Source: Bacteroidia bacterium
Lineage (GTDB): Bacteria > Bacteroidota > Bacteroidia > JADZBD01
DNA: 64,000 nucleotides
Direction: 5' to 3'
Assembly (NCBI GenBank): GCA_020054095.1
Contig: JAGVMA010000052.1
Location: 1 to 64,000 of the forward strand
In this document: positions 1 through 64,000 of the stretch, piece by piece
Numbering within the stretch: position 1 is the first letter of the stretch
How the letters are laid out: each line of letters opens with the position of its first letter
Made by a program: the position numbers and the translations under genes
Notes under the pieces: model-generated
What the model saw: only the letters and a program-made list of their open reading frames with translations
Database searches by the model: none
Told to the model about the DNA's origin: nothing

Positions 1-674
1 AGTATAAAATTGCCCCATGCGGTGGGAAGTTCCACATTAATTTCGCGCTCCACCATTGTTTCGGTGCTGAGGCGATAGGCAATTAAAGCGGCAATGGAAA
101 TAATTTTTAAATCGAATTTTTTAGCTATTTCAATTAGCTGTGGCAAACGCGCCATAGTGCCATCGGGGTTCATTATTTCTACCAGTGCGCCTGCGGGTTC
201 CGTGCCAGCGAGGCGAGCTAAGTCAACTGTAGCTTCGGTGTGGCCGGCTCTGCGAAGTACGCCACCGTTTTCGGCTTTAAGCGGAAAAATGTGTCCGGGT
301 TTTCCAAATTCGCTGGGTTTTATATCGGGGTTAATTAATGCTTTAATGGTTTTGCTTCTGTCGGATGCAGATATGCCGGTGGTGCAGCCGTAGCCAATTA
401 AATCTACCGAAACGGTAAAAGCAGTACTATGCTCGGCAGTATTTTTTGTTACCATCATTTCTAATCCTAATTCTTTGCATCGCTGTTCGGTAATGGCAGC
501 ACATATTAAACCACGCCCATGTGTTGCCATAAAATTGATAACATCGGGCGTAACATTATTGGCGGCAGTAATAAAATCGCCTTCGTTTTCGCGGTCTTCA
601 TCATCCACTACTATAATTACTTTTCCGGCTTTTAGTTCGGTAATTGCTTCTTCAATTGTATTGAGCTTAAACAT
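1..674 (-). CDS. ribBA: 3,4-dihydroxy-2-butanone 4-phosphate synthase, probably the N-terminal half of bifunctional RibBA (truncated by window edge)
   Basis: The reading frame starts at the ATG at 674 and runs off the left edge, giving 224 codons. It shows the RibB hallmarks: the acidic [10 protein letters not shown] loop near residues 24-33, [10 protein letters not shown], and the HTEATVDLA stretch that supplies the metal and phosphate ligands. RibB converts ribulose 5-phosphate to dihydroxybutanone phosphate in riboflavin synthesis. After the RibB fold, the chain continues with [16 protein letters not shown], which looks like the linker into a GTP cyclohydrolase II domain, so the full gene is probably the fused RibBA common in Bacteroidota. 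That second half lies outside the window, so the fusion is inferred. The DUF3825 gene ends 14 bases upstream on the same strand, but shows no functional link to riboflavin. Confidence 0.9.
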
Positions 675-688
675 GTGTTTTTTTTCTG

Positions 689-1483
689 TTAAGGTTTTAA
701 CCAGTTACTTTGTGGTTTTACTATGAGTCTTGCGTTATTATACGCCATTTTCAAGGTTAAACATGTTCTTGCTGTGTAAGTAGTATCGTTTAATTTATGA
801 ATAACAAGTGCTAAATCTGGATTAGGTGAACCCGAGGTTAAGCACAGTGGAAGTAGAAGCTGAATCTTACTATCGTAGTATTGAGGAACAGCAATTTTGT
901 AGTTCGTTCTTACCTTTTTCTTTACTTCGTGTATTGCCCCAACTAATTGTCTGCGCAATTCGGCATCGTCTGCTTTTTGAAGGTGTGCAGGAAATCTGAG
1001 CAGGTTGTCTTTAATTATATGATCTAAATCTGGTATTAAATCACATTTAGGATTAAAAATTAACAATTCGGGTTTATCAAAAAAGTCAGCCACTTCGGGA
1101 ATAGAATCCGAAAAGTGTCTTAAAACAGTATTGTCGCTTTTCTTTAGAAACGCCTTAAAGCAAAAAGGAGCAGTAAATCCTGGTCTTGGGTTTTTGTATT
1201 CTTCAAAAAAGGCAAAAATATCTTCTAAATTTTCTGTTACAAGTCCGGTATTGAAACAAGCAAATTTATTATCTGCCGTAAAACGAACCTTTTTTTCCTG
1301 GACTAACTTCCTAAATGTAAACTCAAGATAATTCTTTAGTATCCCATGATTTTTTTTAACAGAATCTGAAAAATCCCAATCTTCCTTATCTGCAAGGGTG
1401 TCTGCCAAAAATGAGATAGCGGTGTCATAGTTTGGGTAAACCGCGAACTTAAATAGTTCAGAATTGAAACCTGTTTTTGCCAT
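689..1483 (-). CDS. DUF3825 domain protein
   Basis: This is a 264-residue soluble protein without signal peptide or membrane segment. Its whole length resembles the DUF3825 family as I recall it: [18 protein letters not shown] near residues 76-93, a central region with PELLIFNP and the DHIIKDN motif, then [19 protein letters not shown] and a C-terminal block with [13 protein letters not shown] and KPQSNWL. No biochemical function is firmly known to me. Relatives often carry an extra N-terminal domain, which is absent here. The gene is followed on the same strand by ribBA after 14 bases, so they may share a transcript. Upstream lies a candidate small RNA ending in a terminator, which would insulate this gene from anything further upstream. 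Confidence 0.75.
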
Positions 1484-1509
1484 ACTGATTTATTTTAACA
1501 ATCGTATTT

Positions 1510-1622
1510 ATTTCAAAAAATAAGAGCCATCAACTTTATCAGGATGGCTCTCTTTATGTAGTCTTTTGTTTTTATCTAAGTTTTTGCAGATAGACCTGCA
1601 ACCATCTGTATATAATAATATG
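1510..1622 (-). ncRNA. Candidate small RNA or leader with two hairpins
   Basis: On the minus strand a -7-like box (TACATTTA, 1633-1626) is followed by about 110 bases that hold two clean hairpins. The first pairs TTGCAGG with TCTGCAA around a TCTA loop. The second is a nine-base-pair terminator-type hairpin at 1523-1551 followed by TATTTTTTG. The only reading frame in it is a nine-codon ATG...TAG peptide beginning inside the first hairpin. It could be an independent small RNA or an attenuated leader for the DUF3825 gene. No -33 box is found at the usual spacing and no known RNA family was recognised, so the call rests on structure only. Confidence 0.3.
1523..1551 (-). terminator. Rho-independent terminator
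   Basis: AGAGCCATC and GATGGCTCT form a perfect nine-base-pair stem with an 11-base loop. On the minus strand it is followed by TATTTTTTG. The next gene upstream on that strand is absent, so it must end a short transcript or attenuate the DUF3825 gene. Confidence 0.6.
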
Positions 1623-1767
1623 CGGTAAATGTACGTACTTTTTTGTAAAATTCATCATCAAAAATATTTTTTCAAAACATTGCTCTCTTGTACAATTGCA
1701 CAGAACTGTTATGGTTTTGATTTAAAAGCAAAAGTATTTTCATACCTTTAAGCCCGCATTAAGAGGG

Positions 1768-2565
1768 ATGAGAAATTTTATAGCATTTTTAAAAAGTAAG
1801 GATTTTTTTAAGCATTTGGGCATTGCCATTGTGAGCATTGCAATTGTATTGTGGCTTGTTTTTAAATGGCTTGATATAACTACTGATCATAATGAGTTTA
1901 TAGAAGTTCCGCAGTTTAAAGGTGTAAAAATTGCTGATTTAACCAGTTTTGTTGCCGATAAAAACTTGCGTTACGAGATTATTGACTCTATTTACGATAG
2001 TAAACTGCCTCCCGGCACAGTGGTTTCTCAGGATCCGGAAGAAAAATCTAAGGTAAAACACAATAGAACCATCTATCTTTACGTTACTTCATTGTTGCCA
2101 AAGAGTATTAAAATGCCAAAATTGTTAGATGCATCTACAAGGCAGGCCATTCAAATACTCGAATCGTATGGTTTAAAATTGGGGCAGCAAAAGCGTGTGC
2201 CGGGTTTAAATTGTGTGTTGGCACAGAAATACAAAGGCAAATCAATAGCGCCAGGAGCATTGGTGCCTAAGGGAGCTATAATAGATTTGGAAATAGGAAA
2301 AGGCGATGGCGATGAAATAGTCAGTATCCCTTGCCTAAATGGATTGAACAGGGAAGATGCCGTGAGTAAATTAGGCGAAAATGGTTTGGCAGAAGGTGGG
2401 ATAGTGTGCACAGGCTGCAAAACTGCAAAAGATACTGCAATGGCAAAAGTGTATAAGCAATATCCACCATGCTCGCGTAGCGAAGGTATATCAAGCGGTA
2501 GCAGCGTGGATATATATATAACAAACGATATAATTTTATTAGGAGATACAGTTAAGAAACAGTGA
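1768..2565 (+). CDS. Membrane-anchored PASTA-repeat protein
   Basis: This 265-residue protein has a short cytoplasmic N-terminus, one transmembrane helix at about residues 15-33 (IAIVSIAIVLWLVF region) and then three PASTA-like repeats at roughly 43-110, 112-180 and 183-255. Each repeat has the helix plus beta-strand pattern with a proline-containing turn (PPGTVVSQDP, PGALVPKG, CSRSEGISSGSSV). PASTA repeats bind uncrosslinked peptidoglycan or muropeptides in other bacteria, where they are usually fused to a Ser/Thr kinase or a penicillin-binding protein. Neither is present here, so this is a stand-alone extracytoplasmic sensor or scaffold. It overlaps the next gene by four bases, and the three genes to 5587 form one operon. 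Confidence 0.88.
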   Translation: MRNFIAFLKSKDFFKHLGIAIVSIAIVLWLVFKWLDITTDHNEFIEVPQFKGVKIADLTSFVADKNLRYEIIDSIYDSKLPPGTVVSQDPEEKSKVKHNRTIYLYVTSLLPKSIKMPKLLDASTRQAIQILESYGLKLGQQKRVPGLNCVLAQKYKGKSIAPGALVPKGAIIDLEIGKGDGDEIVSIPCLNGLNREDAVSKLGENGLAEGGIVCTGCKTAKDTAMAKVYKQYPPCSRSEGISSGSSVDIYITNDIILLGDTVKKQ

Positions 2566-4493
2566 TAAAAAGATTTACAATACTTGCTTTTTTCTTCTGC
2601 ACCTTGCTTAATGCCCAGGAAGTGGTTTCGCCTTTAAGCAACAATCCTTTTCAAATTATACATGCCGAAAAACAAAAAAAGCAAAGCGCTGTTACTCGTT
2701 TTCTAATGGCGCCAGGCGATACACTTTTGCTGCCATTTATTGATGATTTTTCGAGCACATTTATTTACCCCGATAGCACTAAATGGCTGGATAAAAAAGT
2801 TTATATCAATCGCGATTTTCCTATAGCCCCCATAACAATAGGCGTTGCCACTTTCGATGGTTTATCGGAAACGGGCTGCCCTTACGATACTGTTTCTACA
2901 AACGGAAACATAAATTTGAAATCAGATTCACTCACATCTAAGCCCATAAAGTTAGATTACCAACCATCGGATAGTATTTATATCAGTTTTTATTATCAGG
3001 CAAAGGGTAGGGGAGATAAACCCGAGTTAGACGACTCGCTGCTGCTCTATTTTAAAAATGCTAGTTCTGGGGCATGGAAGAAGGTGTGGGGCAGAGGCGG
3101 ATTAATAAATAACAGCCAAGCCGATAGTGTTTTCAGGCGCGTGATGATTGCCATTACTGATACGGCTTATTTAAAAAACGGATTTCAATTCAGGTTCATT
3201 AACAAATCGGCACGGCTCGGAAATATTGACCACTGGCATATAGATTATGTACAATTAAAAAACGCAAGTTTTAAAGCCGATACACTTATAAACGATGTGG
3301 CATTTGTTTACACACCATCATCGTATCTCAAAAATTTCCAGGCAATGCCTTGGAAACAATACAATGCATCTGAAATGACAGACTCGCTTTGGAATTTTGT
3401 TAGAAATAATCACACCGCGTTTTTAAACACTAACTACACATATAAAGTGTTTAACCAATTGCAAACACAATTACTCTCAGCTAATGGCTCTGGAAATATT
3501 GAACCATTTTTTACTTCGGGATATACTACATGCCTTATTCCCAGCACAGGCTGCCGACCGCTTTTACGGCCGCCTTTAAATAGCTTTCAGTTTCCTGCAC
3601 TTACAGGCAATACTTATTTTACACTCGAACATGTTATAAATGCATCGGGCGATATTAATTTGAAAAACGACACCATTCGCAGACGGCAAGATTTTATCAA
3701 TTACTATGCTTATGATGATGGCACAGCCGAGCTTGCTTACGGACTTAATGTGATAGGTTCAAAACTTGCGTATAAATTCACGCTGAATGTGCAAGATACT
3801 TTGCGTGCAGTTGATATGTACTTTAACTGGATAAACAACATGCTATCATCGCCACCGGTTAATAGCATTACACAACGTCAGTTTCGCATTACCATCTGGA
3901 ATAATAATAACGGCATACCCGGTGCAATTATTTACCAAGATAGCATTGTAACACCCGCTTATGAATTTGAATACTACACCGATTGGGGTAACCTCAGCAA
4001 TAAATTTTATAAATATGTGCTCACAAGCCCGCAGGTATTAAATACCGGAACTTTTTTTGTTGGCTGGGTGCAATACACCGATGATTTACTAAATATTGGT
4101 CTCGATTTGAATACAAATGCAAACACAAGTAAGCTGTTTTACAATACATTAGGTAATTGGTCGCAATCGGCCATACAAGGTTCGGTGATGATTAGGCCTG
4201 TTTTTGGTACTAATGGCGAAACTGCAGGGGAAGAAGATCAAGCGCAAGTGCAAAAAAATGTGTGGAAAGTTTTTCCAAATCCAGCTAATGATTTTATACA
4301 AATAAAAATTGACGAAGTTTTAACGCCATCTGCCATTTCAATTACGGATGAGGTTGGAAGAGAAATTTACACTTCGGCATACCTTACTGATATTAAAATT
4401 AATACTGCTGATTTCACTAACGGAATTTATCTTGTTCGTCTGCTATTGGCCGATGGCAGCCAATCGGTAAAAAAACTAATTATTGCCCGCTGA
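2562..4493 (+). CDS. Secreted protein with T9SS type A sorting domain
   Basis: This 643-residue exported protein starts at a GTG that overlaps the stop codon of the PASTA gene (GTGA). It has a signal peptide (FTILAFFFCTLLNAQ, about residues 4-19), a long beta-rich body without a catalytic motif I recognise, and a C-terminal type A sorting domain from about residue 570. That domain has the landmarks VFPNPANDF, a central DEVGREIY and the end NGIYLVRLLL...KKLIIAR. Type A domains direct substrates through T9SS to the cell surface or medium. Coupling to a PASTA protein and an RluD-like enzyme in one operon is seen in other Bacteroidota as far as I recall, but the role of the body is unknown. Confidence 0.88.
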   Translation: MIKRFTILAFFFCTLLNAQEVVSPLSNNPFQIIHAEKQKKQSAVTRFLMAPGDTLLLPFIDDFSSTFIYPDSTKWLDKKVYINRDFPIAPITIGVATFDGLSETGCPYDTVSTNGNINLKSDSLTSKPIKLDYQPSDSIYISFYYQAKGRGDKPELDDSLLLYFKNASSGAWKKVWGRGGLINNSQADSVFRRVMIAITDTAYLKNGFQFRFINKSARLGNIDHWHIDYVQLKNASFKADTLINDVAFVYTPSSYLKNFQAMPWKQYNASEMTDSLWNFVRNNHTAFLNTNYTYKVFNQLQTQLLSANGSGNIEPFFTSGYTTCLIPSTGCRPLLRPPLNSFQFPALTGNTYFTLEHVINASGDINLKNDTIRRRQDFINYYAYDDGTAELAYGLNVIGSKLAYKFTLNVQDTLRAVDMYFNWINNMLSSPPVNSITQRQFRITIWNNNNGIPGAIIYQDSIVTPAYEFEYYTDWGNLSNKFYKYVLTSPQVLNTGTFFVGWVQYTDDLLNIGLDLNTNANTSKLFYNTLGNWSQSAIQGSVMIRPVFGTNGETAGEEDQAQVQKNVWKVFPNPANDFIQIKIDEVLTPSAISITDEVGREIYTSAYLTDIKINTADFTNGIYLVRLLLADGSQSVKKLIIAR

Positions 4494-5587
4494 TGGCAAA
4501 ACACAAATCGCCAGAGTTAGATGATGCCGATGATGAGCTAAGCGAACAGGAATTATTTGAACACTTAAAAATTAAGGTTGATAAAGGCCAAACAATGCTG
4601 CGGATTGATAAATTTTTATTCAATCACATACAAAATGCCACCCGGAGTAAAATACAAAAAGCAGCAGATAATGGTTGTATTCGTGTAAACGGTAAGCCCG
4701 TAAAATCGAACTACAGAATAAAGCCGCTTGACGAAATTACTGTTTTGTTGCCTAACCCGCCACGAGAATTTGAACTGCAACCCGAAGATATCCCGTTAAA
4801 CATTGTTTTTGAAGATGATGATATAATTATTGTAAACAAAGCACCGGGCATGGTGGTTCATCCTGGTTTTGGCAATTATAGCAGCACACTTATAAATGCA
4901 TTACTGTATCATTTTAAAAACTTGCCGCAGCCAAAAAATAAATCGAACGACCCACATGCGGATATGCGCCCGGGTTTAGTTCACCGTATTGATAAGTTTA
5001 CTTCCGGATTACTTGTGATTGCCAAAACAGAAGATGCTCATGTGAAACTATCAAAACTGTTTTTTGACAGAAATATTGATCGCAAGTACGTGGCTTTGGT
5101 TTGGGGCGATGTGAAAGCCGATGAAGGAACAATTACAGGAAACATAGGCCGCAGCATTAAGGACAGGAAAATACGCACCGTTTTTGCCGATGGCACTATG
5201 GGAAAGCATGCAATTACACATTACAAAGTAATTGAACGATTTGGATATGTAACGCTGGTTGAGTGTAAATTAGAAACCGGCAGAACGCACCAAATTAGGG
5301 TGCACATGCAATATATTGGTCATCCACTTTTTAATGATATTGAATATGGTGGAGATACAATTATTAAAGGCACAACCTTTACTAAATACAAGCAATTTGT
5401 AGAAAATTGTTTCAGTATTTTACCACGCCATGCATTGCATGCTCAAACACTCGGTTTTGTCCATCCATCATCCGGCAAAGAAATAAAATTTGATTCGGAC
5501 ATACCTGATGATATGGCTGCGGCTATTAATAAGTGGAGAGATTATGCTAAAAACGTAATATTTAAGAAAGGCGATATTGAGGAATAG
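4493..5587 (+). CDS. rluD: RluA-family 23S rRNA pseudouridine synthase with S4 domain (RluD-like)
   Basis: This 364-residue enzyme isomerises uridine to pseudouridine in structured RNA. An S4 RNA-binding domain occupies about residues 35-92 (MLRIDKFLFNHI through GKPVKSNYRI). The catalytic domain follows, with GMVVHPG, the catalytic aspartate in LVHRIDKFTSGL near residue 167, KYVALVWG and the C-terminal LETGRTHQIRVHM motif. The S4 plus RluA architecture fits RluD, which modifies helix 69 of 23S rRNA, but RluC-type specificity cannot be excluded. The ATG at 4493 overlaps the previous stop by one base, so translation is coupled. A second RluA-family enzyme without an S4 domain lies at 54397. Confidence 0.92.
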   Translation: MAKHKSPELDDADDELSEQELFEHLKIKVDKGQTMLRIDKFLFNHIQNATRSKIQKAADNGCIRVNGKPVKSNYRIKPLDEITVLLPNPPREFELQPEDIPLNIVFEDDDIIIVNKAPGMVVHPGFGNYSSTLINALLYHFKNLPQPKNKSNDPHADMRPGLVHRIDKFTSGLLVIAKTEDAHVKLSKLFFDRNIDRKYVALVWGDVKADEGTITGNIGRSIKDRKIRTVFADGTMGKHAITHYKVIERFGYVTLVECKLETGRTHQIRVHMQYIGHPLFNDIEYGGDTIIKGTTFTKYKQFVENCFSILPRHALHAQTLGFVHPSSGKEIKFDSDIPDDMAAAINKWRDYAKNVIFKKGDIEE

Positions 5588-5675
5588 TTATTTAACTACT
5601 TTATTTTCAACATAAATAAAATTACATAATTTATATTATGTTAAATTATAGCACGAAAAACATATAACGAAAAAA

Positions 5676-5691
5676 GGACTCTTTCGAGTCC
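5676..5691. terminator. Bidirectional terminator
   Basis: GGACTC and GAGTCC form a stem with a TTTC loop, flanked by an A run on the left and a T run on the right. It therefore works for both the plus-strand RluD operon and the minus-strand gyrA-TPR operon that converge here. Confidence 0.75.
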
Positions 5692-5739
5692 CTTTTCTTT
5701 GCTTAAAACCATGCATAAAAGCAGCAAACTTTGTATGTT

Positions 5740-7011
5740 TTAGTTCTTAAGCATTTCCGATACCTTCTTATATTTTTCAGAGTCCGCTTGCCCGGTTTTG
5801 GCGTAAAGCTGCTTTAGCGCCTTCATGGTAAACTTGTCTGTTTTGTCTAATTCTAATGCTTTCTCCAACAAAGGTATTGCTTTTAAGAATATGTTTTTAG
5901 CTTTTTCTTCCTCTTGTTGAATACTTTTTGTGTCTTTTAGGTTTTGAGAGTTTTTTAACACCTCTGCCCCTAAATTATTATACATAATTCCAAAGCTATA
6001 CAAGGCTAAAGCATAATCTGGCTTTAATTCGATAGACTTATTAAACTCATTTTCAGCATTTTTAATTAATTCATCAAAATTACTTGGCTTAGGCATTTCT
6101 TTTCCATCTTTATCCATTGGAAATGCCATTTTACTGTAAGTTTGACCTAAAACAAGATGCAATTCCTGATTAATAGGTGTTTTTGAAATGGCTGTTTTTA
6201 AATTATTAACAGCTTCTTCTGATTTCCCCTCTTTTAAATCAATGTTTAACTGCTCTAATAAGAAAGTGTATTCATTAGGGAAAGCACTAACAGCGTTTTT
6301 AATTGCCGCTTTTGTACCCTCGTAATCGCCTTTGCTTTTGTTAGCTTCTATGATGTATGAATGGGTTTTAACAGGTTGATATTTAATGTCTAATAGTTTA
6401 TTATATAAACTAATGCCTCGATCATAATTTTTAATTTTGATAGCACTATAAGCTGCTATATCAAGCGATTGTGTGTCAATTTTGGTGCTGTATTTTTTAG
6501 TTAGTTCAAAGTTTTTTTCACCAAAAATAGTGGCATCGTCCCATTTTTTTCCATTGTAAAGCGCAATTATTTTGTAATCTAAGTTGGTGAGGCAATTTGC
6601 CAATAACTTCTTATTGTCGGATTCCCAATCTTTTTTTGTGTCTAAGTCTATTGATTGCTTATAGCTTTCAAGTGCGGTCTCCAAAGGATCGGTATTCACC
6701 GTTTGAAATGCAATTGAATTTTTCTTTTGCATATCAGTTTCGGTAATTTTTGCCAAAATCTCAGATAATTCTTTATCGAAATACGCATGGTAAATTTTAC
6801 CTCTATAATGCCATGTTTTTGCTTTGTCTTTTGTGTCAGTATGCTTTGCCGCTGAATCTATGCGCTGCTTAGCTTTGTTTAAATCGGCAGGGTCTTTTTC
6901 CTTCAAATATGAATTGAGGTAATTTATAGCACTCACCACATTATTGTTTTGTGCCTGTAAGGTAAATGTTGAAGCTATAAGCGTAATGACTGCTAAAGTT
7001 TGTTTAATCAT
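5740..7011 (-). CDS. Exported TPR-repeat protein
   Basis: This 423-residue protein has a signal peptide (residues 1-20, ending TLQAQ) and then helical repeats of the tetratricopeptide type, for example ALESYKQSIDLD, the RGISLYNKLLDI stretch, ENEFNKSIELKPDYALALYSFG and AIPLLEKALELDKTDKFTMKALKQLY. TPR arrays mediate protein-protein contacts, here in the periplasm or at the envelope. The gene begins three bases after the gyrA stop, so it is co-transcribed with gyrA. This gyrA-TPR order is one I associate with Bacteroidota, but no functional link is established. No enzymatic motif is seen. Confidence 0.85.
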   Translation of the reverse strand: MIKQTLAVITLIASTFTLQAQNNNVVSAINYLNSYLKEKDPADLNKAKQRIDSAAKHTDTKDKAKTWHYRGKIYHAYFDKELSEILAKITETDMQKKNSIAFQTVNTDPLETALESYKQSIDLDTKKDWESDNKKLLANCLTNLDYKIIALYNGKKWDDATIFGEKNFELTKKYSTKIDTQSLDIAAYSAIKIKNYDRGISLYNKLLDIKYQPVKTHSYIIEANKSKGDYEGTKAAIKNAVSAFPNEYTFLLEQLNIDLKEGKSEEAVNNLKTAISKTPINQELHLVLGQTYSKMAFPMDKDGKEMPKPSNFDELIKNAENEFNKSIELKPDYALALYSFGIMYNNLGAEVLKNSQNLKDTKSIQQEEEKAKNIFLKAIPLLEKALELDKTDKFTMKALKQLYAKTGQADSEKYKKVSEMLKN

Positions 7012-7014
7012 AAA

Positions 7015-9582
7015 CTATTCGTTGTTTGTTGGTTCGTTATCAATTTCCTTGCCATTGTCATCTGTATTATCTGTATTGTTTTCTAATGGCGCATCGGCAG
7101 CAGGGTTTACATAATTATCGCCTTCTGCTTTCGGTTCTTCCGGATCGGCATCCACTTTTGTTACGGCTGCAATATCATCGTTTTCACGCAAGTTGATTAG
7201 GCGAACACCTTGTGTTGCTCTTCCCATCACGCGAAGTGTATTAACCGCTAGCCTAATTGTTATACCTGATTTGGTAATAATCATTAAGTCATTTTGATCG
7301 GTAACATCTTTAATAGAAATTAAATCGCCTGTTTTATCGGTGATATTTATTGTTTTCACGCCTTTTCCGCCACGGTTAGTTACACGGTATTCGTCCAGCT
7401 CCGAGCGTTTGCCAAATCCCTTTTCGGCAACCACCAGCACGTTTGTACTTGGGTCGGCTATCGAAATCATTGCAATAACCTCGTTGCCTTTCTCGTTTTC
7501 TTCATCTAAGTTAATTCCGCGCACACCCGATGCGTTTCTGCCCATCGGTCTAACAGTAGATTCGTTAAAGCGCACAACTTTACCTTTTTTAGATGCCAAC
7601 ATTATTTCGCAACTGCCATTGGTAAGTTTTACTTCTAATAATTGGTCGCCTTCGCGAACTGTTATAGCGTTTATACCATTCGCACGTGGGCGTGAATATG
7701 CTTCTAAAGTGGTTTTTTTGATGACGCCATTTTTAGTACACATAATAATGTAGTTGTTATTGATGTAATCTTCGTCCGATAAATTTTTAACATTTATAAA
7801 TGCTTTTATCTTATCGTCAGGTGCAATGTTTATTAAATTCTGTATTGCTCTGCCCTTCGATGCCTTGTTGCCTTCAGGAACTTCGAATGCACGCATCCAA
7901 TAACATTGCCCTTTCTCGGTAAAGAACAGAATATAGTTATGCGTTGATGCAGTAAAAATATGTTCTACAAAATCTTCATCGCGAGTGGTGGCACCTTTTG
8001 ATCCTGTTCCGCCTCTGCCTTGCGTGCGGTATTCGTTAAGTAAAGTACGTTTTATGTAACCCATGTGCGTAACAGTAATTACCACTTCTTCATCGGCAAT
8101 CATGTCTTCTATACGGAAATCGCCTGCTGCATATTCAATCACCGTTCTGCGCTCATCGCCATATTTTTCTTTTACTTCGCGCATTTCGTCTTTCAAAATT
8201 TCCATGCGCAACCCTTCGTCTTCTAATACTTCTTTTAAATAAGCAATTAGCTTCATCAAGTCTTCGTACTCTTCTTTTATCTTGTCGCGCTCCATGCCGG
8301 TTAGCACACGTAAGCGCAATTCTAATATTGCTTTCGCTTGTATTTCTGATAATGCAAATTTCTCTATCAAGCCATTTTTTGCATCTTCAGGTGTAGCCGA
8401 TTCGCGAATAATTTTTATTACTTCATCTAAATGATCTAAAGCAACTAAATAGCCCTGTAAAATATGTGCTCTTTTTTCTGCTTCGTTAAGTTCGTATTTT
8501 GTTTTGCGGATTAACACCTCGTGACGATGATCAACAAAATGCACAATCATATCTTTCAGGTTAAGCATCATTGGCCTGCCTTTTACAAGCGCAATGTTGT
8601 TTACACTAAAAGATGTTTGCAACTCGGTGTACTTAAATAAATTATTGAGAACCACATTTGTAATTGCATCCCGTTTTAACTCATACACAATACGCATTCC
8701 ATCGCGGTCGCTTTCATCGCGTATATCGCTAATTCCTTCTATTTTTTTTTCGTTTACCAAGTCGGCCGTTTTCTTTATCATTTCGGCTTTGTTTATTTGG
8801 TATGGAATTTCGGTTACAATAATTCGTTCTCTGTCGCCATTTTGTTCCATAGCGGTTTTTGCACGCATAATAATGCGTCCTCTTCCGGTTTCAAAAGCTT
8901 CGCGCACACCATCGTAGCCATAGATAATTCCACCTGTAGGAAAATCAGGAGCTTTTACAAATTTCATAAGCCCTGCAACGTCAATTGTTTTATTATCTAT
9001 GTATGCGATAACTGCCTCTAAAACTTCGGTGATGTTATGTGGCGGCATATTGGTAGCCATACCCACAGCAATGCCCGATGCGCCATTAACTAATAAGTTT
9101 GGAATACGTGCAGGAAGCACTGTTGGCTCTTCCAATGAATCATCAAAATTCGGACGAAAGTCAACTGTGTCTTTTTCGATATCCGAAAGCATTTCTTCGG
9201 CAATTTTTTTCAAACGCGCTTCAGTGTAACGCATTGCAGCCGGGCTATCACCATCTACTGAACCAAAGTTGCCTTGTCCATCTACCAGCGGATAGCGCAA
9301 GCTCCATGGCTGTGCCATGCGCACCATTGTATCGTAAACCGAACTATCGCCATGGGGGTGATATTTACCAAGAACCTCCCCTACTATACGTGCCGATTTT
9401 TTGTACGGACGATTTGACAACACGCCCAAATCTAACATGCCAAATAAAACCCTGCGGTGCACTGGCTTTAATCCATCGCGCACATCGGGCAACGCACGCG
9501 ATACTATTACCGACATCGAGTAATCGATGTAAGCGGTTTTCATTTCATCTTCAATGTTTATTGGGATAATTTTCTCCGACAT
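7015..9582 (-). CDS. gyrA: DNA gyrase subunit A
   Basis: This 855-residue protein is the breakage-reunion subunit of DNA gyrase, which with GyrB introduces negative supercoils. The catalytic tyrosine is Tyr119 in AAMRYTE. The quinolone region reads [10 protein letters not shown] (residues 75-84) and keeps the serine and aspartate that match E. coli Ser83 and Asp87, so it looks like the susceptible form. The C-terminal beta-pinwheel is present, with a GyrA-box QGRGGTG that differs from the QRRGGKG of E. coli. The C-terminus ends in an acidic tail rich in Asp, Glu and Asn. Length is normal for the family. The gene is divergent from clpC across a 240-base spacer. Confidence 0.97.
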
Positions 9583-9728
9583 ATTGTCTCTTTTAAATGA
9601 TTAGCACACTATTTGTTTTGTATTTTTTTCAGGTGTGTGAAGGTACTTATTCGCACGCAAAAAAAGGAGGCAAAAACAGAGTTTAGTTATTAACAAAAAC
9701 GGGTGAAAAAATCAGAGATTTCAACACC

Positions 9729-9756
9729 TTGAAATATAAAAACAACAGTACATTTG
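9729..9756 (+). promoter_or_regulatory. Promoter of clpC
   Basis: TTG at 9729-9731 and TACATTTG at 9749-9756 are separated by 17 bases. This matches the Bacteroidetes primary sigma consensus (TTTG / TAnnTTTG). The predicted transcript starts near 9762, leaving a leader of about 60 bases before the clpC ATG. Confidence 0.65.
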
Positions 9757-9822
9757 AGTATCCTTATTTTATATAATTTTAAGGGACAGCAGACAAAAAT
9801 AGAATATTAAAAGATATAGTAT

Positions 9823-12375
9823 ATGGAATCGAAATTTTCACCGAGAGTAAGAGACGTAATCACTTTTAGCAGAGAAGAAGCTTTGCGTTTAGGGCATGAC
9901 TCTATTGGCACCGAGCATTTGATGTTAGGTATTATACGCGAAGGCGATGGCCTTGCAGTAAAAATACTGAAAGGATTAAAAGTGAGTTTGCCTGATTTAC
10001 GCAAGGATATTGAATCTATACTTGGCGTAGGCAACCAAAAACCGAATAGCCACTTAGCAAATATTCCGCTTTTAAAACAAGCGGAAAAAGCACTAAAGCT
10101 TACTTATTTAGAAGCGAAGGTTTTTAAAAACAATGTGATAGGTACTGAGCATTTATTGCTTTCGATTTTAAAAGATAACGACAGCGTTGCTACAAAATCG
10201 TTGCAAAAACACAATGTGGATTACGATACAGTTAGACAAGAATTAGAATTAATGAGCAACATTGACCCACGCTCTGAATTTCCGGGTAACCCGGCCGATG
10301 ATGATGCAGACGATGATGCAGGTGCATTTGGAGGAAGTGGCGCGGCTAAAAAACCTACCGATAGCAAGTCGAAAACCCCTGTGCTAGATAATTTTGGCCG
10401 CGATTTAACTAAGCTTGCTGAAGATGGGAAGTTAGATCCGATTGTGGGGCGTGAGAAAGAAATTGAGCGTGTATCACAAATTTTATCGCGCAGAAAAAAG
10501 AACAATCCAATTTTAATTGGAGAGCCGGGAGTTGGTAAATCGGCAATTGCCGAAGGATTAGCATTGCGAATTATTCAACGCAAAGTATCGCGTGTGCTTT
10601 TTGGTAAGCGTGTTGTAACACTTGATTTGGCTTCGCTTGTAGCAGGTACAAAATATCGCGGACAATTTGAAGAGCGAATGAAAGCAGTAATGAACGAATT
10701 AGAAAAATCGCCCGATGTAATTCTTTTTATAGATGAGATACACACTATTATAGGTGCCGGTGGCGCGAGTGGTTCGCTTGATGCAAGTAATATGTTTAAA
10801 CCTGCATTAGCTCGTGGTGAAATACAATGCATAGGCGCTACCACATTAGATGAATATCGCCAATACATTGAAAAAGATGGAGCTTTGGAGCGTAGGTTCC
10901 AGAAAGTGCTTGTAGAACCAACTACTGAAGACGAAACAATTCAGATATTAAACAATATAAAATCACGGTACGAAGAACATCATAACGTAAGTTATACCGA
11001 TGAGGCATTGAAAGCATGTGTTACACTCACATCGCGCTACATTACTGATAGGCATTTACCCGACAAAGCTATTGATGCTTTGGATGAAGCCGGATCGCGT
11101 GTGCATATAACAAACATTAATGTTCCGAAAAACATATTGGAGATAGAGCAAAAAATAGAAGACATAAAAGAGGAAAAAAACAAAGTAGTTCGCTCACAAA
11201 AGTATGAAGAAGCTGCACGCTTACGCGATACTGAAAGGCAGCTAAATGAGCAATTAGAAGCGGCTAAAAAAGCGTGGGAAGAAGAAACAAAATCGCACAA
11301 AGTTACCGTAACTGAAGAAGATGTGGCGCAAGTGGTTTCAATGATGACGGGCATTCCGGTGCAGCGAGTATCGCAAAACGAAGGCGGAAAGCTTGTGCAA
11401 ATGAAAGAAGAATTGAAAGGGAAAGTTATTGGCCAAGACGAAGCATTACTAAAAGTGGTAAAAGCAATACAACGTAACCGTGCCGGATTAAAAGACCCTA
11501 ACAAGCCAATTGGTTCATTTATTTTCCTTGGCCCTACGGGCGTAGGAAAAACTCAGTTAGCAAAAGTTTTAGCTCGTTATTTATTTGATAACGATGATGC
11601 GCTTATACGTATTGACATGAGTGAGTACATGGAGAAATTTGCCGTTACTCGTTTAGTTGGTGCACCTCCGGGTTACGTTGGTTACGAAGAAGGCGGACAG
11701 CTTACTGAAAAAGTTCGCAGACGCCCCTACTCTGTTGTACTGCTCGATGAAATAGAAAAAGCACATCCCGATGTGTTTAATTTATTGTTACAGGTTTTAG
11801 ATGACGGACAACTAACCGATTCGCTCGGACGGAAAGTGGATTTCAAAAATGTAATTATCATTATGACATCAAATATTGGTGCGCGTCAATTGAAAGATTT
11901 TGGTCAAGGTGTAGGTTTTAGCACTAAAACCAAAGTAGATGGAGCTGATGATCATGCAAAAGGAGTGATTGAACAAGCATTGAAAAAGGCATTTTCGCCT
12001 GAGTTTTTAAACCGTATTGATGATGTGGTGATGTTCAACTCGCTTTCTCGTGAAGACATTCACAAAATTATTGACATTGAGCTTCAAAAACTTTATTCGC
12101 GCATAAGTGGAATTGGTTACAATTTAAAACTAACAGATGCTGCAAAAGATTTTGTTGCCGACAAAGGATACGACTCGCAATTTGGTGCACGTCCATTAAA
12201 AAGAGCTATTCAGAAATATATTGAAGATCCACTTGCCGAAGAAATTATAAAATCAAATTTGGCTGAAGGCGACAGCATTGAAGTGGATTTGGATAAAGAA
12301 AAATCGGAATTAAAAATTAAAATTACCAAGCCCGGTGCATCGGCAAAGCCAAAGAAAAACAAGAAAGAAGATTAA
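9823..12375 (+). CDS. clpC: ClpC-type ATP-dependent protease ATPase subunit
   Basis: This 850-residue Hsp100 unfoldase feeds substrates to the ClpP peptidase. Two Clp_N repeats lie at residues 1-140 ([11 protein letters not shown] and [11 protein letters not shown]). The first AAA domain has Walker A GEPGVGKS and Walker B VILFIDE. A UVR-type coiled segment ([13 protein letters not shown]) at about 460-475 is the mark of ClpC rather than ClpB. The second AAA domain has GPTGVGKT and VVLLDEIEK, followed by a ClpB-D2-small domain. The linker between the N-domain and AAA1 is rich in Asp and Ala. Transcription starts from a good promoter at 9729-9756, and no CtsR-like operator was recognised. clpP is not in the window. 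Confidence 0.96.
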
Positions 12376-12391
12376 TTAAATAAAATTAAAT

Positions 12392-12441
12392 AAAAATCCC
12401 TGCTGATTATTGATCGAAGTTGAAATACAGCAGGGATTTTT
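12392..12441. terminator. Bidirectional terminator
   Basis: A 14-base arm (AAAAATCCCTGCTG) pairs perfectly with CAGCAGGGATTTTT, with about 22 bases between them. The A and T flanks make it usable from both strands. It separates clpC from the converging BNR-repeat gene. Confidence 0.8.
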
Positions 12442-12448
12442 ATTGTTT

Positions 12449-15400
12449 TTATTTTACAACCGTAAACTTTTTTGAAACCGTTTTGCCGTTATCAGTAACT
12501 AAAAGCAGATAAATACCTGAACTCATATTACTCACATCGAGCACACATGTTGATTTAGTGTTTATCGGATTTAATTGCGATGAGCTGATTATTTTTCCTG
12601 TTGCATCCATCAGCACAATTTGTTTTGTTTCTGGATTAGATGATACATATTGAATATTCAAAAAATCGGCTACAGGATTAGGGAAAACCGAAAGTGAGTT
12701 TTCATTTCCGTTTTCAATTAAAGAAGTAAGCCCAGTGGTGATGTTAATGTTATCTAAATATAAATCGTTTCCATAGCCGCTTTTTGCAATAAATTTAAAT
12801 TTAACAGGCGCATGGCCGGCTAATGAATCTAAATAAATAGTATCGGTACGCCATTGGTTAGCTGTGGGCGTAAACAAATTAGTTGTGGCTGGTGCAGTGG
12901 CCAACGACAAATATCCTTTTGTATATATTCTATACATCACATTTTCGCAATCATTATAAAATTCAACAAAAAGTGAATCTTTATAAGTTGCATTGTAAGG
13001 GGCGTGTGCAACATCAAAATACATTCTAATTGGTGCTATAGAGTTCGTTAAGTCAATATAATCTGTGATTATTTCATCGGTACCCGATGCTACAGAATAA
13101 AAAGATGCCCTTGCTGAATTAGTAGAGAGTGAATAACCGCCCACACTGCCCGAACGAGACCAAAGGGCGCTTGAATTTTCGAGTTGCCAATTGGTTGGCG
13201 GAAATGCAGTGTTTACAAATCCCTCTTGAACCGGAGGGGTTTGTCCACCCTGATTTCCGTTAATAGTGAATTGATACGTAAGTGTATCGTTATTGAAATT
13301 TTGATCGGTACTTAAATTTGGATTAGTGGTATATGCTTTTAGTGTGTGAATACCTGGAGCCAAATTGTAAGAAGGCAAATTAATATTTGCCGTTGCAAGC
13401 GATGGTAAAGATCCCGTGTAGCTGTATAGCTGATATGCTTGTGCATCAATTCGGTAATACACATCTACACTTGTTATGGTGTTAACACCGGCATTGCGTA
13501 TGCTAATAACAGGGTTTATCAATGTGTCGCAGGTTGATGAAGGTGGCTGCAAAGTGCTAAATGCACTTGCGTCTATACTCTGAAGTGTCGAAGTTTGTAA
13601 ATCGCTTTCCCATACGCCACGACCAAATGTGCCTGCTCGCAACTTGCTTGTAGGGTAATGTATTTCTAAATCGTAAACAATTACGTTAGGTAAATTTGTA
13701 TTATAAGGTTGCCAGTTGTTCATTGATGCATCGGTGTAAAAAACTCCTAAATCGGTACCGATGTAAACTAAATCGTTACTTCCATTTTGAAACTCGATAC
13801 AGTTAACCGGAATATTAGGCAAGTTGCTCGATAGATTTGACCAAGTATTTCCGCCATTAGAAGAGTAAAATACTTTTGCTCCGGTGGTGAATCCCGAAAA
13901 AGTAACCCACACTAAATTTGGGTTTACGTTACTCACCGCAATTCCTGTAATTGCTGCGCTGCCAACAGGTAGTGTGCCGGTTACATTTGTCCAAGTGCTG
14001 CCACCGTTTGTAGTTTTATAAATATTTCCGAAAGTTGCTACATACATATTATTTACTTGGGTAGAACATTGGCGCATGCTGTAAAGACAAGTTCCGTCAA
14101 ATGCTCCGTTAGAAATATTTGTCCACGCTACTCCATTATTTGTTGACCGAAAAACATCAGAGCCGCCAGTATAAAGTGTGTTATTGTTTGTGGGGTCCAT
14201 AATGATGGGCGATGTCCAATCGCACCCCCCGGCAGGTATTGAGTTGTAAGTTGTTCCGCCATTTGTTGATCTAAACCAATTGCCACCTTGATAGGAAAAA
14301 AACACAATTTGATCGTTAGTAAAATCTATCAGCACATCTTCGCCATCGGCACCATAAATACGGGTTGCCGTGGTTGGGTTAGTAACTTTATCGGTTCCGT
14401 TATCTTGTGCACCGGCTAAAAAGTACTGCGCGTTTTGCTGCGAGCCGCTAATACGATAGTACTGTTTAATGTGAATGCCGTTACTTAAATCTGTCCAGGT
14501 GCTGCCCGTGTTGATTGATTTAAAAAGCCCACCATCGTTACATGCAAAAAGTGTTGAATTACTTCCTGGTAAAAACATCAATGTATGATGATCGGCATGT
14601 ACGTAATTTGTTGCAGGCCAAGAGTTCCAGTTCGATACAGTTGACCAACTGCTTGCGCCATTTGTAGATATTGCAACATCTAAACCTCCTGCTGCAAGTG
14701 TGTTTGCATTCGTTTGCGATACTTCTAAAACCATATCGTAATAACCATATACAGTTATGCTTGGTGCAGTACGTGCTGTAAAAGAAACTCCTGAATTGGA
14801 TGAATAATATAAACCACCACCTTCTGCCCACAAATAAACTCCTGCTGCTGCTGCTGCCGAAACTGCTATTGAGGTGCGGCCTGCGGCAGTAATTCCTGTT
14901 CCGTTGCTCCATGTGTTGCCACCATTAGTAGAATAAATAAATGAGGAATTATCACTTGCATAAACTGTTGCGGGTGTTCCGGGCTTTAGTTCTAAATCAT
15001 AAAAAGTTCCGTTACGAATATTTGTCCAAGTTGTTCCGCCATTTGTAGTTTTAAAAATGCCGTTAAAAGTAGCAGCATAAAGTGTGTTAGTATTTGATGG
15101 ATCAATTACCAATCGCTGAATAAGTGCATTGTTTGCCAAATTGTAATTTAATCCAGTTGCATTCCAAGTCAAACCGCCATCAGTAGATTTTAAAACACCA
15201 GCACTATAATGCCCCCACACTTCATATTGATAATAAATTCCATACTTATCGCCAGTAGCCAAATACATTATTTGTGGATTCGTAGGGTCAATAACAATAT
15301 CCGAAATACTCAGTGATGGGAGTAAATCAGTATTCGATGTCCAGGTTTGGCCGCCATCAGTAGTTTTCCATAAGCCACCGCATGCCGAACCAACCCAAAT

Positions 15401-15847
15401 TGTATTGTTGTTAGTTGGATGAAATGCCATACAATTTAAGCGACCACTGCCTCCGCCATTACCCGGCAATACTGATGGTCCCATAAAAGTCCAGTTTGCC
15501 GCTTGCGGTTGCATATATTTGTTTGCAGAAATATTTTGCTTGTAAGTTTGGTATTCATTAAAAAGAATTTCAGGGTTAGGAAACTCACCCGTAGGATAAG
15601 TGCGTTGTTTCATGAAATTTTCCCACCGTTTGTATTGCTGGTAGCCACCTTTTTCAGCATTTTCGTTTTCTTTATCCGATGGCTGTGCGTTAGTCCAATA
15701 GTTCTCGAACGATTTTTGAACATCCCAAAAAGTAACTTTCTTTTCCTGCGGACGGTTGTTTAATGGCTCCTGGTGTAAAAACTGTTGCGCATACGAGTTA
15801 GAGATAATAGCAGCGCAAACTAATGTAAGTATGTATTTAAGGTTCAT
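12449..15847 (-). CDS. Large secreted BNR/sortilin-like beta-propeller protein with T9SS type A sorting domain
   Basis: This 1132-residue protein has a signal peptide (ending ISNSYAQ). From about residue 120 to 750 it carries many repeats of the BNR/VPS10 type: the pattern S.DGG.TW or TNGG.TW recurs more than eight times (TTDGGQTW, STDGGLTW, TTNGGTTW, STNGGNTW), as in sialidase-like and sortilin-like propellers. No sialidase catalytic RIP or arginine triad was recognised, so enzyme activity is not claimed. A C-terminal segment with beta-sandwich character and the type A sorting domain (SVFPNPVADFLNI, MDATGKII, SSGIYLLLVT, KKFTVVK) ends the protein. It is most likely a surface adhesin or a secreted binding protein. 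Confidence 0.85.
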   Translation of the reverse strand: MNLKYILTLVCAAIISNSYAQQFLHQEPLNNRPQEKKVTFWDVQKSFENYWTNAQPSDKENENAEKGGYQQYKRWENFMKQRTYPTGEFPNPEILFNEYQTYKQNISANKYMQPQAANWTFMGPSVLPGNGGGSGRLNCMAFHPTNNNTIWVGSACGGLWKTTDGGQTWTSNTDLLPSLSISDIVIDPTNPQIMYLATGDKYGIYYQYEVWGHYSAGVLKSTDGGLTWNATGLNYNLANNALIQRLVIDPSNTNTLYAATFNGIFKTTNGGTTWTNIRNGTFYDLELKPGTPATVYASDNSSFIYSTNGGNTWSNGTGITAAGRTSIAVSAAAAAGVYLWAEGGGLYYSSNSGVSFTARTAPSITVYGYYDMVLEVSQTNANTLAAGGLDVAISTNGASSWSTVSNWNSWPATNYVHADHHTLMFLPGSNSTLFACNDGGLFKSINTGSTWTDLSNGIHIKQYYRISGSQQNAQYFLAGAQDNGTDKVTNPTTATRIYGADGEDVLIDFTNDQIVFFSYQGGNWFRSTNGGTTYNSIPAGGCDWTSPIIMDPTNNNTLYTGGSDVFRSTNNGVAWTNISNGAFDGTCLYSMRQCSTQVNNMYVATFGNIYKTTNGGSTWTNVTGTLPVGSAAITGIAVSNVNPNLVWVTFSGFTTGAKVFYSSNGGNTWSNLSSNLPNIPVNCIEFQNGSNDLVYIGTDLGVFYTDASMNNWQPYNTNLPNVIVYDLEIHYPTSKLRAGTFGRGVWESDLQTSTLQSIDASAFSTLQPPSSTCDTLINPVISIRNAGVNTITSVDVYYRIDAQAYQLYSYTGSLPSLATANINLPSYNLAPGIHTLKAYTTNPNLSTDQNFNNDTLTYQFTINGNQGGQTPPVQEGFVNTAFPPTNWQLENSSALWSRSGSVGGYSLSTNSARASFYSVASGTDEIITDYIDLTNSIAPIRMYFDVAHAPYNATYKDSLFVEFYNDCENVMYRIYTKGYLSLATAPATTNLFTPTANQWRTDTIYLDSLAGHAPVKFKFIAKSGYGNDLYLDNINITTGLTSLIENGNENSLSVFPNPVADFLNIQYVSSNPETKQIVLMDATGKIISSSQLNPINTKSTCVLDVSNMSSGIYLLLVTDNGKTVSKKFTVVK

Positions 15848-15950
15848 GTGTGTAGGTTTTAGTTTTCTATAAAATGAGCAATGAAATTTATATGCAATTT
15901 AGCTAAAATACAATCCGTTTGAACTTTTTTTTTTGACAAAAGATAAAACC

Positions 15951-17438
15951 CTAAACCCTATTCCTTTTCCAGTTAGTAGTTTGCACAGATGAATGAGTAG
16001 CTTTTAATTCCCCTTTTTTCTTTTGTAATTGGCTAATGGCAATAAAAGAGGCTATTTCAGCTTCATCTGCATGATATTCGTTCAGCACATCGGGTGTAAA
16101 ATATTTTTTCACAAAATGGGTATCAAAGTTACCCGATTTGAATGCATCGTGCTTTAAAACATAACGACAAAAAGAAAGTGTGGTTTCCACGCCTGTGATT
16201 CTGTAATCGGCAATGGCGCGTAACATGCGGCTTATCGCCTCTTCTCTGTTTTTGCCGTGTGTAATTAATTTAGCAATCATTGGGTCGTAATAAATGGGTA
16301 TTTCGCTTCCTTCTTCGTAAGCATCGTCCACCCTCACACCCGGCCCTTGCGGGCGCTTGTATGTAATTAGTTTTCCAATATCTGGTAAAAAATTATTTGC
16401 CGGATCTTCGGCATACACACGCACTTCCACAGCATGGCCGTAAATTTTTAAATCAGCTTGACTAAACGATAATTTTTCGCCTTCGGCTACTCGTATTTGT
16501 TCGCGCACTAAATCTATTCCTGTAATCATTTCTGTAACCGGATGCTCCACTTGTAAGCGAGTATTCATCTCGAGGAAATAAAAATTTAACTTTTCGTCAA
16601 GTAAAAACTCAACCGTTCCGGCACCCACATAATCACACGCTTTACCAACATTAACTGCACATTCGCCCATTTGCTTTCGCAATTCGGGCGTGAGAACTGA
16701 TGATGGAGCTTCTTCAATTACTTTTTGGTGTCTACGTTGTACGCTACATTCGCGCTCAAATAGGTAACAAATGTTTCCGTGCGTATCGCCCATTATTTGT
16801 ATTTCGATGTGGCGAGGGCCTGCCACATATTTTTCAATGAAAACGGAGCCATCGCCAAATGCAGAAGTAGCTTCGCTAACTGCCAATTTCATTTGCTCTT
16901 CAAAATCTTCAATGTGCTCAACTATACGCATACCTTTGCCACCACCACCCGCGCTTGCTTTCACTAAAAGCGGAAAGCGGATAGCTTTTGCAATTTTTTT
17001 CCCTTCTTCCACCGATGTAATTGCTCCTTCAGAACCCGGTACCATCGGTATTTTATATTTTTTTGCTGCTTCTTTTGCTGATAATTTATCGCCCATTATA
17101 TCCATTGCTTCGGGCGATGGACCAATAAAAACAATTCCTGCTTTTTTTACTGCTGCTGCAAATTCACTGTTCTCTGATAAAAATCCATAACCGGGGTGAA
17201 TGGCATCGGCACCTGTTTTTTTACAAGCCGCAATTATTTTCTCACCAGCCAAATATGATTTTACTGAAGGCGATTCGCCAATATGCACGGCCTCATCGGC
17301 ATATTGAACAAATGGAGCATCGCGGTCAATATCAGAATAAACGGCTACCGTTTTTATATTCATATCGCGACAAGTGCGCATAACGCGTATTGCTATTTCG
17401 CCTCGATTTGCAACAAGTACTTTTTTTATCTTTTTCAT
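15951..17438 (-). CDS. accC: Biotin carboxylase subunit of acetyl-CoA or acyl-CoA carboxylase
   Basis: This 495-residue protein carboxylates the biotin on a carrier protein using ATP and bicarbonate. Its landmarks are the N-terminal NRGEIAIRVMRTC, the ATP-grasp glycine loop KASAGGGGKGMRI, the ERECSVQRRHQKVIEEAPS segment and EMNTRLQVEHPVTE. It is about 45 residues longer than E. coli AccC. The lysine-rich tail after FDTHFVKKYF resembles biotin carboxylases of acyl-CoA or propionyl-CoA carboxylase sets in Bacteroidota, so substrate assignment is open. No carrier protein or carboxyltransferase gene is adjacent. The ATG lies only 15 bases downstream of the stem of the sucC terminator. Confidence 0.9.
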   Translation of the reverse strand: MKKIKKVLVANRGEIAIRVMRTCRDMNIKTVAVYSDIDRDAPFVQYADEAVHIGESPSVKSYLAGEKIIAACKKTGADAIHPGYGFLSENSEFAAAVKKAGIVFIGPSPEAMDIMGDKLSAKEAAKKYKIPMVPGSEGAITSVEEGKKIAKAIRFPLLVKASAGGGGKGMRIVEHIEDFEEQMKLAVSEATSAFGDGSVFIEKYVAGPRHIEIQIMGDTHGNICYLFERECSVQRRHQKVIEEAPSSVLTPELRKQMGECAVNVGKACDYVGAGTVEFLLDEKLNFYFLEMNTRLQVEHPVTEMITGIDLVREQIRVAEGEKLSFSQADLKIYGHAVEVRVYAEDPANNFLPDIGKLITYKRPQGPGVRVDDAYEEGSEIPIYYDPMIAKLITHGKNREEAISRMLRAIADYRITGVETTLSFCRYVLKHDAFKSGNFDTHFVKKYFTPDVLNEYHADEAEIASFIAISQLQKKKGELKATHSSVQTTNWKRNRV

Positions 17439-17452
17439 TCTATTAAAAAAAA

Positions 17453-17485
17453 GCCCCGCTTAATTTTTTATAACTATTGCGGGGC
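17453..17485 (-). terminator. Terminator of sucC, directly upstream of accC
   Basis: GCCCCGC and GCGGGGC form a seven-base-pair GC stem. On the minus strand it is followed by eight T residues. The accC start codon is 15 bases beyond the stem, so this hairpin may act as a partial terminator or attenuator between the two genes. Confidence 0.8.
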
Positions 17486-17507
17486 AGTTAGTGTAGTGTG
17501 AATTAAT

Positions 17508-18722
17508 TTATGCCATAACGTGTTCGGCTGTTCCACCCATTACTTTGTTCACTAAGTCGGCAGCTTCTTGTAAACGAATGGCTGAGTAAACTTTTAAGCC
17601 CGAATTATCTATCATTTTTTTAGCTTCTTCGGCATTTGTGCCTTGCAGGCGAACAATTATAGGCACACGGATATTGCCCATGTTTTTGTAGGCATCAATA
17701 ATACCTTGCGCCACTCTATCACAACGAACAATGCCACCAAAAATATTTACTAAAATGGCTTTCACATTTTCATCTTTCAAAATAATTTTAAATGCTTTTT
17801 CAACTCGTTCAGCATTTGCAGTTCCGCCTACATCTAAAAAATTGGCAGGTTCGCCACCCGATAATTTAATAATATCCATAGTTGCCATTGCCAAGCCGGC
17901 ACCATTAACCATGCATCCCACGTTGCCTTCTAATGCCACATAGTTTAAATCGTATTCACTTGCTTCCACATCAGTGGGGTCTTCCTCATCCTTATCGCGC
18001 ATGGCAGCTAATTCGGGATGGCGGTAAAGTGCATTGTCATCCAATGCTACTTTTGCATCCACAGCTATTATGCGATTATCAGTAGTTTTTAATGCAGGGT
18101 TAATTTCAAACATTGATGCATCTATACCATCGTAAGCATTATAAAGCGAACGGATAAACTTCAGCATGTCTTTAAATGCGTTGCCTGACAGGCCTAAATT
18201 AAATGCCACTTTGCGGCACTGAAAATCGGTTAATCCGGCTTTAGGGTCTATTTCTTCTTTGAAAATAAGTTCAGGAGTTTTTTCAGCTACTTCTTCAATA
18301 TCCATTCCGCCAGCAGGAGAGTACATAATAATGTTTCGCCCTGTAGCACGATTAAGTAAAATACTGATATAAAACTCACGTGTTTCTGATTCGCCAGGGT
18401 AATATACATCTTGCGCTATTAAAACTTTACGCACTAATTTCCCTGCTGCACCGGTTTGTTTGGTTACTAGTGTCATCCCAATCATGGCAGCAACTTTCTC
18501 TCTCACATCATCAATTGTTTTCGCCAATTTTATTCCACCGCCTTTTCCTCTTCCACCGGCATGTACTTGTGCTTTCACAATCCACACTGGGGTATTGGTT
18601 TCGGCTTGTAATTTTTGGGCAACTTGCACTGCTTCGTCAGCGTTGCTGGCTAAATATCCTTCTTGAATGGCTACGCCATATTTTTTTAAAATTTCTTTCC
18701 CTTGGTATTCATGCAAATTCAT
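17508..18722 (-). CDS. sucC: Succinyl-CoA synthetase beta subunit (ADP-forming)
   Basis: This protein is 404 residues long from the chosen start. It forms the nucleotide- and CoA-linked heterodimer with SucD, making succinate and ATP from succinyl-CoA in the TCA cycle. It begins with the family signature MNLHEYQGKEIL. It contains the ATP-grasp motif KAQVHAGGRGKGGG, the EINPAL segment that supplies metal ligands, and the C-terminal GGIVRCDRVAQGI phosphohistidine-interacting region. An in-frame start eight codons upstream (18746) falls inside the -7 promoter box, so the ATG at 18722 is preferred. sucD is not next to it. The terminator at 17453-17485 follows. Confidence 0.95.
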   Translation of the reverse strand: MNLHEYQGKEILKKYGVAIQEGYLASNADEAVQVAQKLQAETNTPVWIVKAQVHAGGRGKGGGIKLAKTIDDVREKVAAMIGMTLVTKQTGAAGKLVRKVLIAQDVYYPGESETREFYISILLNRATGRNIIMYSPAGGMDIEEVAEKTPELIFKEEIDPKAGLTDFQCRKVAFNLGLSGNAFKDMLKFIRSLYNAYDGIDASMFEINPALKTTDNRIIAVDAKVALDDNALYRHPELAAMRDKDEEDPTDVEASEYDLNYVALEGNVGCMVNGAGLAMATMDIIKLSGGEPANFLDVGGTANAERVEKAFKIILKDENVKAILVNIFGGIVRCDRVAQGIIDAYKNMGNIRVPIIVRLQGTNAEEAKKMIDNSGLKVYSAIRLQEAADLVNKVMGGTAEHVMA

Positions 18723-18743
18723 AGCGAGTAGTTTTGTGTGAGC

Positions 18744-18776
18744 CAAAAGTATATTTTTAAACCAACTATTACAAAA
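18744..18776 (-). promoter_or_regulatory. Promoter of sucC
   Basis: On the minus strand TTTTG (18776-18772) and TACTTTTG (18751-18744) are 20 bases apart, a good Bacteroidetes-type promoter. The predicted start of transcription near 18738 gives a leader of about 15 bases. Confidence 0.65.
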
Positions 18777-18815
18777 GATTTTTATTAAAGTTTTACCTAC
18801 TTTGGCGCTTCACAA

Positions 18816-19291
18816 ATGCTGAGCAAAGCGCACAGGTTTTCATTTTTATTCCCTTTGGCTGTTTTTGGCCAAACAAAGTCTGACTCGCTTTTACAAAACT
18901 TAACAACGCAAAAGATGATACCACGCGTTGCAATATTTATTAGCAGTTAGTTAGAGAAACATCAGATATAAAGCAAAAGGCCATTTACATTAAACTTCTT
19001 GGCGATTATGCCAAAGTAACACGCAGCGCAAGCCATAAATTTGTATGATATATGAAACAGGTGCGCCTCCGGTGAATGATACTGAGAATTCAGATCCGTC
19101 TATAAAATATGCTACACTCGCACTTAATAATTTGAGAAAGCAAATTACAAAGCAGGCAAGACACATAAATACTAATTATACTTGACATAGCACATAAGAA
19201 TAAAGGGAGTTCAGAAAATGTATTAGCTTGCCTATATAAATTTGAACAGGAGCAACTGGACGATATTTTAGTGATGGGGTTAAAAATATAA
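18816..19291 (+). pseudogene. Decayed gene remnant with signal peptide
   Basis: The 650-base gap between sucC and the DUF5916 gene holds fragments of a coding sequence in shifting frames. It starts with a 44-codon ORF (18816-18950) that has a signal-peptide-like RFSFLFPLAVFGQTKSDSLL. Then come unlinked in-frame pieces that read like protein, such as DIKQKAIYIKLLGDYAKVT, SIKYATLALNNLRKQITK and VLACLYKFEQEQLDDILVMG, broken by stops and frameshifts. The helical pieces vaguely resemble the TPR part of sensor kinases, but I cannot identify the parent gene. No other gene is seen in this stretch. Confidence 0.4.
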
Positions 19292-19372
19292 CACTCTTCC
19301 CGACTAACCATTTTTTTATCCTTTTAACATATTTTGTGAAACGTCACTTTTTATTATCTGTAAAATTGTGCC

Positions 19373-21850
19373 GTGAATTTTAAATACATCACCGTAGTAC
19401 TATTTTTATTTTTTTCATTTTGTTTGCAAGCGCAAGATTCGCTAAAGAAATTTGCAATTAACCGTACTGCTTCAGCACCCAAAATAGATGGAGACTTAAC
19501 CGATGCTATTTGGCAAACTGCCTCGCCCTATACAGATTTTGTTCAAAACCGACCAATTGAAGGTGCGCAGCCATCGCAAAAAACAGAAGTGCGAATGATG
19601 TATGACGATTATGGTATATATGTATCGGCTATGCTTTATGATAATCATGCAGATAGTATTTTGCACGAACTTGGCTTTAAAGATGATGAAGGACTAAATG
19701 CCGATAAATTCGATATACGAATTGACCCGTATAACACAAGGCAAGATGCTTTTATCTTCGGAGTGTATGCTTCAGGTGTTCAATACGATAATAAATTTAG
19801 CGATTGGACTTTTAATGCCGTGTGGCAAAGTGCTGTAAAAATTACTGATAAAGGATGGTGCGTGGAAATGCTGATTCCATACATGGCAATTCGCTTTCCA
19901 AATGTTCAAGTGCAAACTTGGGCTGTTCAATTTACGCGCGATATACGCAGGCACCGCGAATTTATTCAATGGAGTTTAACGCCAAGTAAGGTGGCAGTAG
20001 GTGCAAAATTGTGGGGTAACTTGGTGGGCATTAATAATATTAAACCACCTTTGCGACTTTCGCTCACGCCCTATTTAACTTTTTATGCAGAGCGTTCTCC
20101 GTTTTACTACTCTTCATCTAATTATGTTTTCACTAATCAAATGCGATTGCTTTATGGTGCCGATTTAAAATACGGACTAAACGAAAGTTTTACCATAGAC
20201 ATGACTCTCCTACCCGATTTCAGTCAAGTGCAAAGCGATAACAAAATACGTAACCTCACTTATCGGGAAATTAACTACGATGAAAACCGACCTTTTTTTA
20301 AAGAAGGCACCGACCTTTTTTCTAAAAATGCGCTTTTTTATTCGCGCAGAATTGGCAGCACACCATCTTTATTTTATGATGTTCCTTATCTGGTAAATCC
20401 ATCTGAGAAAATAATAAGCAACCCAGCACAATCGCAATTAATTAATGCCAGCAAACTTACTGGCCGAACCGAACATGGCTTGGAAATAGGTGTACTTAAT
20501 GCAATTACCAATAATATGTATGCTGAAATACAAGACACTGTTACCGGCACTGTTCGCGAAATATTAACCGAGCCATTAACTAATTACAGTGCAGTTGTGT
20601 TTGATCAGCAGTTAAAAAATAATTCAAATGCCTATTTCATGAACACCAATGTGATGCGAAACGGCAGCGCACCCGATGCAAATATTACAACAGCCGGCTA
20701 TTGGTTACTAAATAAAAAGAATACGCTTGCCACTTTTGGCGATTATGGATTTTATCAAAAATTCTCCCCATCAGCATCAGGCGGAAACACTTACGATAAT
20801 CAAATAGGATTTTTTTATAATGTAGGATTAAGAAAAACAGGCGGTAATTTTCAATATGGCATTGGTAGAGAAGTTGTGAGCCCTGATTATATCCGCACCG
20901 ATCTTGGTTTTTTTAACGAGCGGAATTATAAGCAAACTGTTCTCGATTTTTCTTACAATCTTTTTCAGCCGTGGAAAAAAATAAGAATGTGTAATGTTAA
21001 TTTAAACTATGTGCACGCTACTAATTTTGAAACTGGGAAAATTTCAGAATCAATGGTTGAAAACAATAATTTTTTTCAATTCTTAAATTTCTTTTCCACT
21101 TTTTTCGGTTTTGGTTTTCAAACTCAATCTACTTTCGATTATTTTGAGCCGCGTATAGATGGCCGATATTACAGGCGAACTCCTTTCTATTTTGTTTATG
21201 GTGGTTTTAGTACCGACTATAGAAAGAAATTGGCAGTTGACATGAATATGAACTTTAGCAATTTCGCCACATACAGCCCTAATGGGTTGCCGCAATTAGT
21301 TGGTTACGGTGGCAGCATTAGCCCTCGCTATCGCTTTAACGATAAGTTTACCATCAGCGCAAGCAGCGAATATAATTTCGATCCGTTTAACGATGGCTTT
21401 GCGGATATTGATGATAATGGAGAAATTATTTTTGGTGGCAGAAAATTACACACCTATATCAATAGCATAAAACTGCGCTATATTATCCGAAACGATATGA
21501 CTATTACTGCCAATGTTCGCGACTATTGGTTTACGGCCGAGTATCAAAAATATTATACACTTGGCTCAGATGGATATTTGTTTGACAACACACAATACAA
21601 TGTAAACAACGATTTTAGTTACAATTATGTGAATGTGGATGTGGTTTTTTCATGGCAGTTTTTACCGGGCAGTTTTTTAACAGCTTCTTACCGCGATATT
21701 ATTGAAACTGAAACACCACTGATGTATTACACCTTTGGCGAAAACTTTAACGAAACAATTAAAACTCCACAGCGCCAAAGTTTCACACTCAAGCTGCTTT
21801 ATTTTCTCGATTACCAATTGCTGAAAAGAAGAAAAGGAAAAGCGGTTTAA
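19373..21850 (+). CDS. DUF5916 outer-membrane protein with N-terminal CBM9-like domain
   Basis: This 825-residue protein has a signal peptide (ending SFCLQAQ). It has a CBM9-like carbohydrate-binding fold at about residues 30-215 (KIDGDLTDAIWQTA, VRMMYDDYGIYVSAML, DKFDIRIDPYNTRQDAFIFG). From about 230 to the end there is a DUF5916 region rich in alternating aromatic residues that looks like an outer-membrane beta-barrel. DUF5916 proteins are widespread in Bacteroidota, and their transport or catalytic role is unclear. The start is a GTG. A TAAAATTG box ends four bases before it, so the mRNA may lack a leader. Confidence 0.85.
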   Translation: MNFKYITVVLFLFFSFCLQAQDSLKKFAINRTASAPKIDGDLTDAIWQTASPYTDFVQNRPIEGAQPSQKTEVRMMYDDYGIYVSAMLYDNHADSILHELGFKDDEGLNADKFDIRIDPYNTRQDAFIFGVYASGVQYDNKFSDWTFNAVWQSAVKITDKGWCVEMLIPYMAIRFPNVQVQTWAVQFTRDIRRHREFIQWSLTPSKVAVGAKLWGNLVGINNIKPPLRLSLTPYLTFYAERSPFYYSSSNYVFTNQMRLLYGADLKYGLNESFTIDMTLLPDFSQVQSDNKIRNLTYREINYDENRPFFKEGTDLFSKNALFYSRRIGSTPSLFYDVPYLVNPSEKIISNPAQSQLINASKLTGRTEHGLEIGVLNAITNNMYAEIQDTVTGTVREILTEPLTNYSAVVFDQQLKNNSNAYFMNTNVMRNGSAPDANITTAGYWLLNKKNTLATFGDYGFYQKFSPSASGGNTYDNQIGFFYNVGLRKTGGNFQYGIGREVVSPDYIRTDLGFFNERNYKQTVLDFSYNLFQPWKKIRMCNVNLNYVHATNFETGKISESMVENNNFFQFLNFFSTFFGFGFQTQSTFDYFEPRIDGRYYRRTPFYFVYGGFSTDYRKKLAVDMNMNFSNFATYSPNGLPQLVGYGGSISPRYRFNDKFTISASSEYNFDPFNDGFADIDDNGEIIFGGRKLHTYINSIKLRYIIRNDMTITANVRDYWFTAEYQKYYTLGSDGYLFDNTQYNVNNDFSYNYVNVDVVFSWQFLPGSFLTASYRDIIETETPLMYYTFGENFNETIKTPQRQSFTLKLLYFLDYQLLKRRKGKAV

Positions 21851-21885
21851 TTTGTATTTTAGCAATCTGATTTTTCAAGATTGTT

Positions 21886-23631
21886 ATGAGATTCACCATC
21901 GCATTTTTAGTTACCTGCCTTATTGCATTTGTAATTTTTTATAATTCAAAAACAAAGGAGGCAACCAATTTAATTACAGTTGACACCATCGTTTTTAATG
22001 GTCGCGTTTATACTGTTGATTCTTCGTTTGCGACTACCGAATCGTTTGCGATTAAAAATGGAAGAATAATTGAAACAGGGAAATCCGCATACATACTTGG
22101 CAAATACCAATCTGTAAATACTATAAATGCTAATGGCAATGCTGTGTTTCCCGGTTTTATAGATTCTCATTGCCATTTTCTTAACTATGGCTTAGGATTA
22201 AATCAGGTAGAATTGGTTGGCACCAAGTCGTTTGACGAAGTGATTGACCGAGTGGAAACCTATTCTGATAATTATCTCACAGGCGAAACAACAATCAGCG
22301 ATACGCGCTGGATTATTGGGCGCGGCTGGGATCAAAACGATTGGGAACTGAAAGAATATCCTACAAACGAAAAATTAAATTTATTGTTTCCGAACACACC
22401 CGTTATTTTAAAACGAGTAGATGGCCATGCAGCATTAGCTAACAGCAAAGCACTTGCAATTGCAAATATTTCAGCAACTACAAAATTAACAGGTGGCGAA
22501 GTAATTTTAAAAAACGGAAAACCTACTGGTGTACTTATTGATAATGCTGTTGACCTGGTAACAGCTACTATTCCACAGCCCGATTTTAAAACCATTAAAC
22601 AAGCACTTCTTTTGGCAGAACAAAATTGTTTTGCAGTGGGGCTCACCACCGTAACCGATGCTGGGCTGATGAAAACTGATATTGATGTAATAGATTCGTT
22701 ACAAAAACTTGGAGATTTGAAAATGCGCATTTATGCTATGCTCAGCGATTCTGCGCCCAATTACATTCATTATATAAAGCACGGTGTTTATAAAACCGAC
22801 CGATTAGATGTACGCTCATTCAAGTTTTATGCCGATGGTGCACTTGGTTCGCGTGGCGCTTGTATGCTGCAAGACTACAGCGACAAAAAAGGATGGCGTG
22901 GCTTTTTATTAAAAGATGCTGCTGAATATGCACGCAAATTTGAAGAACTATATATTCAAGGATTTCAGGTTAATTCGCATTGCATTGGCGATTCGGCACA
23001 CCGTTTTTTCCTCACGCAATATTATAAGACATTGGTTTTTCCGAGAAAAAAATTAGTAGGTAATGATACTATCCTATCACTAAGAGCTAACAACCCCGGA
23101 GCAAATTATTGGCGCTGGAGAATAGAACATGCACAAGTAATTAACCCCGATGATTATAATTTGTATTCTCAAACAGGTGCAATACCATCTGTGCAACCCA
23201 CACATGCCACAAGTGATATGTATTGGGCAGAAGATAGAATTGGCAAAGACCGCATAAAAGGTGCATACTCTTTTAAAACACTTTTAAAATATGCTGGTAA
23301 ACTTGCATTAGGAACCGATTTTCCGGTAGAAGACATATCGCCATTTAAAACTTTTTATGCTGCTGTTTTTCGTAAAGATGCAAAAGGATTTCCTGAAGGT
23401 GGCTTCACAATTAGCGAAGCACTCACGCGCGAAGAAACAATAAAAGGAATGACTATATGGGGCGCTTACGCTAATTTTGAAGAGAAAGAAAAAGGAAGTA
23501 TTGAAGCAGATAAGTTTGCCGATTTTGTGATACTTGATACCGACCTGATGACATGCGATGAAACTAAAATATTAAATACCAAAGTACTTTATACATTTGT
23601 GAATGGCGAAATGGTTTATCAGTTAAAATGA
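21886..23631 (+). CDS. Membrane-anchored amidohydrolase family 3 enzyme (YtcJ-like)
   Basis: This 581-residue metal-dependent hydrolase has an N-terminal hydrophobic helix (residues 2-19) that would anchor it facing the periplasm. Metal-site motifs are visible: FIDSHCHF (HxH), KFYADGALGSRGA, VNSHCIGDSAHR, IEHAQV, and the aspartate in ALGTDFPVED. The fold and sequence match YtcJ-like amidohydrolases, whose natural substrates are mostly unknown. The last bases overlap the next gene (ATGA at 23628), so the two are translationally coupled. The substrate cannot be told from sequence. Confidence 0.87.
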   Translation: MRFTIAFLVTCLIAFVIFYNSKTKEATNLITVDTIVFNGRVYTVDSSFATTESFAIKNGRIIETGKSAYILGKYQSVNTINANGNAVFPGFIDSHCHFLNYGLGLNQVELVGTKSFDEVIDRVETYSDNYLTGETTISDTRWIIGRGWDQNDWELKEYPTNEKLNLLFPNTPVILKRVDGHAALANSKALAIANISATTKLTGGEVILKNGKPTGVLIDNAVDLVTATIPQPDFKTIKQALLLAEQNCFAVGLTTVTDAGLMKTDIDVIDSLQKLGDLKMRIYAMLSDSAPNYIHYIKHGVYKTDRLDVRSFKFYADGALGSRGACMLQDYSDKKGWRGFLLKDAAEYARKFEELYIQGFQVNSHCIGDSAHRFFLTQYYKTLVFPRKKLVGNDTILSLRANNPGANYWRWRIEHAQVINPDDYNLYSQTGAIPSVQPTHATSDMYWAEDRIGKDRIKGAYSFKTLLKYAGKLALGTDFPVEDISPFKTFYAAVFRKDAKGFPEGGFTISEALTREETIKGMTIWGAYANFEEKEKGSIEADKFADFVILDTDLMTCDETKILNTKVLYTFVNGEMVYQLK

Positions 23632-24380
23632 TTTTGAAAAAGAACATATTATTTTTTTGTTTTCTTGTTGTGGCAGTTACAACACAAGCACAATCGCTTG
23701 GTGGTGATGTGTTGCCTTCGCCCAAAAATATTAAACTGCGCTCGCGGGTATCGCTCATGCCTATTTTGTCGTTTTATAATCCACATCCTGTTTATATGGC
23801 TAATCCAAAGGCATTGGCAGGTTATGGAGCAAGTTATAAAGCTGAATTTAAATTTAAACGCGGCTCTACTTTTAAATTAATTGCCGGAGCAGAATACTTG
23901 ATGGAAGGTTTTAAATTCGATTCGTATTATTTCCCAGTGGGCACCACACAGTATTACGATAAGAATTACAATTACACGCACACGCTTCGCATACATCAGC
24001 TTTATTTCCCGTTTATGTTTAAACAAGGATTTAATGACGAAGACCAAAAACAAAACTCACTTTACATTTGTGCCGGTTGGGCATGGCGCTATTTGCTTGG
24101 TTCAAGTTCAAAAATCACGAACAAGGCCACCAGTGAAGTTGAGTGGAGAGGTTTGTCGGCACTTACTGCACAACATCGCTTTTTAATGGACAATGCTGGT
24201 AGTTGTTTACTTGCCGGTTGGGGTTGGGAGCACCGCATGTCTGACATGGGTAGCGCAGTTACGTTTGAAGTATTTTACCGTTATAATTTATCGCGTGTGC
24301 AATATGTGGGCAATAATAACTCCAATGCAATTTTATTTAAGAATAATAATTTAACGGTAGGAGTTGGTTACGAGTTTTAA
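23628..24380 (+). CDS. Exported protein, likely outer-membrane beta-barrel
   Basis: This 250-residue protein has a signal peptide (residues 1-22, ending TTQAQ). Its body is dominated by alternating aromatic strands (YKAEFKFKRGSTFKLIAGAEY, LRIHQLYFPFMFKQGF) and ends in VGVGYEF, a terminal phenylalanine typical of outer-membrane barrels. It overlaps the amidohydrolase gene by four bases and probably works with it at the envelope. It resembles the broad PorT-like barrel group, but the function is unknown. Confidence 0.7.
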   Translation: MILKKNILFFCFLVVAVTTQAQSLGGDVLPSPKNIKLRSRVSLMPILSFYNPHPVYMANPKALAGYGASYKAEFKFKRGSTFKLIAGAEYLMEGFKFDSYYFPVGTTQYYDKNYNYTHTLRIHQLYFPFMFKQGFNDEDQKQNSLYICAGWAWRYLLGSSSKITNKATSEVEWRGLSALTAQHRFLMDNAGSCLLAGWGWEHRMSDMGSAVTFEVFYRYNLSRVQYVGNNNSNAILFKNNNLTVGVGYEF

Positions 24381-24384
24381 CTCG

Positions 24385-24720
24385 TTATAAATGCTCTTTC
24401 AGTTCTACCAAAAAAGATTTCACTTTACCAAGCGCATTTATTATCTCCACTTTATCTACCGTATCTTTTTTGTTTTGCTTTAGTTTTTCTTTTGCTCCTT
24501 GTAGCGTAAAACCACGCTCTTTCACCAAATGGTAAATAAGTTTAATTGTTTCAATATCCCTTTTGCTGAACATCCTATCACCACGTTTGTTTTTATCGGG
24601 CTTTAAAAGATCAAATTCTTTTTCCCAAAAGCGTATGAGCGATGTGTTTACGTTAAAGATGGCAGCAACCTCGCCTATGCTGTAAAACAATTTCTCTATT
24701 TCCTTTTCTTTATAAGGCAC
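24385..24720 (-). CDS. MerR-family transcriptional regulator
   Basis: This 111-residue protein starts at GTG. A MerR winged helix-turn-helix lies at about residues 11-80 (YSIGEVAAIFNVNTSLIRFWEKE, then GDRMFSKRDIETIKLIYHLV and ERGFTLQGAKEKL), followed by a short helix. It lacks the effector-binding domain and the metal-binding cysteines of classical MerR proteins, so the signal is unknown. It is divergent from the WG-repeat gene, with about 70 bases between them. Its 3' end converges on the outer-membrane protein gene with only four bases between. Confidence 0.88.
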   Translation of the reverse strand: MPYKEKEIEKLFYSIGEVAAIFNVNTSLIRFWEKEFDLLKPDKNKRGDRMFSKRDIETIKLIYHLVKERGFTLQGAKEKLKQNKKDTVDKVEIINALGKVKSFLVELKEHL

Positions 24721-24759
24721 CGTGTAAGTGTATTTAGTAAAAATAGAAAAATATTTTAA

Positions 24760-24787
24760 TTGGCTAAATACATTGCACTTACATTTG
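24760..24787 (+). promoter_or_regulatory. Promoter of the WG-repeat gene
   Basis: TTG at 24760-24762 and TACATTTG at 24780-24787 are 17 bases apart, an excellent Bacteroidetes promoter. The box ends five bases before the ATG at 24793, so the transcript should start at or next to the start codon. Confidence 0.65.
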
Positions 24788-24792
24788 TGCTA

Positions 24793-26895
24793 ATGAAATT
24801 AAAAGGGCTAATTCTGTTTTTGTTTTGGACGGCAGCAATTAATGCCGCTAAAATTGATAAAGCATATCAAGCGCTAAAAATTTACGATTACTTTAAGGCG
24901 AAACAATTGTTTTATGCTTCGCTAAAAAAAAACAAAGCAGCAGCAGCATTCGGTCTTGCCACTATTTATTACCGAACCGATAATCCTTTTCACAATATTG
25001 ATTCGGCTCACAGATACATTAACCTCGCTTTGCAAAACAGCTACAACGAAAAAGAGAAACAAATGCTTGCAAAGTACAATATTTCTAATTTAACACTTAC
25101 CGATTTTCGTGAAATGATATTTCTGCGTGCTTATGAATATGCAGCTAAAAAAAATACAATTGCCGATTACGATACCTATATAACCAATTACATTGATGCT
25201 CCGCAGCATAAAACGGCAATTAAAAAACGTCATGCACTTGCGTTTTCGCTCGCCAAACAATTAGATACGCCCGATGGCTATCAAAATTTTATGGAAAAAT
25301 ATGCTGATGCGGATGAGTACGAAGAAGCGAAACAACTTTACGAATCAACATTGTTTGCTACTTACACCTCTTCGGGTAGTATTAGTGCTTATGAAAGTTT
25401 CATCTCTAAATATCAGCAAAGCCCATATATAAATGAATGTGAAAATGCTATTTATGCATTAATGGTAGTGAAAGGTACAATAGATGAATACCACGATTTT
25501 GTAAAACGCTATCCTAAAAACCATAATGTGGAAACTGCTTGGCATAATATTTACACCATTTTTACAACTGATTATACTGCTGAATCGTTTCAGAAATTTA
25601 AAAACTCATTTCCCGATTATCCATACACCGAAAAAGTAAATACAGATATAGAATTATCAAAACTTATTTTGCTACCCATTAAACGCAATGGCAAATGGGG
25701 TTATTGTGATACAAGCGGAACAGTAAAAATTGATTTCTTATACGATTGGTGCGAAACTTTTACGGAAGGTTTGGCACAAATTGAATTAAACAACAAAATT
25801 GGTTTCATTAACAAACAAGGTTTGTTACAAATTCCATATCAGTATGACGAAGCCGAAAAATTCGCGAATGGATATTGCTTGGTGAAATTAAAAGGGAAGT
25901 ACGGCATTATACATAAAACAGGAAAATTAATTGTGCCTCCCGATTTTGATGAAGTGAAAACATATTCTGAGGGAATGGTAGCTGTGAAAAAAAATAAAAA
26001 ATACGGTTACTATGATGAATTTGGCAAATTGGTTATTGATTGCATTTATGATGCAGCCGGAGATTTTTATAACGGACTTGCAACAATTGTGGTAGGCGGC
26101 AAATATGGTTTTATAAGCAAGCAAGGCAACGTAGTAATTGCCTGCGATTACGATTGGGCAGAAGGTTATATTACACAAACATCGCGTGTGAAACAAAACG
26201 GAAAATTTGGCGTGATTAACACATCAGGTAAATTTACAATTAACTGTACGTATGATTTCATGAGTGAGTTTAGCGAAGGTTATGCGTTGGTTGCTGTGGG
26301 TAAAAAATGTGGTTTTATTAATCTAAAAGGAGAAATCAAAATTCCGCTCGATTATGATTTTACCAATGAGATACAATCGCAAAGTAAATTTTACAATGGC
26401 TGCGCCAAAGTAGAATTAAAAGGCAAGCAAGGATTAATTGACACGAGTGGTAAATACATCGTGCCGCGCGATTATGAAGACATTGCACCTTTCTGCGAAG
26501 GTTTATCTGCCATCAAGAAAAAAGATAAATACGGCTACTTAGACAAAAAACTAAAACTTATCATTCCTTACTCCTACTCTGCTGCTGCAAATTTTAACAG
26601 TGGGTTGGCGCGTGTTAAAAAAGATTATTTCTATGGATTTATTGATAAAAAGAAAAAACTGATAATTGCTTTTGAATTTGACGATGCTACCGACTTTAAA
26701 AATGGCTATTCGATGCTCACAAAAAATGAAAAAATGGGAATGATTGACAGCAAAGGCATTTTTGTTTTGAACTGCGAATACGATGAAATAAGTAATGCCG
26801 ATGAACATGGATTTCTCTTGTTACAAAAAAATGAAAAGATTGCTTGGTTTGACTTAGTTAATCGGAAATTTATTTGGAAAGAAGAAGGATTTTAA
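24793..26895 (+). CDS. Exported WG-repeat protein
   Basis: The ATG at 24793 gives 700 residues with a signal peptide (MKLKGLILFLFWTAAINA). A longer frame from a TTG at 24760 is rejected because that TTG is the promoter -33 box. Residues about 20-290 are helical and TPR-like, with repeated YEEAKQLYEST and YHDFVKRYPKN segments. The rest consists of about eleven WG-type beta repeats, each with a K.G...D/N turn (NGKWGYCD, NKIGFIN, GKYGIIH, KKYGYYD, GKYGFIS, GKFGVIN, KKCGFIN, GKQGLID, DKYGYLD, YFYGFID, EKMGMID). WG repeats occur in secreted and surface proteins of uncertain role. A short GNAT gene follows closely. Confidence 0.85.
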   Translation: MKLKGLILFLFWTAAINAAKIDKAYQALKIYDYFKAKQLFYASLKKNKAAAAFGLATIYYRTDNPFHNIDSAHRYINLALQNSYNEKEKQMLAKYNISNLTLTDFREMIFLRAYEYAAKKNTIADYDTYITNYIDAPQHKTAIKKRHALAFSLAKQLDTPDGYQNFMEKYADADEYEEAKQLYESTLFATYTSSGSISAYESFISKYQQSPYINECENAIYALMVVKGTIDEYHDFVKRYPKNHNVETAWHNIYTIFTTDYTAESFQKFKNSFPDYPYTEKVNTDIELSKLILLPIKRNGKWGYCDTSGTVKIDFLYDWCETFTEGLAQIELNNKIGFINKQGLLQIPYQYDEAEKFANGYCLVKLKGKYGIIHKTGKLIVPPDFDEVKTYSEGMVAVKKNKKYGYYDEFGKLVIDCIYDAAGDFYNGLATIVVGGKYGFISKQGNVVIACDYDWAEGYITQTSRVKQNGKFGVINTSGKFTINCTYDFMSEFSEGYALVAVGKKCGFINLKGEIKIPLDYDFTNEIQSQSKFYNGCAKVELKGKQGLIDTSGKYIVPRDYEDIAPFCEGLSAIKKKDKYGYLDKKLKLIIPYSYSAAANFNSGLARVKKDYFYGFIDKKKKLIIAFEFDDATDFKNGYSMLTKNEKMGMIDSKGIFVLNCEYDEISNADEHGFLLLQKNEKIAWFDLVNRKFIWKEEGF

Positions 26896-26906
26896 AAAAC
26901 AATATA

Positions 26907-27332
26907 ATGCAATACACCATAAAGGAACTGAAAGCTGAAGCCGAAATGATTGCTCAGTTCAATTTAATTAAGCAATTAAATGTCGGACTTAAATTGGCTG
27001 ATTACAAGCGGATGTTAAAGGATATGCTAAAGCATAATTACAGAATGATTGGTGTTTATGATAAAACAAAATGTATTGGTATAAGTGGATTTTGGATTGC
27101 AACAAAAATTTATTCCGATAAATATGTAGAGCTCGACAATGTGGTGATTGATGAAAAACACCGATCAAAAGGCATTGGTAAACTGCTTTGCGATTGGATA
27201 CTAAACGAAGCTAAAAAGCAAGGATGCAAAACTGCCATGCTCGATGCGTATGTTGAAAACAGCAGCGGACATAGTTTTTATTTCCGCGAGGGATTTATTG
27301 CAAGAGGTTTTCACTTCATAAAAAAACTATAA
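26907..27332 (+). CDS. GNAT-family N-acetyltransferase
   Basis: This protein is 141 residues long from the ATG at 26907, 11 bases after the WG-repeat stop. An in-frame ATG at 26874 lies inside the preceding gene and would add 11 unlikely residues. GNAT motif A is clear: ELDNVVIDEKHRSKGIGKLLCDWI (about residues 75-98), holding the R/Q-x-x-G-x-G/A acetyl-CoA pyrophosphate loop as RSKGIG. The C-terminal AMLDAYVENSSGHSFYFREGF matches motif B. The acetyl acceptor is unknown. It is probably co-transcribed with the WG-repeat gene. Confidence 0.88.
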   Translation: MQYTIKELKAEAEMIAQFNLIKQLNVGLKLADYKRMLKDMLKHNYRMIGVYDKTKCIGISGFWIATKIYSDKYVELDNVVIDEKHRSKGIGKLLCDWILNEAKKQGCKTAMLDAYVENSSGHSFYFREGFIARGFHFIKKL

Positions 27333-27338
27333 GAAAAT

Positions 27339-28190
27339 TTAATTGAGAATTATTTTGCGTGTTGTAATCTTATTGCTCTCAATCATTCTCACAAAATAAA
27401 TACCACGAGCATAATTTCCGGTATTTATAATGGTGGCGCCAGTAGCATTATAAATGCTTTCAATATTTTTTCCGGTAATATCCATAAGCGTTATCTCATC
27501 CAAATTGGTTAAACCCGAATTAATAATTAAATTATTATTTGATTGATAAACAACTGCACCATTGCCACTGCTTGTTTGTGATTGCTCCTCGCCTGTGGTG
27601 AGCGAATAATATACTGTTACCGAAACATTATCTACATACACATTAACACTTGACGAAACCGAATTGTAAATTTTAATAAACACACCGAAATTTGAATTAT
27701 TTATCAATGTGGGCGTCCAATTGTAATTCCATAAATCGGTACTGTTGCCGTATTGTTTGGTATCGCTTGTAGTACTCCAGCTGTTTGCATCGGCATAATT
27801 ATTTCCCACAAGTGAATTTGCAATGCCAAGTTTTATGGTAGAGTCTAAAACTCCTGAAGCACTTGCATAACCATTAACAGCTAACTCTATTCCTTTTACA
27901 GTTGCATTACCTGGAATCGAAAAATTATAATTAGTGGTGTGTAAGTATCTGCTCCAGTAACAAAAAGTAGCAGCACAGTTTAAATAATTTTGCAGCAGAA
28001 CATTTGTGTACTGGCTGTTTTGGGAAAAAACATTTTGATCGTTAAGCCACATTGCTCCCGAACATGGTATGCAAGAACTTAGCGGTTGGTTTTCAGAATT
28101 AGCGGAATTAGAAGGTCCTTGATTTTGCGCTGATAGAGAAGAAAAAGAAATCGTTACTGACAAAAAAATTGCGCGTAAGATTGTTTTCAT
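27339..28190 (-). CDS. Small secreted protein with T9SS type A sorting domain
   Basis: This 283-residue protein has a signal peptide (ending SSLSAQ). It has a beta-rich body with a region (IPGNATVKGIELAVNGYASASG, VYVDNVSVTVYY) typical of jelly-roll surface modules. The C-terminal sorting domain has a canonical end (ITLMDITGKNIES, NYARGIYFVRMI, TTRKIILN). No catalytic motif is apparent. It converges with the GNAT gene and leaves only six bases between stops. Confidence 0.82.
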   Translation of the reverse strand: MKTILRAIFLSVTISFSSLSAQNQGPSNSANSENQPLSSCIPCSGAMWLNDQNVFSQNSQYTNVLLQNYLNCAATFCYWSRYLHTTNYNFSIPGNATVKGIELAVNGYASASGVLDSTIKLGIANSLVGNNYADANSWSTTSDTKQYGNSTDLWNYNWTPTLINNSNFGVFIKIYNSVSSSVNVYVDNVSVTVYYSLTTGEEQSQTSSGNGAVVYQSNNNLIINSGLTNLDEITLMDITGKNIESIYNATGATIINTGNYARGIYFVRMIESNKITTRKIILN

Positions 28191-28291
28191 GTGTAGGAGT
28201 GTTACATAAGTTTCAGTTTTACGTTGTTTTTACTAACAATGTTTCAATACTTGTGAATATTATTTTACATTTGAAAATAAACTTCTCGTCT

Positions 28292-29596
28292 ATGAATACT
28301 CGCAGGTCATTCCTTAAAAAAGCCGCTGCGGCAGCCGGAACACTATCGTTCATCGAAATCACAAATCCTATTTTTGCTGCCGAACTACAGAATAAAATCG
28401 ACAAACTGAAACATTTAACTCCCGATGAAGCAGCAAAAGATGAAGATTTTTGGAGCTGGGTGCGCGAAAGCTTTACGGTTTCGTCCACCATCATTAATTT
28501 GAATAACGGAGGCGTTAGCCCTCAACCCAAAGTAGTGCAAGATGCACACATTCAAAATTATCAAATGAGTAATTGGGGTCCATCTCATTTCATGTGGCAT
28601 ATATTAGACCAGGGACGCGAACCATTGCGCGCTAAAATTGCATTGCTTGCAGGATGCTCACCCGAAGAAATTGCCATTAACCGCAATTCAACCGAAGGTT
28701 TAAACACCATTATTTTTGGACTTAATTTAAAGGCTGGCGATGAAGTGGTTTTATCGAAATACGATTATCCTAACATGATGAATGCCTGGAAACAGCGCGA
28801 GAAACGCGATGGAATAAAATTAGTGTGGGTTGATTTTGATTTGCCGATAGAGAACGATAAAATTGCGGTGGCCACATATACAAAAGCAATTACATCTAAA
28901 ACCAAAATTGTACACATCACACACATGATTAACTGGAGCGGGCAATTAATGCCCGTGAAAGCAATTGCCGAAAATGCGCACGCTCGCGGCTGCGAAGTAA
29001 TTGTGGATGGCGCGCATACCTTTTGCCATATTGAATATAAAATAAATGATTTAGATTGCGATTACTACGCAACATCGCTGCACAAATGGGCATGCGCTCC
29101 GTTTGGCAGCGGCATGATGTACATTAAGAAAGACAAAATAAAAAATGTGTGGGCGCTTTTATCGGCACCCGAACCGGATGGAGCTGATATACGCAAATTC
29201 GAAAATTTAGGAACGCGAAACATGGCAGCCGAAATGGCTATTGCCAATGCATTGGATTTTCATAACACAATTGGTTCGGCACGAAAAGAAGCGCGCTTGC
29301 GTTATTTAAAAAATTATTGGTGTGGAAAAATTACACATCCAAAATTTAAACTCAATACATCGTTGCAAACTATGTGGAGCTGCGCCATTGCTAATTTTAG
29401 TATTGATGGTTGGGATGCGGGAGATATTGCATCTAAACTGATGGAGAAAAAGAAAATACACACCGTTGCCATTAAATGGGAAAAATTAAATGGCGTGCGT
29501 GTAACGCCTCATGTTTACACATCGTTGGCCGATTTAGATAAATTAGTGGAAGGCATAAAAGAAATTTGTGAGATGCCTGTGCCGTTAAAAAAATAA
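28292..29596 (+). CDS. Tat-exported class V PLP-dependent enzyme (aminotransferase / isopenicillin N epimerase-like)
   Basis: The chosen ATG at 28292 gives 434 residues starting with a twin-arginine signal, NTRRSFLKK followed by an Ala-rich hydrophobic stretch and a cleavage-like IFAAE. A longer frame reaching 28169 is rejected, because a TACATTTG promoter box sits at 28266-28273. The fold-type I PLP core is clear: NNGGVSPQP, the INRNSTEGLNTIIFG segment, the VDGAHTFCHI motif that holds the PLP aspartate, and the Schiff-base lysine in TSLHKWACAPFGSG. The Tat route fits a cofactor-bearing protein folded before export. It is related to cysteine desulfurases and isopenicillin N epimerases, but the reaction is not known. 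The RidA gene follows after one base. Confidence 0.88.
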   Translation: MNTRRSFLKKAAAAAGTLSFIEITNPIFAAELQNKIDKLKHLTPDEAAKDEDFWSWVRESFTVSSTIINLNNGGVSPQPKVVQDAHIQNYQMSNWGPSHFMWHILDQGREPLRAKIALLAGCSPEEIAINRNSTEGLNTIIFGLNLKAGDEVVLSKYDYPNMMNAWKQREKRDGIKLVWVDFDLPIENDKIAVATYTKAITSKTKIVHITHMINWSGQLMPVKAIAENAHARGCEVIVDGAHTFCHIEYKINDLDCDYYATSLHKWACAPFGSGMMYIKKDKIKNVWALLSAPEPDGADIRKFENLGTRNMAAEMAIANALDFHNTIGSARKEARLRYLKNYWCGKITHPKFKLNTSLQTMWSCAIANFSIDGWDAGDIASKLMEKKKIHTVAIKWEKLNGVRVTPHVYTSLADLDKLVEGIKEICEMPVPLKK

Positions 29597-29597
29597 A

Positions 29598-30083
29598 ATG
29601 CTGAACCGAACTACCATTTTTTCATTCATCATTATCGCTTTTATTACTGCGGGTATTCTGTTTTATTTTATCAATCAGAAACCCGAAATTTTTAAGCACC
29701 ACATTATTTTTACTGAACAGGCGCCCAAACCCATTGGGCCTTACAGCCAAGCTGTGCTAACGGGTAATACCTTATTTGTATCGGGGCAAATTGCCATTAA
29801 TCCGAAAACGGGAGTTTTAGATACTGCATCAATAAAAACAGAAACCGAACGTGTGATGAAAAACATTGGCGCAATTTTAACTGCCGCACAAATGAACTAT
29901 AGCAATATTGTGAAAACTACCATTTACTTAGCCGACTTAAAACAATTTGCTGAAGTAAACATACTATACGAATCGTATTTTAAAACTGCAGCCAATAATT
30001 ATTTTCCCGCTCGCGAAACTGTACAAGTATCTGCATTGCCCAAAGGCGCACACATAGAAATTTCGGTGATTGCCGTGAGGTAG
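29598..30083 (+). CDS. Membrane-anchored RidA-family enamine/imine deaminase
   Basis: This 161-residue protein has an N-terminal transmembrane helix (about residues 7-25) and then a complete Rid domain: EQAPKPIGPYSQAV, LFVSGQIAINPKTG, the VMKNIGAILTAAQMNYSNIVKTTIYLAD stretch and PARETVQVSALPKGAHIEIS. The arginine in PARETV is the conserved carboxylate-binding residue of active Rid proteins. RidA hydrolyses reactive enamines and imines made by PLP enzymes. It lies one base behind a Tat-exported PLP enzyme, and its own anchor puts the Rid domain in the periplasm too. The lack of a cysteine lipobox argues for a membrane anchor rather than a lipoprotein. Confidence 0.9.
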   Translation: MLNRTTIFSFIIIAFITAGILFYFINQKPEIFKHHIIFTEQAPKPIGPYSQAVLTGNTLFVSGQIAINPKTGVLDTASIKTETERVMKNIGAILTAAQMNYSNIVKTTIYLADLKQFAEVNILYESYFKTAANNYFPARETVQVSALPKGAHIEISVIAVR

Positions 30084-30118
30084 TAATCACATACTTAATA
30101 TTTGCAAATTTGTGATAA

Positions 30119-30708
30119 ATGAGTGGAAGAAATCTATATATAATTGCAGGATGTAATGGCGCAGGCAAAACCACTGCATCATTTACCATTCTCCCTGAAA
30201 TTATTAGTTGCAAAATTTTTGTAAATGCCGATGAAATAGCAAAAGGATTATCCCCGTTTGAACCTGAAAAGGTATCTGTGGATGCAGGAAAAATAACGCT
30301 AAACAGAATAAAAGATTTGCTCAACATGAACCAAAGTTTTGCATTTGAAACAACGCTATCAACTAAAAGTTTCAGAGGAACAATTATTAATGCAAAAAAC
30401 AAAGGATATAATATTACATTGCTTTTCTTTTCTTTTGGTTACGAAATGTGGAGCTAGCAAAAGAGCGTGTGAGAACGAGAGTATCTGAAGGCGGCCACAA
30501 TATTCCTCATGATGTAATAGAAAGAAGGTATATAAAAGGCATAAAAAATCTATTTGATATTTACGTTCCTATTCTTGATGGACTTATGATTTTTGACAAT
30601 TCTGAGGGAAAGCATAAATTAATTGCACAAAAAACAATTAATGGTAATTTCGAAATTATTAATGAACATACATTTTCCGAACTAAAAAATACTTATGACA
30701 AAAGCTGA
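30119..30708 (+). pseudogene. Zeta-toxin-like P-loop kinase, frameshifted at a CTTTT repeat
   Basis: The first part (30119-30457) has the P-loop AGCNGAGKTT, a VNADEIAKGL segment and FAFETTLST, the pattern of the zeta-toxin / COG4185 predicted ATPase group. It then runs out of frame into a stop. The second part (in another frame to 30708) continues with VELAKERVRTRVSEGGHNIP, the conserved lid and C-terminal half. The break coincides with three tandem CTTTT units at 30422-30436. Taking one unit out joins the halves as LLFFWLRNVELAKERV and gives a normal-length protein of 194 residues. It is therefore either a frameshift pseudogene or a phase-variable gene in the off state. Confidence 0.8.
30422..30436 (+). 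repeat. Three tandem CTTTT units inside the zeta-like gene
   Basis: The pentanucleotide CTTTT is present three times without gaps. Two copies would keep the host gene in frame. Units of this size are prone to slipped-strand mispairing. Confidence 0.85.
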
Positions 30709-30847
30709 ACAACAAAAAGAATTATTTGATAAAAAAACCAAAGGCCTTGAAATGGCGTACGAAAAACTTCTTGAGTTTAAAAAGAAAAACAACTCAGTGC
30801 TGGTAGTGATGCGCGATAACAAAATTTTGAGAATAAAACCAGAATAA
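30695..30847 (+). CDS. Small 50-residue protein, possible partner of the zeta-like kinase
   Basis: This short charged ORF starts at the ATG at 30695, inside the last codons of the kinase gene (14-base overlap in another frame). Its composition is Lys/Glu-rich and helical at the N-terminus (EQQKELFDKKTKGLEMAYEK), then it has a small strand-like end (VLVVMRDNKILRIKP). The overlap points to coupled translation. Small charged proteins next to a toxin-like kinase are usually antitoxins or regulators, but I did not recognise an antitoxin family, and the toxin-first order is less common. Confidence 0.6.
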   Translation: MTKAEQQKELFDKKTKGLEMAYEKLLEFKKKNNSVLVVMRDNKILRIKPE

Positions 30848-30913
30848 TTTCTGAATTGCCGTGAAGTGATTTTCTACTAAAATCAATTTAATTTTTATTG
30901 CCCAATTTGTCTT

Positions 30914-31228
30914 ATGAGATTAAAGTATTGGATAATTGCAGTAGTAGCAATAATATTATTTGTGATTGGGAAGCATATTTACAAAAGCCATATAATTGAA
31001 GAATATAAAACTGAAATTATTGTTTCGTTAGAAAAATATAAATTAATTAATCATCAATATCCAAAAAACTTAAACGAAACAGGTAAAGAATTAAAGTATA
31101 ACTTTCATTATACTACAGATAGTGCATTTCAGACATTTCGTGTTTCATACTCTTATGGAATAATGGAAACAAATACAATGGTATACGAAAGCGAAACAAA
31201 AAAGTGGGTTACTAAATTTAACTATTAG
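30914..31228 (+). CDS. Small membrane-anchored protein of unknown function
   Basis: This 104-residue protein has a single N-terminal transmembrane helix (about residues 5-19). A soluble part follows with Tyr-rich strands (ELKYNFHYTTDSAFQTFRVSYSYG). It resembles no family I can name. Its size and placement, followed after four bases by a lipoprotein fragment, suggest a small envelope operon in an accessory patch. Confidence 0.5.
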   Translation: MRLKYWIIAVVAIILFVIGKHIYKSHIIEEYKTEIIVSLEKYKLINHQYPKNLNETGKELKYNFHYTTDSAFQTFRVSYSYGIMETNTMVYESETKKWVTKFNY

Positions 31229-31232
31229 TTTT

Positions 31233-31739
31233 ATGAGACTGAAATTCATAAAATCTGTTTTTTCTGCCGCAATAATTTTAAATGCATGTGGCACTGACTC
31301 AGAAACAAACGTAACTGCAAATAAAATCAACCAATTAAGGGATAGCTTGTTTTATCAGATCACGGATTGTGTGAGTAGTTCCGGGAAAGTAAAAATAGTA
31401 ATGTATAAATCTACGGTCGAGCCATCGCTACAAGACTCATTGCCTGTCTTAACTAAAAAATTAGTGTTTGAGACGGATGCCGCAATCCGTATAAATGAGT
31501 TAATTAAACACTTTCCTGCTATTTAATAGCAAGACACCGTTCGACTTTTAAAAATTGTGGAGCAATGCGATTTGTTTTTTATTTGTGAAAACGACACCAT
31601 TCTATCTTGTGATTGGAAGCCAGTTGATGAATCTATATTAGTTGACCAAATAGCTATTAACAATGTATTTTACAAAGTAGAGAACTCACAGTTTAAATTG
31701 TTTACTAAACTGTTGTTACAAAAAAAACAACTATTGTGA
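31233..31739 (+). pseudogene. Lipoprotein gene interrupted by two consecutive in-frame stops
   Basis: The first 97 codons encode a lipoprotein with the lipobox LNAC near residue 19 and a charged body ending in ELIKHFPAI. A TAA-TAG pair at 31524-31529 stops it. The same frame then remains open to 31739, with protein-like text (EQCDLFFICENDTILSCDW, ILVDQIAINNVFYKV). A separate 60-codon ORF from the GTG at 31557 is possible, but the shared frame and continuous character favour one broken gene of about 168 codons. The family is unknown. Confidence 0.5.
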
Positions 31740-31750
31740 TACACTATTTA

Positions 31751-32422
31751 TTAAAGCAAATCAGGCCTGCGCTGCTTGGTGCGTGCTATGGATTGTTCCA
31801 TTTTCCATTTTTCAATTTCTTTGGCATTGCCCGATAATAAAACATCGGGCACTTGTAAGCCATTAAAATTTGCAGGACGTGTGTAAACGGGTGGTGCTAT
31901 TAATCCATCCTGAAAAGAATCAGATAGTGCCGAAGTTTCATCAGAAATTACACCCGGTATTAATCTGATAACAGCATCGCACACCACGGCAGCCGCTAAT
32001 TCGCCACCGGTTAGCACATAATTGCCTATTGATATTTCTTTGGTAATGTATCGTTCGCGCACACGCTCATCTATGCCTTTGTAATGGCCGCAAAGAATAA
32101 TTATGTTTTTACAGACGGATAATGTATTGGCGCATTTTTGGTCTAACAATTCGCCATCGGGGCTCATGTAAATAATTTCATCGTAGTGGCGATCAGCTTT
32201 TAAACTATCAATACAGCGGGCAATGGGTTCAATCATCATCACCATTCCGGCACCACCGCCAAAAGCATAATCATCCACACGCTTGTGCTTATCGGTAGCA
32301 AAAATGCGCAAATCAAAGAAATTAATTTCAACCAACCTTTTTTCAACAGCACGCTTTAATATTGAATGTTCAAATGGGCTGCAAAGCAATTCCGGAAAAA
32401 TGGTGATGATATCTATACGCAC
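31751..32422 (-). CDS. trmD: tRNA (guanosine-37-N1)-methyltransferase TrmD
   Basis: This 223-residue enzyme methylates G37 of tRNAs using S-adenosylmethionine and prevents frameshifting. SPOUT-class knot motifs are clear: [57 protein letters not shown], and the C-terminal [13 protein letters not shown]. The start codon is GTG at 32422. A TAATTTTA box ends four bases upstream, so the gene may be leaderless. The usual partners rpsP, rimM and rplS are not adjacent, which is normal in Bacteroidota. Confidence 0.95.
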
Positions 32423-32435
32423 GGCATAAAATTAA

Positions 32436-32567
32436 TAAAGTTTGGGTTACTCCTGTTTCTATGAATCAAAAGAAACAGCTCTTTTGTTTTGGAGATTACA
32501 TCATGCAAGACAGCATACCGGAAGCCGGGCCAACTTTGCCCGGCAGGGTTTCTAACAATATCCCAAA
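32436..32567 (+). ncRNA. Candidate structured RNA (multi-branched fold)
   Basis: The 415-base gap upstream of trmD is not coding but highly structured. TTTGGG (32441-32446) pairs with CCCAAA (32562-32567). Inside it, CTCC/GGAG together with CTGTTTC/GAAACAG makes one arm (32450-32494), and GCCGGGC/GCCCGGC makes a second seven-pair GC hairpin (32524-32544). The pairing works on either strand. On the minus strand it would be an upstream leader of trmD. No known riboswitch or RNA family was recognised. Confidence 0.35.
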
Positions 32568-32602
32568 ATGTTTAACATTCTAATTTATTTTAATTGATAT
32601 TG

Positions 32603-32662
32603 AAAGCACCACAATCACCTGCCGGCAGGAGGGGTCATTGTTAAACTGCTGGTGCTTTTTAT
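32603..32662 (+). terminator. Terminator-like hairpin with internal palindrome
   Basis: AAAGCACCA (32603-32611) pairs with TGGTGCTTT (32650-32658), followed by TTATTG. The loop holds ACAAT/ATTGT and the perfect palindrome CCTGCCGGCAGG at 32618-32629. The orientation suits a plus-strand transcript, which would be the structured region just upstream. The remaining sequence to 32837 shows no gene. Confidence 0.45.
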
Positions 32663-32837
32663 TGCCTTGTTTGCTTGTGGTAACCTCGGTTGCATACTGT
32701 TGTACTAATGTCAATAAATTAGGAAAATTGGTTTAGTGCTAAACATTTTTCGTCCACTTTTTTTCTTGGAATTCAACAGTGGGGTAATAACTCTATTGCG
32801 TACACTCCCTCATTAAATGAATTAAAAACCAAATAAA

Positions 32838-32871
32838 TACAAAAAGGGCCGCAATTGCAGCCCTTTTTGTA
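32838..32871 (-). terminator. Terminator of the 32898-33674 gene
   Basis: TACAAAAAGGGC pairs with GCCCTTTTTGTA around a CGCAATTGCA centre. It sits 27 bases past the stop codon of the minus-strand gene. Confidence 0.75.
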
Positions 32872-32897
32872 TTCAACTAATCTCTCTTTCCTATAGC

Positions 32898-33674
32898 TTA
32901 CTTCTTTTTAAATTCAGTTACTATATTATCGTAACACAAATAATAACCACCCTTCACAAGGTTATTCAAATCTATTGTTTTGCCAAATCCTTTTTTCACC
33001 ACTGCACCATAGTAGTCATATACTTCAAACATCGTTTCACCCGAAAATGTTATAACATTTCCTTTTGCAGTGTAATCCACTTTAGGTGCAGTACCGCTTA
33101 CCAAGACGGGTTCAGAAAATTTAGGGTTATTAGTAAACCCCGTTTGCTTTACTCTAAATTTATTTTCGCCCGAGTGCAGTATTACTTTAAAAGAATACTG
33201 GTTCTCATCCGGTATTCCTTTGCCGTTTACTTCGCCTACCACTACCCATTTATTCCATCGAAACTGTTCAATTACAAATGGCAACGAACCTTCTTCGCCC
33301 ACTGTTGTCCAACTTAAATTTCCGCTATTATCTATTGCAATTGCTTTAGTAGTAAAAGTTGCTTTAGGTTTTAATGCCTCCGGATTTAAAACTTTAGGCG
33401 CACAACCATCTTTGTAGCGTATTTCTATTGCCACTTTTTCGCCCATTGTTATTTGCAATGCCGATAAATCCACTTCAAAAGCACTTGAGTTAACTTCATC
33501 AGTAGTAATTTGTCCGTTTACTAAAACTTGATAGGCACAATAACCCACACCTGAACTCGCGAGGCTGTTTTGCACATATAGATTTTTGTTTTGGTATTTA
33601 CCTTCAACAAATATCGAACCCGCAAAAACTGCCAGCGGAAGCGTTATTAAACATGTTGCAACTATTTTTTTCAT
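32898..33674 (-). CDS. Secreted beta-rich protein with a T9SS-like C-terminus
   Basis: This 258-residue protein has a signal peptide (ending PLAVFAG). It has a beta-sandwich-like middle with an ENKFRVKQTGF strand. Its last 60 residues (FEVYDYYGAVVKKGFGKTIDLNNLVKGGYYLCYDN and the Lys-rich end) look like a short version of a T9SS sorting domain but lack the usual PNP segment. Two cysteines lie near the N-terminus (GYCAYQV, KDGCAPK). It is downstream of the TerB-ABCG gene on the same strand, with 103 bases between them, and may be co-expressed. The function is unknown. Confidence 0.65.
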   Translation of the reverse strand: MKKIVATCLITLPLAVFAGSIFVEGKYQNKNLYVQNSLASSGVGYCAYQVLVNGQITTDEVNSSAFEVDLSALQITMGEKVAIEIRYKDGCAPKVLNPEALKPKATFTTKAIAIDNSGNLSWTTVGEEGSLPFVIEQFRWNKWVVVGEVNGKGIPDENQYSFKVILHSGENKFRVKQTGFTNNPKFSEPVLVSGTAPKVDYTAKGNVITFSGETMFEVYDYYGAVVKKGFGKTIDLNNLVKGGYYLCYDNIVTEFKKK

Positions 33675-33777
33675 CTTAGGTTTGAGGGGGTTAGGTGTTA
33701 TTACTCACAAAAGTATAGAAAAAACATACTAAGTCTCCTATAATTTTTTCATCCAAACTTAGTAATCCCAATAACAA

Positions 33778-36700
33778 CTAACGCTTTTTGCTGAAACGGC
33801 TAAAAAGGTTTTCCATGCCATTGATAAATCTCTTTAGCACATCGAAGTACAAAGTAACGGCAAGCATCAGCGACATCACCCATATCACACACATGTTGTA
33901 CCAAAAAGTGTAAAATGTTTTACCAAATGCTTTTTTTACCGGAGCATAAAAATGAGAGTTGAAATTTTCATCGGGGCTTAAAAACACAGGGTCGGCACGT
34001 TGTATAAGCTCGCCATCTTTTTCAATAATTTTATCTAACTCGGTTCCGTTTTTAACTAAGTCGGCTAAGCTTTCGTTTTCGTATTTGTTTTTCAGTTGCA
34101 AAAACTCTTCTTTGCTTTTCTCATCTTTGTTTAACTGCGAAACCAATTTATCTTTCGCATTTGCATTGTCGTTATATATTTTAACGTATGCCTGAAAAAG
34201 TTTGGTCAAGTATTCGCGCGCTTCGCCTATTAAATCGGCATTTACTTTACCTGAAACAAACATATCAGCTTTCCCGAATTTCACATTCGGTTTTTTTATT
34301 GCCGCTTGTTTTGTCAATTCGTTTTTCAGCAATAATAAATCTCCGTTTATTTCATCGGTCATTTTGCCTTGCGTTAATGCCGTTTCTATGTTATCTAACT
34401 TCGCTCTTAAGCGAGGTATCCAAAAATTTTTTCTGAAATCGGCATTGCTCGCCTCTCTGTCAAATTTATAGAACTTGCGCTCGTATTCGTTATTCATGAA
34501 TTGGTTTACTGCCAATCCTTCAAATGCCCAGCGCGATGCCATTACTTCGCCCGCAATAGGCACATTTTTTTGCGAAGTAAGCACCGGATTTAATTTCTCG
34601 AATTTTACAATAACACCGCTCAATAATAATTGCGGTATTAATAAAAATGGTATTAATATATAAATGGTAACTGCCGAATTGAAGCTTGCTGAAATATTTA
34701 AGCCCAGCATATTTGCAAAGCACGATGTGGTAAACAGCATCAGCCAATAATCCATCGTCATTCCTTTTATTTCCATTATCCAATTGCCGAGCAATACAAA
34801 TGTGATGGTTTGTATTGCCGATAAGGTAAACATGATACTTATTTTACTGAACAGATAACTCATCTTACTCAAATTCAAAAACGATTCGCGCTTTTGTATT
34901 TTACGGTCGCGGATAATTTCTTCGGCACTCACAGTTAATCCGATAAATAGCGCTACCACTACCGACATAAACATATATGCCGTTAAGTTTGAATTGTCTC
35001 TGAAGATGTATCCTATTTTGTTCGATGCATCAGTACTATAATACTTAACAAGGTAAGCCAATATAAAGGCAAGCAAAGGTGCTTCGAGTAAATTGATAAC
35101 CAAATATTGTGTGTTAGTCAATTTCGATTTCACATCGCGCGTTAAAAATACTTTAAACTGATTAAACTTGTTTGGTCGCTTAAATGTTGATTCCGGAATT
35201 TCTGTATGCGAATCTATTGCGCCAAGTTTCGATTCTATTTTTTCTCTGTAATGTATGTTCCACTCTGCTGGCGACATTTTACGGTTCGGAGTAAGATTCC
35301 CATACTCGTCCAAAACCTTACTTTCAATAATATTAAATATCTGCTCAGGATTTACGTTACCGCACTCCACGCACTCGCTGTTATCCGAATTAGCTTGAGC
35401 CACTAATTTTTTAAAGTAAATAACACCATCCACAGGATTTCCGTAATAAATCGGGAAACCGCCCACATCCAAAATAATTAACTTGTCAAACATTTTAAAT
35501 ATCTCTGACGATGGTTGGTGAATTACAACAAAAACCAATTTTCCTTTTAAAGCTAATTCCTTTAAAAGATCCATAATATTTTCCGAATCGCGCGATGATA
35601 AACCCGATGTAGGTTCATCTACATAAAGCACGTTGGGCTCGCGTATTAATTCTAAACCAATGTTTAATCGCTTGCGCTGTCCGCCCGAAATTGTTTTTTC
35701 AAGTGGGTTACCTACTTTTAAATCTTTCTTTTCAAATAGTCCTAAATCATTCAACACTTTTTCTACCATCACTTTTATTTTGCCATCGGGCAAGTTTCCA
35801 AAACACAATTTTGCGTTATAAAACAAGTTTTGGTAAACCGTTAATTCTTCAATCAGTAAATCATCCTGCGAAACGTGACCTATAACTCCTTCTACTTTGT
35901 TTTTTTCGGTATGTATATTTATTCCGTTAATGTAAACACCGCCCCCACTTGGGTACTCCATGCCATTAAGCACGTTTAATAATGTAGATTTTCCGGCTCC
36001 CGAACCGCCCATTATTCCAAGCAGTTTTCCGCTCTCTTCTCTAATATTTATATCGCGCAAGCCTAGGTTGCCGTTCTTAAATTTGTACTCTAAGTTTTTT
36101 GCTTCAAACGATATTTTCGCCTGCGATTCATCTTTTAAGTAGCGGCTGATAATATCTGAATAATAAATAGGCGATACTTTTGACGAACGGATCGATGAGC
36201 CTTCGGTTAAAATATAAATTTTTCCTTCGTTTATATTTTGACCATTCAGCAATAGATCGCTGTTACCAAAATAAAGGATGGCATAAATGTTAACACTCTG
36301 GAACCAAAGCACTCGCAACTGCCCATTTATGTTTTCGGAATAAATGTGTTTGGCTTCTTTAAATTTATTTTCCTTGTTGTTATCAACTATTAATACGGTA
36401 GAGTTATCAGGCGTATTATCAGCACGGTTCTGAATAAAATCTTGGCAGCGTTTAAATTCGCTGTCTTCAATATTAAATGTTTCGGCTACTGTTGCTACAA
36501 ACTCCAGCTCTTGTTCAGATATTTCGTTGCTCGAGTGTATAAACTCTATTAAACGAATAAGTACTACTATTTTTTGTTTCTGTGTAAGTTCCGAGTTTAT
36601 TTGTGTACATATTTTTAAAACCTTAACCGAGTTAAGTGATGTACGTTTTGCCGAGCCATCTTTCTTTTTTGATACTTGATGGTGAGCTTCTAAAAATTCA

Positions 36701-36852
36701 TCAAACAATTTTAAATATTGCTCCACCAGCTCTTGATTTAGCAATTGTTTTAAAAACGACTGCACAATTGCTCTGCTTGTGTTATTTACGCCATCCACCT
36801 TTGCAATAATGGCGAAGAGTTGCATCAGGGCTTTCAGTATTCGTTCACTCAT
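33778..36852 (-). CDS. TerB-like / ABCG-type ABC transporter fusion protein
   Basis: This 1024-residue single-chain transporter has a TerB-like helical domain at residues 1-135 and a small beta domain at about 150-240. An ABC ATPase follows at about 245-480, with Walker A GGSGAGKST (282-290), signature ISGGQRKR (388-395), Walker B VLYVDEPTSGLSSRDS and H-loop His445. The permease follows: ABC-2/ABCG-type helices at about 580-790, a long extracytoplasmic charged loop and a last helix near 990. The ATPase-before-permease order matches half-size ABCG transporters. The substrate is unknown. The start lies 33 bases after a terminator hairpin. Confidence 0.85.
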   Translation of the reverse strand: MSERILKALMQLFAIIAKVDGVNNTSRAIVQSFLKQLLNQELVEQYLKLFDEFLEAHHQVSKKKDGSAKRTSLNSVKVLKICTQINSELTQKQKIVVLIRLIEFIHSSNEISEQELEFVATVAETFNIEDSEFKRCQDFIQNRADNTPDNSTVLIVDNNKENKFKEAKHIYSENINGQLRVLWFQSVNIYAILYFGNSDLLLNGQNINEGKIYILTEGSSIRSSKVSPIYYSDIISRYLKDESQAKISFEAKNLEYKFKNGNLGLRDINIREESGKLLGIMGGSGAGKSTLLNVLNGMEYPSGGGVYINGINIHTEKNKVEGVIGHVSQDDLLIEELTVYQNLFYNAKLCFGNLPDGKIKVMVEKVLNDLGLFEKKDLKVGNPLEKTISGGQRKRLNIGLELIREPNVLYVDEPTSGLSSRDSENIMDLLKELALKGKLVFVVIHQPSSEIFKMFDKLIILDVGGFPIYYGNPVDGVIYFKKLVAQANSDNSECVECGNVNPEQIFNIIESKVLDEYGNLTPNRKMSPAEWNIHYREKIESKLGAIDSHTEIPESTFKRPNKFNQFKVFLTRDVKSKLTNTQYLVINLLEAPLLAFILAYLVKYYSTDASNKIGYIFRDNSNLTAYMFMSVVVALFIGLTVSAEEIIRDRKIQKRESFLNLSKMSYLFSKISIMFTLSAIQTITFVLLGNWIMEIKGMTMDYWLMLFTTSCFANMLGLNISASFNSAVTIYILIPFLLIPQLLLSGVIVKFEKLNPVLTSQKNVPIAGEVMASRWAFEGLAVNQFMNNEYERKFYKFDREASNADFRKNFWIPRLRAKLDNIETALTQGKMTDEINGDLLLLKNELTKQAAIKKPNVKFGKADMFVSGKVNADLIGEAREYLTKLFQAYVKIYNDNANAKDKLVSQLNKDEKSKEEFLQLKNKYENESLADLVKNGTELDKIIEKDGELIQRADPVFLSPDENFNSHFYAPVKKAFGKTFYTFWYNMCVIWVMSLMLAVTLYFDVLKRFINGMENLFSRFSKKR

Positions 36853-36885
36853 AGCGTTTTTTTATTTGAGTTCGGTTATTGATAA

Positions 36886-36917
36886 AAAAAGACATTAGGT
36901 ATAGGGCTAATGTCTTT
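36886..36917 (-). terminator. Terminator between two minus-strand genes
   Basis: AAAAGACATTAG and CTAATGTCTTTT form a 12-base-pair stem with an eight-base loop, followed by T residues on the minus strand. It ends the 36940-38294 operon, just upstream of the ABC transporter gene. Confidence 0.75.
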
Positions 36918-36939
36918 TCATTTTTTTTATGTTTTTGGC

Positions 36940-37365
36940 TTATTGTTTAAATCCAATTAGTATTACAGCGCATCCGCTGGCAGCACCATCAGGGTTAAGA
37001 TTTGCCTCTATCACACAATCAATAGTGCTGTTAATTTTAAAATCCCAGTAAGGTGCATTCTTGTAATCTTTATTACTGAAAAGCACATTGCCATCTTGGT
37101 CGCGAATGGTGAATATTAAATTACCATCAGTGTTTCCCGTACAGGCGCACACGCGGTAAGTAGTTCCGCCATAAAAAGTGGTGCGAAACTCTGCTGTTTG
37201 GTCGTTTAACAAAAGTGTGCGATACAATTGTCCGTCAGATATATACTGTGTACTCAAGTGCTTTGCACAAATGGTTGCAATAGTGTCGCACATTTGGGCT
37301 TTTGCTTCAGTTGCAACTAATAAACCTGTGATGGCAATTGATAGGGCTAAAATTTTATTTTTCAT
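36940..37365 (-). CDS. Small secreted cysteine-containing protein
   Basis: This 141-residue protein has a signal peptide (ending TEAKAQ). The mature part has six cysteines (MCDTIATIC, RVCACTG, IDCVIE, ASGCAV), suggesting disulfides in the periplasm or outside. The middle is a beta pattern (LIFTIRDQDGNVLFSNKDY) that ends in AVILIGFKQ. The gene lies 41 bases after the lipoprotein gene on the same strand and probably belongs to its operon. No named family was recognised. Confidence 0.7.
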   Translation of the reverse strand: MKNKILALSIAITGLLVATEAKAQMCDTIATICAKHLSTQYISDGQLYRTLLLNDQTAEFRTTFYGGTTYRVCACTGNTDGNLIFTIRDQDGNVLFSNKDYKNAPYWDFKINSTIDCVIEANLNPDGAASGCAVILIGFKQ

Positions 37366-37406
37366 ACTTAATTTATTACTGTTAAGTTTTTTCGTTTTTT
37401 CATTAA

Positions 37407-38294
37407 TTATCCAACAATCATTTTTCTGATTGCTTCAATTTTTTCTGAAATTGAATTGAGCTGCTCTGCGCTTATTACAACTTCTGATTTGCTGGTGAAT
37501 GTTGTTATTTTTTTGCCCTCATCGGTTGTTGGCTTATCATAAACGTATTTGTATTCTATTTTCGAAAACTCATCGTTAAGTCCTTTCAGCCCGCTTATAA
37601 GTTCGGCATATTCTTCTTGTGCTGCATTGGTTTCTAATAATCCGATTAAACTCGATAGAGAAGTTTTTTGCTCTGCAACTCTGCGCACTACCTCATCGTT
37701 ACTTTTTTCTTTCGATATTTTTGTAGCGAAATACAATCCTTCAATCCAGCCACCGGCTATGATAAGGGCGCTAATATCGTTACGATCATTATTCTTTAAG
37801 AATGCATCGCTTGAGCGATAGGCGCTCGAAACCAAATTTAACATTGAATCGCGCTTGCCTAAGTTTTTTTGAAAACGTTCTAACAATGCTTTGTCAAATG
37901 CTGAGCTAACACCCAACTCATCGGCTAATTTTTTCACTGCCTGAAAATATCCTAAGGCATCTTGCGTTTGATCGTAAAGCGTTACATAACCCATATCAGC
38001 ACCATAAACGCCAAGGTTTAGTGCTTTTAAGTAGTTAGTGGAATACGAATTTGATTTATTGGATGGGTTAAGCATTGCATTGTTATATTGCGCGCCTGAT
38101 TTCTTAATAAGGAAAGCAGTTTGGATGGGCGATGGTACACTAAATATTTTGCCGCCCACTTCCACCGTCATTGATTTTGTACTATCAATTTTTGTAGTGT
38201 CGTTGCCATTTGTATCACCATCATCGGTAGGGTTACCGCACGAAAACATTAGCGTTAATGCAAAAGCTGAAAATAGTAAGAGGGATTTTTTCAT
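37407..38294 (-). CDS. Lipoprotein with helical body
   Basis: The ATG at 38294 gives 295 residues with a lipoprotein signal MKKSLLLFSAFALTLMFSCGN (lipobox cysteine near 20). A frame from 38327 would add a poor 11-residue extension. After an Asp/Thr-rich linker (GDTNGNDTTKIDSTKS), the body is mainly helical from about residue 70 to the end (VKKLADELGVSSAFDKALLERFQKNLGKRD, LISGLKGLNDEFSKIEYKY). No enzymatic motif is seen. It is divergent from dnaN. It is likely an inner- or outer-membrane lipoprotein of unknown role. Confidence 0.75.
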   Translation of the reverse strand: MKKSLLLFSAFALTLMFSCGNPTDDGDTNGNDTTKIDSTKSMTVEVGGKIFSVPSPIQTAFLIKKSGAQYNNAMLNPSNKSNSYSTNYLKALNLGVYGADMGYVTLYDQTQDALGYFQAVKKLADELGVSSAFDKALLERFQKNLGKRDSMLNLVSSAYRSSDAFLKNNDRNDISALIIAGGWIEGLYFATKISKEKSNDEVVRRVAEQKTSLSSLIGLLETNAAQEEYAELISGLKGLNDEFSKIEYKYVYDKPTTDEGKKITTFTSKSEVVISAEQLNSISEKIEAIRKMIVG

Positions 38295-38465
38295 ATCCTG
38301 ATTTGGGTTTAATTTAAAACTGTGCAAATTAAGTAATAATTCGTCAAAAATAATACTTTATCTAAGAAAACAAAGTGTTTGTCATAATATTATACAATAT
38401 GTTATATTACTCTTTTTTTGCAAATTCTGTTAATAAGTTGTAGGCAGTCTGCTTTCATTTAGATA

Positions 38466-38473
38466 TATATTTG
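38466..38473 (+). promoter_or_regulatory. Probable -7 promoter box of dnaN
   Basis: TATATTTG matches TAnnTTTG and would place transcription start near 38479, giving an A-rich leader of about 30 bases before the dnaN ATG. A -33 box at the best spacing was not found. Confidence 0.4.
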
Positions 38474-38508
38474 CTGCTCACAGAAAAAAAGAGAAAAAAC
38501 ACAAAATC

Positions 38509-39630
38509 ATGAAATTTATTGTATCGAGTTCATCATTGCAAAAGCAAGTTCAGGCGGTTAACAGCGTAATTAATTCAAGTACTGTTCTGCCTATTTTAGA
38601 TTGTATTTTATTTGACATAAATAAAGGCGAGCTTACGCTTACTGCTACTGATTTAGAAAGTACTATCAGTTCAAAACTGCAAATAGAATCGAAAGAAAAT
38701 GGTCAAATCTGCATCCCTGCAAGGTTGCTAATTGATACACTTAAAACATTTTCGGAGCAGCCGCTTACTTTTTCGGTTGATACAAAAAAATTCAGCATCG
38801 AAATTTCATCTGATTACGGCAAATACAAACTAACCGGACAAAATGCCGATGATTACCCCAAAATACCAACCATCGAAAACCCTTCTACTTTTGAATTAGG
38901 AGGCAAAGCAATGGCATCAGCCCTTAACAAAACTATTTTTGCTACTGGTAATGATGACTTACGACCGGTAATGAGCGGAGTTTACTTCCAACTTTCAACC
39001 GATAACATCACATTTGTAGCTACCGATGCTCACAAACTTGTACGCTACCGCAGATTAGATAGCAAAGCAAAGTTTAACGCATCATTCATTGTTCCGAAAA
39101 AACCATTAAACATTTTAAAAAACTTAGTTACAGCTAACGATAACGAAGTGAAAGTGGCTTACAACAATACAAATGCTACTTTTTCGTTTGATAACTACAC
39201 ACTTATTTGCCGCCTTATTGATGGCAAATACCCTAATTACGATGCTGTAATTCCGAAAGAGAACCCGAATAACATGACCGTAGGTCGCACACCGCTTTTA
39301 AGTTCAATTAAGCGCGTTTCAATTTTCTCGAATAAAACCACACACCAAGTGCGCCTTAAAATTGCAGGCAGTGAGTTAAATGTATCGGCCGAAGATTTAG
39401 ATTATGCTAACGAAGCTAACGAGCGCCTCACTTGCCAGTATGTGGGCGATGACATGGAAATAGGTTTTAACTCGCGCTTTTTAATTGAAATGCTTGCCAA
39501 TATTGAGGCCGATGATGTAACTGTGGAAATGAGCGCACCTAATCGCGCAGGCATTATAAAACCAGCCGTTTCGGATAGCAGCCAAGAAGATATTTTGATG
39601 CTCGTGATGCCGGTAATGTTGAACAATTAA
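38509..39630 (+). CDS. dnaN: DNA polymerase III beta subunit (sliding clamp)
   Basis: This 373-residue protein dimerises into the ring that tethers the replicative polymerase to DNA. The three-domain clamp fold is recognisable by VNSVINSSTVLPILDCILFDI, a GKYKLTGQNADDYPKIP segment, FATGNDDLRPVMSGVYFQL, ATDAHKLVRY and the C-terminal LMLVMPVML end that lines the protein-binding cleft. Length is normal. dnaA is not in the window, as is usual in Bacteroidota, where dnaN is often away from dnaA. A DinB-like gene follows 21 bases later on the same strand. Confidence 0.96.
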   Translation: MKFIVSSSSLQKQVQAVNSVINSSTVLPILDCILFDINKGELTLTATDLESTISSKLQIESKENGQICIPARLLIDTLKTFSEQPLTFSVDTKKFSIEISSDYGKYKLTGQNADDYPKIPTIENPSTFELGGKAMASALNKTIFATGNDDLRPVMSGVYFQLSTDNITFVATDAHKLVRYRRLDSKAKFNASFIVPKKPLNILKNLVTANDNEVKVAYNNTNATFSFDNYTLICRLIDGKYPNYDAVIPKENPNNMTVGRTPLLSSIKRVSIFSNKTTHQVRLKIAGSELNVSAEDLDYANEANERLTCQYVGDDMEIGFNSRFLIEMLANIEADDVTVEMSAPNRAGIIKPAVSDSSQEDILMLVMPVMLNN

Positions 39631-39651
39631 AATTTATCTCAGAAATTTTTT

Positions 39652-40173
39652 ATGGACGAGCAGGGCATTTACCCTACAGGCCGGTTTAAAATGCCTGCAT
39701 TTTACAATGATGCAGAATATATACTTGCTGCCGAAAAAATTGCGCAGTTACCTGTACTGCTTTCGGATGTGCGTAAACAAATTACTACTGCCGATTTAAC
39801 AAAAACTTATCGTGAAGGCGGCTGGAACATAAGGCAAATTATTCACCACATTGCCGATAGCCACCTTAATGCTTACATCCGCCTAAAACTTGCGCTCACC
39901 GAAGATAATCCTACCATAAAACCTTACGATGAAAATAAGTGGGCAGCACTACCCGACTCTGCCGATAACGACATTGATACTTCCCTGCAACTCATCACGC
40001 TCATCCATAAAAAAATTACACTTACACTTAACCACACAAGTGCCGAGCAATTAGCGCGCACTTATTTTCATCCGCAGAGCCAACAAAAATTTGCTCTTTT
40101 TCAAATGGCCGCACTTTATGCATGGCATGGCGCACACCACGTGGGGCAAATTAAAGTAGCATTGGCAGGTTAA
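39652..40173 (+). CDS. YfiT/DinB-fold putative metal-dependent hydrolase or thiol transferase
   Basis: This 173-residue protein has the YfiT/DinB four-helix fold: MDEQGIYPTGRF, then GGWNIRQIIHHIADSHLNAYIRLKLAL and the C-terminal ALYAWHGAHHVGQI. The histidines in HHIADSH and WHGAHH are the metal ligands of the family. Related proteins in Bacillus transfer bacillithiol to electrophiles (BstA), so a thiol S-transferase or detoxifying role is likely, but the thiol used in this organism is unknown. It is probably co-transcribed with dnaN. Confidence 0.88.
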   Translation: MDEQGIYPTGRFKMPAFYNDAEYILAAEKIAQLPVLLSDVRKQITTADLTKTYREGGWNIRQIIHHIADSHLNAYIRLKLALTEDNPTIKPYDENKWAALPDSADNDIDTSLQLITLIHKKITLTLNHTSAEQLARTYFHPQSQQKFALFQMAALYAWHGAHHVGQIKVALAG

Positions 40174-40213
40174 CATTAAAACAAATGCCACAAATTCAAA
40201 CTAAGTAATTAAG

Positions 40214-40221
40214 TACTTTTG
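40214..40221 (+). promoter_or_regulatory. -7 promoter box immediately before lepB
   Basis: TACTTTTG matches TAnnTTTG and ends four bases before the GTG start at 40226. If used, the transcript begins at or next to the start codon. Confidence 0.45.
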
Positions 40222-40225
40222 CCGC

Positions 40226-41245
40226 GTGTCGCGCGTAAAAGAAATAGCCAAAATTGCTTTCTATTCTATTTTAATATGGTTAGTGTTGCGCACCTTTTTC
40301 ATCGAAGCATTTGTTATACCCACCGGCAGCATGCGACTTACGCTTGTAGAGGGCGATTACATTTATGTAAATAAAACTGCTTACGGTGCTCGGTTGCCCA
40401 TCACTCCGCTGTCTGTTCCGTTTACGCATCAGCAGTTTTATTTATCGTGGATTGAGCTGCCTTATTGGCGAGTGCCGGGCTATACAAGCGTGAAACACAA
40501 CGATGTGGTGGTTTTTAATTACCCGATGGAAAACGAATTTCCGGTTGACCACCGCACATTTTACGTAAAGCGTTGTGTAGCATTACCTGGCGATACGCTA
40601 AGTATTGCAAATAGTATTGTTTTTATTAATGGCACACAACTGCAACAGCCGCCCAGTGTGCAACATTCTTACACTGTGGAGACCGATAGCACAGGACTCG
40701 ACTCGGCACTGATAAAAAAATACAACCTTATTATAAAAGGCACATTTAGCTTAAACCAGCGCTACGAAATTATTTTAACCGATGCCATGGCCGATACGCT
40801 CCAAAAGAAAGAGCATATTTTATCCGTTACTCAAAACATTATGAGTGCCGATTTGTATGACGAAAATATTTTCCCTAACAATGCCACTCACAAATGGAAC
40901 ATAGATAACTGGGGAACAATTATTATCCCGAAAGAAAACGAAACAGTGGAACTGAACAGCTACACAATTTGTTTTTATAAACGCATAATTGAAGTATATG
41001 AAAACAATACACTCATCGTTAATGGCGATAGCATACTTATAAACAACAAGCAATGCAGCACTTATACTTTTAAAATGAACTATTATTTTATGATGGGCGA
41101 TAATAGGCACGATTCGCACGATTCGCGGATATGGGGATTTGTACCCGAAAACCATATTGTGGGCAAAGCATCGTACATTTTGTTTTCGGACAACGATGAA
41201 CTTTTACCCGATAGCAGCTCACGATTTTTAAAAACAATAAAGTGA
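40226..41245 (+). CDS. lepB: Signal peptidase I
   Basis: This 339-residue membrane serine protease cleaves signal peptides from Sec- and Tat-exported proteins. An N-terminal transmembrane helix (about residues 9-26) is followed by the catalytic Ser35 in IPTGSM. The catalytic lysine is Lys115 in YVKRCVALPGD. The conserved box GDNRHDSHDSRIWGFVP lies near the end. An insertion of about 140 residues separates the lysine box from the last box. This is longer than in E. coli and commonly seen in Bacteroidota. The start is GTG. The WbqC gene follows 82 bases later. Confidence 0.94.
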   Translation: MSRVKEIAKIAFYSILIWLVLRTFFIEAFVIPTGSMRLTLVEGDYIYVNKTAYGARLPITPLSVPFTHQQFYLSWIELPYWRVPGYTSVKHNDVVVFNYPMENEFPVDHRTFYVKRCVALPGDTLSIANSIVFINGTQLQQPPSVQHSYTVETDSTGLDSALIKKYNLIIKGTFSLNQRYEIILTDAMADTLQKKEHILSVTQNIMSADLYDENIFPNNATHKWNIDNWGTIIIPKENETVELNSYTICFYKRIIEVYENNTLIVNGDSILINNKQCSTYTFKMNYYFMMGDNRHDSHDSRIWGFVPENHIVGKASYILFSDNDELLPDSSSRFLKTIK

Positions 41246-41276
41246 AATAATAGAAATTCTAAATACCAAATACCAA

Positions 41277-41292
41277 TCCCGATGCTTCGGGA
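41277..41292. repeat. Perfect 16-base stem-loop in the lepB-WbqC spacer
   Basis: TCCCGA and TCGGGA form a six-pair stem with a TGCT loop. The surrounding AT-rich text is not coding. Short hairpins of this type can be dispersed repeats in Bacteroidota, but only one copy was seen here. Confidence 0.5.
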
Positions 41293-41327
41293 CTAAATAA
41301 TATACAACCAATAACCAGTAACCGATT

Positions 41328-41939
41328 TTGCAACCTCTTTTCCCTTCCTCCTATTTCGCGCCCGCTGCTTATTTCTTTGAGCTTGTAAAATACAAAGATG
41401 TTATTATTGATGTGCACGAACATTTCCCGAAACAAACCTGGCGTAACCGCTGCAGCATTTATAGCCCCAATGGTGTGCAGCATTTAATAGTTCCTATTCA
41501 CAACAGAAAAGATAAAACTCCGCTCAACGAAATAAAAATAAGTTATGCCGAGCGGTGGCAAACAAATCACTGGCGAAGCATCGAAGCTGCTTATCGTAAA
41601 TCGCCCTTCTTTGAGTATTACGAATTTGACCTGAAACCAATTTTTGAAAATAAATTTGAATACCTCAGCCAGCTAAACAATGCCGCTTTAAGTAGTATTT
41701 TGCAACTAACCGAACTTACTATAAGCAAAGAAGAAAGCAAAGCATACAATCCTAATCCTGAAAAAGATTACCGACCCATTTTAGCAAAAGTACAACTAAG
41801 AGAACACAACAAAAACTGCAAACGCTACCAACAAGCATTTGAAGAACGCCATGGCTTTTTACCCAATTTAAGTTGCTTGGATGTGCTATTTAATTTAGGA
41901 CCTAAGTCAAAAGAATATTTTTTGACGTTGGATACATAA
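41328..41939 (+). CDS. WbqC-family protein
   Basis: This 203-residue protein starts at a TTG (no ATG is available nearby; the upstream ATT is also possible). It has the WbqC pattern: LFPSSYFAPAAYFFELVKY, the QTWRNRCSIYSPNGVQHLIVPIHN segment, ERWQTNHWRSIEAAYRKSPFFEYY and a tail with LSCLDVLFNLGP. WbqC-like proteins occur in polysaccharide or glycan gene clusters and near lepB in Bacteroidota, and the activity is not established. It has no signal peptide or membrane segment. Confidence 0.85.
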   Translation: MQPLFPSSYFAPAAYFFELVKYKDVIIDVHEHFPKQTWRNRCSIYSPNGVQHLIVPIHNRKDKTPLNEIKISYAERWQTNHWRSIEAAYRKSPFFEYYEFDLKPIFENKFEYLSQLNNAALSSILQLTELTISKEESKAYNPNPEKDYRPILAKVQLREHNKNCKRYQQAFEERHGFLPNLSCLDVLFNLGPKSKEYFLTLDT

Positions 41940-41943
41940 ACAC

Positions 41944-42529
41944 CTACTCTGTTCGCTCTAAAATCCACTCGCTTTTATAGCTACATAAATTATTATTGCA
42001 CGGGCTTGGGTTACCCTCCGATATAATATGAATTTTATTATACCTCAACTCTATTACCTTAAAACGGTCGGGGTATTCTAATGTACCAATATTTATAACT
42101 GTGTTGTTTGTTAATGACCAATCGGTTTCTAAAACAAGGTATTCTTTACGCTTTGGTTCATCCACGCCCATTTCCCAGTGCCATTTTCCTTTTAAAACAC
42201 CACGCTTAGTAACAATAAAAAAGCGTCCGGTTTTGTAAAACTCAAAGCGAGCTTCGTTCTTTTCGTAAGGGAATGGGGTTGTTGGTCATTGATTGGACAA
42301 TAGAATAAATACTATCGTTTTTGTATTCGGCATAATAAATTGGTTCGCCTTGCGAATTGTAATGCGATTCAAAACCATAGCTCACGTCCCACTTTCCTAT
42401 TAATCTTTTGTTTCGTGTTCGTAATGAAACCAAAGGATCATCTTCTCCCTTTTTTAAACACGATGATAAAACTACTGTTAACCCAAATGCTAGCAAGGCT
42501 GCTGCCGGAAAAATAAATTTGCTTTTCAT
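41944..42529 (-). pseudogene. Lipoprotein gene with a one-base frameshift
   Basis: The first part starts at the ATG at 42529 with a lipoprotein signal ending in VVLSSCLKK and a KRLIGKWDVSYGFESHY segment typical of small lipocalin-like lipoproteins. It loses frame after SMTNNP at a run of four C on the minus strand (plus 42275-42278). The correct frame then continues as PYEKNEARFEFYKTGRFFIV and on through the WHWEMGVDEPKRKEYLVLETDW segment to the stop at 41944. Dropping one C restores a 194-residue protein. It is either a real frameshift or a sequencing error in a short homopolymer. The product is likely a lipoprotein of unknown function. Confidence 0.75.
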
Positions 42530-42636
42530 TATTTTACTATAAAAACAATCAGGGGGTAGACAAATGTAATACAAATAAATTAACATATCAAATTTGCTTC
42601 CTTTTAAGTTTGAGAGCGATGGCTTGTGTATTAAAA

Positions 42637-42667
42637 AACCGCCACTGCATTGAAGACAATGGCGGTT
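42637..42667 (-). terminator. Terminator of glnN
   Basis: AACCGCCA pairs with TGGCGGTT. On the minus strand the stem is followed by TTTTAATAC, 18 bases past the glnN stop. Confidence 0.75.
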
Positions 42668-42684
42668 AAGAATAAATACTAAAC

Positions 42685-44871
42685 CTATTTAGTAAACAAC
42701 ATCTCACGGTATTTTGGTAAAGGCCAACTTTCGTCATCCACTATCAATTCGAGTTTATCTACTTCGTAGCGTATTTCTTCAAAATAAGTTTTTACTTTAT
42801 CGCAATAAGCAGCGGCTTGTTTTTTATGGTCGGTAATGTTGTTAGCTTTTTTGCGCTCTTCCGTCATTTCTTCCACTTTTACTTTAATTGCCGATACGCG
42901 CTCCGAAATATCTTTTATCATTTCTATTTGCGATGCCGCTACTTTTTTAAAATCGGCACCATCAAAAATATGTTTAAGTCCTTCCACGTTTTCTATCAGC
43001 ATGTTTTGATATTTTAGTGCTGTAGGTATAATATGGTTAAGTGCTAAATCGCCAATTACACGGCCTTCTATCTGAATTTTTTTAGTGTAGTTTTCTAAAT
43101 AGATAGCGTGGCGCGCCTCTTGCTCGCGGTGGTTCATGATGTTAAGCGATTCAAATAAGTCTAACGATTTTTTGCCCACATAAGCATCCAGCGCATCGGG
43201 TGTGGTGTTAAAATTACTCAAGCCGCGTTTTTTTGCTTCCGCCCTCCACTCATCGCCATAGCCATTGCCTTCAAATAAAATGCGTTTGGTTTCTTTTATG
43301 TATTTAACTAAAATATTAAAAATGGCTACATCTTTATCTTCGCCTTTGGCAATAAGTGCATCCACTTCTTTTTTAAATTGCATTAGCTGATTAGCCATTA
43401 TGGCGTTAAGCACAGTCATAGCTCCGGCACAGTTAGCCGATGAGCCCACAGCACGGAATTCAAATTTATTTCCGGTAAACGCAAATGGCGATGTGCGGTT
43501 TCTATCCGTGTTATCTAAAAGTATATCAGGTATTTTTCCGATGCCGAGTTTTAATGCCGTTTTTTCTTCGGGTGTCATTTTGCCTTTCACTTTTGTTTCT
43601 AAATCGGCAAGCACTTGTGTGAGTTGGCTGCCAATAAAAATACTCATGATGGCAGGTGGCGCTTCGTTGGCACCCAAGCGGTGGTCGTTATTTGCCGATG
43701 CGATGCTGGCGCGCATCAAGTCATCGTTATCATGCACGGCTTTAATGGTATTGATAAAGAAAGTTAAAAACTGCAAATTGGTTTTAGGAGTTTTGCCGGG
43801 CGATAATAAATTTTTTCCCGTGCTGGTGCTCATGCTCCAGTTATTGTGCTTGCCGCTACCGTTAACTCCGGCAAATGGTTTTTCGTGTAATAGCACTCTA
43901 AAATTATGCCTGATGGCGGTTTTCTCCATCACATCCATCAGTAGCTGATTATGATCTACAGCCAAGTTACATTCTTCAAAAACCGGAGCGCACTCAAATT
44001 GATTAGGTGCTACTTCGTTGTGGCGCGTTTTCACTGGAATACCCACTTTCCAGCACTCTTGTTCAAAATCGCGCATGTAAGCAGCCACTCTATCGGGGAT
44101 AGAACCAAAATAATGATCTTCTAACTGCTGACCTTTTGCAGGCGAATGGCCAAATAAGGTGCGGCCTGTCATTGCCAAATCAGGGCGAGCGTTATACAAT
44201 GCCGTATCAACCAAAAAATATTCTTGCTCCCAACCAAGCGTGGTAGTTACTTTGGTAACTTCTTTATCAAAATACTGGCACACTTCGGTAGCGGCTTTAT
44301 CTAAAGCATTAAGCGCTTTTAAAAGCGGAGTTTTAAAATCTAATGATTCGCCAGTGTAAGAAACAAAAATGGTGGGTATGCAAAGTGTGTTGCTGTAAAT
44401 AAATGCGGGCGATGTTGGGTCCCAAGCTGTGTAACCACGTGCCTCAAAGGTATTGCGTATGCCACCGTTAGGGAAACTCGATGCATCGGGTTCTTGCTGC
44501 ACTAATTGGCTGCCGCCAAAAGTTTCAATAGCACGGCCATCTTCTACGGGTGTGAAAAAAGCATCGTGTTTTTCGGCAGTGGTGCCCGTTAGTGGCTGAA
44601 ACCAATGTGTGTAATGCGTTACGCCTTTGCTCATGACCCATGCTTTCATGCCATTGGCAATTTGGTCGGCCATTTTCCTATCTATTTTAGTGCCTTGTTC
44701 TATAGCTGCCATTACGCTGCCATAAGCTTCTTCGCTAAGGAAATTACGCATGGCATCTTTGCCAAATACGTTAGCGCCAAAAAATTCGCTCACTTTATCG
44801 GCAGGTAATTTCACATCTACCGGAGTGCGGGTCATTACTTCTTCTAATGCTTTAAAACGGTGGAAAGCCAT
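42685..44871 (-). CDS. glnN: Glutamine synthetase type III
   Basis: This 728-residue enzyme makes glutamine from glutamate and ammonia with ATP. Type III (GSIII) is the form typical of Bacteroidota and cyanobacteria and is much longer than the classical type I. Motifs include NDHRLGANEAPPAIMSIFIGS, GVNGSGKHNNWSMSTS, the RHNEVAPNQFECAPVFE segment and NTDRNRTSPFAFTGNKFEFRAVGSSAN. The length matches the family. No nitrogen-regulatory gene is adjacent, but a TAGGTTTG promoter box and an inverted repeat lie in the 413-base upstream gap. Confidence 0.96.
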   Translation of the reverse strand: MAFHRFKALEEVMTRTPVDVKLPADKVSEFFGANVFGKDAMRNFLSEEAYGSVMAAIEQGTKIDRKMADQIANGMKAWVMSKGVTHYTHWFQPLTGTTAEKHDAFFTPVEDGRAIETFGGSQLVQQEPDASSFPNGGIRNTFEARGYTAWDPTSPAFIYSNTLCIPTIFVSYTGESLDFKTPLLKALNALDKAATEVCQYFDKEVTKVTTTLGWEQEYFLVDTALYNARPDLAMTGRTLFGHSPAKGQQLEDHYFGSIPDRVAAYMRDFEQECWKVGIPVKTRHNEVAPNQFECAPVFEECNLAVDHNQLLMDVMEKTAIRHNFRVLLHEKPFAGVNGSGKHNNWSMSTSTGKNLLSPGKTPKTNLQFLTFFINTIKAVHDNDDLMRASIASANNDHRLGANEAPPAIMSIFIGSQLTQVLADLETKVKGKMTPEEKTALKLGIGKIPDILLDNTDRNRTSPFAFTGNKFEFRAVGSSANCAGAMTVLNAIMANQLMQFKKEVDALIAKGEDKDVAIFNILVKYIKETKRILFEGNGYGDEWRAEAKKRGLSNFNTTPDALDAYVGKKSLDLFESLNIMNHREQEARHAIYLENYTKKIQIEGRVIGDLALNHIIPTALKYQNMLIENVEGLKHIFDGADFKKVAASQIEMIKDISERVSAIKVKVEEMTEERKKANNITDHKKQAAAYCDKVKTYFEEIRYEVDKLELIVDDESWPLPKYREMLFTK

Positions 44872-44919
44872 GTTTTTATGTTTTTTTAGTGGTCAGAGTT
44901 AAAAATGTGTTTTCGGGAG

Positions 44920-44927
44920 CAAACCTA
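44920..44927 (-). promoter_or_regulatory. -7 promoter box of glnN
   Basis: On the minus strand the box reads TAGGTTTG, an exact TAnnTTTG match. It would start transcription about 43 bases upstream of the glnN ATG. A weak TTC lies near -33. Confidence 0.45.
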
Positions 44928-44978
44928 CCCATTTTATAGATACACGAACAGAATTTTATAGTGTTTTTTATTAACACC

Positions 44979-44993
44979 CCCTAAATTTTAGGG
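44979..44993. promoter_or_regulatory. Inverted repeat CCCTAAA-T-TTTAGGG
   Basis: Two perfect seven-base arms flank a single T, about 52 bases upstream of the glnN -7 box. The length and symmetry suit a dimeric regulator site. No regulator has been assigned. Confidence 0.3.
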
Positions 44994-45250
44994 TATGTGT
45001 AATTAAAATTGGATAAAAGTATATTGCTATGCCATAAAGCAAGGTTGTTTTGCTCCATTTCTATGAAACAATGGGGCATTGTCTCAAAGGTTTACTCTAC
45101 TCCGAGTAGGGTTTGCTGTATTTGTGGATTAAAACAAAAGATACCACACCACACTCCACTGTTGAAAATTAAAGCCCATTAACCAGTTTTAACATTTTTT
45201 ATCATTATTTTTATAACTTTATTATACGGTTTACGTTATAAGGATAAAGT

Positions 45251-45273
45251 TAGTGGCACGTATATTGCCACTA
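45251..45273. promoter_or_regulatory. Inverted repeat before the DUF4294 gene
   Basis: TAGTGGCA and TGCCACTA are perfect eight-base arms around a seven-base centre, ending 11 bases before the ATG at 45285. It could be an operator or a 5' leader hairpin that covers the start. Confidence 0.4.
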
Positions 45274-45284
45274 CAATAGTGTAA

Positions 45285-45902
45285 ATGAAACAGCGCATCA
45301 CAATAGTTTTTACATTTTTAGCACTAAGTATTTTTAGTGTTAAGGCGCAGCAATATTACAGCAAGGTAATAAGGAATGGTAAATTATGTACGCTTGTGCC
45401 TGCCGTTATTGAAAATGGCGATACCATTGCCTACATGAGTTTGCCCGAAGTAATTATATATGCCGACAGGCCATTCGCTAATGAAAAAGAAAAACAAAAA
45501 TGGAACAAGCTAAAACGCGATGTGAAAAAAGCATACCCTTATGCAATATTGGCAAGCATTAAATTAAAAGAATACAATGCCAAACTGCTCAACATGAAAA
45601 CCGAAGTGGAGCGCAAGGCATACATGAAAAAGGCAGAGAAAGAATTAAAAAAACAATTTGAAAAAGATCTAAAAAACTTAACCCTATCGCAAGGGCGCAT
45701 TTTAATTCGGTTAATTGACCGCGAAACAGGCAGCACATCTTACAGCTTAGTGAAAGATTTAAGAGGTTCGTTTTCAGCTTTTTGCTGGCAAACAGTTGCA
45801 GCCGTATTTAATTCATCGCTTAAAGCCGAATACGACCCAACAAAAGGTGAGGATAAAATGATTGAACAAATCATTGGTCTTATTGAGAGTGGTTTAATTT
45901 AA
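45285..45902 (+). CDS. Exported DUF4294 protein
   Basis: This 205-residue protein has a signal peptide (ending SVKAQQ). It matches the DUF4294 pattern: the ENGDTIAYMSLPEVIIYADRPF segment near residues 44-66, a charged helical middle (KRDVKKAYPYAILASIKLKEYN and KKAEKELKKQFEKDLKNL), then SQGRILIRLIDRETGSTSYSLVKDLRGSF. The family is conserved in Bacteroidota, and no function is known to me. It is upstream of the choice-of-anchor protein with 128 bases between them and may have its own promoter. Confidence 0.85.
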   Translation: MKQRITIVFTFLALSIFSVKAQQYYSKVIRNGKLCTLVPAVIENGDTIAYMSLPEVIIYADRPFANEKEKQKWNKLKRDVKKAYPYAILASIKLKEYNAKLLNMKTEVERKAYMKKAEKELKKQFEKDLKNLTLSQGRILIRLIDRETGSTSYSLVKDLRGSFSAFCWQTVAAVFNSSLKAEYDPTKGEDKMIEQIIGLIESGLI

Positions 45903-46030
45903 AATTCATTCACCGACAGATTACAATAGTTTGTCGCCAAAATTACCCATCTGATTTTTATAACTGTTTGGTGCTTGTATTATTGGTTTTAATTCATTTA
46001 TTTTATCGTAACAAAAAAACGAAAGTCAAA

Positions 46031-48433
46031 ATGAAAAAATTCCTACTCATTTCATTTGCTGCTATTAGTTTTATATCAGCACAAGCGCAATTAAACTTAA
46101 CAGTAGCATCGCAATATATATTTGGCAACAACCAAAGTTGTTCAAATATTTGGGGCTATGTGGATGGCCAAGGCAACGAATACGCCCTTGTGGGTGCCGA
46201 AGATGGAATGGCAATAGTTAATGTAACTGTTCCCACTAATCCGGTGCTGGTAACACAAATTCCAGGTCCATCGTGCAGTTGGCGCGAGATAAAAACTATA
46301 GGTAATTATGCTTATATAACTTCAGAGTGTGGCTCAATAGGTTTGCAGATAGTAAACTTAACGAACCTACCCAGCACAAATTTGGCCGTTGCTACATGGA
46401 CTCCAAACATTACACAACTTGGCGGAACACTTAGCACTATTCACGAATTACACGCAACAGGCAACAAACTTTATTTATACGGCCACAACTTAGGTAACAA
46501 AGGAATTATAATTGCCGATGTAACCAATAACCCAATGGCTCCTACTTATGTGGGCAACTATAATGGCGATTATGTGCATGATGGAGAAGTGAGAGGAAAT
46601 ACCTGCTATGGGGCACATGTATATGGTGGCTATTTTTCGGTGATGGATGTTACAAACCCAGCCGCACCGGTCATTAATCAAACACAAAACACACCAAATA
46701 ACTTTACACACAATACTTGGACATCTACAGATGGAACAAAATTATACACCACCGATGAAGTGAGTAATTCTTACTTAGCATCTTACGACATAAGCAACAT
46801 CAATAATATTCAACTGCTTGATAGAGTACAAGTAACCCCGGGCTCGGGCTCTATTGTTCACAATACATATACAATTAATGTAGGCGGAAATGATTACGAA
46901 GTGGCATCTTGGTACAAAGATGGTGTAGTGATTGTAGATGTAGGTCGCCCTTCGAATATGGTTGTAGTTGGTTATAACGATATTTATCCTTCGGGCTCGG
47001 GTGGTGGCTTTAATGGCACATGGGGCGTTTATCCATATTTGCCAAGCGGAAACATTATTACCTCAAACATTGAAGATGGATTGCGAGTGCTTGCGCCTAC
47101 TTATGTGCGCGCATGCTATTTAGAAGGAGTGGTTACCGATTTTGTTACCACATTGCCAATTAACGCTGCAACAATCACCATCACATCGTTAAATATTACT
47201 GATAACAGTATCTCAAACGGAAACTATGGAGTAGGTACTGCTACAGCCGGAACTTATTCTGTAACATACTCAAAAGCCGGATATATTTCTCAAACATTTA
47301 ATGAAACATTAACTAACGGAAATGTTACGCTGCGTAATGTTGCATTGGTTCCGTTGGCGCAAATAGCAATTTCAGGTCAGGTTATAAACTCGTGGAATAG
47401 CCAGCCGGTGCCTAATGCAAACATTCGTTTGCAAAACAACCAGTTTACATTTGATACTATTTGTGATGCGAATGGCAATTACACTTTTCCGGCAGGATAT
47501 CCGGGTAACTATACTGTAACGGCCGGAAAATGGATGTATCAAAACAAATGCACTACCAATGTTACAGTAACTCAAAATAATATGCCACCGGTAATGGTTC
47601 TCGACTCGGGAATTTTTGATGAATTTACTTGGGATTACGGATGGGTAAGAACCGGTAACGCAGCTACAGGATTATGGCAGCGTGGCGAACCATTAGGAAC
47701 AACAAATACAAATCCCGGTGATGCTAATCCCGAATTTGATGTGAACTACGATTGCACCGATGAGTGCTATGTAACAGGCAACACAGGAACATCTTCATCG
47801 GATGATGATGTGGATGCAGGTTATACTACTATTTCATCGCCAGTGTTTAGCTTGGTAGGATATACTAATCCTAAATTAGAATACGCTCGGTGGTTTTTTA
47901 ATGCAGGTGGTAATGGTAGCCCCAATGATTCTCTTCGAATATATATAACCAATGGAACAACTACAGTTTTGCTCGATAACGTGAATGCAAATAACACCAC
48001 GCAATCTACTTGGCTAAATCGCTCCTATTATCTTTCACAATACTTAACGCTTACCAATAATATGCGTATTCGCGTTCGTTGTGTGGATACACCACAAGGT
48101 AATTTAGTGGAAGGCGGTTTTGATAGAATGAGAATAGTAGATTCTATTTTTACTGTAGGAGTAAACAACCAAGTGAAAGATTATAAACTTGCCGCCTACC
48201 CTAACCCATTTGAAAACACTACTAATATTGAATATCACCTTGCTAACGAATTAAACACCAATGCCACATTAATGGTGTTTGATATGACAGGCCGTGTAGT
48301 AAAACAAATTTCCATTACCGGAAAAGATGGTGTTGTAGAAATTAAAGCCGATGTGAACGCAGGCGTTTACTTTGTTAAAATTGTTAACGGCAGCGAAATA
48401 ACCAAAACAATAAAAATCGTAAAAACTAAATAA
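46031..48433 (+). CDS. Choice-of-anchor B / carboxypeptidase-regulatory-like surface protein with T9SS type A sorting domain
   Basis: The ATG at 46031 gives 800 residues with signal peptide MKKFLLISFAAISFISAQAQ. A frame from 45968 adds a poor 21-residue extension. A beta-propeller region of the choice-of-anchor B type runs at about residues 20-360 (SNIWGYVDGQGNEYALVGAEDG, GNYAYITSECGSIGLQIVNL, HNTWTSTDGTKLYTTDE). It is followed by two carboxypeptidase-regulatory-like beta-sandwich repeats (YLEGVVTDFVTTLPINAATI, ISGQVINSWNSQPVPNANI) and a jelly-roll-like module. The C-terminal sorting domain starts near AYPNPFENTTNI and ends in KTIKIVKTK. It is likely a surface protein, and no catalytic site was recognised. 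Confidence 0.85.
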   Translation: MKKFLLISFAAISFISAQAQLNLTVASQYIFGNNQSCSNIWGYVDGQGNEYALVGAEDGMAIVNVTVPTNPVLVTQIPGPSCSWREIKTIGNYAYITSECGSIGLQIVNLTNLPSTNLAVATWTPNITQLGGTLSTIHELHATGNKLYLYGHNLGNKGIIIADVTNNPMAPTYVGNYNGDYVHDGEVRGNTCYGAHVYGGYFSVMDVTNPAAPVINQTQNTPNNFTHNTWTSTDGTKLYTTDEVSNSYLASYDISNINNIQLLDRVQVTPGSGSIVHNTYTINVGGNDYEVASWYKDGVVIVDVGRPSNMVVVGYNDIYPSGSGGGFNGTWGVYPYLPSGNIITSNIEDGLRVLAPTYVRACYLEGVVTDFVTTLPINAATITITSLNITDNSISNGNYGVGTATAGTYSVTYSKAGYISQTFNETLTNGNVTLRNVALVPLAQIAISGQVINSWNSQPVPNANIRLQNNQFTFDTICDANGNYTFPAGYPGNYTVTAGKWMYQNKCTTNVTVTQNNMPPVMVLDSGIFDEFTWDYGWVRTGNAATGLWQRGEPLGTTNTNPGDANPEFDVNYDCTDECYVTGNTGTSSSDDDVDAGYTTISSPVFSLVGYTNPKLEYARWFFNAGGNGSPNDSLRIYITNGTTTVLLDNVNANNTTQSTWLNRSYYLSQYLTLTNNMRIRVRCVDTPQGNLVEGGFDRMRIVDSIFTVGVNNQVKDYKLAAYPNPFENTTNIEYHLANELNTNATLMVFDMTGRVVKQISITGKDGVVEIKADVNAGVYFVKIVNGSEITKTIKIVKTK

Positions 48434-48449
48434 AGATTTTACTTAGAAT

Positions 48450-48486
48450 AAAAATCCCGTACTGAAATAACAGTGCGGGATTTTTT
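48450..48486. terminator. Bidirectional terminator
   Basis: AAAATCCCGTACTG pairs with CAGTGCGGGATTTT around AAATAA, with one mismatch. It lies between the convergent T9SS cargo and the NlpC/P60 operon and partly overlaps the stop of the latter. Confidence 0.75.
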
Positions 48487-49009
48487 ATTTTAACACACGC
48501 ACAATTTTCACAAAACGCCTTGTATAATAAACCGACTCGTTAAACTTAGAAATAATTACACCGCCTTTTTTCGTGTTAGATGAACTGTGCATAAATGTTA
48601 GCTCCTCGCCTTTTTCGGATATTACAACAGCCGCATGACCTATTTGCGGATTGTTAACATTGGTACCTCTAAATAATATGATGTCGCCTTTTTCACAATC
48701 AATTAAGGGCACTTCGGGCTTTATGGCTCCCATTTCAAATGACGAACGAGGAATGTCCACACCATTGTTTTTAAAAATATAATACACAAAACCCGAGCAA
48801 TCAAAACCTTTGGGAGAACAACCGCCATACTTATAAGGCGTGCCTAAAAACTGTTTGCCGAAGAAAATAATACTATCTGCTTTTGTTTTTATTGAATCAT
48901 AAGGAATAGAATCAAGTTCGTTTTCATTTACAAATATATCATAGCTACCCGGTTTTGTAAACGAGGTGCCAAGAAAAAATAAAACAAAATATAAAGGCAG
49001 GTATCGCAT
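48485..49009 (-). CDS. Exported NlpC/P60 cell-wall endopeptidase
   Basis: This 174-residue protein has a signal peptide (ending GTSFTKP). The NlpC/P60 cysteine peptidase domain has Cys71 in FDCSGF, His125 in QIGHAAVVI and His140 in FMHSSS as the catalytic triad. The family cleaves D-Glu-diaminopimelate or related bonds in peptidoglycan stem peptides. It is the last of three coupled genes (one-base spacing to the esterase-like gene), forming a peptidoglycan-facing operon. Confidence 0.92.
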   Translation of the reverse strand: MRYLPLYFVLFFLGTSFTKPGSYDIFVNENELDSIPYDSIKTKADSIIFFGKQFLGTPYKYGGCSPKGFDCSGFVYYIFKNNGVDIPRSSFEMGAIKPEVPLIDCEKGDIILFRGTNVNNPQIGHAAVVISEKGEELTFMHSSSNTKKGGVIISKFNESVYYTRRFVKIVRVLK

Positions 49010-49010
49010 T

Positions 49011-50459
49011 TTATTTTTCAGAATTAGCTACGCACGAAGAAAGCAAATCTTCGTACTCTTTATATTTTTCGCGAATTGTTTTAAAATCAACTTCGGTGCT
49101 AAACCGCAGAACATCTGCGTAATGCAATTTGTAAATTGCATTACGCAGATGCTTCAATGCTGTTTCGTAATCTTTGTTATGCGCATAACACACAGCCAAT
49201 AAATAAGCATGTTCAGGATTTGGAGGATCAATTAAACTGTAAAGTTCTAAAAAGCGCAGCGCAGCAATGAGTTCGTTAAATTTCATACTACTTATAGAAC
49301 TACTATATGCAACCAAACTTAAATAAGCAAGCACCCGTTTATTCACTATGTTTTGTATTTTATCGGATGTGCTTTTGTTCAGCTTAGCTATTTCTGTTTT
49401 CCACCAATCAATAGTTTCTTGTTGCATTGCCGAAGCGTACATTTTTTTTTCTTGCTCCTCTATTGCATCGTATTTTTCAATTTCAGCCAATTGTTTTTTG
49501 TAACCATCGTTTGCTGCAATTTCCGCCAACTGTTTTTTTAAGGCTTCGTTATCACTCAATCCATCGGTGAACGAAATAATTTTGTTGAGGAAATTATATT
49601 GCGCCACATAATCTTGTTTATCCCTATAATTATCGGCAGTTTTTAAGTTTTCACTCACGAACACTTTCACCAGCGAATCGTTAGTTGCAATTGTTTTTGC
49701 TCGCATAGCCGAAAACTGAAACCACAGAAATGCATCGTTCATTGTTTCTATTTCGGGCCACTCGTGCTTGCCATCAAATTGCAACAAACAATGATTAAGC
49801 CCTGAATTGAAGAGCGCTTTATCCAACATTTTTAATTCAGTTAAATTAAAATCTTGGTTGCCGCAAATTCCCAAAAACTCAAATTTGTTTTGTATTGCCG
49901 ATTTAACAGGAGGAAATCCTGCTCCGCAACCAGTTACGGCTGATACACCACCAATATAAATAGCTGCACTTGCCGCCACCCTCGCTCCGCCCGAAAAACC
50001 GGAAGTGTATATTCTGGTTTCGTCAATCTGCAATCGGTTTTTCACATCTGCAAATAAATCGGTAATTATCTTAATTGTTTTATCATGCAGGTTTCCGTTT
50101 TTTGAATTATTAGAACCAACAAGAATAAAATGATGCTGCTCGGCAAGCTGTATATATTTTTTTAATGGTACATGTCCTCTTCCTTGCGGGTCGAATAAAA
50201 AAACCACAGGCAATTTTATTTTTCCATTATATGCTTTGGGTAAATACAAACAAAAACGCTGTATCGTATCAGCTTTCAGGCCAATGTTAGGGATAATAAC
50301 TCCTGTAGCAAAGCTATCTTCTATTTGAGTGGATGAGATTATTTCAGCATTACCTTGTTGCTCATTTATTTTCCGGCTACTATCTATTGAAGATGAACAC
50401 TGAAAAAAACTAACAGATAAAAACCCCAAATAGATATAAATAATTCTCAGCCGATTCAT
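49011..50459 (-). CDS. Lipoprotein with alpha/beta-hydrolase (esterase/PHB-depolymerase-like) and TPR-like regions
   Basis: This 482-residue lipoprotein has a signal with lipobox cysteine at residue 21 (FFQCSSS). An alpha/beta hydrolase core runs at about 65-260: LPVVFLFDPQGRG oxyanion strand, nucleophile Ser156 in YTSGFSGGARVAAS, and a late histidine in DGKHEWPE. The C-terminal half is helical and TPR-like (ALKHLRNAIYKLHYADVLRF, HAYLLAVCYAHNKDYETALKHL). The substrate is unknown. It is flanked by OmpA-like and NlpC/P60 genes with one-base gaps, so it belongs to a cell-envelope operon. Confidence 0.82.
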   Translation of the reverse strand: MNRLRIIYIYLGFLSVSFFQCSSSIDSSRKINEQQGNAEIISSTQIEDSFATGVIIPNIGLKADTIQRFCLYLPKAYNGKIKLPVVFLFDPQGRGHVPLKKYIQLAEQHHFILVGSNNSKNGNLHDKTIKIITDLFADVKNRLQIDETRIYTSGFSGGARVAASAAIYIGGVSAVTGCGAGFPPVKSAIQNKFEFLGICGNQDFNLTELKMLDKALFNSGLNHCLLQFDGKHEWPEIETMNDAFLWFQFSAMRAKTIATNDSLVKVFVSENLKTADNYRDKQDYVAQYNFLNKIISFTDGLSDNEALKKQLAEIAANDGYKKQLAEIEKYDAIEEQEKKMYASAMQQETIDWWKTEIAKLNKSTSDKIQNIVNKRVLAYLSLVAYSSSISSMKFNELIAALRFLELYSLIDPPNPEHAYLLAVCYAHNKDYETALKHLRNAIYKLHYADVLRFSTEVDFKTIREKYKEYEDLLSSCVANSEK

Positions 50460-50460
50460 C

Positions 50461-50934
50461 CTAATATGTATTATAAGTTATCTTAAAAACAATTCGGTTA
50501 TTTAGTTTCTCAGCTTTTGTTTTTTCTTTTTGATCGGTGCCGCTGTATTGTTTGAGCGGTGTTGTTAAACCATATCCAATGGTGGTTAATCGCTTTTCGT
50601 CTATTCCATTTTTAACGAGGTGTTTTTTTATAGCATTAGCAGCATTAACTGTTGGCTGGCAGTTATCGCACTTTAAGCACGGCTTACCATCGTGTGCGCC
50701 TATTTCAATTTTTAATTGCGGATGTGTTTTCAGCAATTTAACAAGTGAATCGAGTGTTTTACTTTGTGTGCCTTTTAGTTCGGTCTTACAATCGTTTGAA
50801 AACAAAATATTTCTTCGTGTGAGCGTTGAGCCCACATTAAACTCTTGGTCTTTAAAAGTAAACTCAGCCGGACTGTTTTGCTTATTTGAGAACAGAAAAG
50901 CAAAATGAAAAATAAAAAATAAAATTTTAGTCAT
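50461..50934 (-). CDS. OmpA-like protein with a CxxCxxC insert
   Basis: This 157-residue protein has a signal-like N-terminus (residues 1-17) and then an OmpA C-terminal domain: FNVGSTLTRRNILF, LDSLVKLLKTHPQLKIEIGAH, ... RLTTIGYGLTTPL and LNNRIVFKI. OmpA domains normally hold peptidoglycan through Asp and Arg in the GHTD...LSxxRA motifs. Here that stretch is replaced by DGKPCLKCDNCQPTVNAANA, so the Arg is missing and a CxxCxxC cluster (Cys86, 89, 92) appears. A further cysteine lies at 49. It is the first gene of the operon with the hydrolase and NlpC/P60. Confidence 0.8.
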   Translation of the reverse strand: MTKILFFIFHFAFLFSNKQNSPAEFTFKDQEFNVGSTLTRRNILFSNDCKTELKGTQSKTLDSLVKLLKTHPQLKIEIGAHDGKPCLKCDNCQPTVNAANAIKKHLVKNGIDEKRLTTIGYGLTTPLKQYSGTDQKEKTKAEKLNNRIVFKITYNTY

Positions 50935-51036
50935 TGGTTCGTGAAGTTATAAGAATTGATACAGACAACCATCGGCAACTAATCAAAAAATATTCCTACC
51001 TTCGTCCGTCCCCTAAAAATTTATGGTAACTGTTAT

Positions 51037-53592
51037 ATGAAAAAACTTGTTTTTGCATTTCTATTTTTGTCAGCATATTGGAGTAACGCCCAAGTATTCG
51101 ACACTGCATTTTGGATTCCGAATGGCCCTGTGCACTCAATATTAAAAAACGGAAACGACATTATTATTGGTGGCGATTTTGATTATGTTGGAAAAGCAAC
51201 GGGGGCAGGCATTCCTCTCGATACAAATACGGGATTACCCCGAATTCCGAATTTCCCAAAAGTTGAAGGTAAGATTTATGCTGTGGCGGCAGATGCATGG
51301 GGCGGTTGGTATATTGGCGGAGAATTTGAATCAGTGGGCGGCATTCCTCGAAAAAATTTGGCTCGCATAAGTAAAACAGGTTTGGTATATCCAACATTTA
51401 ACCCATCCCCCGATGGTCCCGTTTATGCATTAAAAACAATACCTATAGATTTATCATCAATGGTGCCTCGCCCAAATGTTTATGTGGGCGGCAATTTTAC
51501 AATTATTGGCGGTAAGCCGAGAAATAGTCTTGCACTATTAAATCCATATAACGGTATTGTTTATGAAGGATGGAAACCAAGTATAAACGGAACTGTTTAT
51601 TGTCTTGAACTGATTGGTTCGGGTGTGATTATGATTGGTGGCTCGTTTAGTACAGTTGATAATATTCAGCGCTCTAATCTTGCAAAAATAACAGCGTGGA
51701 CAAACGGTGGAGAATTAAACACACCTCCACACCAAGTTATAGCAAGCTTTAATGCAAACGTGAATGGCCCTGTGCGCGCAATTTATTTTAATACTAACAG
51801 ATATAGCCTTTATATAGCCGGAAGTTTCTCTGTTGTGAGCAACAAACCGAGAAACTATTTGGCAGAAATAGATTATTCAGATGATACCGCTACTGCCTGG
51901 AATCCTAACCCTAATGCGCCTGTATATTGTTTCGCAAGAAAAGACAAGCCAAATAAAAGAGTTCCGGTTGGCCCCCCACCTATTGATGGCAAAATTGCAA
52001 ATTGGATTATCGAAAACAGTGATACCAATTTTTTGCCAACACAGTATCCAGACGACTTTGATTTGCAAATCCTCGACACTGCCGGTGTAATTGTTGGTGG
52101 ATTATTTAGCCAAGTATCATCCATTCCGCACAGAGGCATTGCTGAAATAAATTACACTACTGGGTTACCTACTAACTTCAATCCTCAGATAGATGGAGAT
52201 GTATATACCATAACTTACGACAATAAAAAGAATTTATATATTGGTGGATCGTTCGACAGCGTGGGTCTTCAGCCACATCGCAATATTGCAAAAACTGACT
52301 CTAATGGAATAGTGGATGCTGCATTTAATGTTCATTTAAGTGACGCTGTAAAAGTTATTTCGCTTGCTGATAGTGTAGCTTATGTAGGCGGAGATTTTAT
52401 TTGCAGAAATGGTAGTGTGCGTAAATCAATTGCTATAATTGGAGCTAATGGTCAAGCAAATTCTTTTCAGATGAATATTAATGGACCAGTGTATGCGATG
52501 AAACTAAAAAGCAACAACTTGTATTTTGGCGGGAGTTTTACGTCCGTTAATTTACAGACACGAAATAGGATTGCTGGCTGCGATGTAAACAGCTCTCAAT
52601 TGTTAAGCATAAACCCATCGTGCAATGGCACAGTAAGAACAATGGAGCTTGTAAACAACAAACTTTTTATTGGTGGTTATTTTGGCGCAATTGGCAATTC
52701 TACTCGCGTAAATGCAGGTTGTGTTAACTTAACAAACAATACTGTAACACCTTGGAGCCCCATAGCTAATGGAACAATAAATTATTTAAAATACAATAAC
52801 GGTATAATTTATGCCGGAGGATACTTTACTCAAATTGGAAGCACTAATAGAATGCGCTTCGCAGCACTTGATACAATTGGCGGCTATGCGTACAATTTTT
52901 TTGCAACCGACCCTGATGATGGCGTTTACTCCTTTGATTTTTATGGCAGCAGTGCTATTGCGGGTGGCTGGTTTAGCAATGCAGGAGGGAACAACAGAGA
53001 AAATATTTTTTCCGCTAACCTTTCAAGTGGTATCGCAACAAGTTTCAATCCCGCTCCCGACAATTCGGTAAGAACAGTTTATGTTAATAACAATAATTTA
53101 TTTGTTGGCGGATACTTTAATACTATTTATAACGCAAATCGAAAAAGTTTTGCTCAAGTTGATTTAACAAGTGGCACGTTAACAAATTTTGCCCCTTCAT
53201 TAAATTTTGCTCCGTATGCTTTTTTGCAAGATGGAACTAATTTATATGTTGCAGGCGAATTTAAAGTTATTGATGGCGATGTGCGCGCTTATTTTGCAAA
53301 GCTTAACCTTAATTACATTGCATCCACGCCATCTATTTCTTCTCCCGAATCTAATTTCAGTGTCTACCCAAATCCTGCATCTGAGCAAATCAATATCTAT
53401 TTAGAAAAAACAATTGATACTGATTGTGCAATTGAAATTAGAAATGCATTAGGCGAACTTGTATTTGAAACTACGCTTCGGGCAAACGAAAAAACCAAAT
53501 CACTAAATATAGCTGTGCTAAAAAGCGGCTTGTATTTTGTTAGTATAAAATCGAAATACAGCGTTGTAACTAAAAAATTTATTAAGAACTAA
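51037..53592 (+). CDS. Large secreted beta-propeller protein with T9SS type A sorting domain
   Basis: This 851-residue protein has a signal peptide (ending YWSNAQ). Many repeats of about 45-60 residues carry the core GG.F..V or GGNFT.IGGKPRN ([68 protein letters not shown]). They resemble delta-60 type repeats and give a propeller-like surface. The C-terminal sorting domain is standard ([40 protein letters not shown]). It is likely an adhesin or surface protein with no enzyme motif. panB follows five bases later. Confidence 0.82.
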
Positions 53593-53597
53593 GCAAA

Positions 53598-54416
53598 ATG
53601 TCGAGTGCCAAAAAAGATGTAAAAAAAATAACTACACATGTGCTTCAGGAAATGAAACGCAGGGGCGAAAAGATCAGCATGCTCACTGCTTATGATTTTA
53701 CTATGGCTAAAATTGTTGATAACGCAGGTATTGATGTAATATTAGTTGGTGATTCGGCATCAAACGTAATGCATGGCCACGAAACCACTTTACCCATTAC
53801 GCTCGACCAAATGGTGTCGCATGCATCGGCTGTGGTGCGTGCAGTTAACCGTGCATTAATTGTAGTTGATTTACCATTCGGAACTTATCAAGGCAACTCA
53901 AAAGAAGCATTAAATTCAGCGATAAGAATAATGAAAGAGTCGGGGGCACACGCTGTGAAGTTGGAAGGCGGAAAAGAAATACGCGAATCAGTAGAACGAA
54001 TTTTAACTGCCGGAATTCCGGTTATGGGACACTTGGGTTTAACTCCGCAATCCATCTATAAATTCGGCACATATAATGTTCGCGCACGCGAAGAAGAAGA
54101 AGCGGCTAAGTTATTAGAAGATGCAAAAATTTTGGAAAAATCCGGATGCTTTGCATTGGTACTCGAAAAAATACCAGCCACATTAGCCGCAAAAGTTGCT
54201 GCCGAGTTAGCAATTCCGGTAATAGGAATTGGTGCCGGCAATGGCGTGGATGGACAAGTATTGGTTACACACGATATGCTGGGATTAACATATGAATTTT
54301 CTCCGCGCTTTTTGCGCAGGTATTTAAATTTATACGATGAAATAAACGGTGCTGTGAAAAAATACATCACCGATGTAAAATCAAAAGATTTTCCGAATGA
54401 CCAGGAACAATATTGA
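53598..54416 (+). CDS. panB: Ketopantoate hydroxymethyltransferase
   Basis: This 272-residue enzyme makes ketopantoate from 2-oxoisovalerate and methylene-tetrahydrofolate in pantothenate and CoA synthesis. Motifs include the [20 protein letters not shown] segment, [14 protein letters not shown] with the Mg ligand, HAVKLEGG with the conserved acidic residue, and [21 protein letters not shown]. It starts five bases after the T9SS cargo and overlaps the downstream pseudouridine synthase gene by 20 bases. panC and panD are not in the window. Confidence 0.95.
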
Positions 54417-55101
54417 TAATCTTGAAATTCTTTTTGAAGACAATCACATTATTGCGATAAATAAAAAACCATCAGACATTGTTCAAGGCGATAAAACTGG
54501 CGATGTTCCGCTTAGCGAAATTGTAAAAGAATATTTAAGAGTAAAATACCAAAAGCCGGGCGATGCTTACATAGGCGTTACGCACCGTATTGATAGGCCG
54601 GTGAGTGGTGCGGTGCTATTTGCAAAAACAAGCAAAGCGCTTGCTCGCTTAAACGAATTATTTCGAGAAAAAAAAATCAATAAAACGTATTGGGCTGTTG
54701 TAAAAAACAAACCCGAAGCTGATGCTGCTGCATTAACACATTTTTTAAAAAAAAACGAAGCAAAAAATATCAGTAAAGCTTATCCAAATGAAATAAATGG
54801 CGCACTTAAAGCCATGCTTGATTATAAAATTTTATTGAGTTCGGATAATTACCATTTATTGGAAATTAAATTACATACGGGCAGGCATCATCAAATTAGG
54901 TGTCAGCTTGCAGCAATTGGCTGCCCCATAAAAGGCGATGTGAAATATGGTTTTAAGAGAAGTAATCAAGATGCGTCTATTCACCTACATTCTCGTTTCA
55001 CGGAATTTATTCACCCTGTAAAAAATGAAGAAGTGAAAATTATTGCGCCTACACCCAATGAACCGCTGTGGAATTATTTTTCACAAAGTTTAAATAACTA
55101 A
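54397..55101 (+). CDS. RluA-family pseudouridine synthase without S4 domain
   Basis: This 234-residue protein keeps the catalytic core: [17 protein letters not shown] holds the catalytic aspartate, [11 protein letters not shown] follows, and [23 protein letters not shown] gives the C-terminal motif. The N-terminus starts directly with the domain ([15 protein letters not shown]), so unlike the protein at 4493 it has no S4 domain. Its rRNA or tRNA target is unknown. The ATG at 54397 lies 20 bases inside panB in another frame. Confidence 0.9.
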
Positions 55102-55511
55102 TAATCAAAATTCTTTTTTCTAAGCGATTTTTTTTCGGCATTTAACTTTTTTGTACTAAGTCGCTTTTGTTTTCCTGATTTTGACGGCTTTGATTTAATG
55201 CGCTTCTTCTCAACCTTTAATGCTTGTTCAATTAACTGATAGAATTTTTTTATGCACTCTTCTTTGTTTCGCAGTTGCGAACGGTTGCGCACTGATGAAA
55301 TTAGCAATTCACCTTCCGAATTAATTTTGTTTTTAAGTTTAATGGCAATTCTGCTTTTTTGCTCATCGCTTAATAGCTGCGACTGCTGTAAGTTAAATAT
55401 CAATTCCACTTTTGACGATACCTTGTTAACATTTTGTCCTCCTTTGCCCCCGCTCCTACTCGTCCGGAAAGTAAATTCAGGATAAAAATTTATGTTTTTA
55501 AAATTTAGCAT
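55098..55511 (-). CDS. arfB: Alternative ribosome-rescue peptidyl-tRNA hydrolase ArfB
   Basis: This protein is 137 residues long from the ATG at 55511. ArfB enters stalled ribosomes with an empty A site and releases the peptidyl-tRNA with its GGQ motif, here at residues 24-26 in GGKGGQNVNK. The C-terminal Lys/Arg-rich tail (KKRIKSKPSKSGKQKR and beyond) is the mRNA-channel anchor. An in-frame TTG at 55532 is rejected because the -7 box TACATTTG (55524-55517) lies between it and the ATG. It converges with the pseudouridine synthase gene, overlapping by four bases. Confidence 0.93.
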   Translation of the reverse strand: MLNFKNINFYPEFTFRTSRSGGKGGQNVNKVSSKVELIFNLQQSQLLSDEQKSRIAIKLKNKINSEGELLISSVRNRSQLRNKEECIKKFYQLIEQALKVEKKRIKSKPSKSGKQKRLSTKKLNAEKKSLRKKNFDY

Positions 55512-55548
55512 CCCTGCAAATGTAATGTTCAATTTAGTATTTTTGGTT

Positions 55549-55974
55549 ATGCGCTTAATAATTTTACTTTTTCTAATACTTGCATCTGCTTCGCTTTATG
55601 CACAAAATAAGCGTAACACAAAAATAGTGCGCGAATATCACGACAGTGGAATGCTTAAAAAAGTAACCGTTATTAAAACATTCGAGCGCGCTATTTTTGA
55701 GCCGGGCAATTATTATAAGCGAACTAAAACTTGGGTTAAAGAATATTATGCAAATGGGAAGCCAAAACTTGAAGAGTACAAAAAAACTTGGCTTGGCACA
55801 TCGGGCAACGGCTGCTACGAAACAATTCACACCATTAAAGAATACAACGAGCAAGGGCAAATTACGCTTGACGAAGAAACCCAATGCGATAAAGGAAAAG
55901 TAGTAAACAAATTTTACAACAATGCCGGCAAGGTTACTTTTATAAGAATAAACTATTATTTACTCGAAGGATGA
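55549..55974 (+). CDS. Exported MORN-like repeat protein
   Basis: This protein is 141 residues long from the ATG at 55549 with a signal peptide (LIILLFLILASASLYAQ). The body shows toxin-immunity or MORN-type repeat patterns with YHDSGMLKKV, YYANGKPKLEEYK and YNEQGQITLDEE. Such repeats occur in membrane-linked or secreted proteins of unknown role. The ATG is preceded by a TATTTTTG box 3 bases upstream. The gene overlaps the amidase gene by four bases (ATGA). A longer frame from 55492 lies inside arfB. Confidence 0.75.
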   Translation: MRLIILLFLILASASLYAQNKRNTKIVREYHDSGMLKKVTVIKTFERAIFEPGNYYKRTKTWVKEYYANGKPKLEEYKKTWLGTSGNGCYETIHTIKEYNEQGQITLDEETQCDKGKVVNKFYNNAGKVTFIRINYYLLEG

Positions 55975-57263
55975 TGAAAATAAAACTGCTGTTCATTTTT
56001 ATTCACAGTACACTAGTTATTTCAGCTCAGAAATTAAATACCGATTCGCTTCAGAAACATTATAATCAAAAAGTAAAAATCTTTCTCGACAAAGAAGGAC
56101 TGTTAAGCGATTACATTTCAATTACAAAAGATGGCATTAGTTTATACGCATCGGGCGAATTAAAAAATCAAAACAAAAGTGAATTTAATGTACAGTGGAA
56201 AAATTTGCTTTCATTAAAAAATGATTTTAAAACGCTAAACCCCGAAACTATGTATGAGCGCTATTGCAAAGGAAATTATAAAGATTACATAATAACAGGT
56301 GGTCCAATAGTTGATTTCGCTGATGTAAATACTAATAAACCATTACTTGGAAAAAAAATTGCAATTGACCCTGGTCATATTGGAGGTGATTCATCGGCAG
56401 CAAAATTAGAACGAAAGTATGTGAAAGTATATACCGACTCATCAAAAACCAATTACAAGCAACTCATTGAAGGGAATTTAACTTTTGCTACCGCTCTATC
56501 GTTAAAACAAAAATTAGAGCAGGCAGGTGCAAGTGTAATGCTTACCCGCATAGAAAACGGTAACAGCTTTGGGATATCGTATACAGAGTGGAAAGAAAAG
56601 TATTTTAAAAACACATTGTCTGCCGATTTAAAATCGGGCGAAATATCTTTTAAACAATACAATTACTATTTGAAAAAAGCGAGCGATAAAATAATTTTTC
56701 GTGATGTGTTTTTAAAGGCCGACTTAAAAATGAGAGCGATGATGATTAATAATTTTAAACCCGATTTAACAATTGTGATACACTACAATGTGGATGAAGA
56801 AAACAAAGGATGGACAAAAACCAGCGACAAAAACTACAACATGGTTTTTGTTCCGGGTTCATTCATGAAACAAGAATTAAATACACAGCATAACCGTTTT
56901 GAGTTTTTGCATTTGTTAGTTAGCGCTAATATTTCTAATTCAATAAATGCTGCCGCCTATTTTACCGAAGAATTTAAAAATGTGCTAAATGTGCCGAATG
57001 CCTTACCTCAATCGGCCGGTTACTTAACTGAAAGTTGCATACCAACGGATGCTACCGGTGTGTTTTGCCGTAATTTATCACTAACCCGATTAGTGCACGG
57101 CACCATCGTTTATGGCGAAACGCTTTATCAGGATAATAGATTTGAACTAAATAATTTATCTGAACCACCTCAAAATATTTCGGGAATGCTTATTAATGCA
57201 CGACTTGCGCAAGTGGCCCAGGCCTACTACCAAGCAACATTAAACTACTTTACAAATAAGTAG
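55971..57263 (+). CDS. N-acetylmuramoyl-L-alanine amidase (Amidase_3-like)
   Basis: This 430-residue exported protein has a signal peptide (residues 1-20). The zinc amidase core starts at about residue 120: KKIAIDPGHIGGDSSAA has the first zinc histidine, IEGNLTFATALSLKQKLEQAG the second ligand glutamate, and LTIVIHYNVDEE the third histidine. YGETLYQDN carries the probable catalytic glutamate near the end. The family cleaves the bond between muramic acid and L-Ala in peptidoglycan. The N-terminal 110 residues form a domain I do not recognise. It is overlapped by the MORN-like gene and followed 100 bases later by gldM. Confidence 0.9.
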   Translation: MMKIKLLFIFIHSTLVISAQKLNTDSLQKHYNQKVKIFLDKEGLLSDYISITKDGISLYASGELKNQNKSEFNVQWKNLLSLKNDFKTLNPETMYERYCKGNYKDYIITGGPIVDFADVNTNKPLLGKKIAIDPGHIGGDSSAAKLERKYVKVYTDSSKTNYKQLIEGNLTFATALSLKQKLEQAGASVMLTRIENGNSFGISYTEWKEKYFKNTLSADLKSGEISFKQYNYYLKKASDKIIFRDVFLKADLKMRAMMINNFKPDLTIVIHYNVDEENKGWTKTSDKNYNMVFVPGSFMKQELNTQHNRFEFLHLLVSANISNSINAAAYFTEEFKNVLNVPNALPQSAGYLTESCIPTDATGVFCRNLSLTRLVHGTIVYGETLYQDNRFELNNLSEPPQNISGMLINARLAQVAQAYYQATLNYFTNK

Positions 57264-57363
57264 TATTGTTTTTTTCTTTGCTGTATCTTTTTTCGTGTTG
57301 CAGCATTATGAGTTTAAAAACGGATACAAATTTCCGATTGTTAAACCATAAAAACTAAAAACC

Positions 57364-58959
57364 ATGGCAGGCACAAAAGAAACTCCGCGTCAGAAAATGA
57401 TAGGTATGATGTACTTAGTACTAACTGCGCTATTGGCGCTCAATGTATCGAAGGATATTTTAAATGCTTTCATTGTAGTAAACAGTTCGCTTGAAAAAAC
57501 AAACGAAAACTTTACATCGCAAGTTAATGGCCAGTATGCCGAATTTGAAAAAGCAAAAAAAATAGATCCTAAAAAAGTAAAAGAAAATTATGATAAGGCG
57601 CAAAAAGTGAAAACAATGGCTGCCGATTTAAGTGCATTTATAAACGATGTGCGAAAAAAGATGATTGCCAATACCGAAGGCATAACAGAAGAACAGTCCG
57701 ACACAAGCACATTAACTTACGTGCGAAACAAGGACAATTATGATGCGCCTACTTATTTGATGATTGGCGAAAGCGAAGATGGCTCAAAAGGATTATCGCG
57801 CGAATTAAAAAACAAACTGATGAAGTACAAAGAAGAGCTGTATTCGTTTATTGAAACGAAAGACAAAAAAGATTTCAGGATTTCGATAAATACCGATGAC
57901 CCAAAGAACAGCGAAACAAATGAAAATTGGGAGATGAACAATTTTTTTCACACACCACTTGTAGCATCGGTTACTATTTTGTCGAAACTGCAAACGGATG
58001 TTAAAAAAGCTGAATCGGATGTGGTAAATTATTTGTTGAAACAAGTTAGTGTAGATGATTTTTTATTCGACACAATTGCTGCTCGAGTTATTGCAGGCAG
58101 CAACTATGTTTTGCTTGGCGAAGAATACAATGCCGATATTTTTGTGGCAGCTTTCAGCAAAACACAAAATCCGAAAGTATTTGCAGGTGATTATAATTTT
58201 CTATCGCAAAAATTTAACAAAACACCCGATAGTGTTTTAACTGCAAACGGAATGGGGAAATACAAAGTGAAAACTACGCAAGAAGGTATTTTTAAATATG
58301 GGGGAGAAATCACAATTGTTTCGCCACAAGGGATTAAAAAAGTTTTTCCGTTTGAATCGGAATATATTGTGGCAAGACCATCAATGGTGGTTTCGGCAGA
58401 TAAAATGAATGTGTTTTACTTGGGTCTTCCCAATCCGGTTTCTATATCGGTGCCCGGAGTGCCCGATGAGAATGTGAAAATACAGATTGAAAATTGCACT
58501 TACACAAAAATAGGTGCCGGGAAATACGATGTAACACCAACTAAAACCGGAAAGTGCAAAGTAACGGTATCTGCAAATGTGAATGGAACAATACGCGTGA
58601 TGGGCACTATTGATTACCGTGTGCTGGCGCTGCCAAAACCAATGCCGGTACTTGCAAACGTGGTGGGAAGCGGAATATTAAAATACTCAAACTTAAAAGC
58701 TGATTTTGAAGTAAAAGCAAAATATGACGATTCGTTTGTGTATAATGCCAAGCCGGTTGTAAAATCGTTTAAAGTGTTTTACTACAAAAATGGAATGGCA
58801 GTATCTGAAGATGTAAATGGAAAAATGCTGTCGCGCGAACTTGTAGATAAAATTGGAAAACTATCAAATGGATCAACTATATATATAGATGAAATAAATG
58901 TGCTGGGCGCAGATGGCATTCCGCACAAATTGTATATGAAAATGACTTTGCAAAAATAG
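57364..58959 (+). CDS. gldM: GldM/PorM T9SS inner-membrane ring protein
   Basis: This 531-residue protein begins with the GldM signature ETPRQKMIGMMYLVLTALLALNVSKDIL and a single transmembrane helix at about residues 13-30. A long periplasmic part of about 500 residues follows, with helical D1 and Ig-like domains typical of PorM/GldM. GldM with GldL forms the proton-driven motor of T9SS and gliding. In most genomes it sits in a gldKLMN cluster, but here GldK, GldL and GldN are absent on both sides, so this may be a paralogue or a detached gene. Confidence 0.9.
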   Translation: MAGTKETPRQKMIGMMYLVLTALLALNVSKDILNAFIVVNSSLEKTNENFTSQVNGQYAEFEKAKKIDPKKVKENYDKAQKVKTMAADLSAFINDVRKKMIANTEGITEEQSDTSTLTYVRNKDNYDAPTYLMIGESEDGSKGLSRELKNKLMKYKEELYSFIETKDKKDFRISINTDDPKNSETNENWEMNNFFHTPLVASVTILSKLQTDVKKAESDVVNYLLKQVSVDDFLFDTIAARVIAGSNYVLLGEEYNADIFVAAFSKTQNPKVFAGDYNFLSQKFNKTPDSVLTANGMGKYKVKTTQEGIFKYGGEITIVSPQGIKKVFPFESEYIVARPSMVVSADKMNVFYLGLPNPVSISVPGVPDENVKIQIENCTYTKIGAGKYDVTPTKTGKCKVTVSANVNGTIRVMGTIDYRVLALPKPMPVLANVVGSGILKYSNLKADFEVKAKYDDSFVYNAKPVVKSFKVFYYKNGMAVSEDVNGKMLSRELVDKIGKLSNGSTIYIDEINVLGADGIPHKLYMKMTLQK

Positions 58960-58971
58960 TTGCCGGCAGCG

Positions 58972-59025
58972 AGCGCAGGGCAAATCTCTTGACCAGATGA
59001 GGTAACAGTTGTAATGCTCTGCGCT
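58972..59025 (+). terminator. Terminator of gldM
   Basis: AGCGCAGGGCA pairs with TGCTCTGCGCT, one G-T wobble included, with a loop of about 32 bases. TATTTTAATT follows on the plus strand. Confidence 0.55.
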
Positions 59026-59247
59026 TATTTTAATTCACTTTTAATTTCACCGTTGGCTTAGGCAGACGCTACGGCAATGCAGGCGTGGCCACGTAGTATT
59101 CTGCGTTATTTTTCAATCACAAAAATAGTACACACCCACAATTTTGTTTAACACAGCCAGCGCCATATCTACACGTTAGTTTTTCCATCTCATTGCTTCT
59201 AAATTTATTTCCTCAGCAACAGTAGCAAAAAGAGGAGCACGATGTCA

Positions 59248-61980
59248 CTAACCTGCACTACTGCCGCCCACTTTAAATCCGAGTTGGCTGCCGGTGGAGC
59301 GCTTTTCTTTTATTTCAAATTCTTTTACATCATCAATGGTTAGCCAGCTAAGCATATCGTGGGTGCGTGCCGATGAATCCATGCTTGCCAAACGTAAATT
59401 TTGATTTTTAACAGACTCGCCCACTACCTGGCGCACAGTGCGCGCATTACCGAAATGTTTATCGCGGTTAGCGTGCAGGAAATCAAAATAGTTTTGCAAA
59501 TGCGTTGCCGTTTCGGTATCGGGTTTTATTTTTTCCTTTGCCAAAATGCGCAGTGCTATTTGATACATATCTGCCGGGTTGTAATCTTCAAAATGAAACG
59601 TACGGTCGAAACGTGATTTTAATCCGGGATTAGATTCAATAAATTTGTTCATGTTATCGGGATAACCGGCTACAATTACACCAAATTGTCCGCGCAAATC
59701 TTCCATGCGTTTTAAAATTATCTGAATTGCTTCTGACCCAAAATTGCCGCTTTGCCCTTGCGATGAGCCATCGGTTAATCCATAAGCTTCGTCAATAAAC
59801 AATATTCCACCCATTGCTTCTTCAATTTTTGCAGCAGTTTTTGGAGCCGTTTGCCCTATATATCCCGCAACCAATCCTTCGCGGTCAACTTCCACAATAT
59901 GGCCTCGCTCAAGCAATCCTAATCCTTTATAAATTTTAGCAACTATGCGTGCAACGGTGGTTTTTCCAGTTCCCGGATTTCCGGTAAACACCGAGTGCAA
60001 CGAAAATTTATTGAGCACATCTTTTCCCATCTCGCGGTAAAAGCGAGCTAATTTTACAAGTTCGTTAATTTCTGCTTTCAAATTATCCATGCCCACTAAT
60101 TCATTTAACTCGCCTAATCCTTCTTTCAGCAATTTATCATCTACATCTAATTTTAATTTTTTCTTGCCGTGTGCTGCAAATACTTTGCGTATGTCTTCGG
60201 CATCTATCAAGCTCATTTGCTCGGCAGTTAGATTTGCCAAATCAGGATGTTTCATCAGGCGCAATCCTAATTCCTCTTTTGCCTCGTTAATAATTCCGTA
60301 AACAAAACGCGCATTGCCAAATGTATTATCACGGCCGCGATAAGCATCTATCAGCATTTCATCTAAAAACGATTTTGCTTCGGGCACCAATGTTACTTTG
60401 TATTTATTGCAAGCAAAGTCGGCAATTTTTGATAGCTCTTCGGGCAAATAATCTTCGAAATGAAAATAATGTCCAATGCGCGATTTCATTCCCGGATTGG
60501 TTTCTACAAAGCCTTTCATTTCTTTGGGATAACCTGCGTACATTATCGCCAAGTCGCCTTTGCCATCACTCATTTCTTTAATTAAAATTTCGAGTACTTC
60601 GTGTCCGAAATCGTTTTTATCTTCTTTGGCTCGACTTAGAGAGTATGCTTCATCAATAAACAATATTCCGCCACGGGCTTCGTCTATTATTTTTTTAACC
60701 TTTGGCGCAGTTTGGCCTATGTACTGCGCCACCAAATCGCTGCGGTCAACCTCTTTGACATGGCCTTTGCTAAGCAAGCCCATTGATTTATATATTTTGC
60801 CAAGCATATTTACTACCGTAGTTTTTCCCGTTCCCGGATTTCCGGTAAATACGCTGTGCAAGTTCATAGCTGTATTATCATCAATACCTTTGTCTTTACG
60901 CAATTGCGCAAACTTTATGTTGTTCATTTGGTCGCGCACTTCTTTCTTAATATTCTCCAAACCAATAAGTGCATCTAATTTTGCAAGTAATTCTTCTATT
61001 GTTTCGCCTTCTTTGTTTTGAGTAGCTGCTCCGTTACCCGATGCGCCTTTTACACCACCCACCGATTGCACTGCTTCTTCAAATGATGTAATAATATCGG
61101 GCTGCCCTTCTTCGTAAGCATCGCCTGCCTCAAATGGAACAACGCACATCAGCTTATCCATAAATACAATTTCGAGTGTGTATTTATCATCTTTCCACGA
61201 ACCGCCCGTGCTATTTCCCCATCCACCGTGAATAGTGTAAACCTGATTGGCTGTGTTAGCTTTCACAAATACATTTCTAATATCTTGTCCTTTAGGCTGA
61301 CCGGCATCATCGTAAAAATTAAAAAACACCTCGCAGTAATAGTCTTTATCGGTTTTGTTTTTGAAACCAAAATTTACCCACAAGTAGCGTGTATCTTTTT
61401 GACTTATTTTTTTATAAAACTTTCCGTCCGATTTTCCATCGTAGTCGCCTTCGTATAGCTTTACATGTTCAATATCAAAATACGGGTTGAGTTTAGAAGT
61501 TACTTCGCCCACATCTTCTACATAAAAGCGCGAAGTGGCTACTAATTGTCCGTCAATATAAGCTTCCCAATCGTAATCGCCTCTGAACCAAAATGCACCT
61601 GCCGTAGCATTTCCCCATCCATCGCGGATGTAAACAATGTTCTCGTCTATTTTCACTTCTTTCTCCACATCGTAATTACAAAGTTCTTTGCGGTTACCCT
61701 TATCTACCGAAAAACATTTGTAAGTAACTTTACATTTCCAGCTCTCTTCATCAAACAATTTATTATAAAACGAAAACTCTGCACGTATGTAGGTAGTTTC
61801 GGCACGCTCGAAAACGGTGCGGTATTTTTTGGTGCTGCCCGCCATCCATTCATCGCTGCTGTATATTTTTAGCTCTTTAAATTTGTATTTGGTAAAGTTT
61901 TTATTGTCCGATTTTTTTTCTTCCTTCGGTTGCTCGTTTTCTTTTTTCTCGTTGTCTTTATTTTTTTTGCCCCAAAACAT
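59248..61980 (-). CDS. Tandem CbbX/SpoVK-type AAA ATPase with N-terminal duplicated beta domains
   Basis: This 910-residue soluble protein has a charged N-terminus (1-30). Two related beta domains follow at about 31-157 and 165-285, each closing with a GWGN box (121-124 and 253-256). A linker follows, then two CbbX-like AAA modules. AAA1 has Walker A GNPGTGKTT (380-388) and Walker B GILFIDEAY (438-446). AAA2 has GNPGTGKTT (667-675) and GILFIDEAY (725-733). Both have the GYIGQTAP or YIGQTAP pore-loop segment and NARFV or NARTV sensor region. CbbX-type AAA modules remodel other proteins, as in RuBisCO activase, SpoVK and EccA of type VII secretion. The substrate here is unknown. Confidence 0.85.
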   Translation of the reverse strand: MFWGKKNKDNEKKENEQPKEEKKSDNKNFTKYKFKELKIYSSDEWMAGSTKKYRTVFERAETTYIRAEFSFYNKLFDEESWKCKVTYKCFSVDKGNRKELCNYDVEKEVKIDENIVYIRDGWGNATAGAFWFRGDYDWEAYIDGQLVATSRFYVEDVGEVTSKLNPYFDIEHVKLYEGDYDGKSDGKFYKKISQKDTRYLWVNFGFKNKTDKDYYCEVFFNFYDDAGQPKGQDIRNVFVKANTANQVYTIHGGWGNSTGGSWKDDKYTLEIVFMDKLMCVVPFEAGDAYEEGQPDIITSFEEAVQSVGGVKGASGNGAATQNKEGETIEELLAKLDALIGLENIKKEVRDQMNNIKFAQLRKDKGIDDNTAMNLHSVFTGNPGTGKTTVVNMLGKIYKSMGLLSKGHVKEVDRSDLVAQYIGQTAPKVKKIIDEARGGILFIDEAYSLSRAKEDKNDFGHEVLEILIKEMSDGKGDLAIMYAGYPKEMKGFVETNPGMKSRIGHYFHFEDYLPEELSKIADFACNKYKVTLVPEAKSFLDEMLIDAYRGRDNTFGNARFVYGIINEAKEELGLRLMKHPDLANLTAEQMSLIDAEDIRKVFAAHGKKKLKLDVDDKLLKEGLGELNELVGMDNLKAEINELVKLARFYREMGKDVLNKFSLHSVFTGNPGTGKTTVARIVAKIYKGLGLLERGHIVEVDREGLVAGYIGQTAPKTAAKIEEAMGGILFIDEAYGLTDGSSQGQSGNFGSEAIQIILKRMEDLRGQFGVIVAGYPDNMNKFIESNPGLKSRFDRTFHFEDYNPADMYQIALRILAKEKIKPDTETATHLQNYFDFLHANRDKHFGNARTVRQVVGESVKNQNLRLASMDSSARTHDMLSWLTIDDVKEFEIKEKRSTGSQLGFKVGGSSAG

Positions 61981-62157
61981 ATTTCTGATTTTTTAGTGGT
62001 TGATTATTTAGGATAAGATTGAAAGAGTGTTATTTAAAAGGGAATTAAAAATAGAAAAACAAACCGAAAATAAAAAACATATTTCGCTTTTGTGGATAAT
62101 TAATTTGAAGGTGATTTTGTGTTATTTGTTTTAAATTGCGAGAAATATCTCCAAACT

Positions 62158-64000
62158 ATGCTTTTTAGATTTATATTTTTATCTTTTACAATTTTCAAAT
62201 ACGGCTTTGGACAAGAACCAGTTAAGCAATACCCAAAACCGATGAAAAAATTAATTGAGCGGATTACTCCTATTGGCGATACCATTATTGCCGAGTATAT
62301 CAGTAACGAAAACTTTAACCAAGAATCAGCCATAAGTGAGCAACACAAGTATTACTCGCAATTTAATTTCACAACTCAAGAGCAATGGGATTCGCTTTAT
62401 GCTACCAAAAATCCAAATGCTGTTTCTGCAAAAAAGATAAAAAGCCAAGGTGGCTGTAATCTAAATAAAATTGTATTCGGCTGGAATCCTTACTGGATAA
62501 GCTCTTCACAATACAACAATTATGATTACTCACTGCTTAGTGATTTGAGTTTTTTCTCGTATGAAGTCAATGCGAATACCGGTGCCGCAAACACAACAAA
62601 TGGTTGGATGACTAACGGTGCTGTTACAAATGCGCAAAACGCAGGGTGCCGAGTAAATTTATGTGCCACCCTCTTTGCCAATCACGCTACTTTTTTAAAC
62701 AGCACGAGCGCTAAAAATAATTTTATCAGCACCATCATATCACTTGTGCAGCAACGCAATGGTAATGGCGTAAATATAGATTTTGAAGGAATGGCAGCAA
62801 GCAACCGCAATGCATTTGCAGGTTTTATGGTTCAACTTGGCAATCAGTTGCACGCTGCTATTCCGGGTTCGCAATTATCTATCGCACTACCATCGGTTGA
62901 TTGGGGAAATGTAATGGATGTGCAAACGATGGGCTCGGCAGTAGACTTGTTTTTAATAATGGGCTACGATTATTACTGGCGCGGAAGTTCAAACGCTGGT
63001 CCTGTTTCGCCACTAAATCATGGCAATTTTTGGAACGGAATAGATTGCAGCCGTTCAATAGTTTATTATTTGGATGCAGGCGTGCCGGCAAATAAATTAG
63101 CGCTTGGCGTGCCGTATTACGGATATGATTGGCCCACAACAAGTAATGCTTTAAACTCAACCACCACCGGGCAAGGCACATCCGTGGTATATTATAATGC
63201 AATACCCAATTCGCAAAACTATGGCCGAATATGGGATGTAGCATCATCTACACCACATTACACTTATAACAGCAGCGGCTGGCGACAATGTTTCTATGAT
63301 GATGAGCAAAGTTTGACCTCTAAATACGAACGAGTAAATTTTTTAAACCTTGCCGGAATAGGAATTTGGGCATTGGGTTATGATGATGGCTATGTGGCCT
63401 GCTGGGATGCAATAAAAAATAATTTTACCAATTGTGCAGCACCACAACCCTGCTCTGATACCATTACCGATATTGGCGGTCCCGGTGATTATTATGATGA
63501 TGAAAATTGGACCTATACCATTGCTCCCCAAGGAGCGCAACAAGTTACGCTCAGTTTCAGCAGTTTTGATTTAGAAACAAATTATGATTTTCTTTACGTC
63601 TATGATGGGCCAACTATTACAAGTCCGCTGATTGGAACTTATACGGGCAATACAAATCCAGGAACATTAACCGCCACAAGCGGACAAATGACTTTGCGAT
63701 TTACATCAGATGGAAACACAACAAACCAGGGCTGGACTGCTGTTTGGAATTGCATTAGCGATAACATTTCGCCTACTACTGCCATTAATACTTTAGGTAC
63801 ATGGCAAACAGCAAACTTTAACGCATACTTTAACGATCAAGATAACCAGAACGGCAGCGGTGTTGAAAAAGCATTTTATCAGGTGATAGATTATGATGGT
63901 GCCGATTGGCGTGCAAATAATACACAGGGTTTTTTTTACGACAATTTTGATTTAATTACGATTAACAGCGAGTGGACATCCGTTACAGGAACTTGGGCAA
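62158..64000 (+). CDS. Secreted GH18 glycosidase with CUB-like domain (truncated by window edge)
   Basis: The frame starts at the ATG at 62158 and is open to the right edge, 614 codons. It has a signal peptide (ending KYGFGQ). The GH18 fold runs at about residues 100-430, with the active-site box NGVNIDFEG whose glutamate is the acid/base, FLIMGYDYYWRG, KLALGVPYYGYDWP and AGIGIWALGYDDG. The GVNIDFE form resembles spore-type and cell-wall N-acetylglucosaminidases (SleL/YaaH) more than plant-type chitinases. A CUB-like domain follows at about 430-530 (CSDTITDIGGPGDYYDDENWTY, YDFLYVYDGP), then a golvesin-like beta region. The end lies outside the window, and a T9SS sorting domain is likely there. 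Confidence 0.88.
   Translation, partial: MLFRFIFLSFTIFKYGFGQEPVKQYPKPMKKLIERITPIGDTIIAEYISNENFNQESAISEQHKYYSQFNFTTQEQWDSLYATKNPNAVSAKKIKSQGGCNLNKIVFGWNPYWISSSQYNNYDYSLLSDLSFFSYEVNANTGAANTTNGWMTNGAVTNAQNAGCRVNLCATLFANHATFLNSTSAKNNFISTIISLVQQRNGNGVNIDFEGMAASNRNAFAGFMVQLGNQLHAAIPGSQLSIALPSVDWGNVMDVQTMGSAVDLFLIMGYDYYWRGSSNAGPVSPLNHGNFWNGIDCSRSIVYYLDAGVPANKLALGVPYYGYDWPTTSNALNSTTTGQGTSVVYYNAIPNSQNYGRIWDVASSTPHYTYNSSGWRQCFYDDEQSLTSKYERVNFLNLAGIGIWALGYDDGYVACWDAIKNNFTNCAAPQPCSDTITDIGGPGDYYDDENWTYTIAPQGAQQVTLSFSSFDLETNYDFLYVYDGPTITSPLIGTYTGNTNPGTLTATSGQMTLRFTSDGNTTNQGWTAVWNCISDNISPTTAINTLGTWQTANFNAYFNDQDNQNGSGVEKAFYQVIDYDGADWRANNTQGFFYDNFDLITINSEWTSVTGTWA

Follow-up and report, generated by a model that had tools for sequence, protein, structure and literature searches.

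A conserved gene pair for a Tat-type PLP enzyme and a signal-bearing RidA protein in Bacteroidota, with a putative role outside the cytoplasm

In a window of 64,000 nucleotides of DNA from a Bacteroidia bacterium, we found two adjacent genes that encode a class V PLP enzyme with a Tat-type signal and a RidA protein behind a hydrophobic N-terminal helix. More than 20 Bacteroidota loci show the same order, an indication that in some bacteria B6 chemistry and the clean-up that goes with it are paired outside the cytoplasm. We consider it reasonably probable that the pair forms an operon for a two-step extracytoplasmic reaction, in which the product of the exported PLP enzyme, an enamine or imine, is hydrolysed by the exported RidA. 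The wider proposal, that this large Tat-exported PLP family of Bacteroidota performs periplasmic amine chemistry and that part of it is coupled to an exported, compartment-matched RidA as imine hydrolase, is put forward more tentatively. What is known of RidA concerns almost entirely its protection of PLP enzymes in the cytoplasm, and PLP is not easily replaced in the periplasm. If the proposal holds, imine damage would be managed also in the periplasm, RidA function would follow the PLP enzyme across the membrane, and the envelope of many Bacteroidota would house a PLP reaction yet to be assigned, to which the RidA partner, predicting an imine as the product of the PLP enzyme, would give a direct way in.

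The two genes and their products

An earlier note on this DNA had described a class V PLP enzyme with a TRRSFLKK motif, followed after one base by a RidA domain behind an N-terminal helix, and that description proved correct (28292-29596 and 29598-30083). The features of the two genes, with the basis of each assignment in brackets, were the following.

28292..29596, + strand: class V (fold-type I) PLP enzyme P0001, 434 aa (PF00266, AlphaFold model, PvdN match)
28292..28378, + strand: twin-arginine signal region, residues 1-29, MNTRRSFLKK...NPIFA (motif, orthologue conservation, TatC in the genome)
29006..29008, + strand: Asp239, expected partner of the PLP pyridine nitrogen (51/51 orthologues)
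29084..29086, + strand: Lys265, expected PLP Schiff-base lysine, in SLHKW (51/51 orthologues)
29597..29597, + strand: one-base gap between the PLP and RidA genes (starts of paired RidAs lie near the PLP stop)
29598..30083, + strand: RidA-subfamily protein with N-terminal anchor, P0002, 161 aa (TIGR00004)
29610..29672, + strand: hydrophobic N-terminal helix, residues 5-25, predicted signal anchor (hydropathy; equivalents in intact paired RidAs)
29700..30080, + strand: RidA domain (TIGR00004 match, residues 35-160)
30012..30014, + strand: Arg139, in PARETV, equivalent of the RidA catalytic arginine (invariant in 19 aligned paired RidAs)
30057-30059, + strand: Glu154 of RidA, active site (invariant in 19 aligned paired RidAs)

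The start of the PLP enzyme was placed at the ATG at 28292, the mechanically called ORF from the TTG at 28169 being an extension upstream of it. Pfam returned Aminotran_5 (PF00266) with 149 bits against a cut-off of 21.5, and with both this domain and the expected PLP lysine and aspartate present the protein was assigned to the class V fold-type I enzymes; its AlphaFold model had a pLDDT of 92. The lysine of SLHKW has the HK motif of SufS as its counterpart in the alignment. Other conserved residues were Y159, near the ring-stacking place, N214 (48 of 51 orthologues) and R403, which is invariant in the orthologue alignment and is the expected carboxylate anchor.

The RidA protein matched Ribonuc_L-PSP (PF01042) with 134 bits (cut-off 27.3) and the Rid family model TIGR00004 of NCBIfam with 158.5 bits (cut-off 106.25), and together with the retained catalytic Arg and Glu this places it in the RidA subfamily. 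With its predicted active site intact, it would be expected to have enamine/imine deaminase activity. Its N-terminus reads MLNR-TTIFSFIIIAFITAGILFYFI-NQK, a hydrophobic helix of 21 residues with one positive charge ahead of it. Structure prediction from the single RidA sequence reached a pLDDT of 58.7, too poor for use.

Conservation and coupling of the gene pair

Genomes of the same class, together with a public genome collection, supplied the orthologues of the PLP enzyme; many of these genomes are metagenome-assembled, and all counts below of linked and unlinked RidA refer to 171 distinct PLP loci with enough DNA downstream. The same two-gene order, which the earlier note had proposed to look for in other Bacteroidota, was present in 23 of the 171 loci, with RidA directly downstream on the same strand, and in one extra case (G038) at a contig edge. 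The RidA start was readable in 22 pairs and in every one of them lay from -23 to +8 nt relative to the PLP stop, with 10 at -4 or -1 nt; the one-base gap in the window suggests translational coupling. When all neighbours were compared, RidA was the only strongly recurrent gene directly 3' of the PLP orthologues. A rough estimate of chance adjacency, taking two to four Rid genes in about 3000, gave well below one expected case in the 171 loci, as against the 23 seen in many lineages.

That the pairing is accidental and has no functional meaning is therefore highly improbable: the lack of an adjoining RidA in 148 of the 171 loci speaks for it, but it is contradicted by the number of adjacencies, their spread over lineages and the position of the start codons at the PLP stop, and we rejected accidental gene order on its conservation and close coupling. 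Those 148 loci also count against the proposed two-step operon, since many of the genomes concerned showed signal-free RidAs only, so that the PLP enzyme can work without a linked RidA. In a tree of the PLP enzymes, the label of pair or no pair changed nine times, all within one subtree of 95 rows, so that the pair either is ancient and was lost repeatedly or arose on more than one occasion; the PLP enzyme occurred without a linked RidA outside this subtree and in the greater part of it. The PLP family as such was found in 185 of 395 genomes of the class, about half (E 1e-40), and in 59 of 198 genomes sampled across the phylum (E 1e-80). Being far more widespread and mostly without a linked RidA, the PLP enzyme has in RidA an accessory partner. 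The suggestion in the earlier note of a dedicated pair thus stood with regards to conserved order and signals, but RidA is accessory and not obligate. No assigned function for this PLP family was found. In a set of three loci (L065 in G057, L075 in G014 and L076 in G093), the PLP gene of one pair was split by a frameshift with its anchored RidA intact, and two genomes of the same genus retained the anchored RidA with no detectable PLP orthologue.

Export signals and the side of the RidA domain

Tat signals and anchors were called from motifs, hydropathy and conservation. The N-terminus of the PLP protein, MNTRRSFLKKAAAAAGTLSF..., is of the Tat type, with N-T-R-R-S-F-L-K-K, a moderately hydrophobic stretch and F-A-A near residue 29. 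Among the 171 PLP orthologues, 153 carried RR and 17 an RK, KR or RH variant, a point against the proposal; the remaining copy was a frameshift fragment. Across the 51 aligned orthologues R4 was found in 50 and F7 in all. The genome of the window has a TatC gene (220 bits); in locus L200, moreover, TatC follows the PLP gene closely, and in L102 it comes one gene after the pair. Tat is thus the probable route by which the PLP enzyme is exported. An N-terminal hydrophobic segment, anchor-like in most cases, was found in every intact paired RidA, and so both members keep export signals, a point on which the earlier note had made its reading depend.

The paired RidAs of loci L092/L094, L102 and L210 had short segments of 13-17 residues that abut the domain and end in FS/Q, LA/Q or FA/Q just before it, and these look like cleavable signal peptides. 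That at least two lineages have an apparent signal peptide in place of the anchor is most readily explained by a RidA domain outside the cytoplasm, and we infer that the domain is on the periplasmic side. Charges around the helix were mixed, with a C-flank more positive than the N-tail in several pairs, and charge alone therefore leaves the topology unsettled. Several anchors being at least as positive after the helix (a C-flank of +2 in L038 and of +2 in L089, for example) would agree with a RidA domain that faces the cytoplasm and removes imines close to the membrane, such as those that the PLP enzyme might form prior to its export; the two proteins would then occupy separate compartments. 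We find this arrangement distinctly unlikely in view of the signal-peptide-like N-termini abutting the domain in the orthologues just named, N-tails that are short and positive, and separate signal-free RidAs that already serve the cytoplasm.

Such separate copies were common: at least one further main-subfamily RidA was present in 13 other pair genomes and in that of the window, and the 14 second copies that were read started at or just before the domain, without a clear signal. In a tree of RidA proteins with ambiguous starts left out, signal-bearing and signal-free proteins separated with two changes, although with only 123 columns its branches are poorly resolved. PARET as a mark specific to paired RidAs was ruled out, as it also occurs in cytosolic RidAs of Bacteroidia. 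A partial parallel came from a three-gene operon in which a Tat-type PLP paralogue is followed by a class V PLP gene without a signal and then by a signal-free RidA, located as follows.

2964-5822 of the reverse complement of L262 (G175), - strand: ORFs of the three-gene operon (sequence read)

The same operon is probable in G145, from matching positions and the same RidA start. A signal-free RidA beside a signal-free PLP enzyme would fit compartment matching, as a partial parallel only.

Unlinked RidAs with lipoprotein-like or signal-peptide-like N-termini were also seen in Bacteroidia (L165, L072, L073, L175-L177, L267 and L268), mostly with an alternative internal Met start; the starts of unlinked RidAs are often ambiguous because a Met falls between hydrophobic stretch and domain. 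Unlinked RidAs of this kind in other Bacteroidia would be expected if the exported RidA were a general envelope imine deaminase, or else a stress chaperone, co-transcribed with the PLP gene by chance, and E. coli RidA turns into a chaperone upon HOCl treatment (PMC4284807). Against this stand the tight coupling to a single PLP family, which recurs in divergent lineages while no other gene recurs downstream, and the invariant catalytic Arg and Glu, so that we hold this explanation to be unlikely and prefer a RidA working with its linked PLP enzyme.

Relatives of the PLP enzyme and the proposed reaction

PvdN and PtaA, two periplasmic PLP enzymes that Tat exports, act in pyoverdine tailoring in Pseudomonas (PMC6206403); PvdN is exported with PLP bound and catalyses oxidative decarboxylation of the pyoverdine glutamate (PMC6206403, PMC7497351). 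The PLP enzyme of the window shares with PvdN the class V fold-type I architecture, the RR signal and alignment over the full length (residues 1-421), and the N-terminal Tat signal was found in most of its family, by motif only. PvdN was the solved protein that aligned from the signal onward (residues 1-422) and the best solved match for the C-terminal domain alone (E 3e-5), and its structure 5i90 had the highest TM-score among the structural matches listed (TMt 0.88, by target length). The enzyme scored 133.9, however, against the equivalog cut-off of 650 of the PvdN model NF051467, and part of its family is followed by RidA. No pyoverdine-cluster genes lay beside the pair in the window region examined, and the neighbour comparison gave no recurrent siderophore genes beside the PLP orthologues. 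With a score so far under the cut-off of the model, the family is PvdN-like and not PvdN; PvdN proper was rejected by score and gene context and kept as an analogue.

The best matches by E-value were SufS-type cysteine desulfurases, which have the fold and the PLP-site motifs in common with the PLP enzyme, but the latter carries an export signal and scored 142.8 against the SufS cut-off of 475.1. The catalytic-cysteine loop of SufS aligned to H390-T-V-A-I, with a Cys at residue 391 in only 4 of 51 orthologues, and cysteine desulfurase was rejected on this lack of loop conservation and on the score. In LmbF and CcbF, elimination or oxidative deamination accompanies an Asn or a Tyr at what is apparently the position of N214 (PMC11794154); by alignment, the Asn of the present enzyme leans weakly towards elimination.

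The earlier note had said that the hydrolysis by RidA is described in the cytoplasm, but extracytoplasmic precedents exist: in Chlamydomonas an L-amino-acid oxidase of the periplasm (LAO1/LAO2) has RidA as its partner, and in Gluconacetobacter a Tat-type oxidase shares an operon with ridA, lao-cccA-ridA (PMC5053998, PMC10805672). These modules resemble the present pair in linking an exported imine producer, a putative one here, genetically to RidA, but their producer is a flavoenzyme, whereas here, in another lineage, no flavin amine oxidase but a PLP enzyme takes that place. RidA-subfamily genes are also known to cluster with those of cytosolic PLP enzymes, including threonine dehydratase and cysteine desulfurase (PMC4433059). 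There, too, a main-subfamily RidA adjoins a PLP enzyme gene, but in the window both members have export signals; PMC4433059 yielded no mention of exported Rid proteins, and the literature searched gave no direct report of a pair in which PLP enzyme and RidA are both exported. Periplasmic pairs of amino-acid oxidase and RidA are thus already known, and what is new here is the PLP-enzyme variant of that arrangement.

In the reaction that we propose, the PLP enzyme would fold with its cofactor in the cytoplasm and then be exported by Tat, as PvdN is. Its periplasmic substrate would be an amino compound, probably with a free alpha-carboxylate held by Arg403, from which it may release an enamine or imine, either a species of the 2-aminoacrylate type or an imine formed by oxidation. 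RidA, exported via its own anchor or signal peptide and having a normal RidA active site, would hydrolyse the imine to a carbonyl product and ammonia and so complete the reaction. This hydrolysis would also protect periplasmic PLP enzymes where re-supply of the cofactor is difficult. Gene order, close coupling, signals, catalytic residues and TatC were observed, while imine formation by the one protein and clearance by the other are inferences.

Deducing the substrate from neighbouring genes was tried and given up, there being no recurrent metabolic neighbour besides RidA, and the neighbours in the window (WG repeats, GNAT, a T9SS-sorted protein and a zeta-like ORF) gave no clue to it. The WG-repeat protein, with nine repeat matches, is encoded upstream of the pair at 24760-26895. 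Directly after RidA, at 30119-30705, comes an ORF for a zeta-toxin-like ATPase that is broken by a frameshift near 30440, with reading resumed in another frame to about 30705; this ORF may represent a decaying gene or an assembly error.
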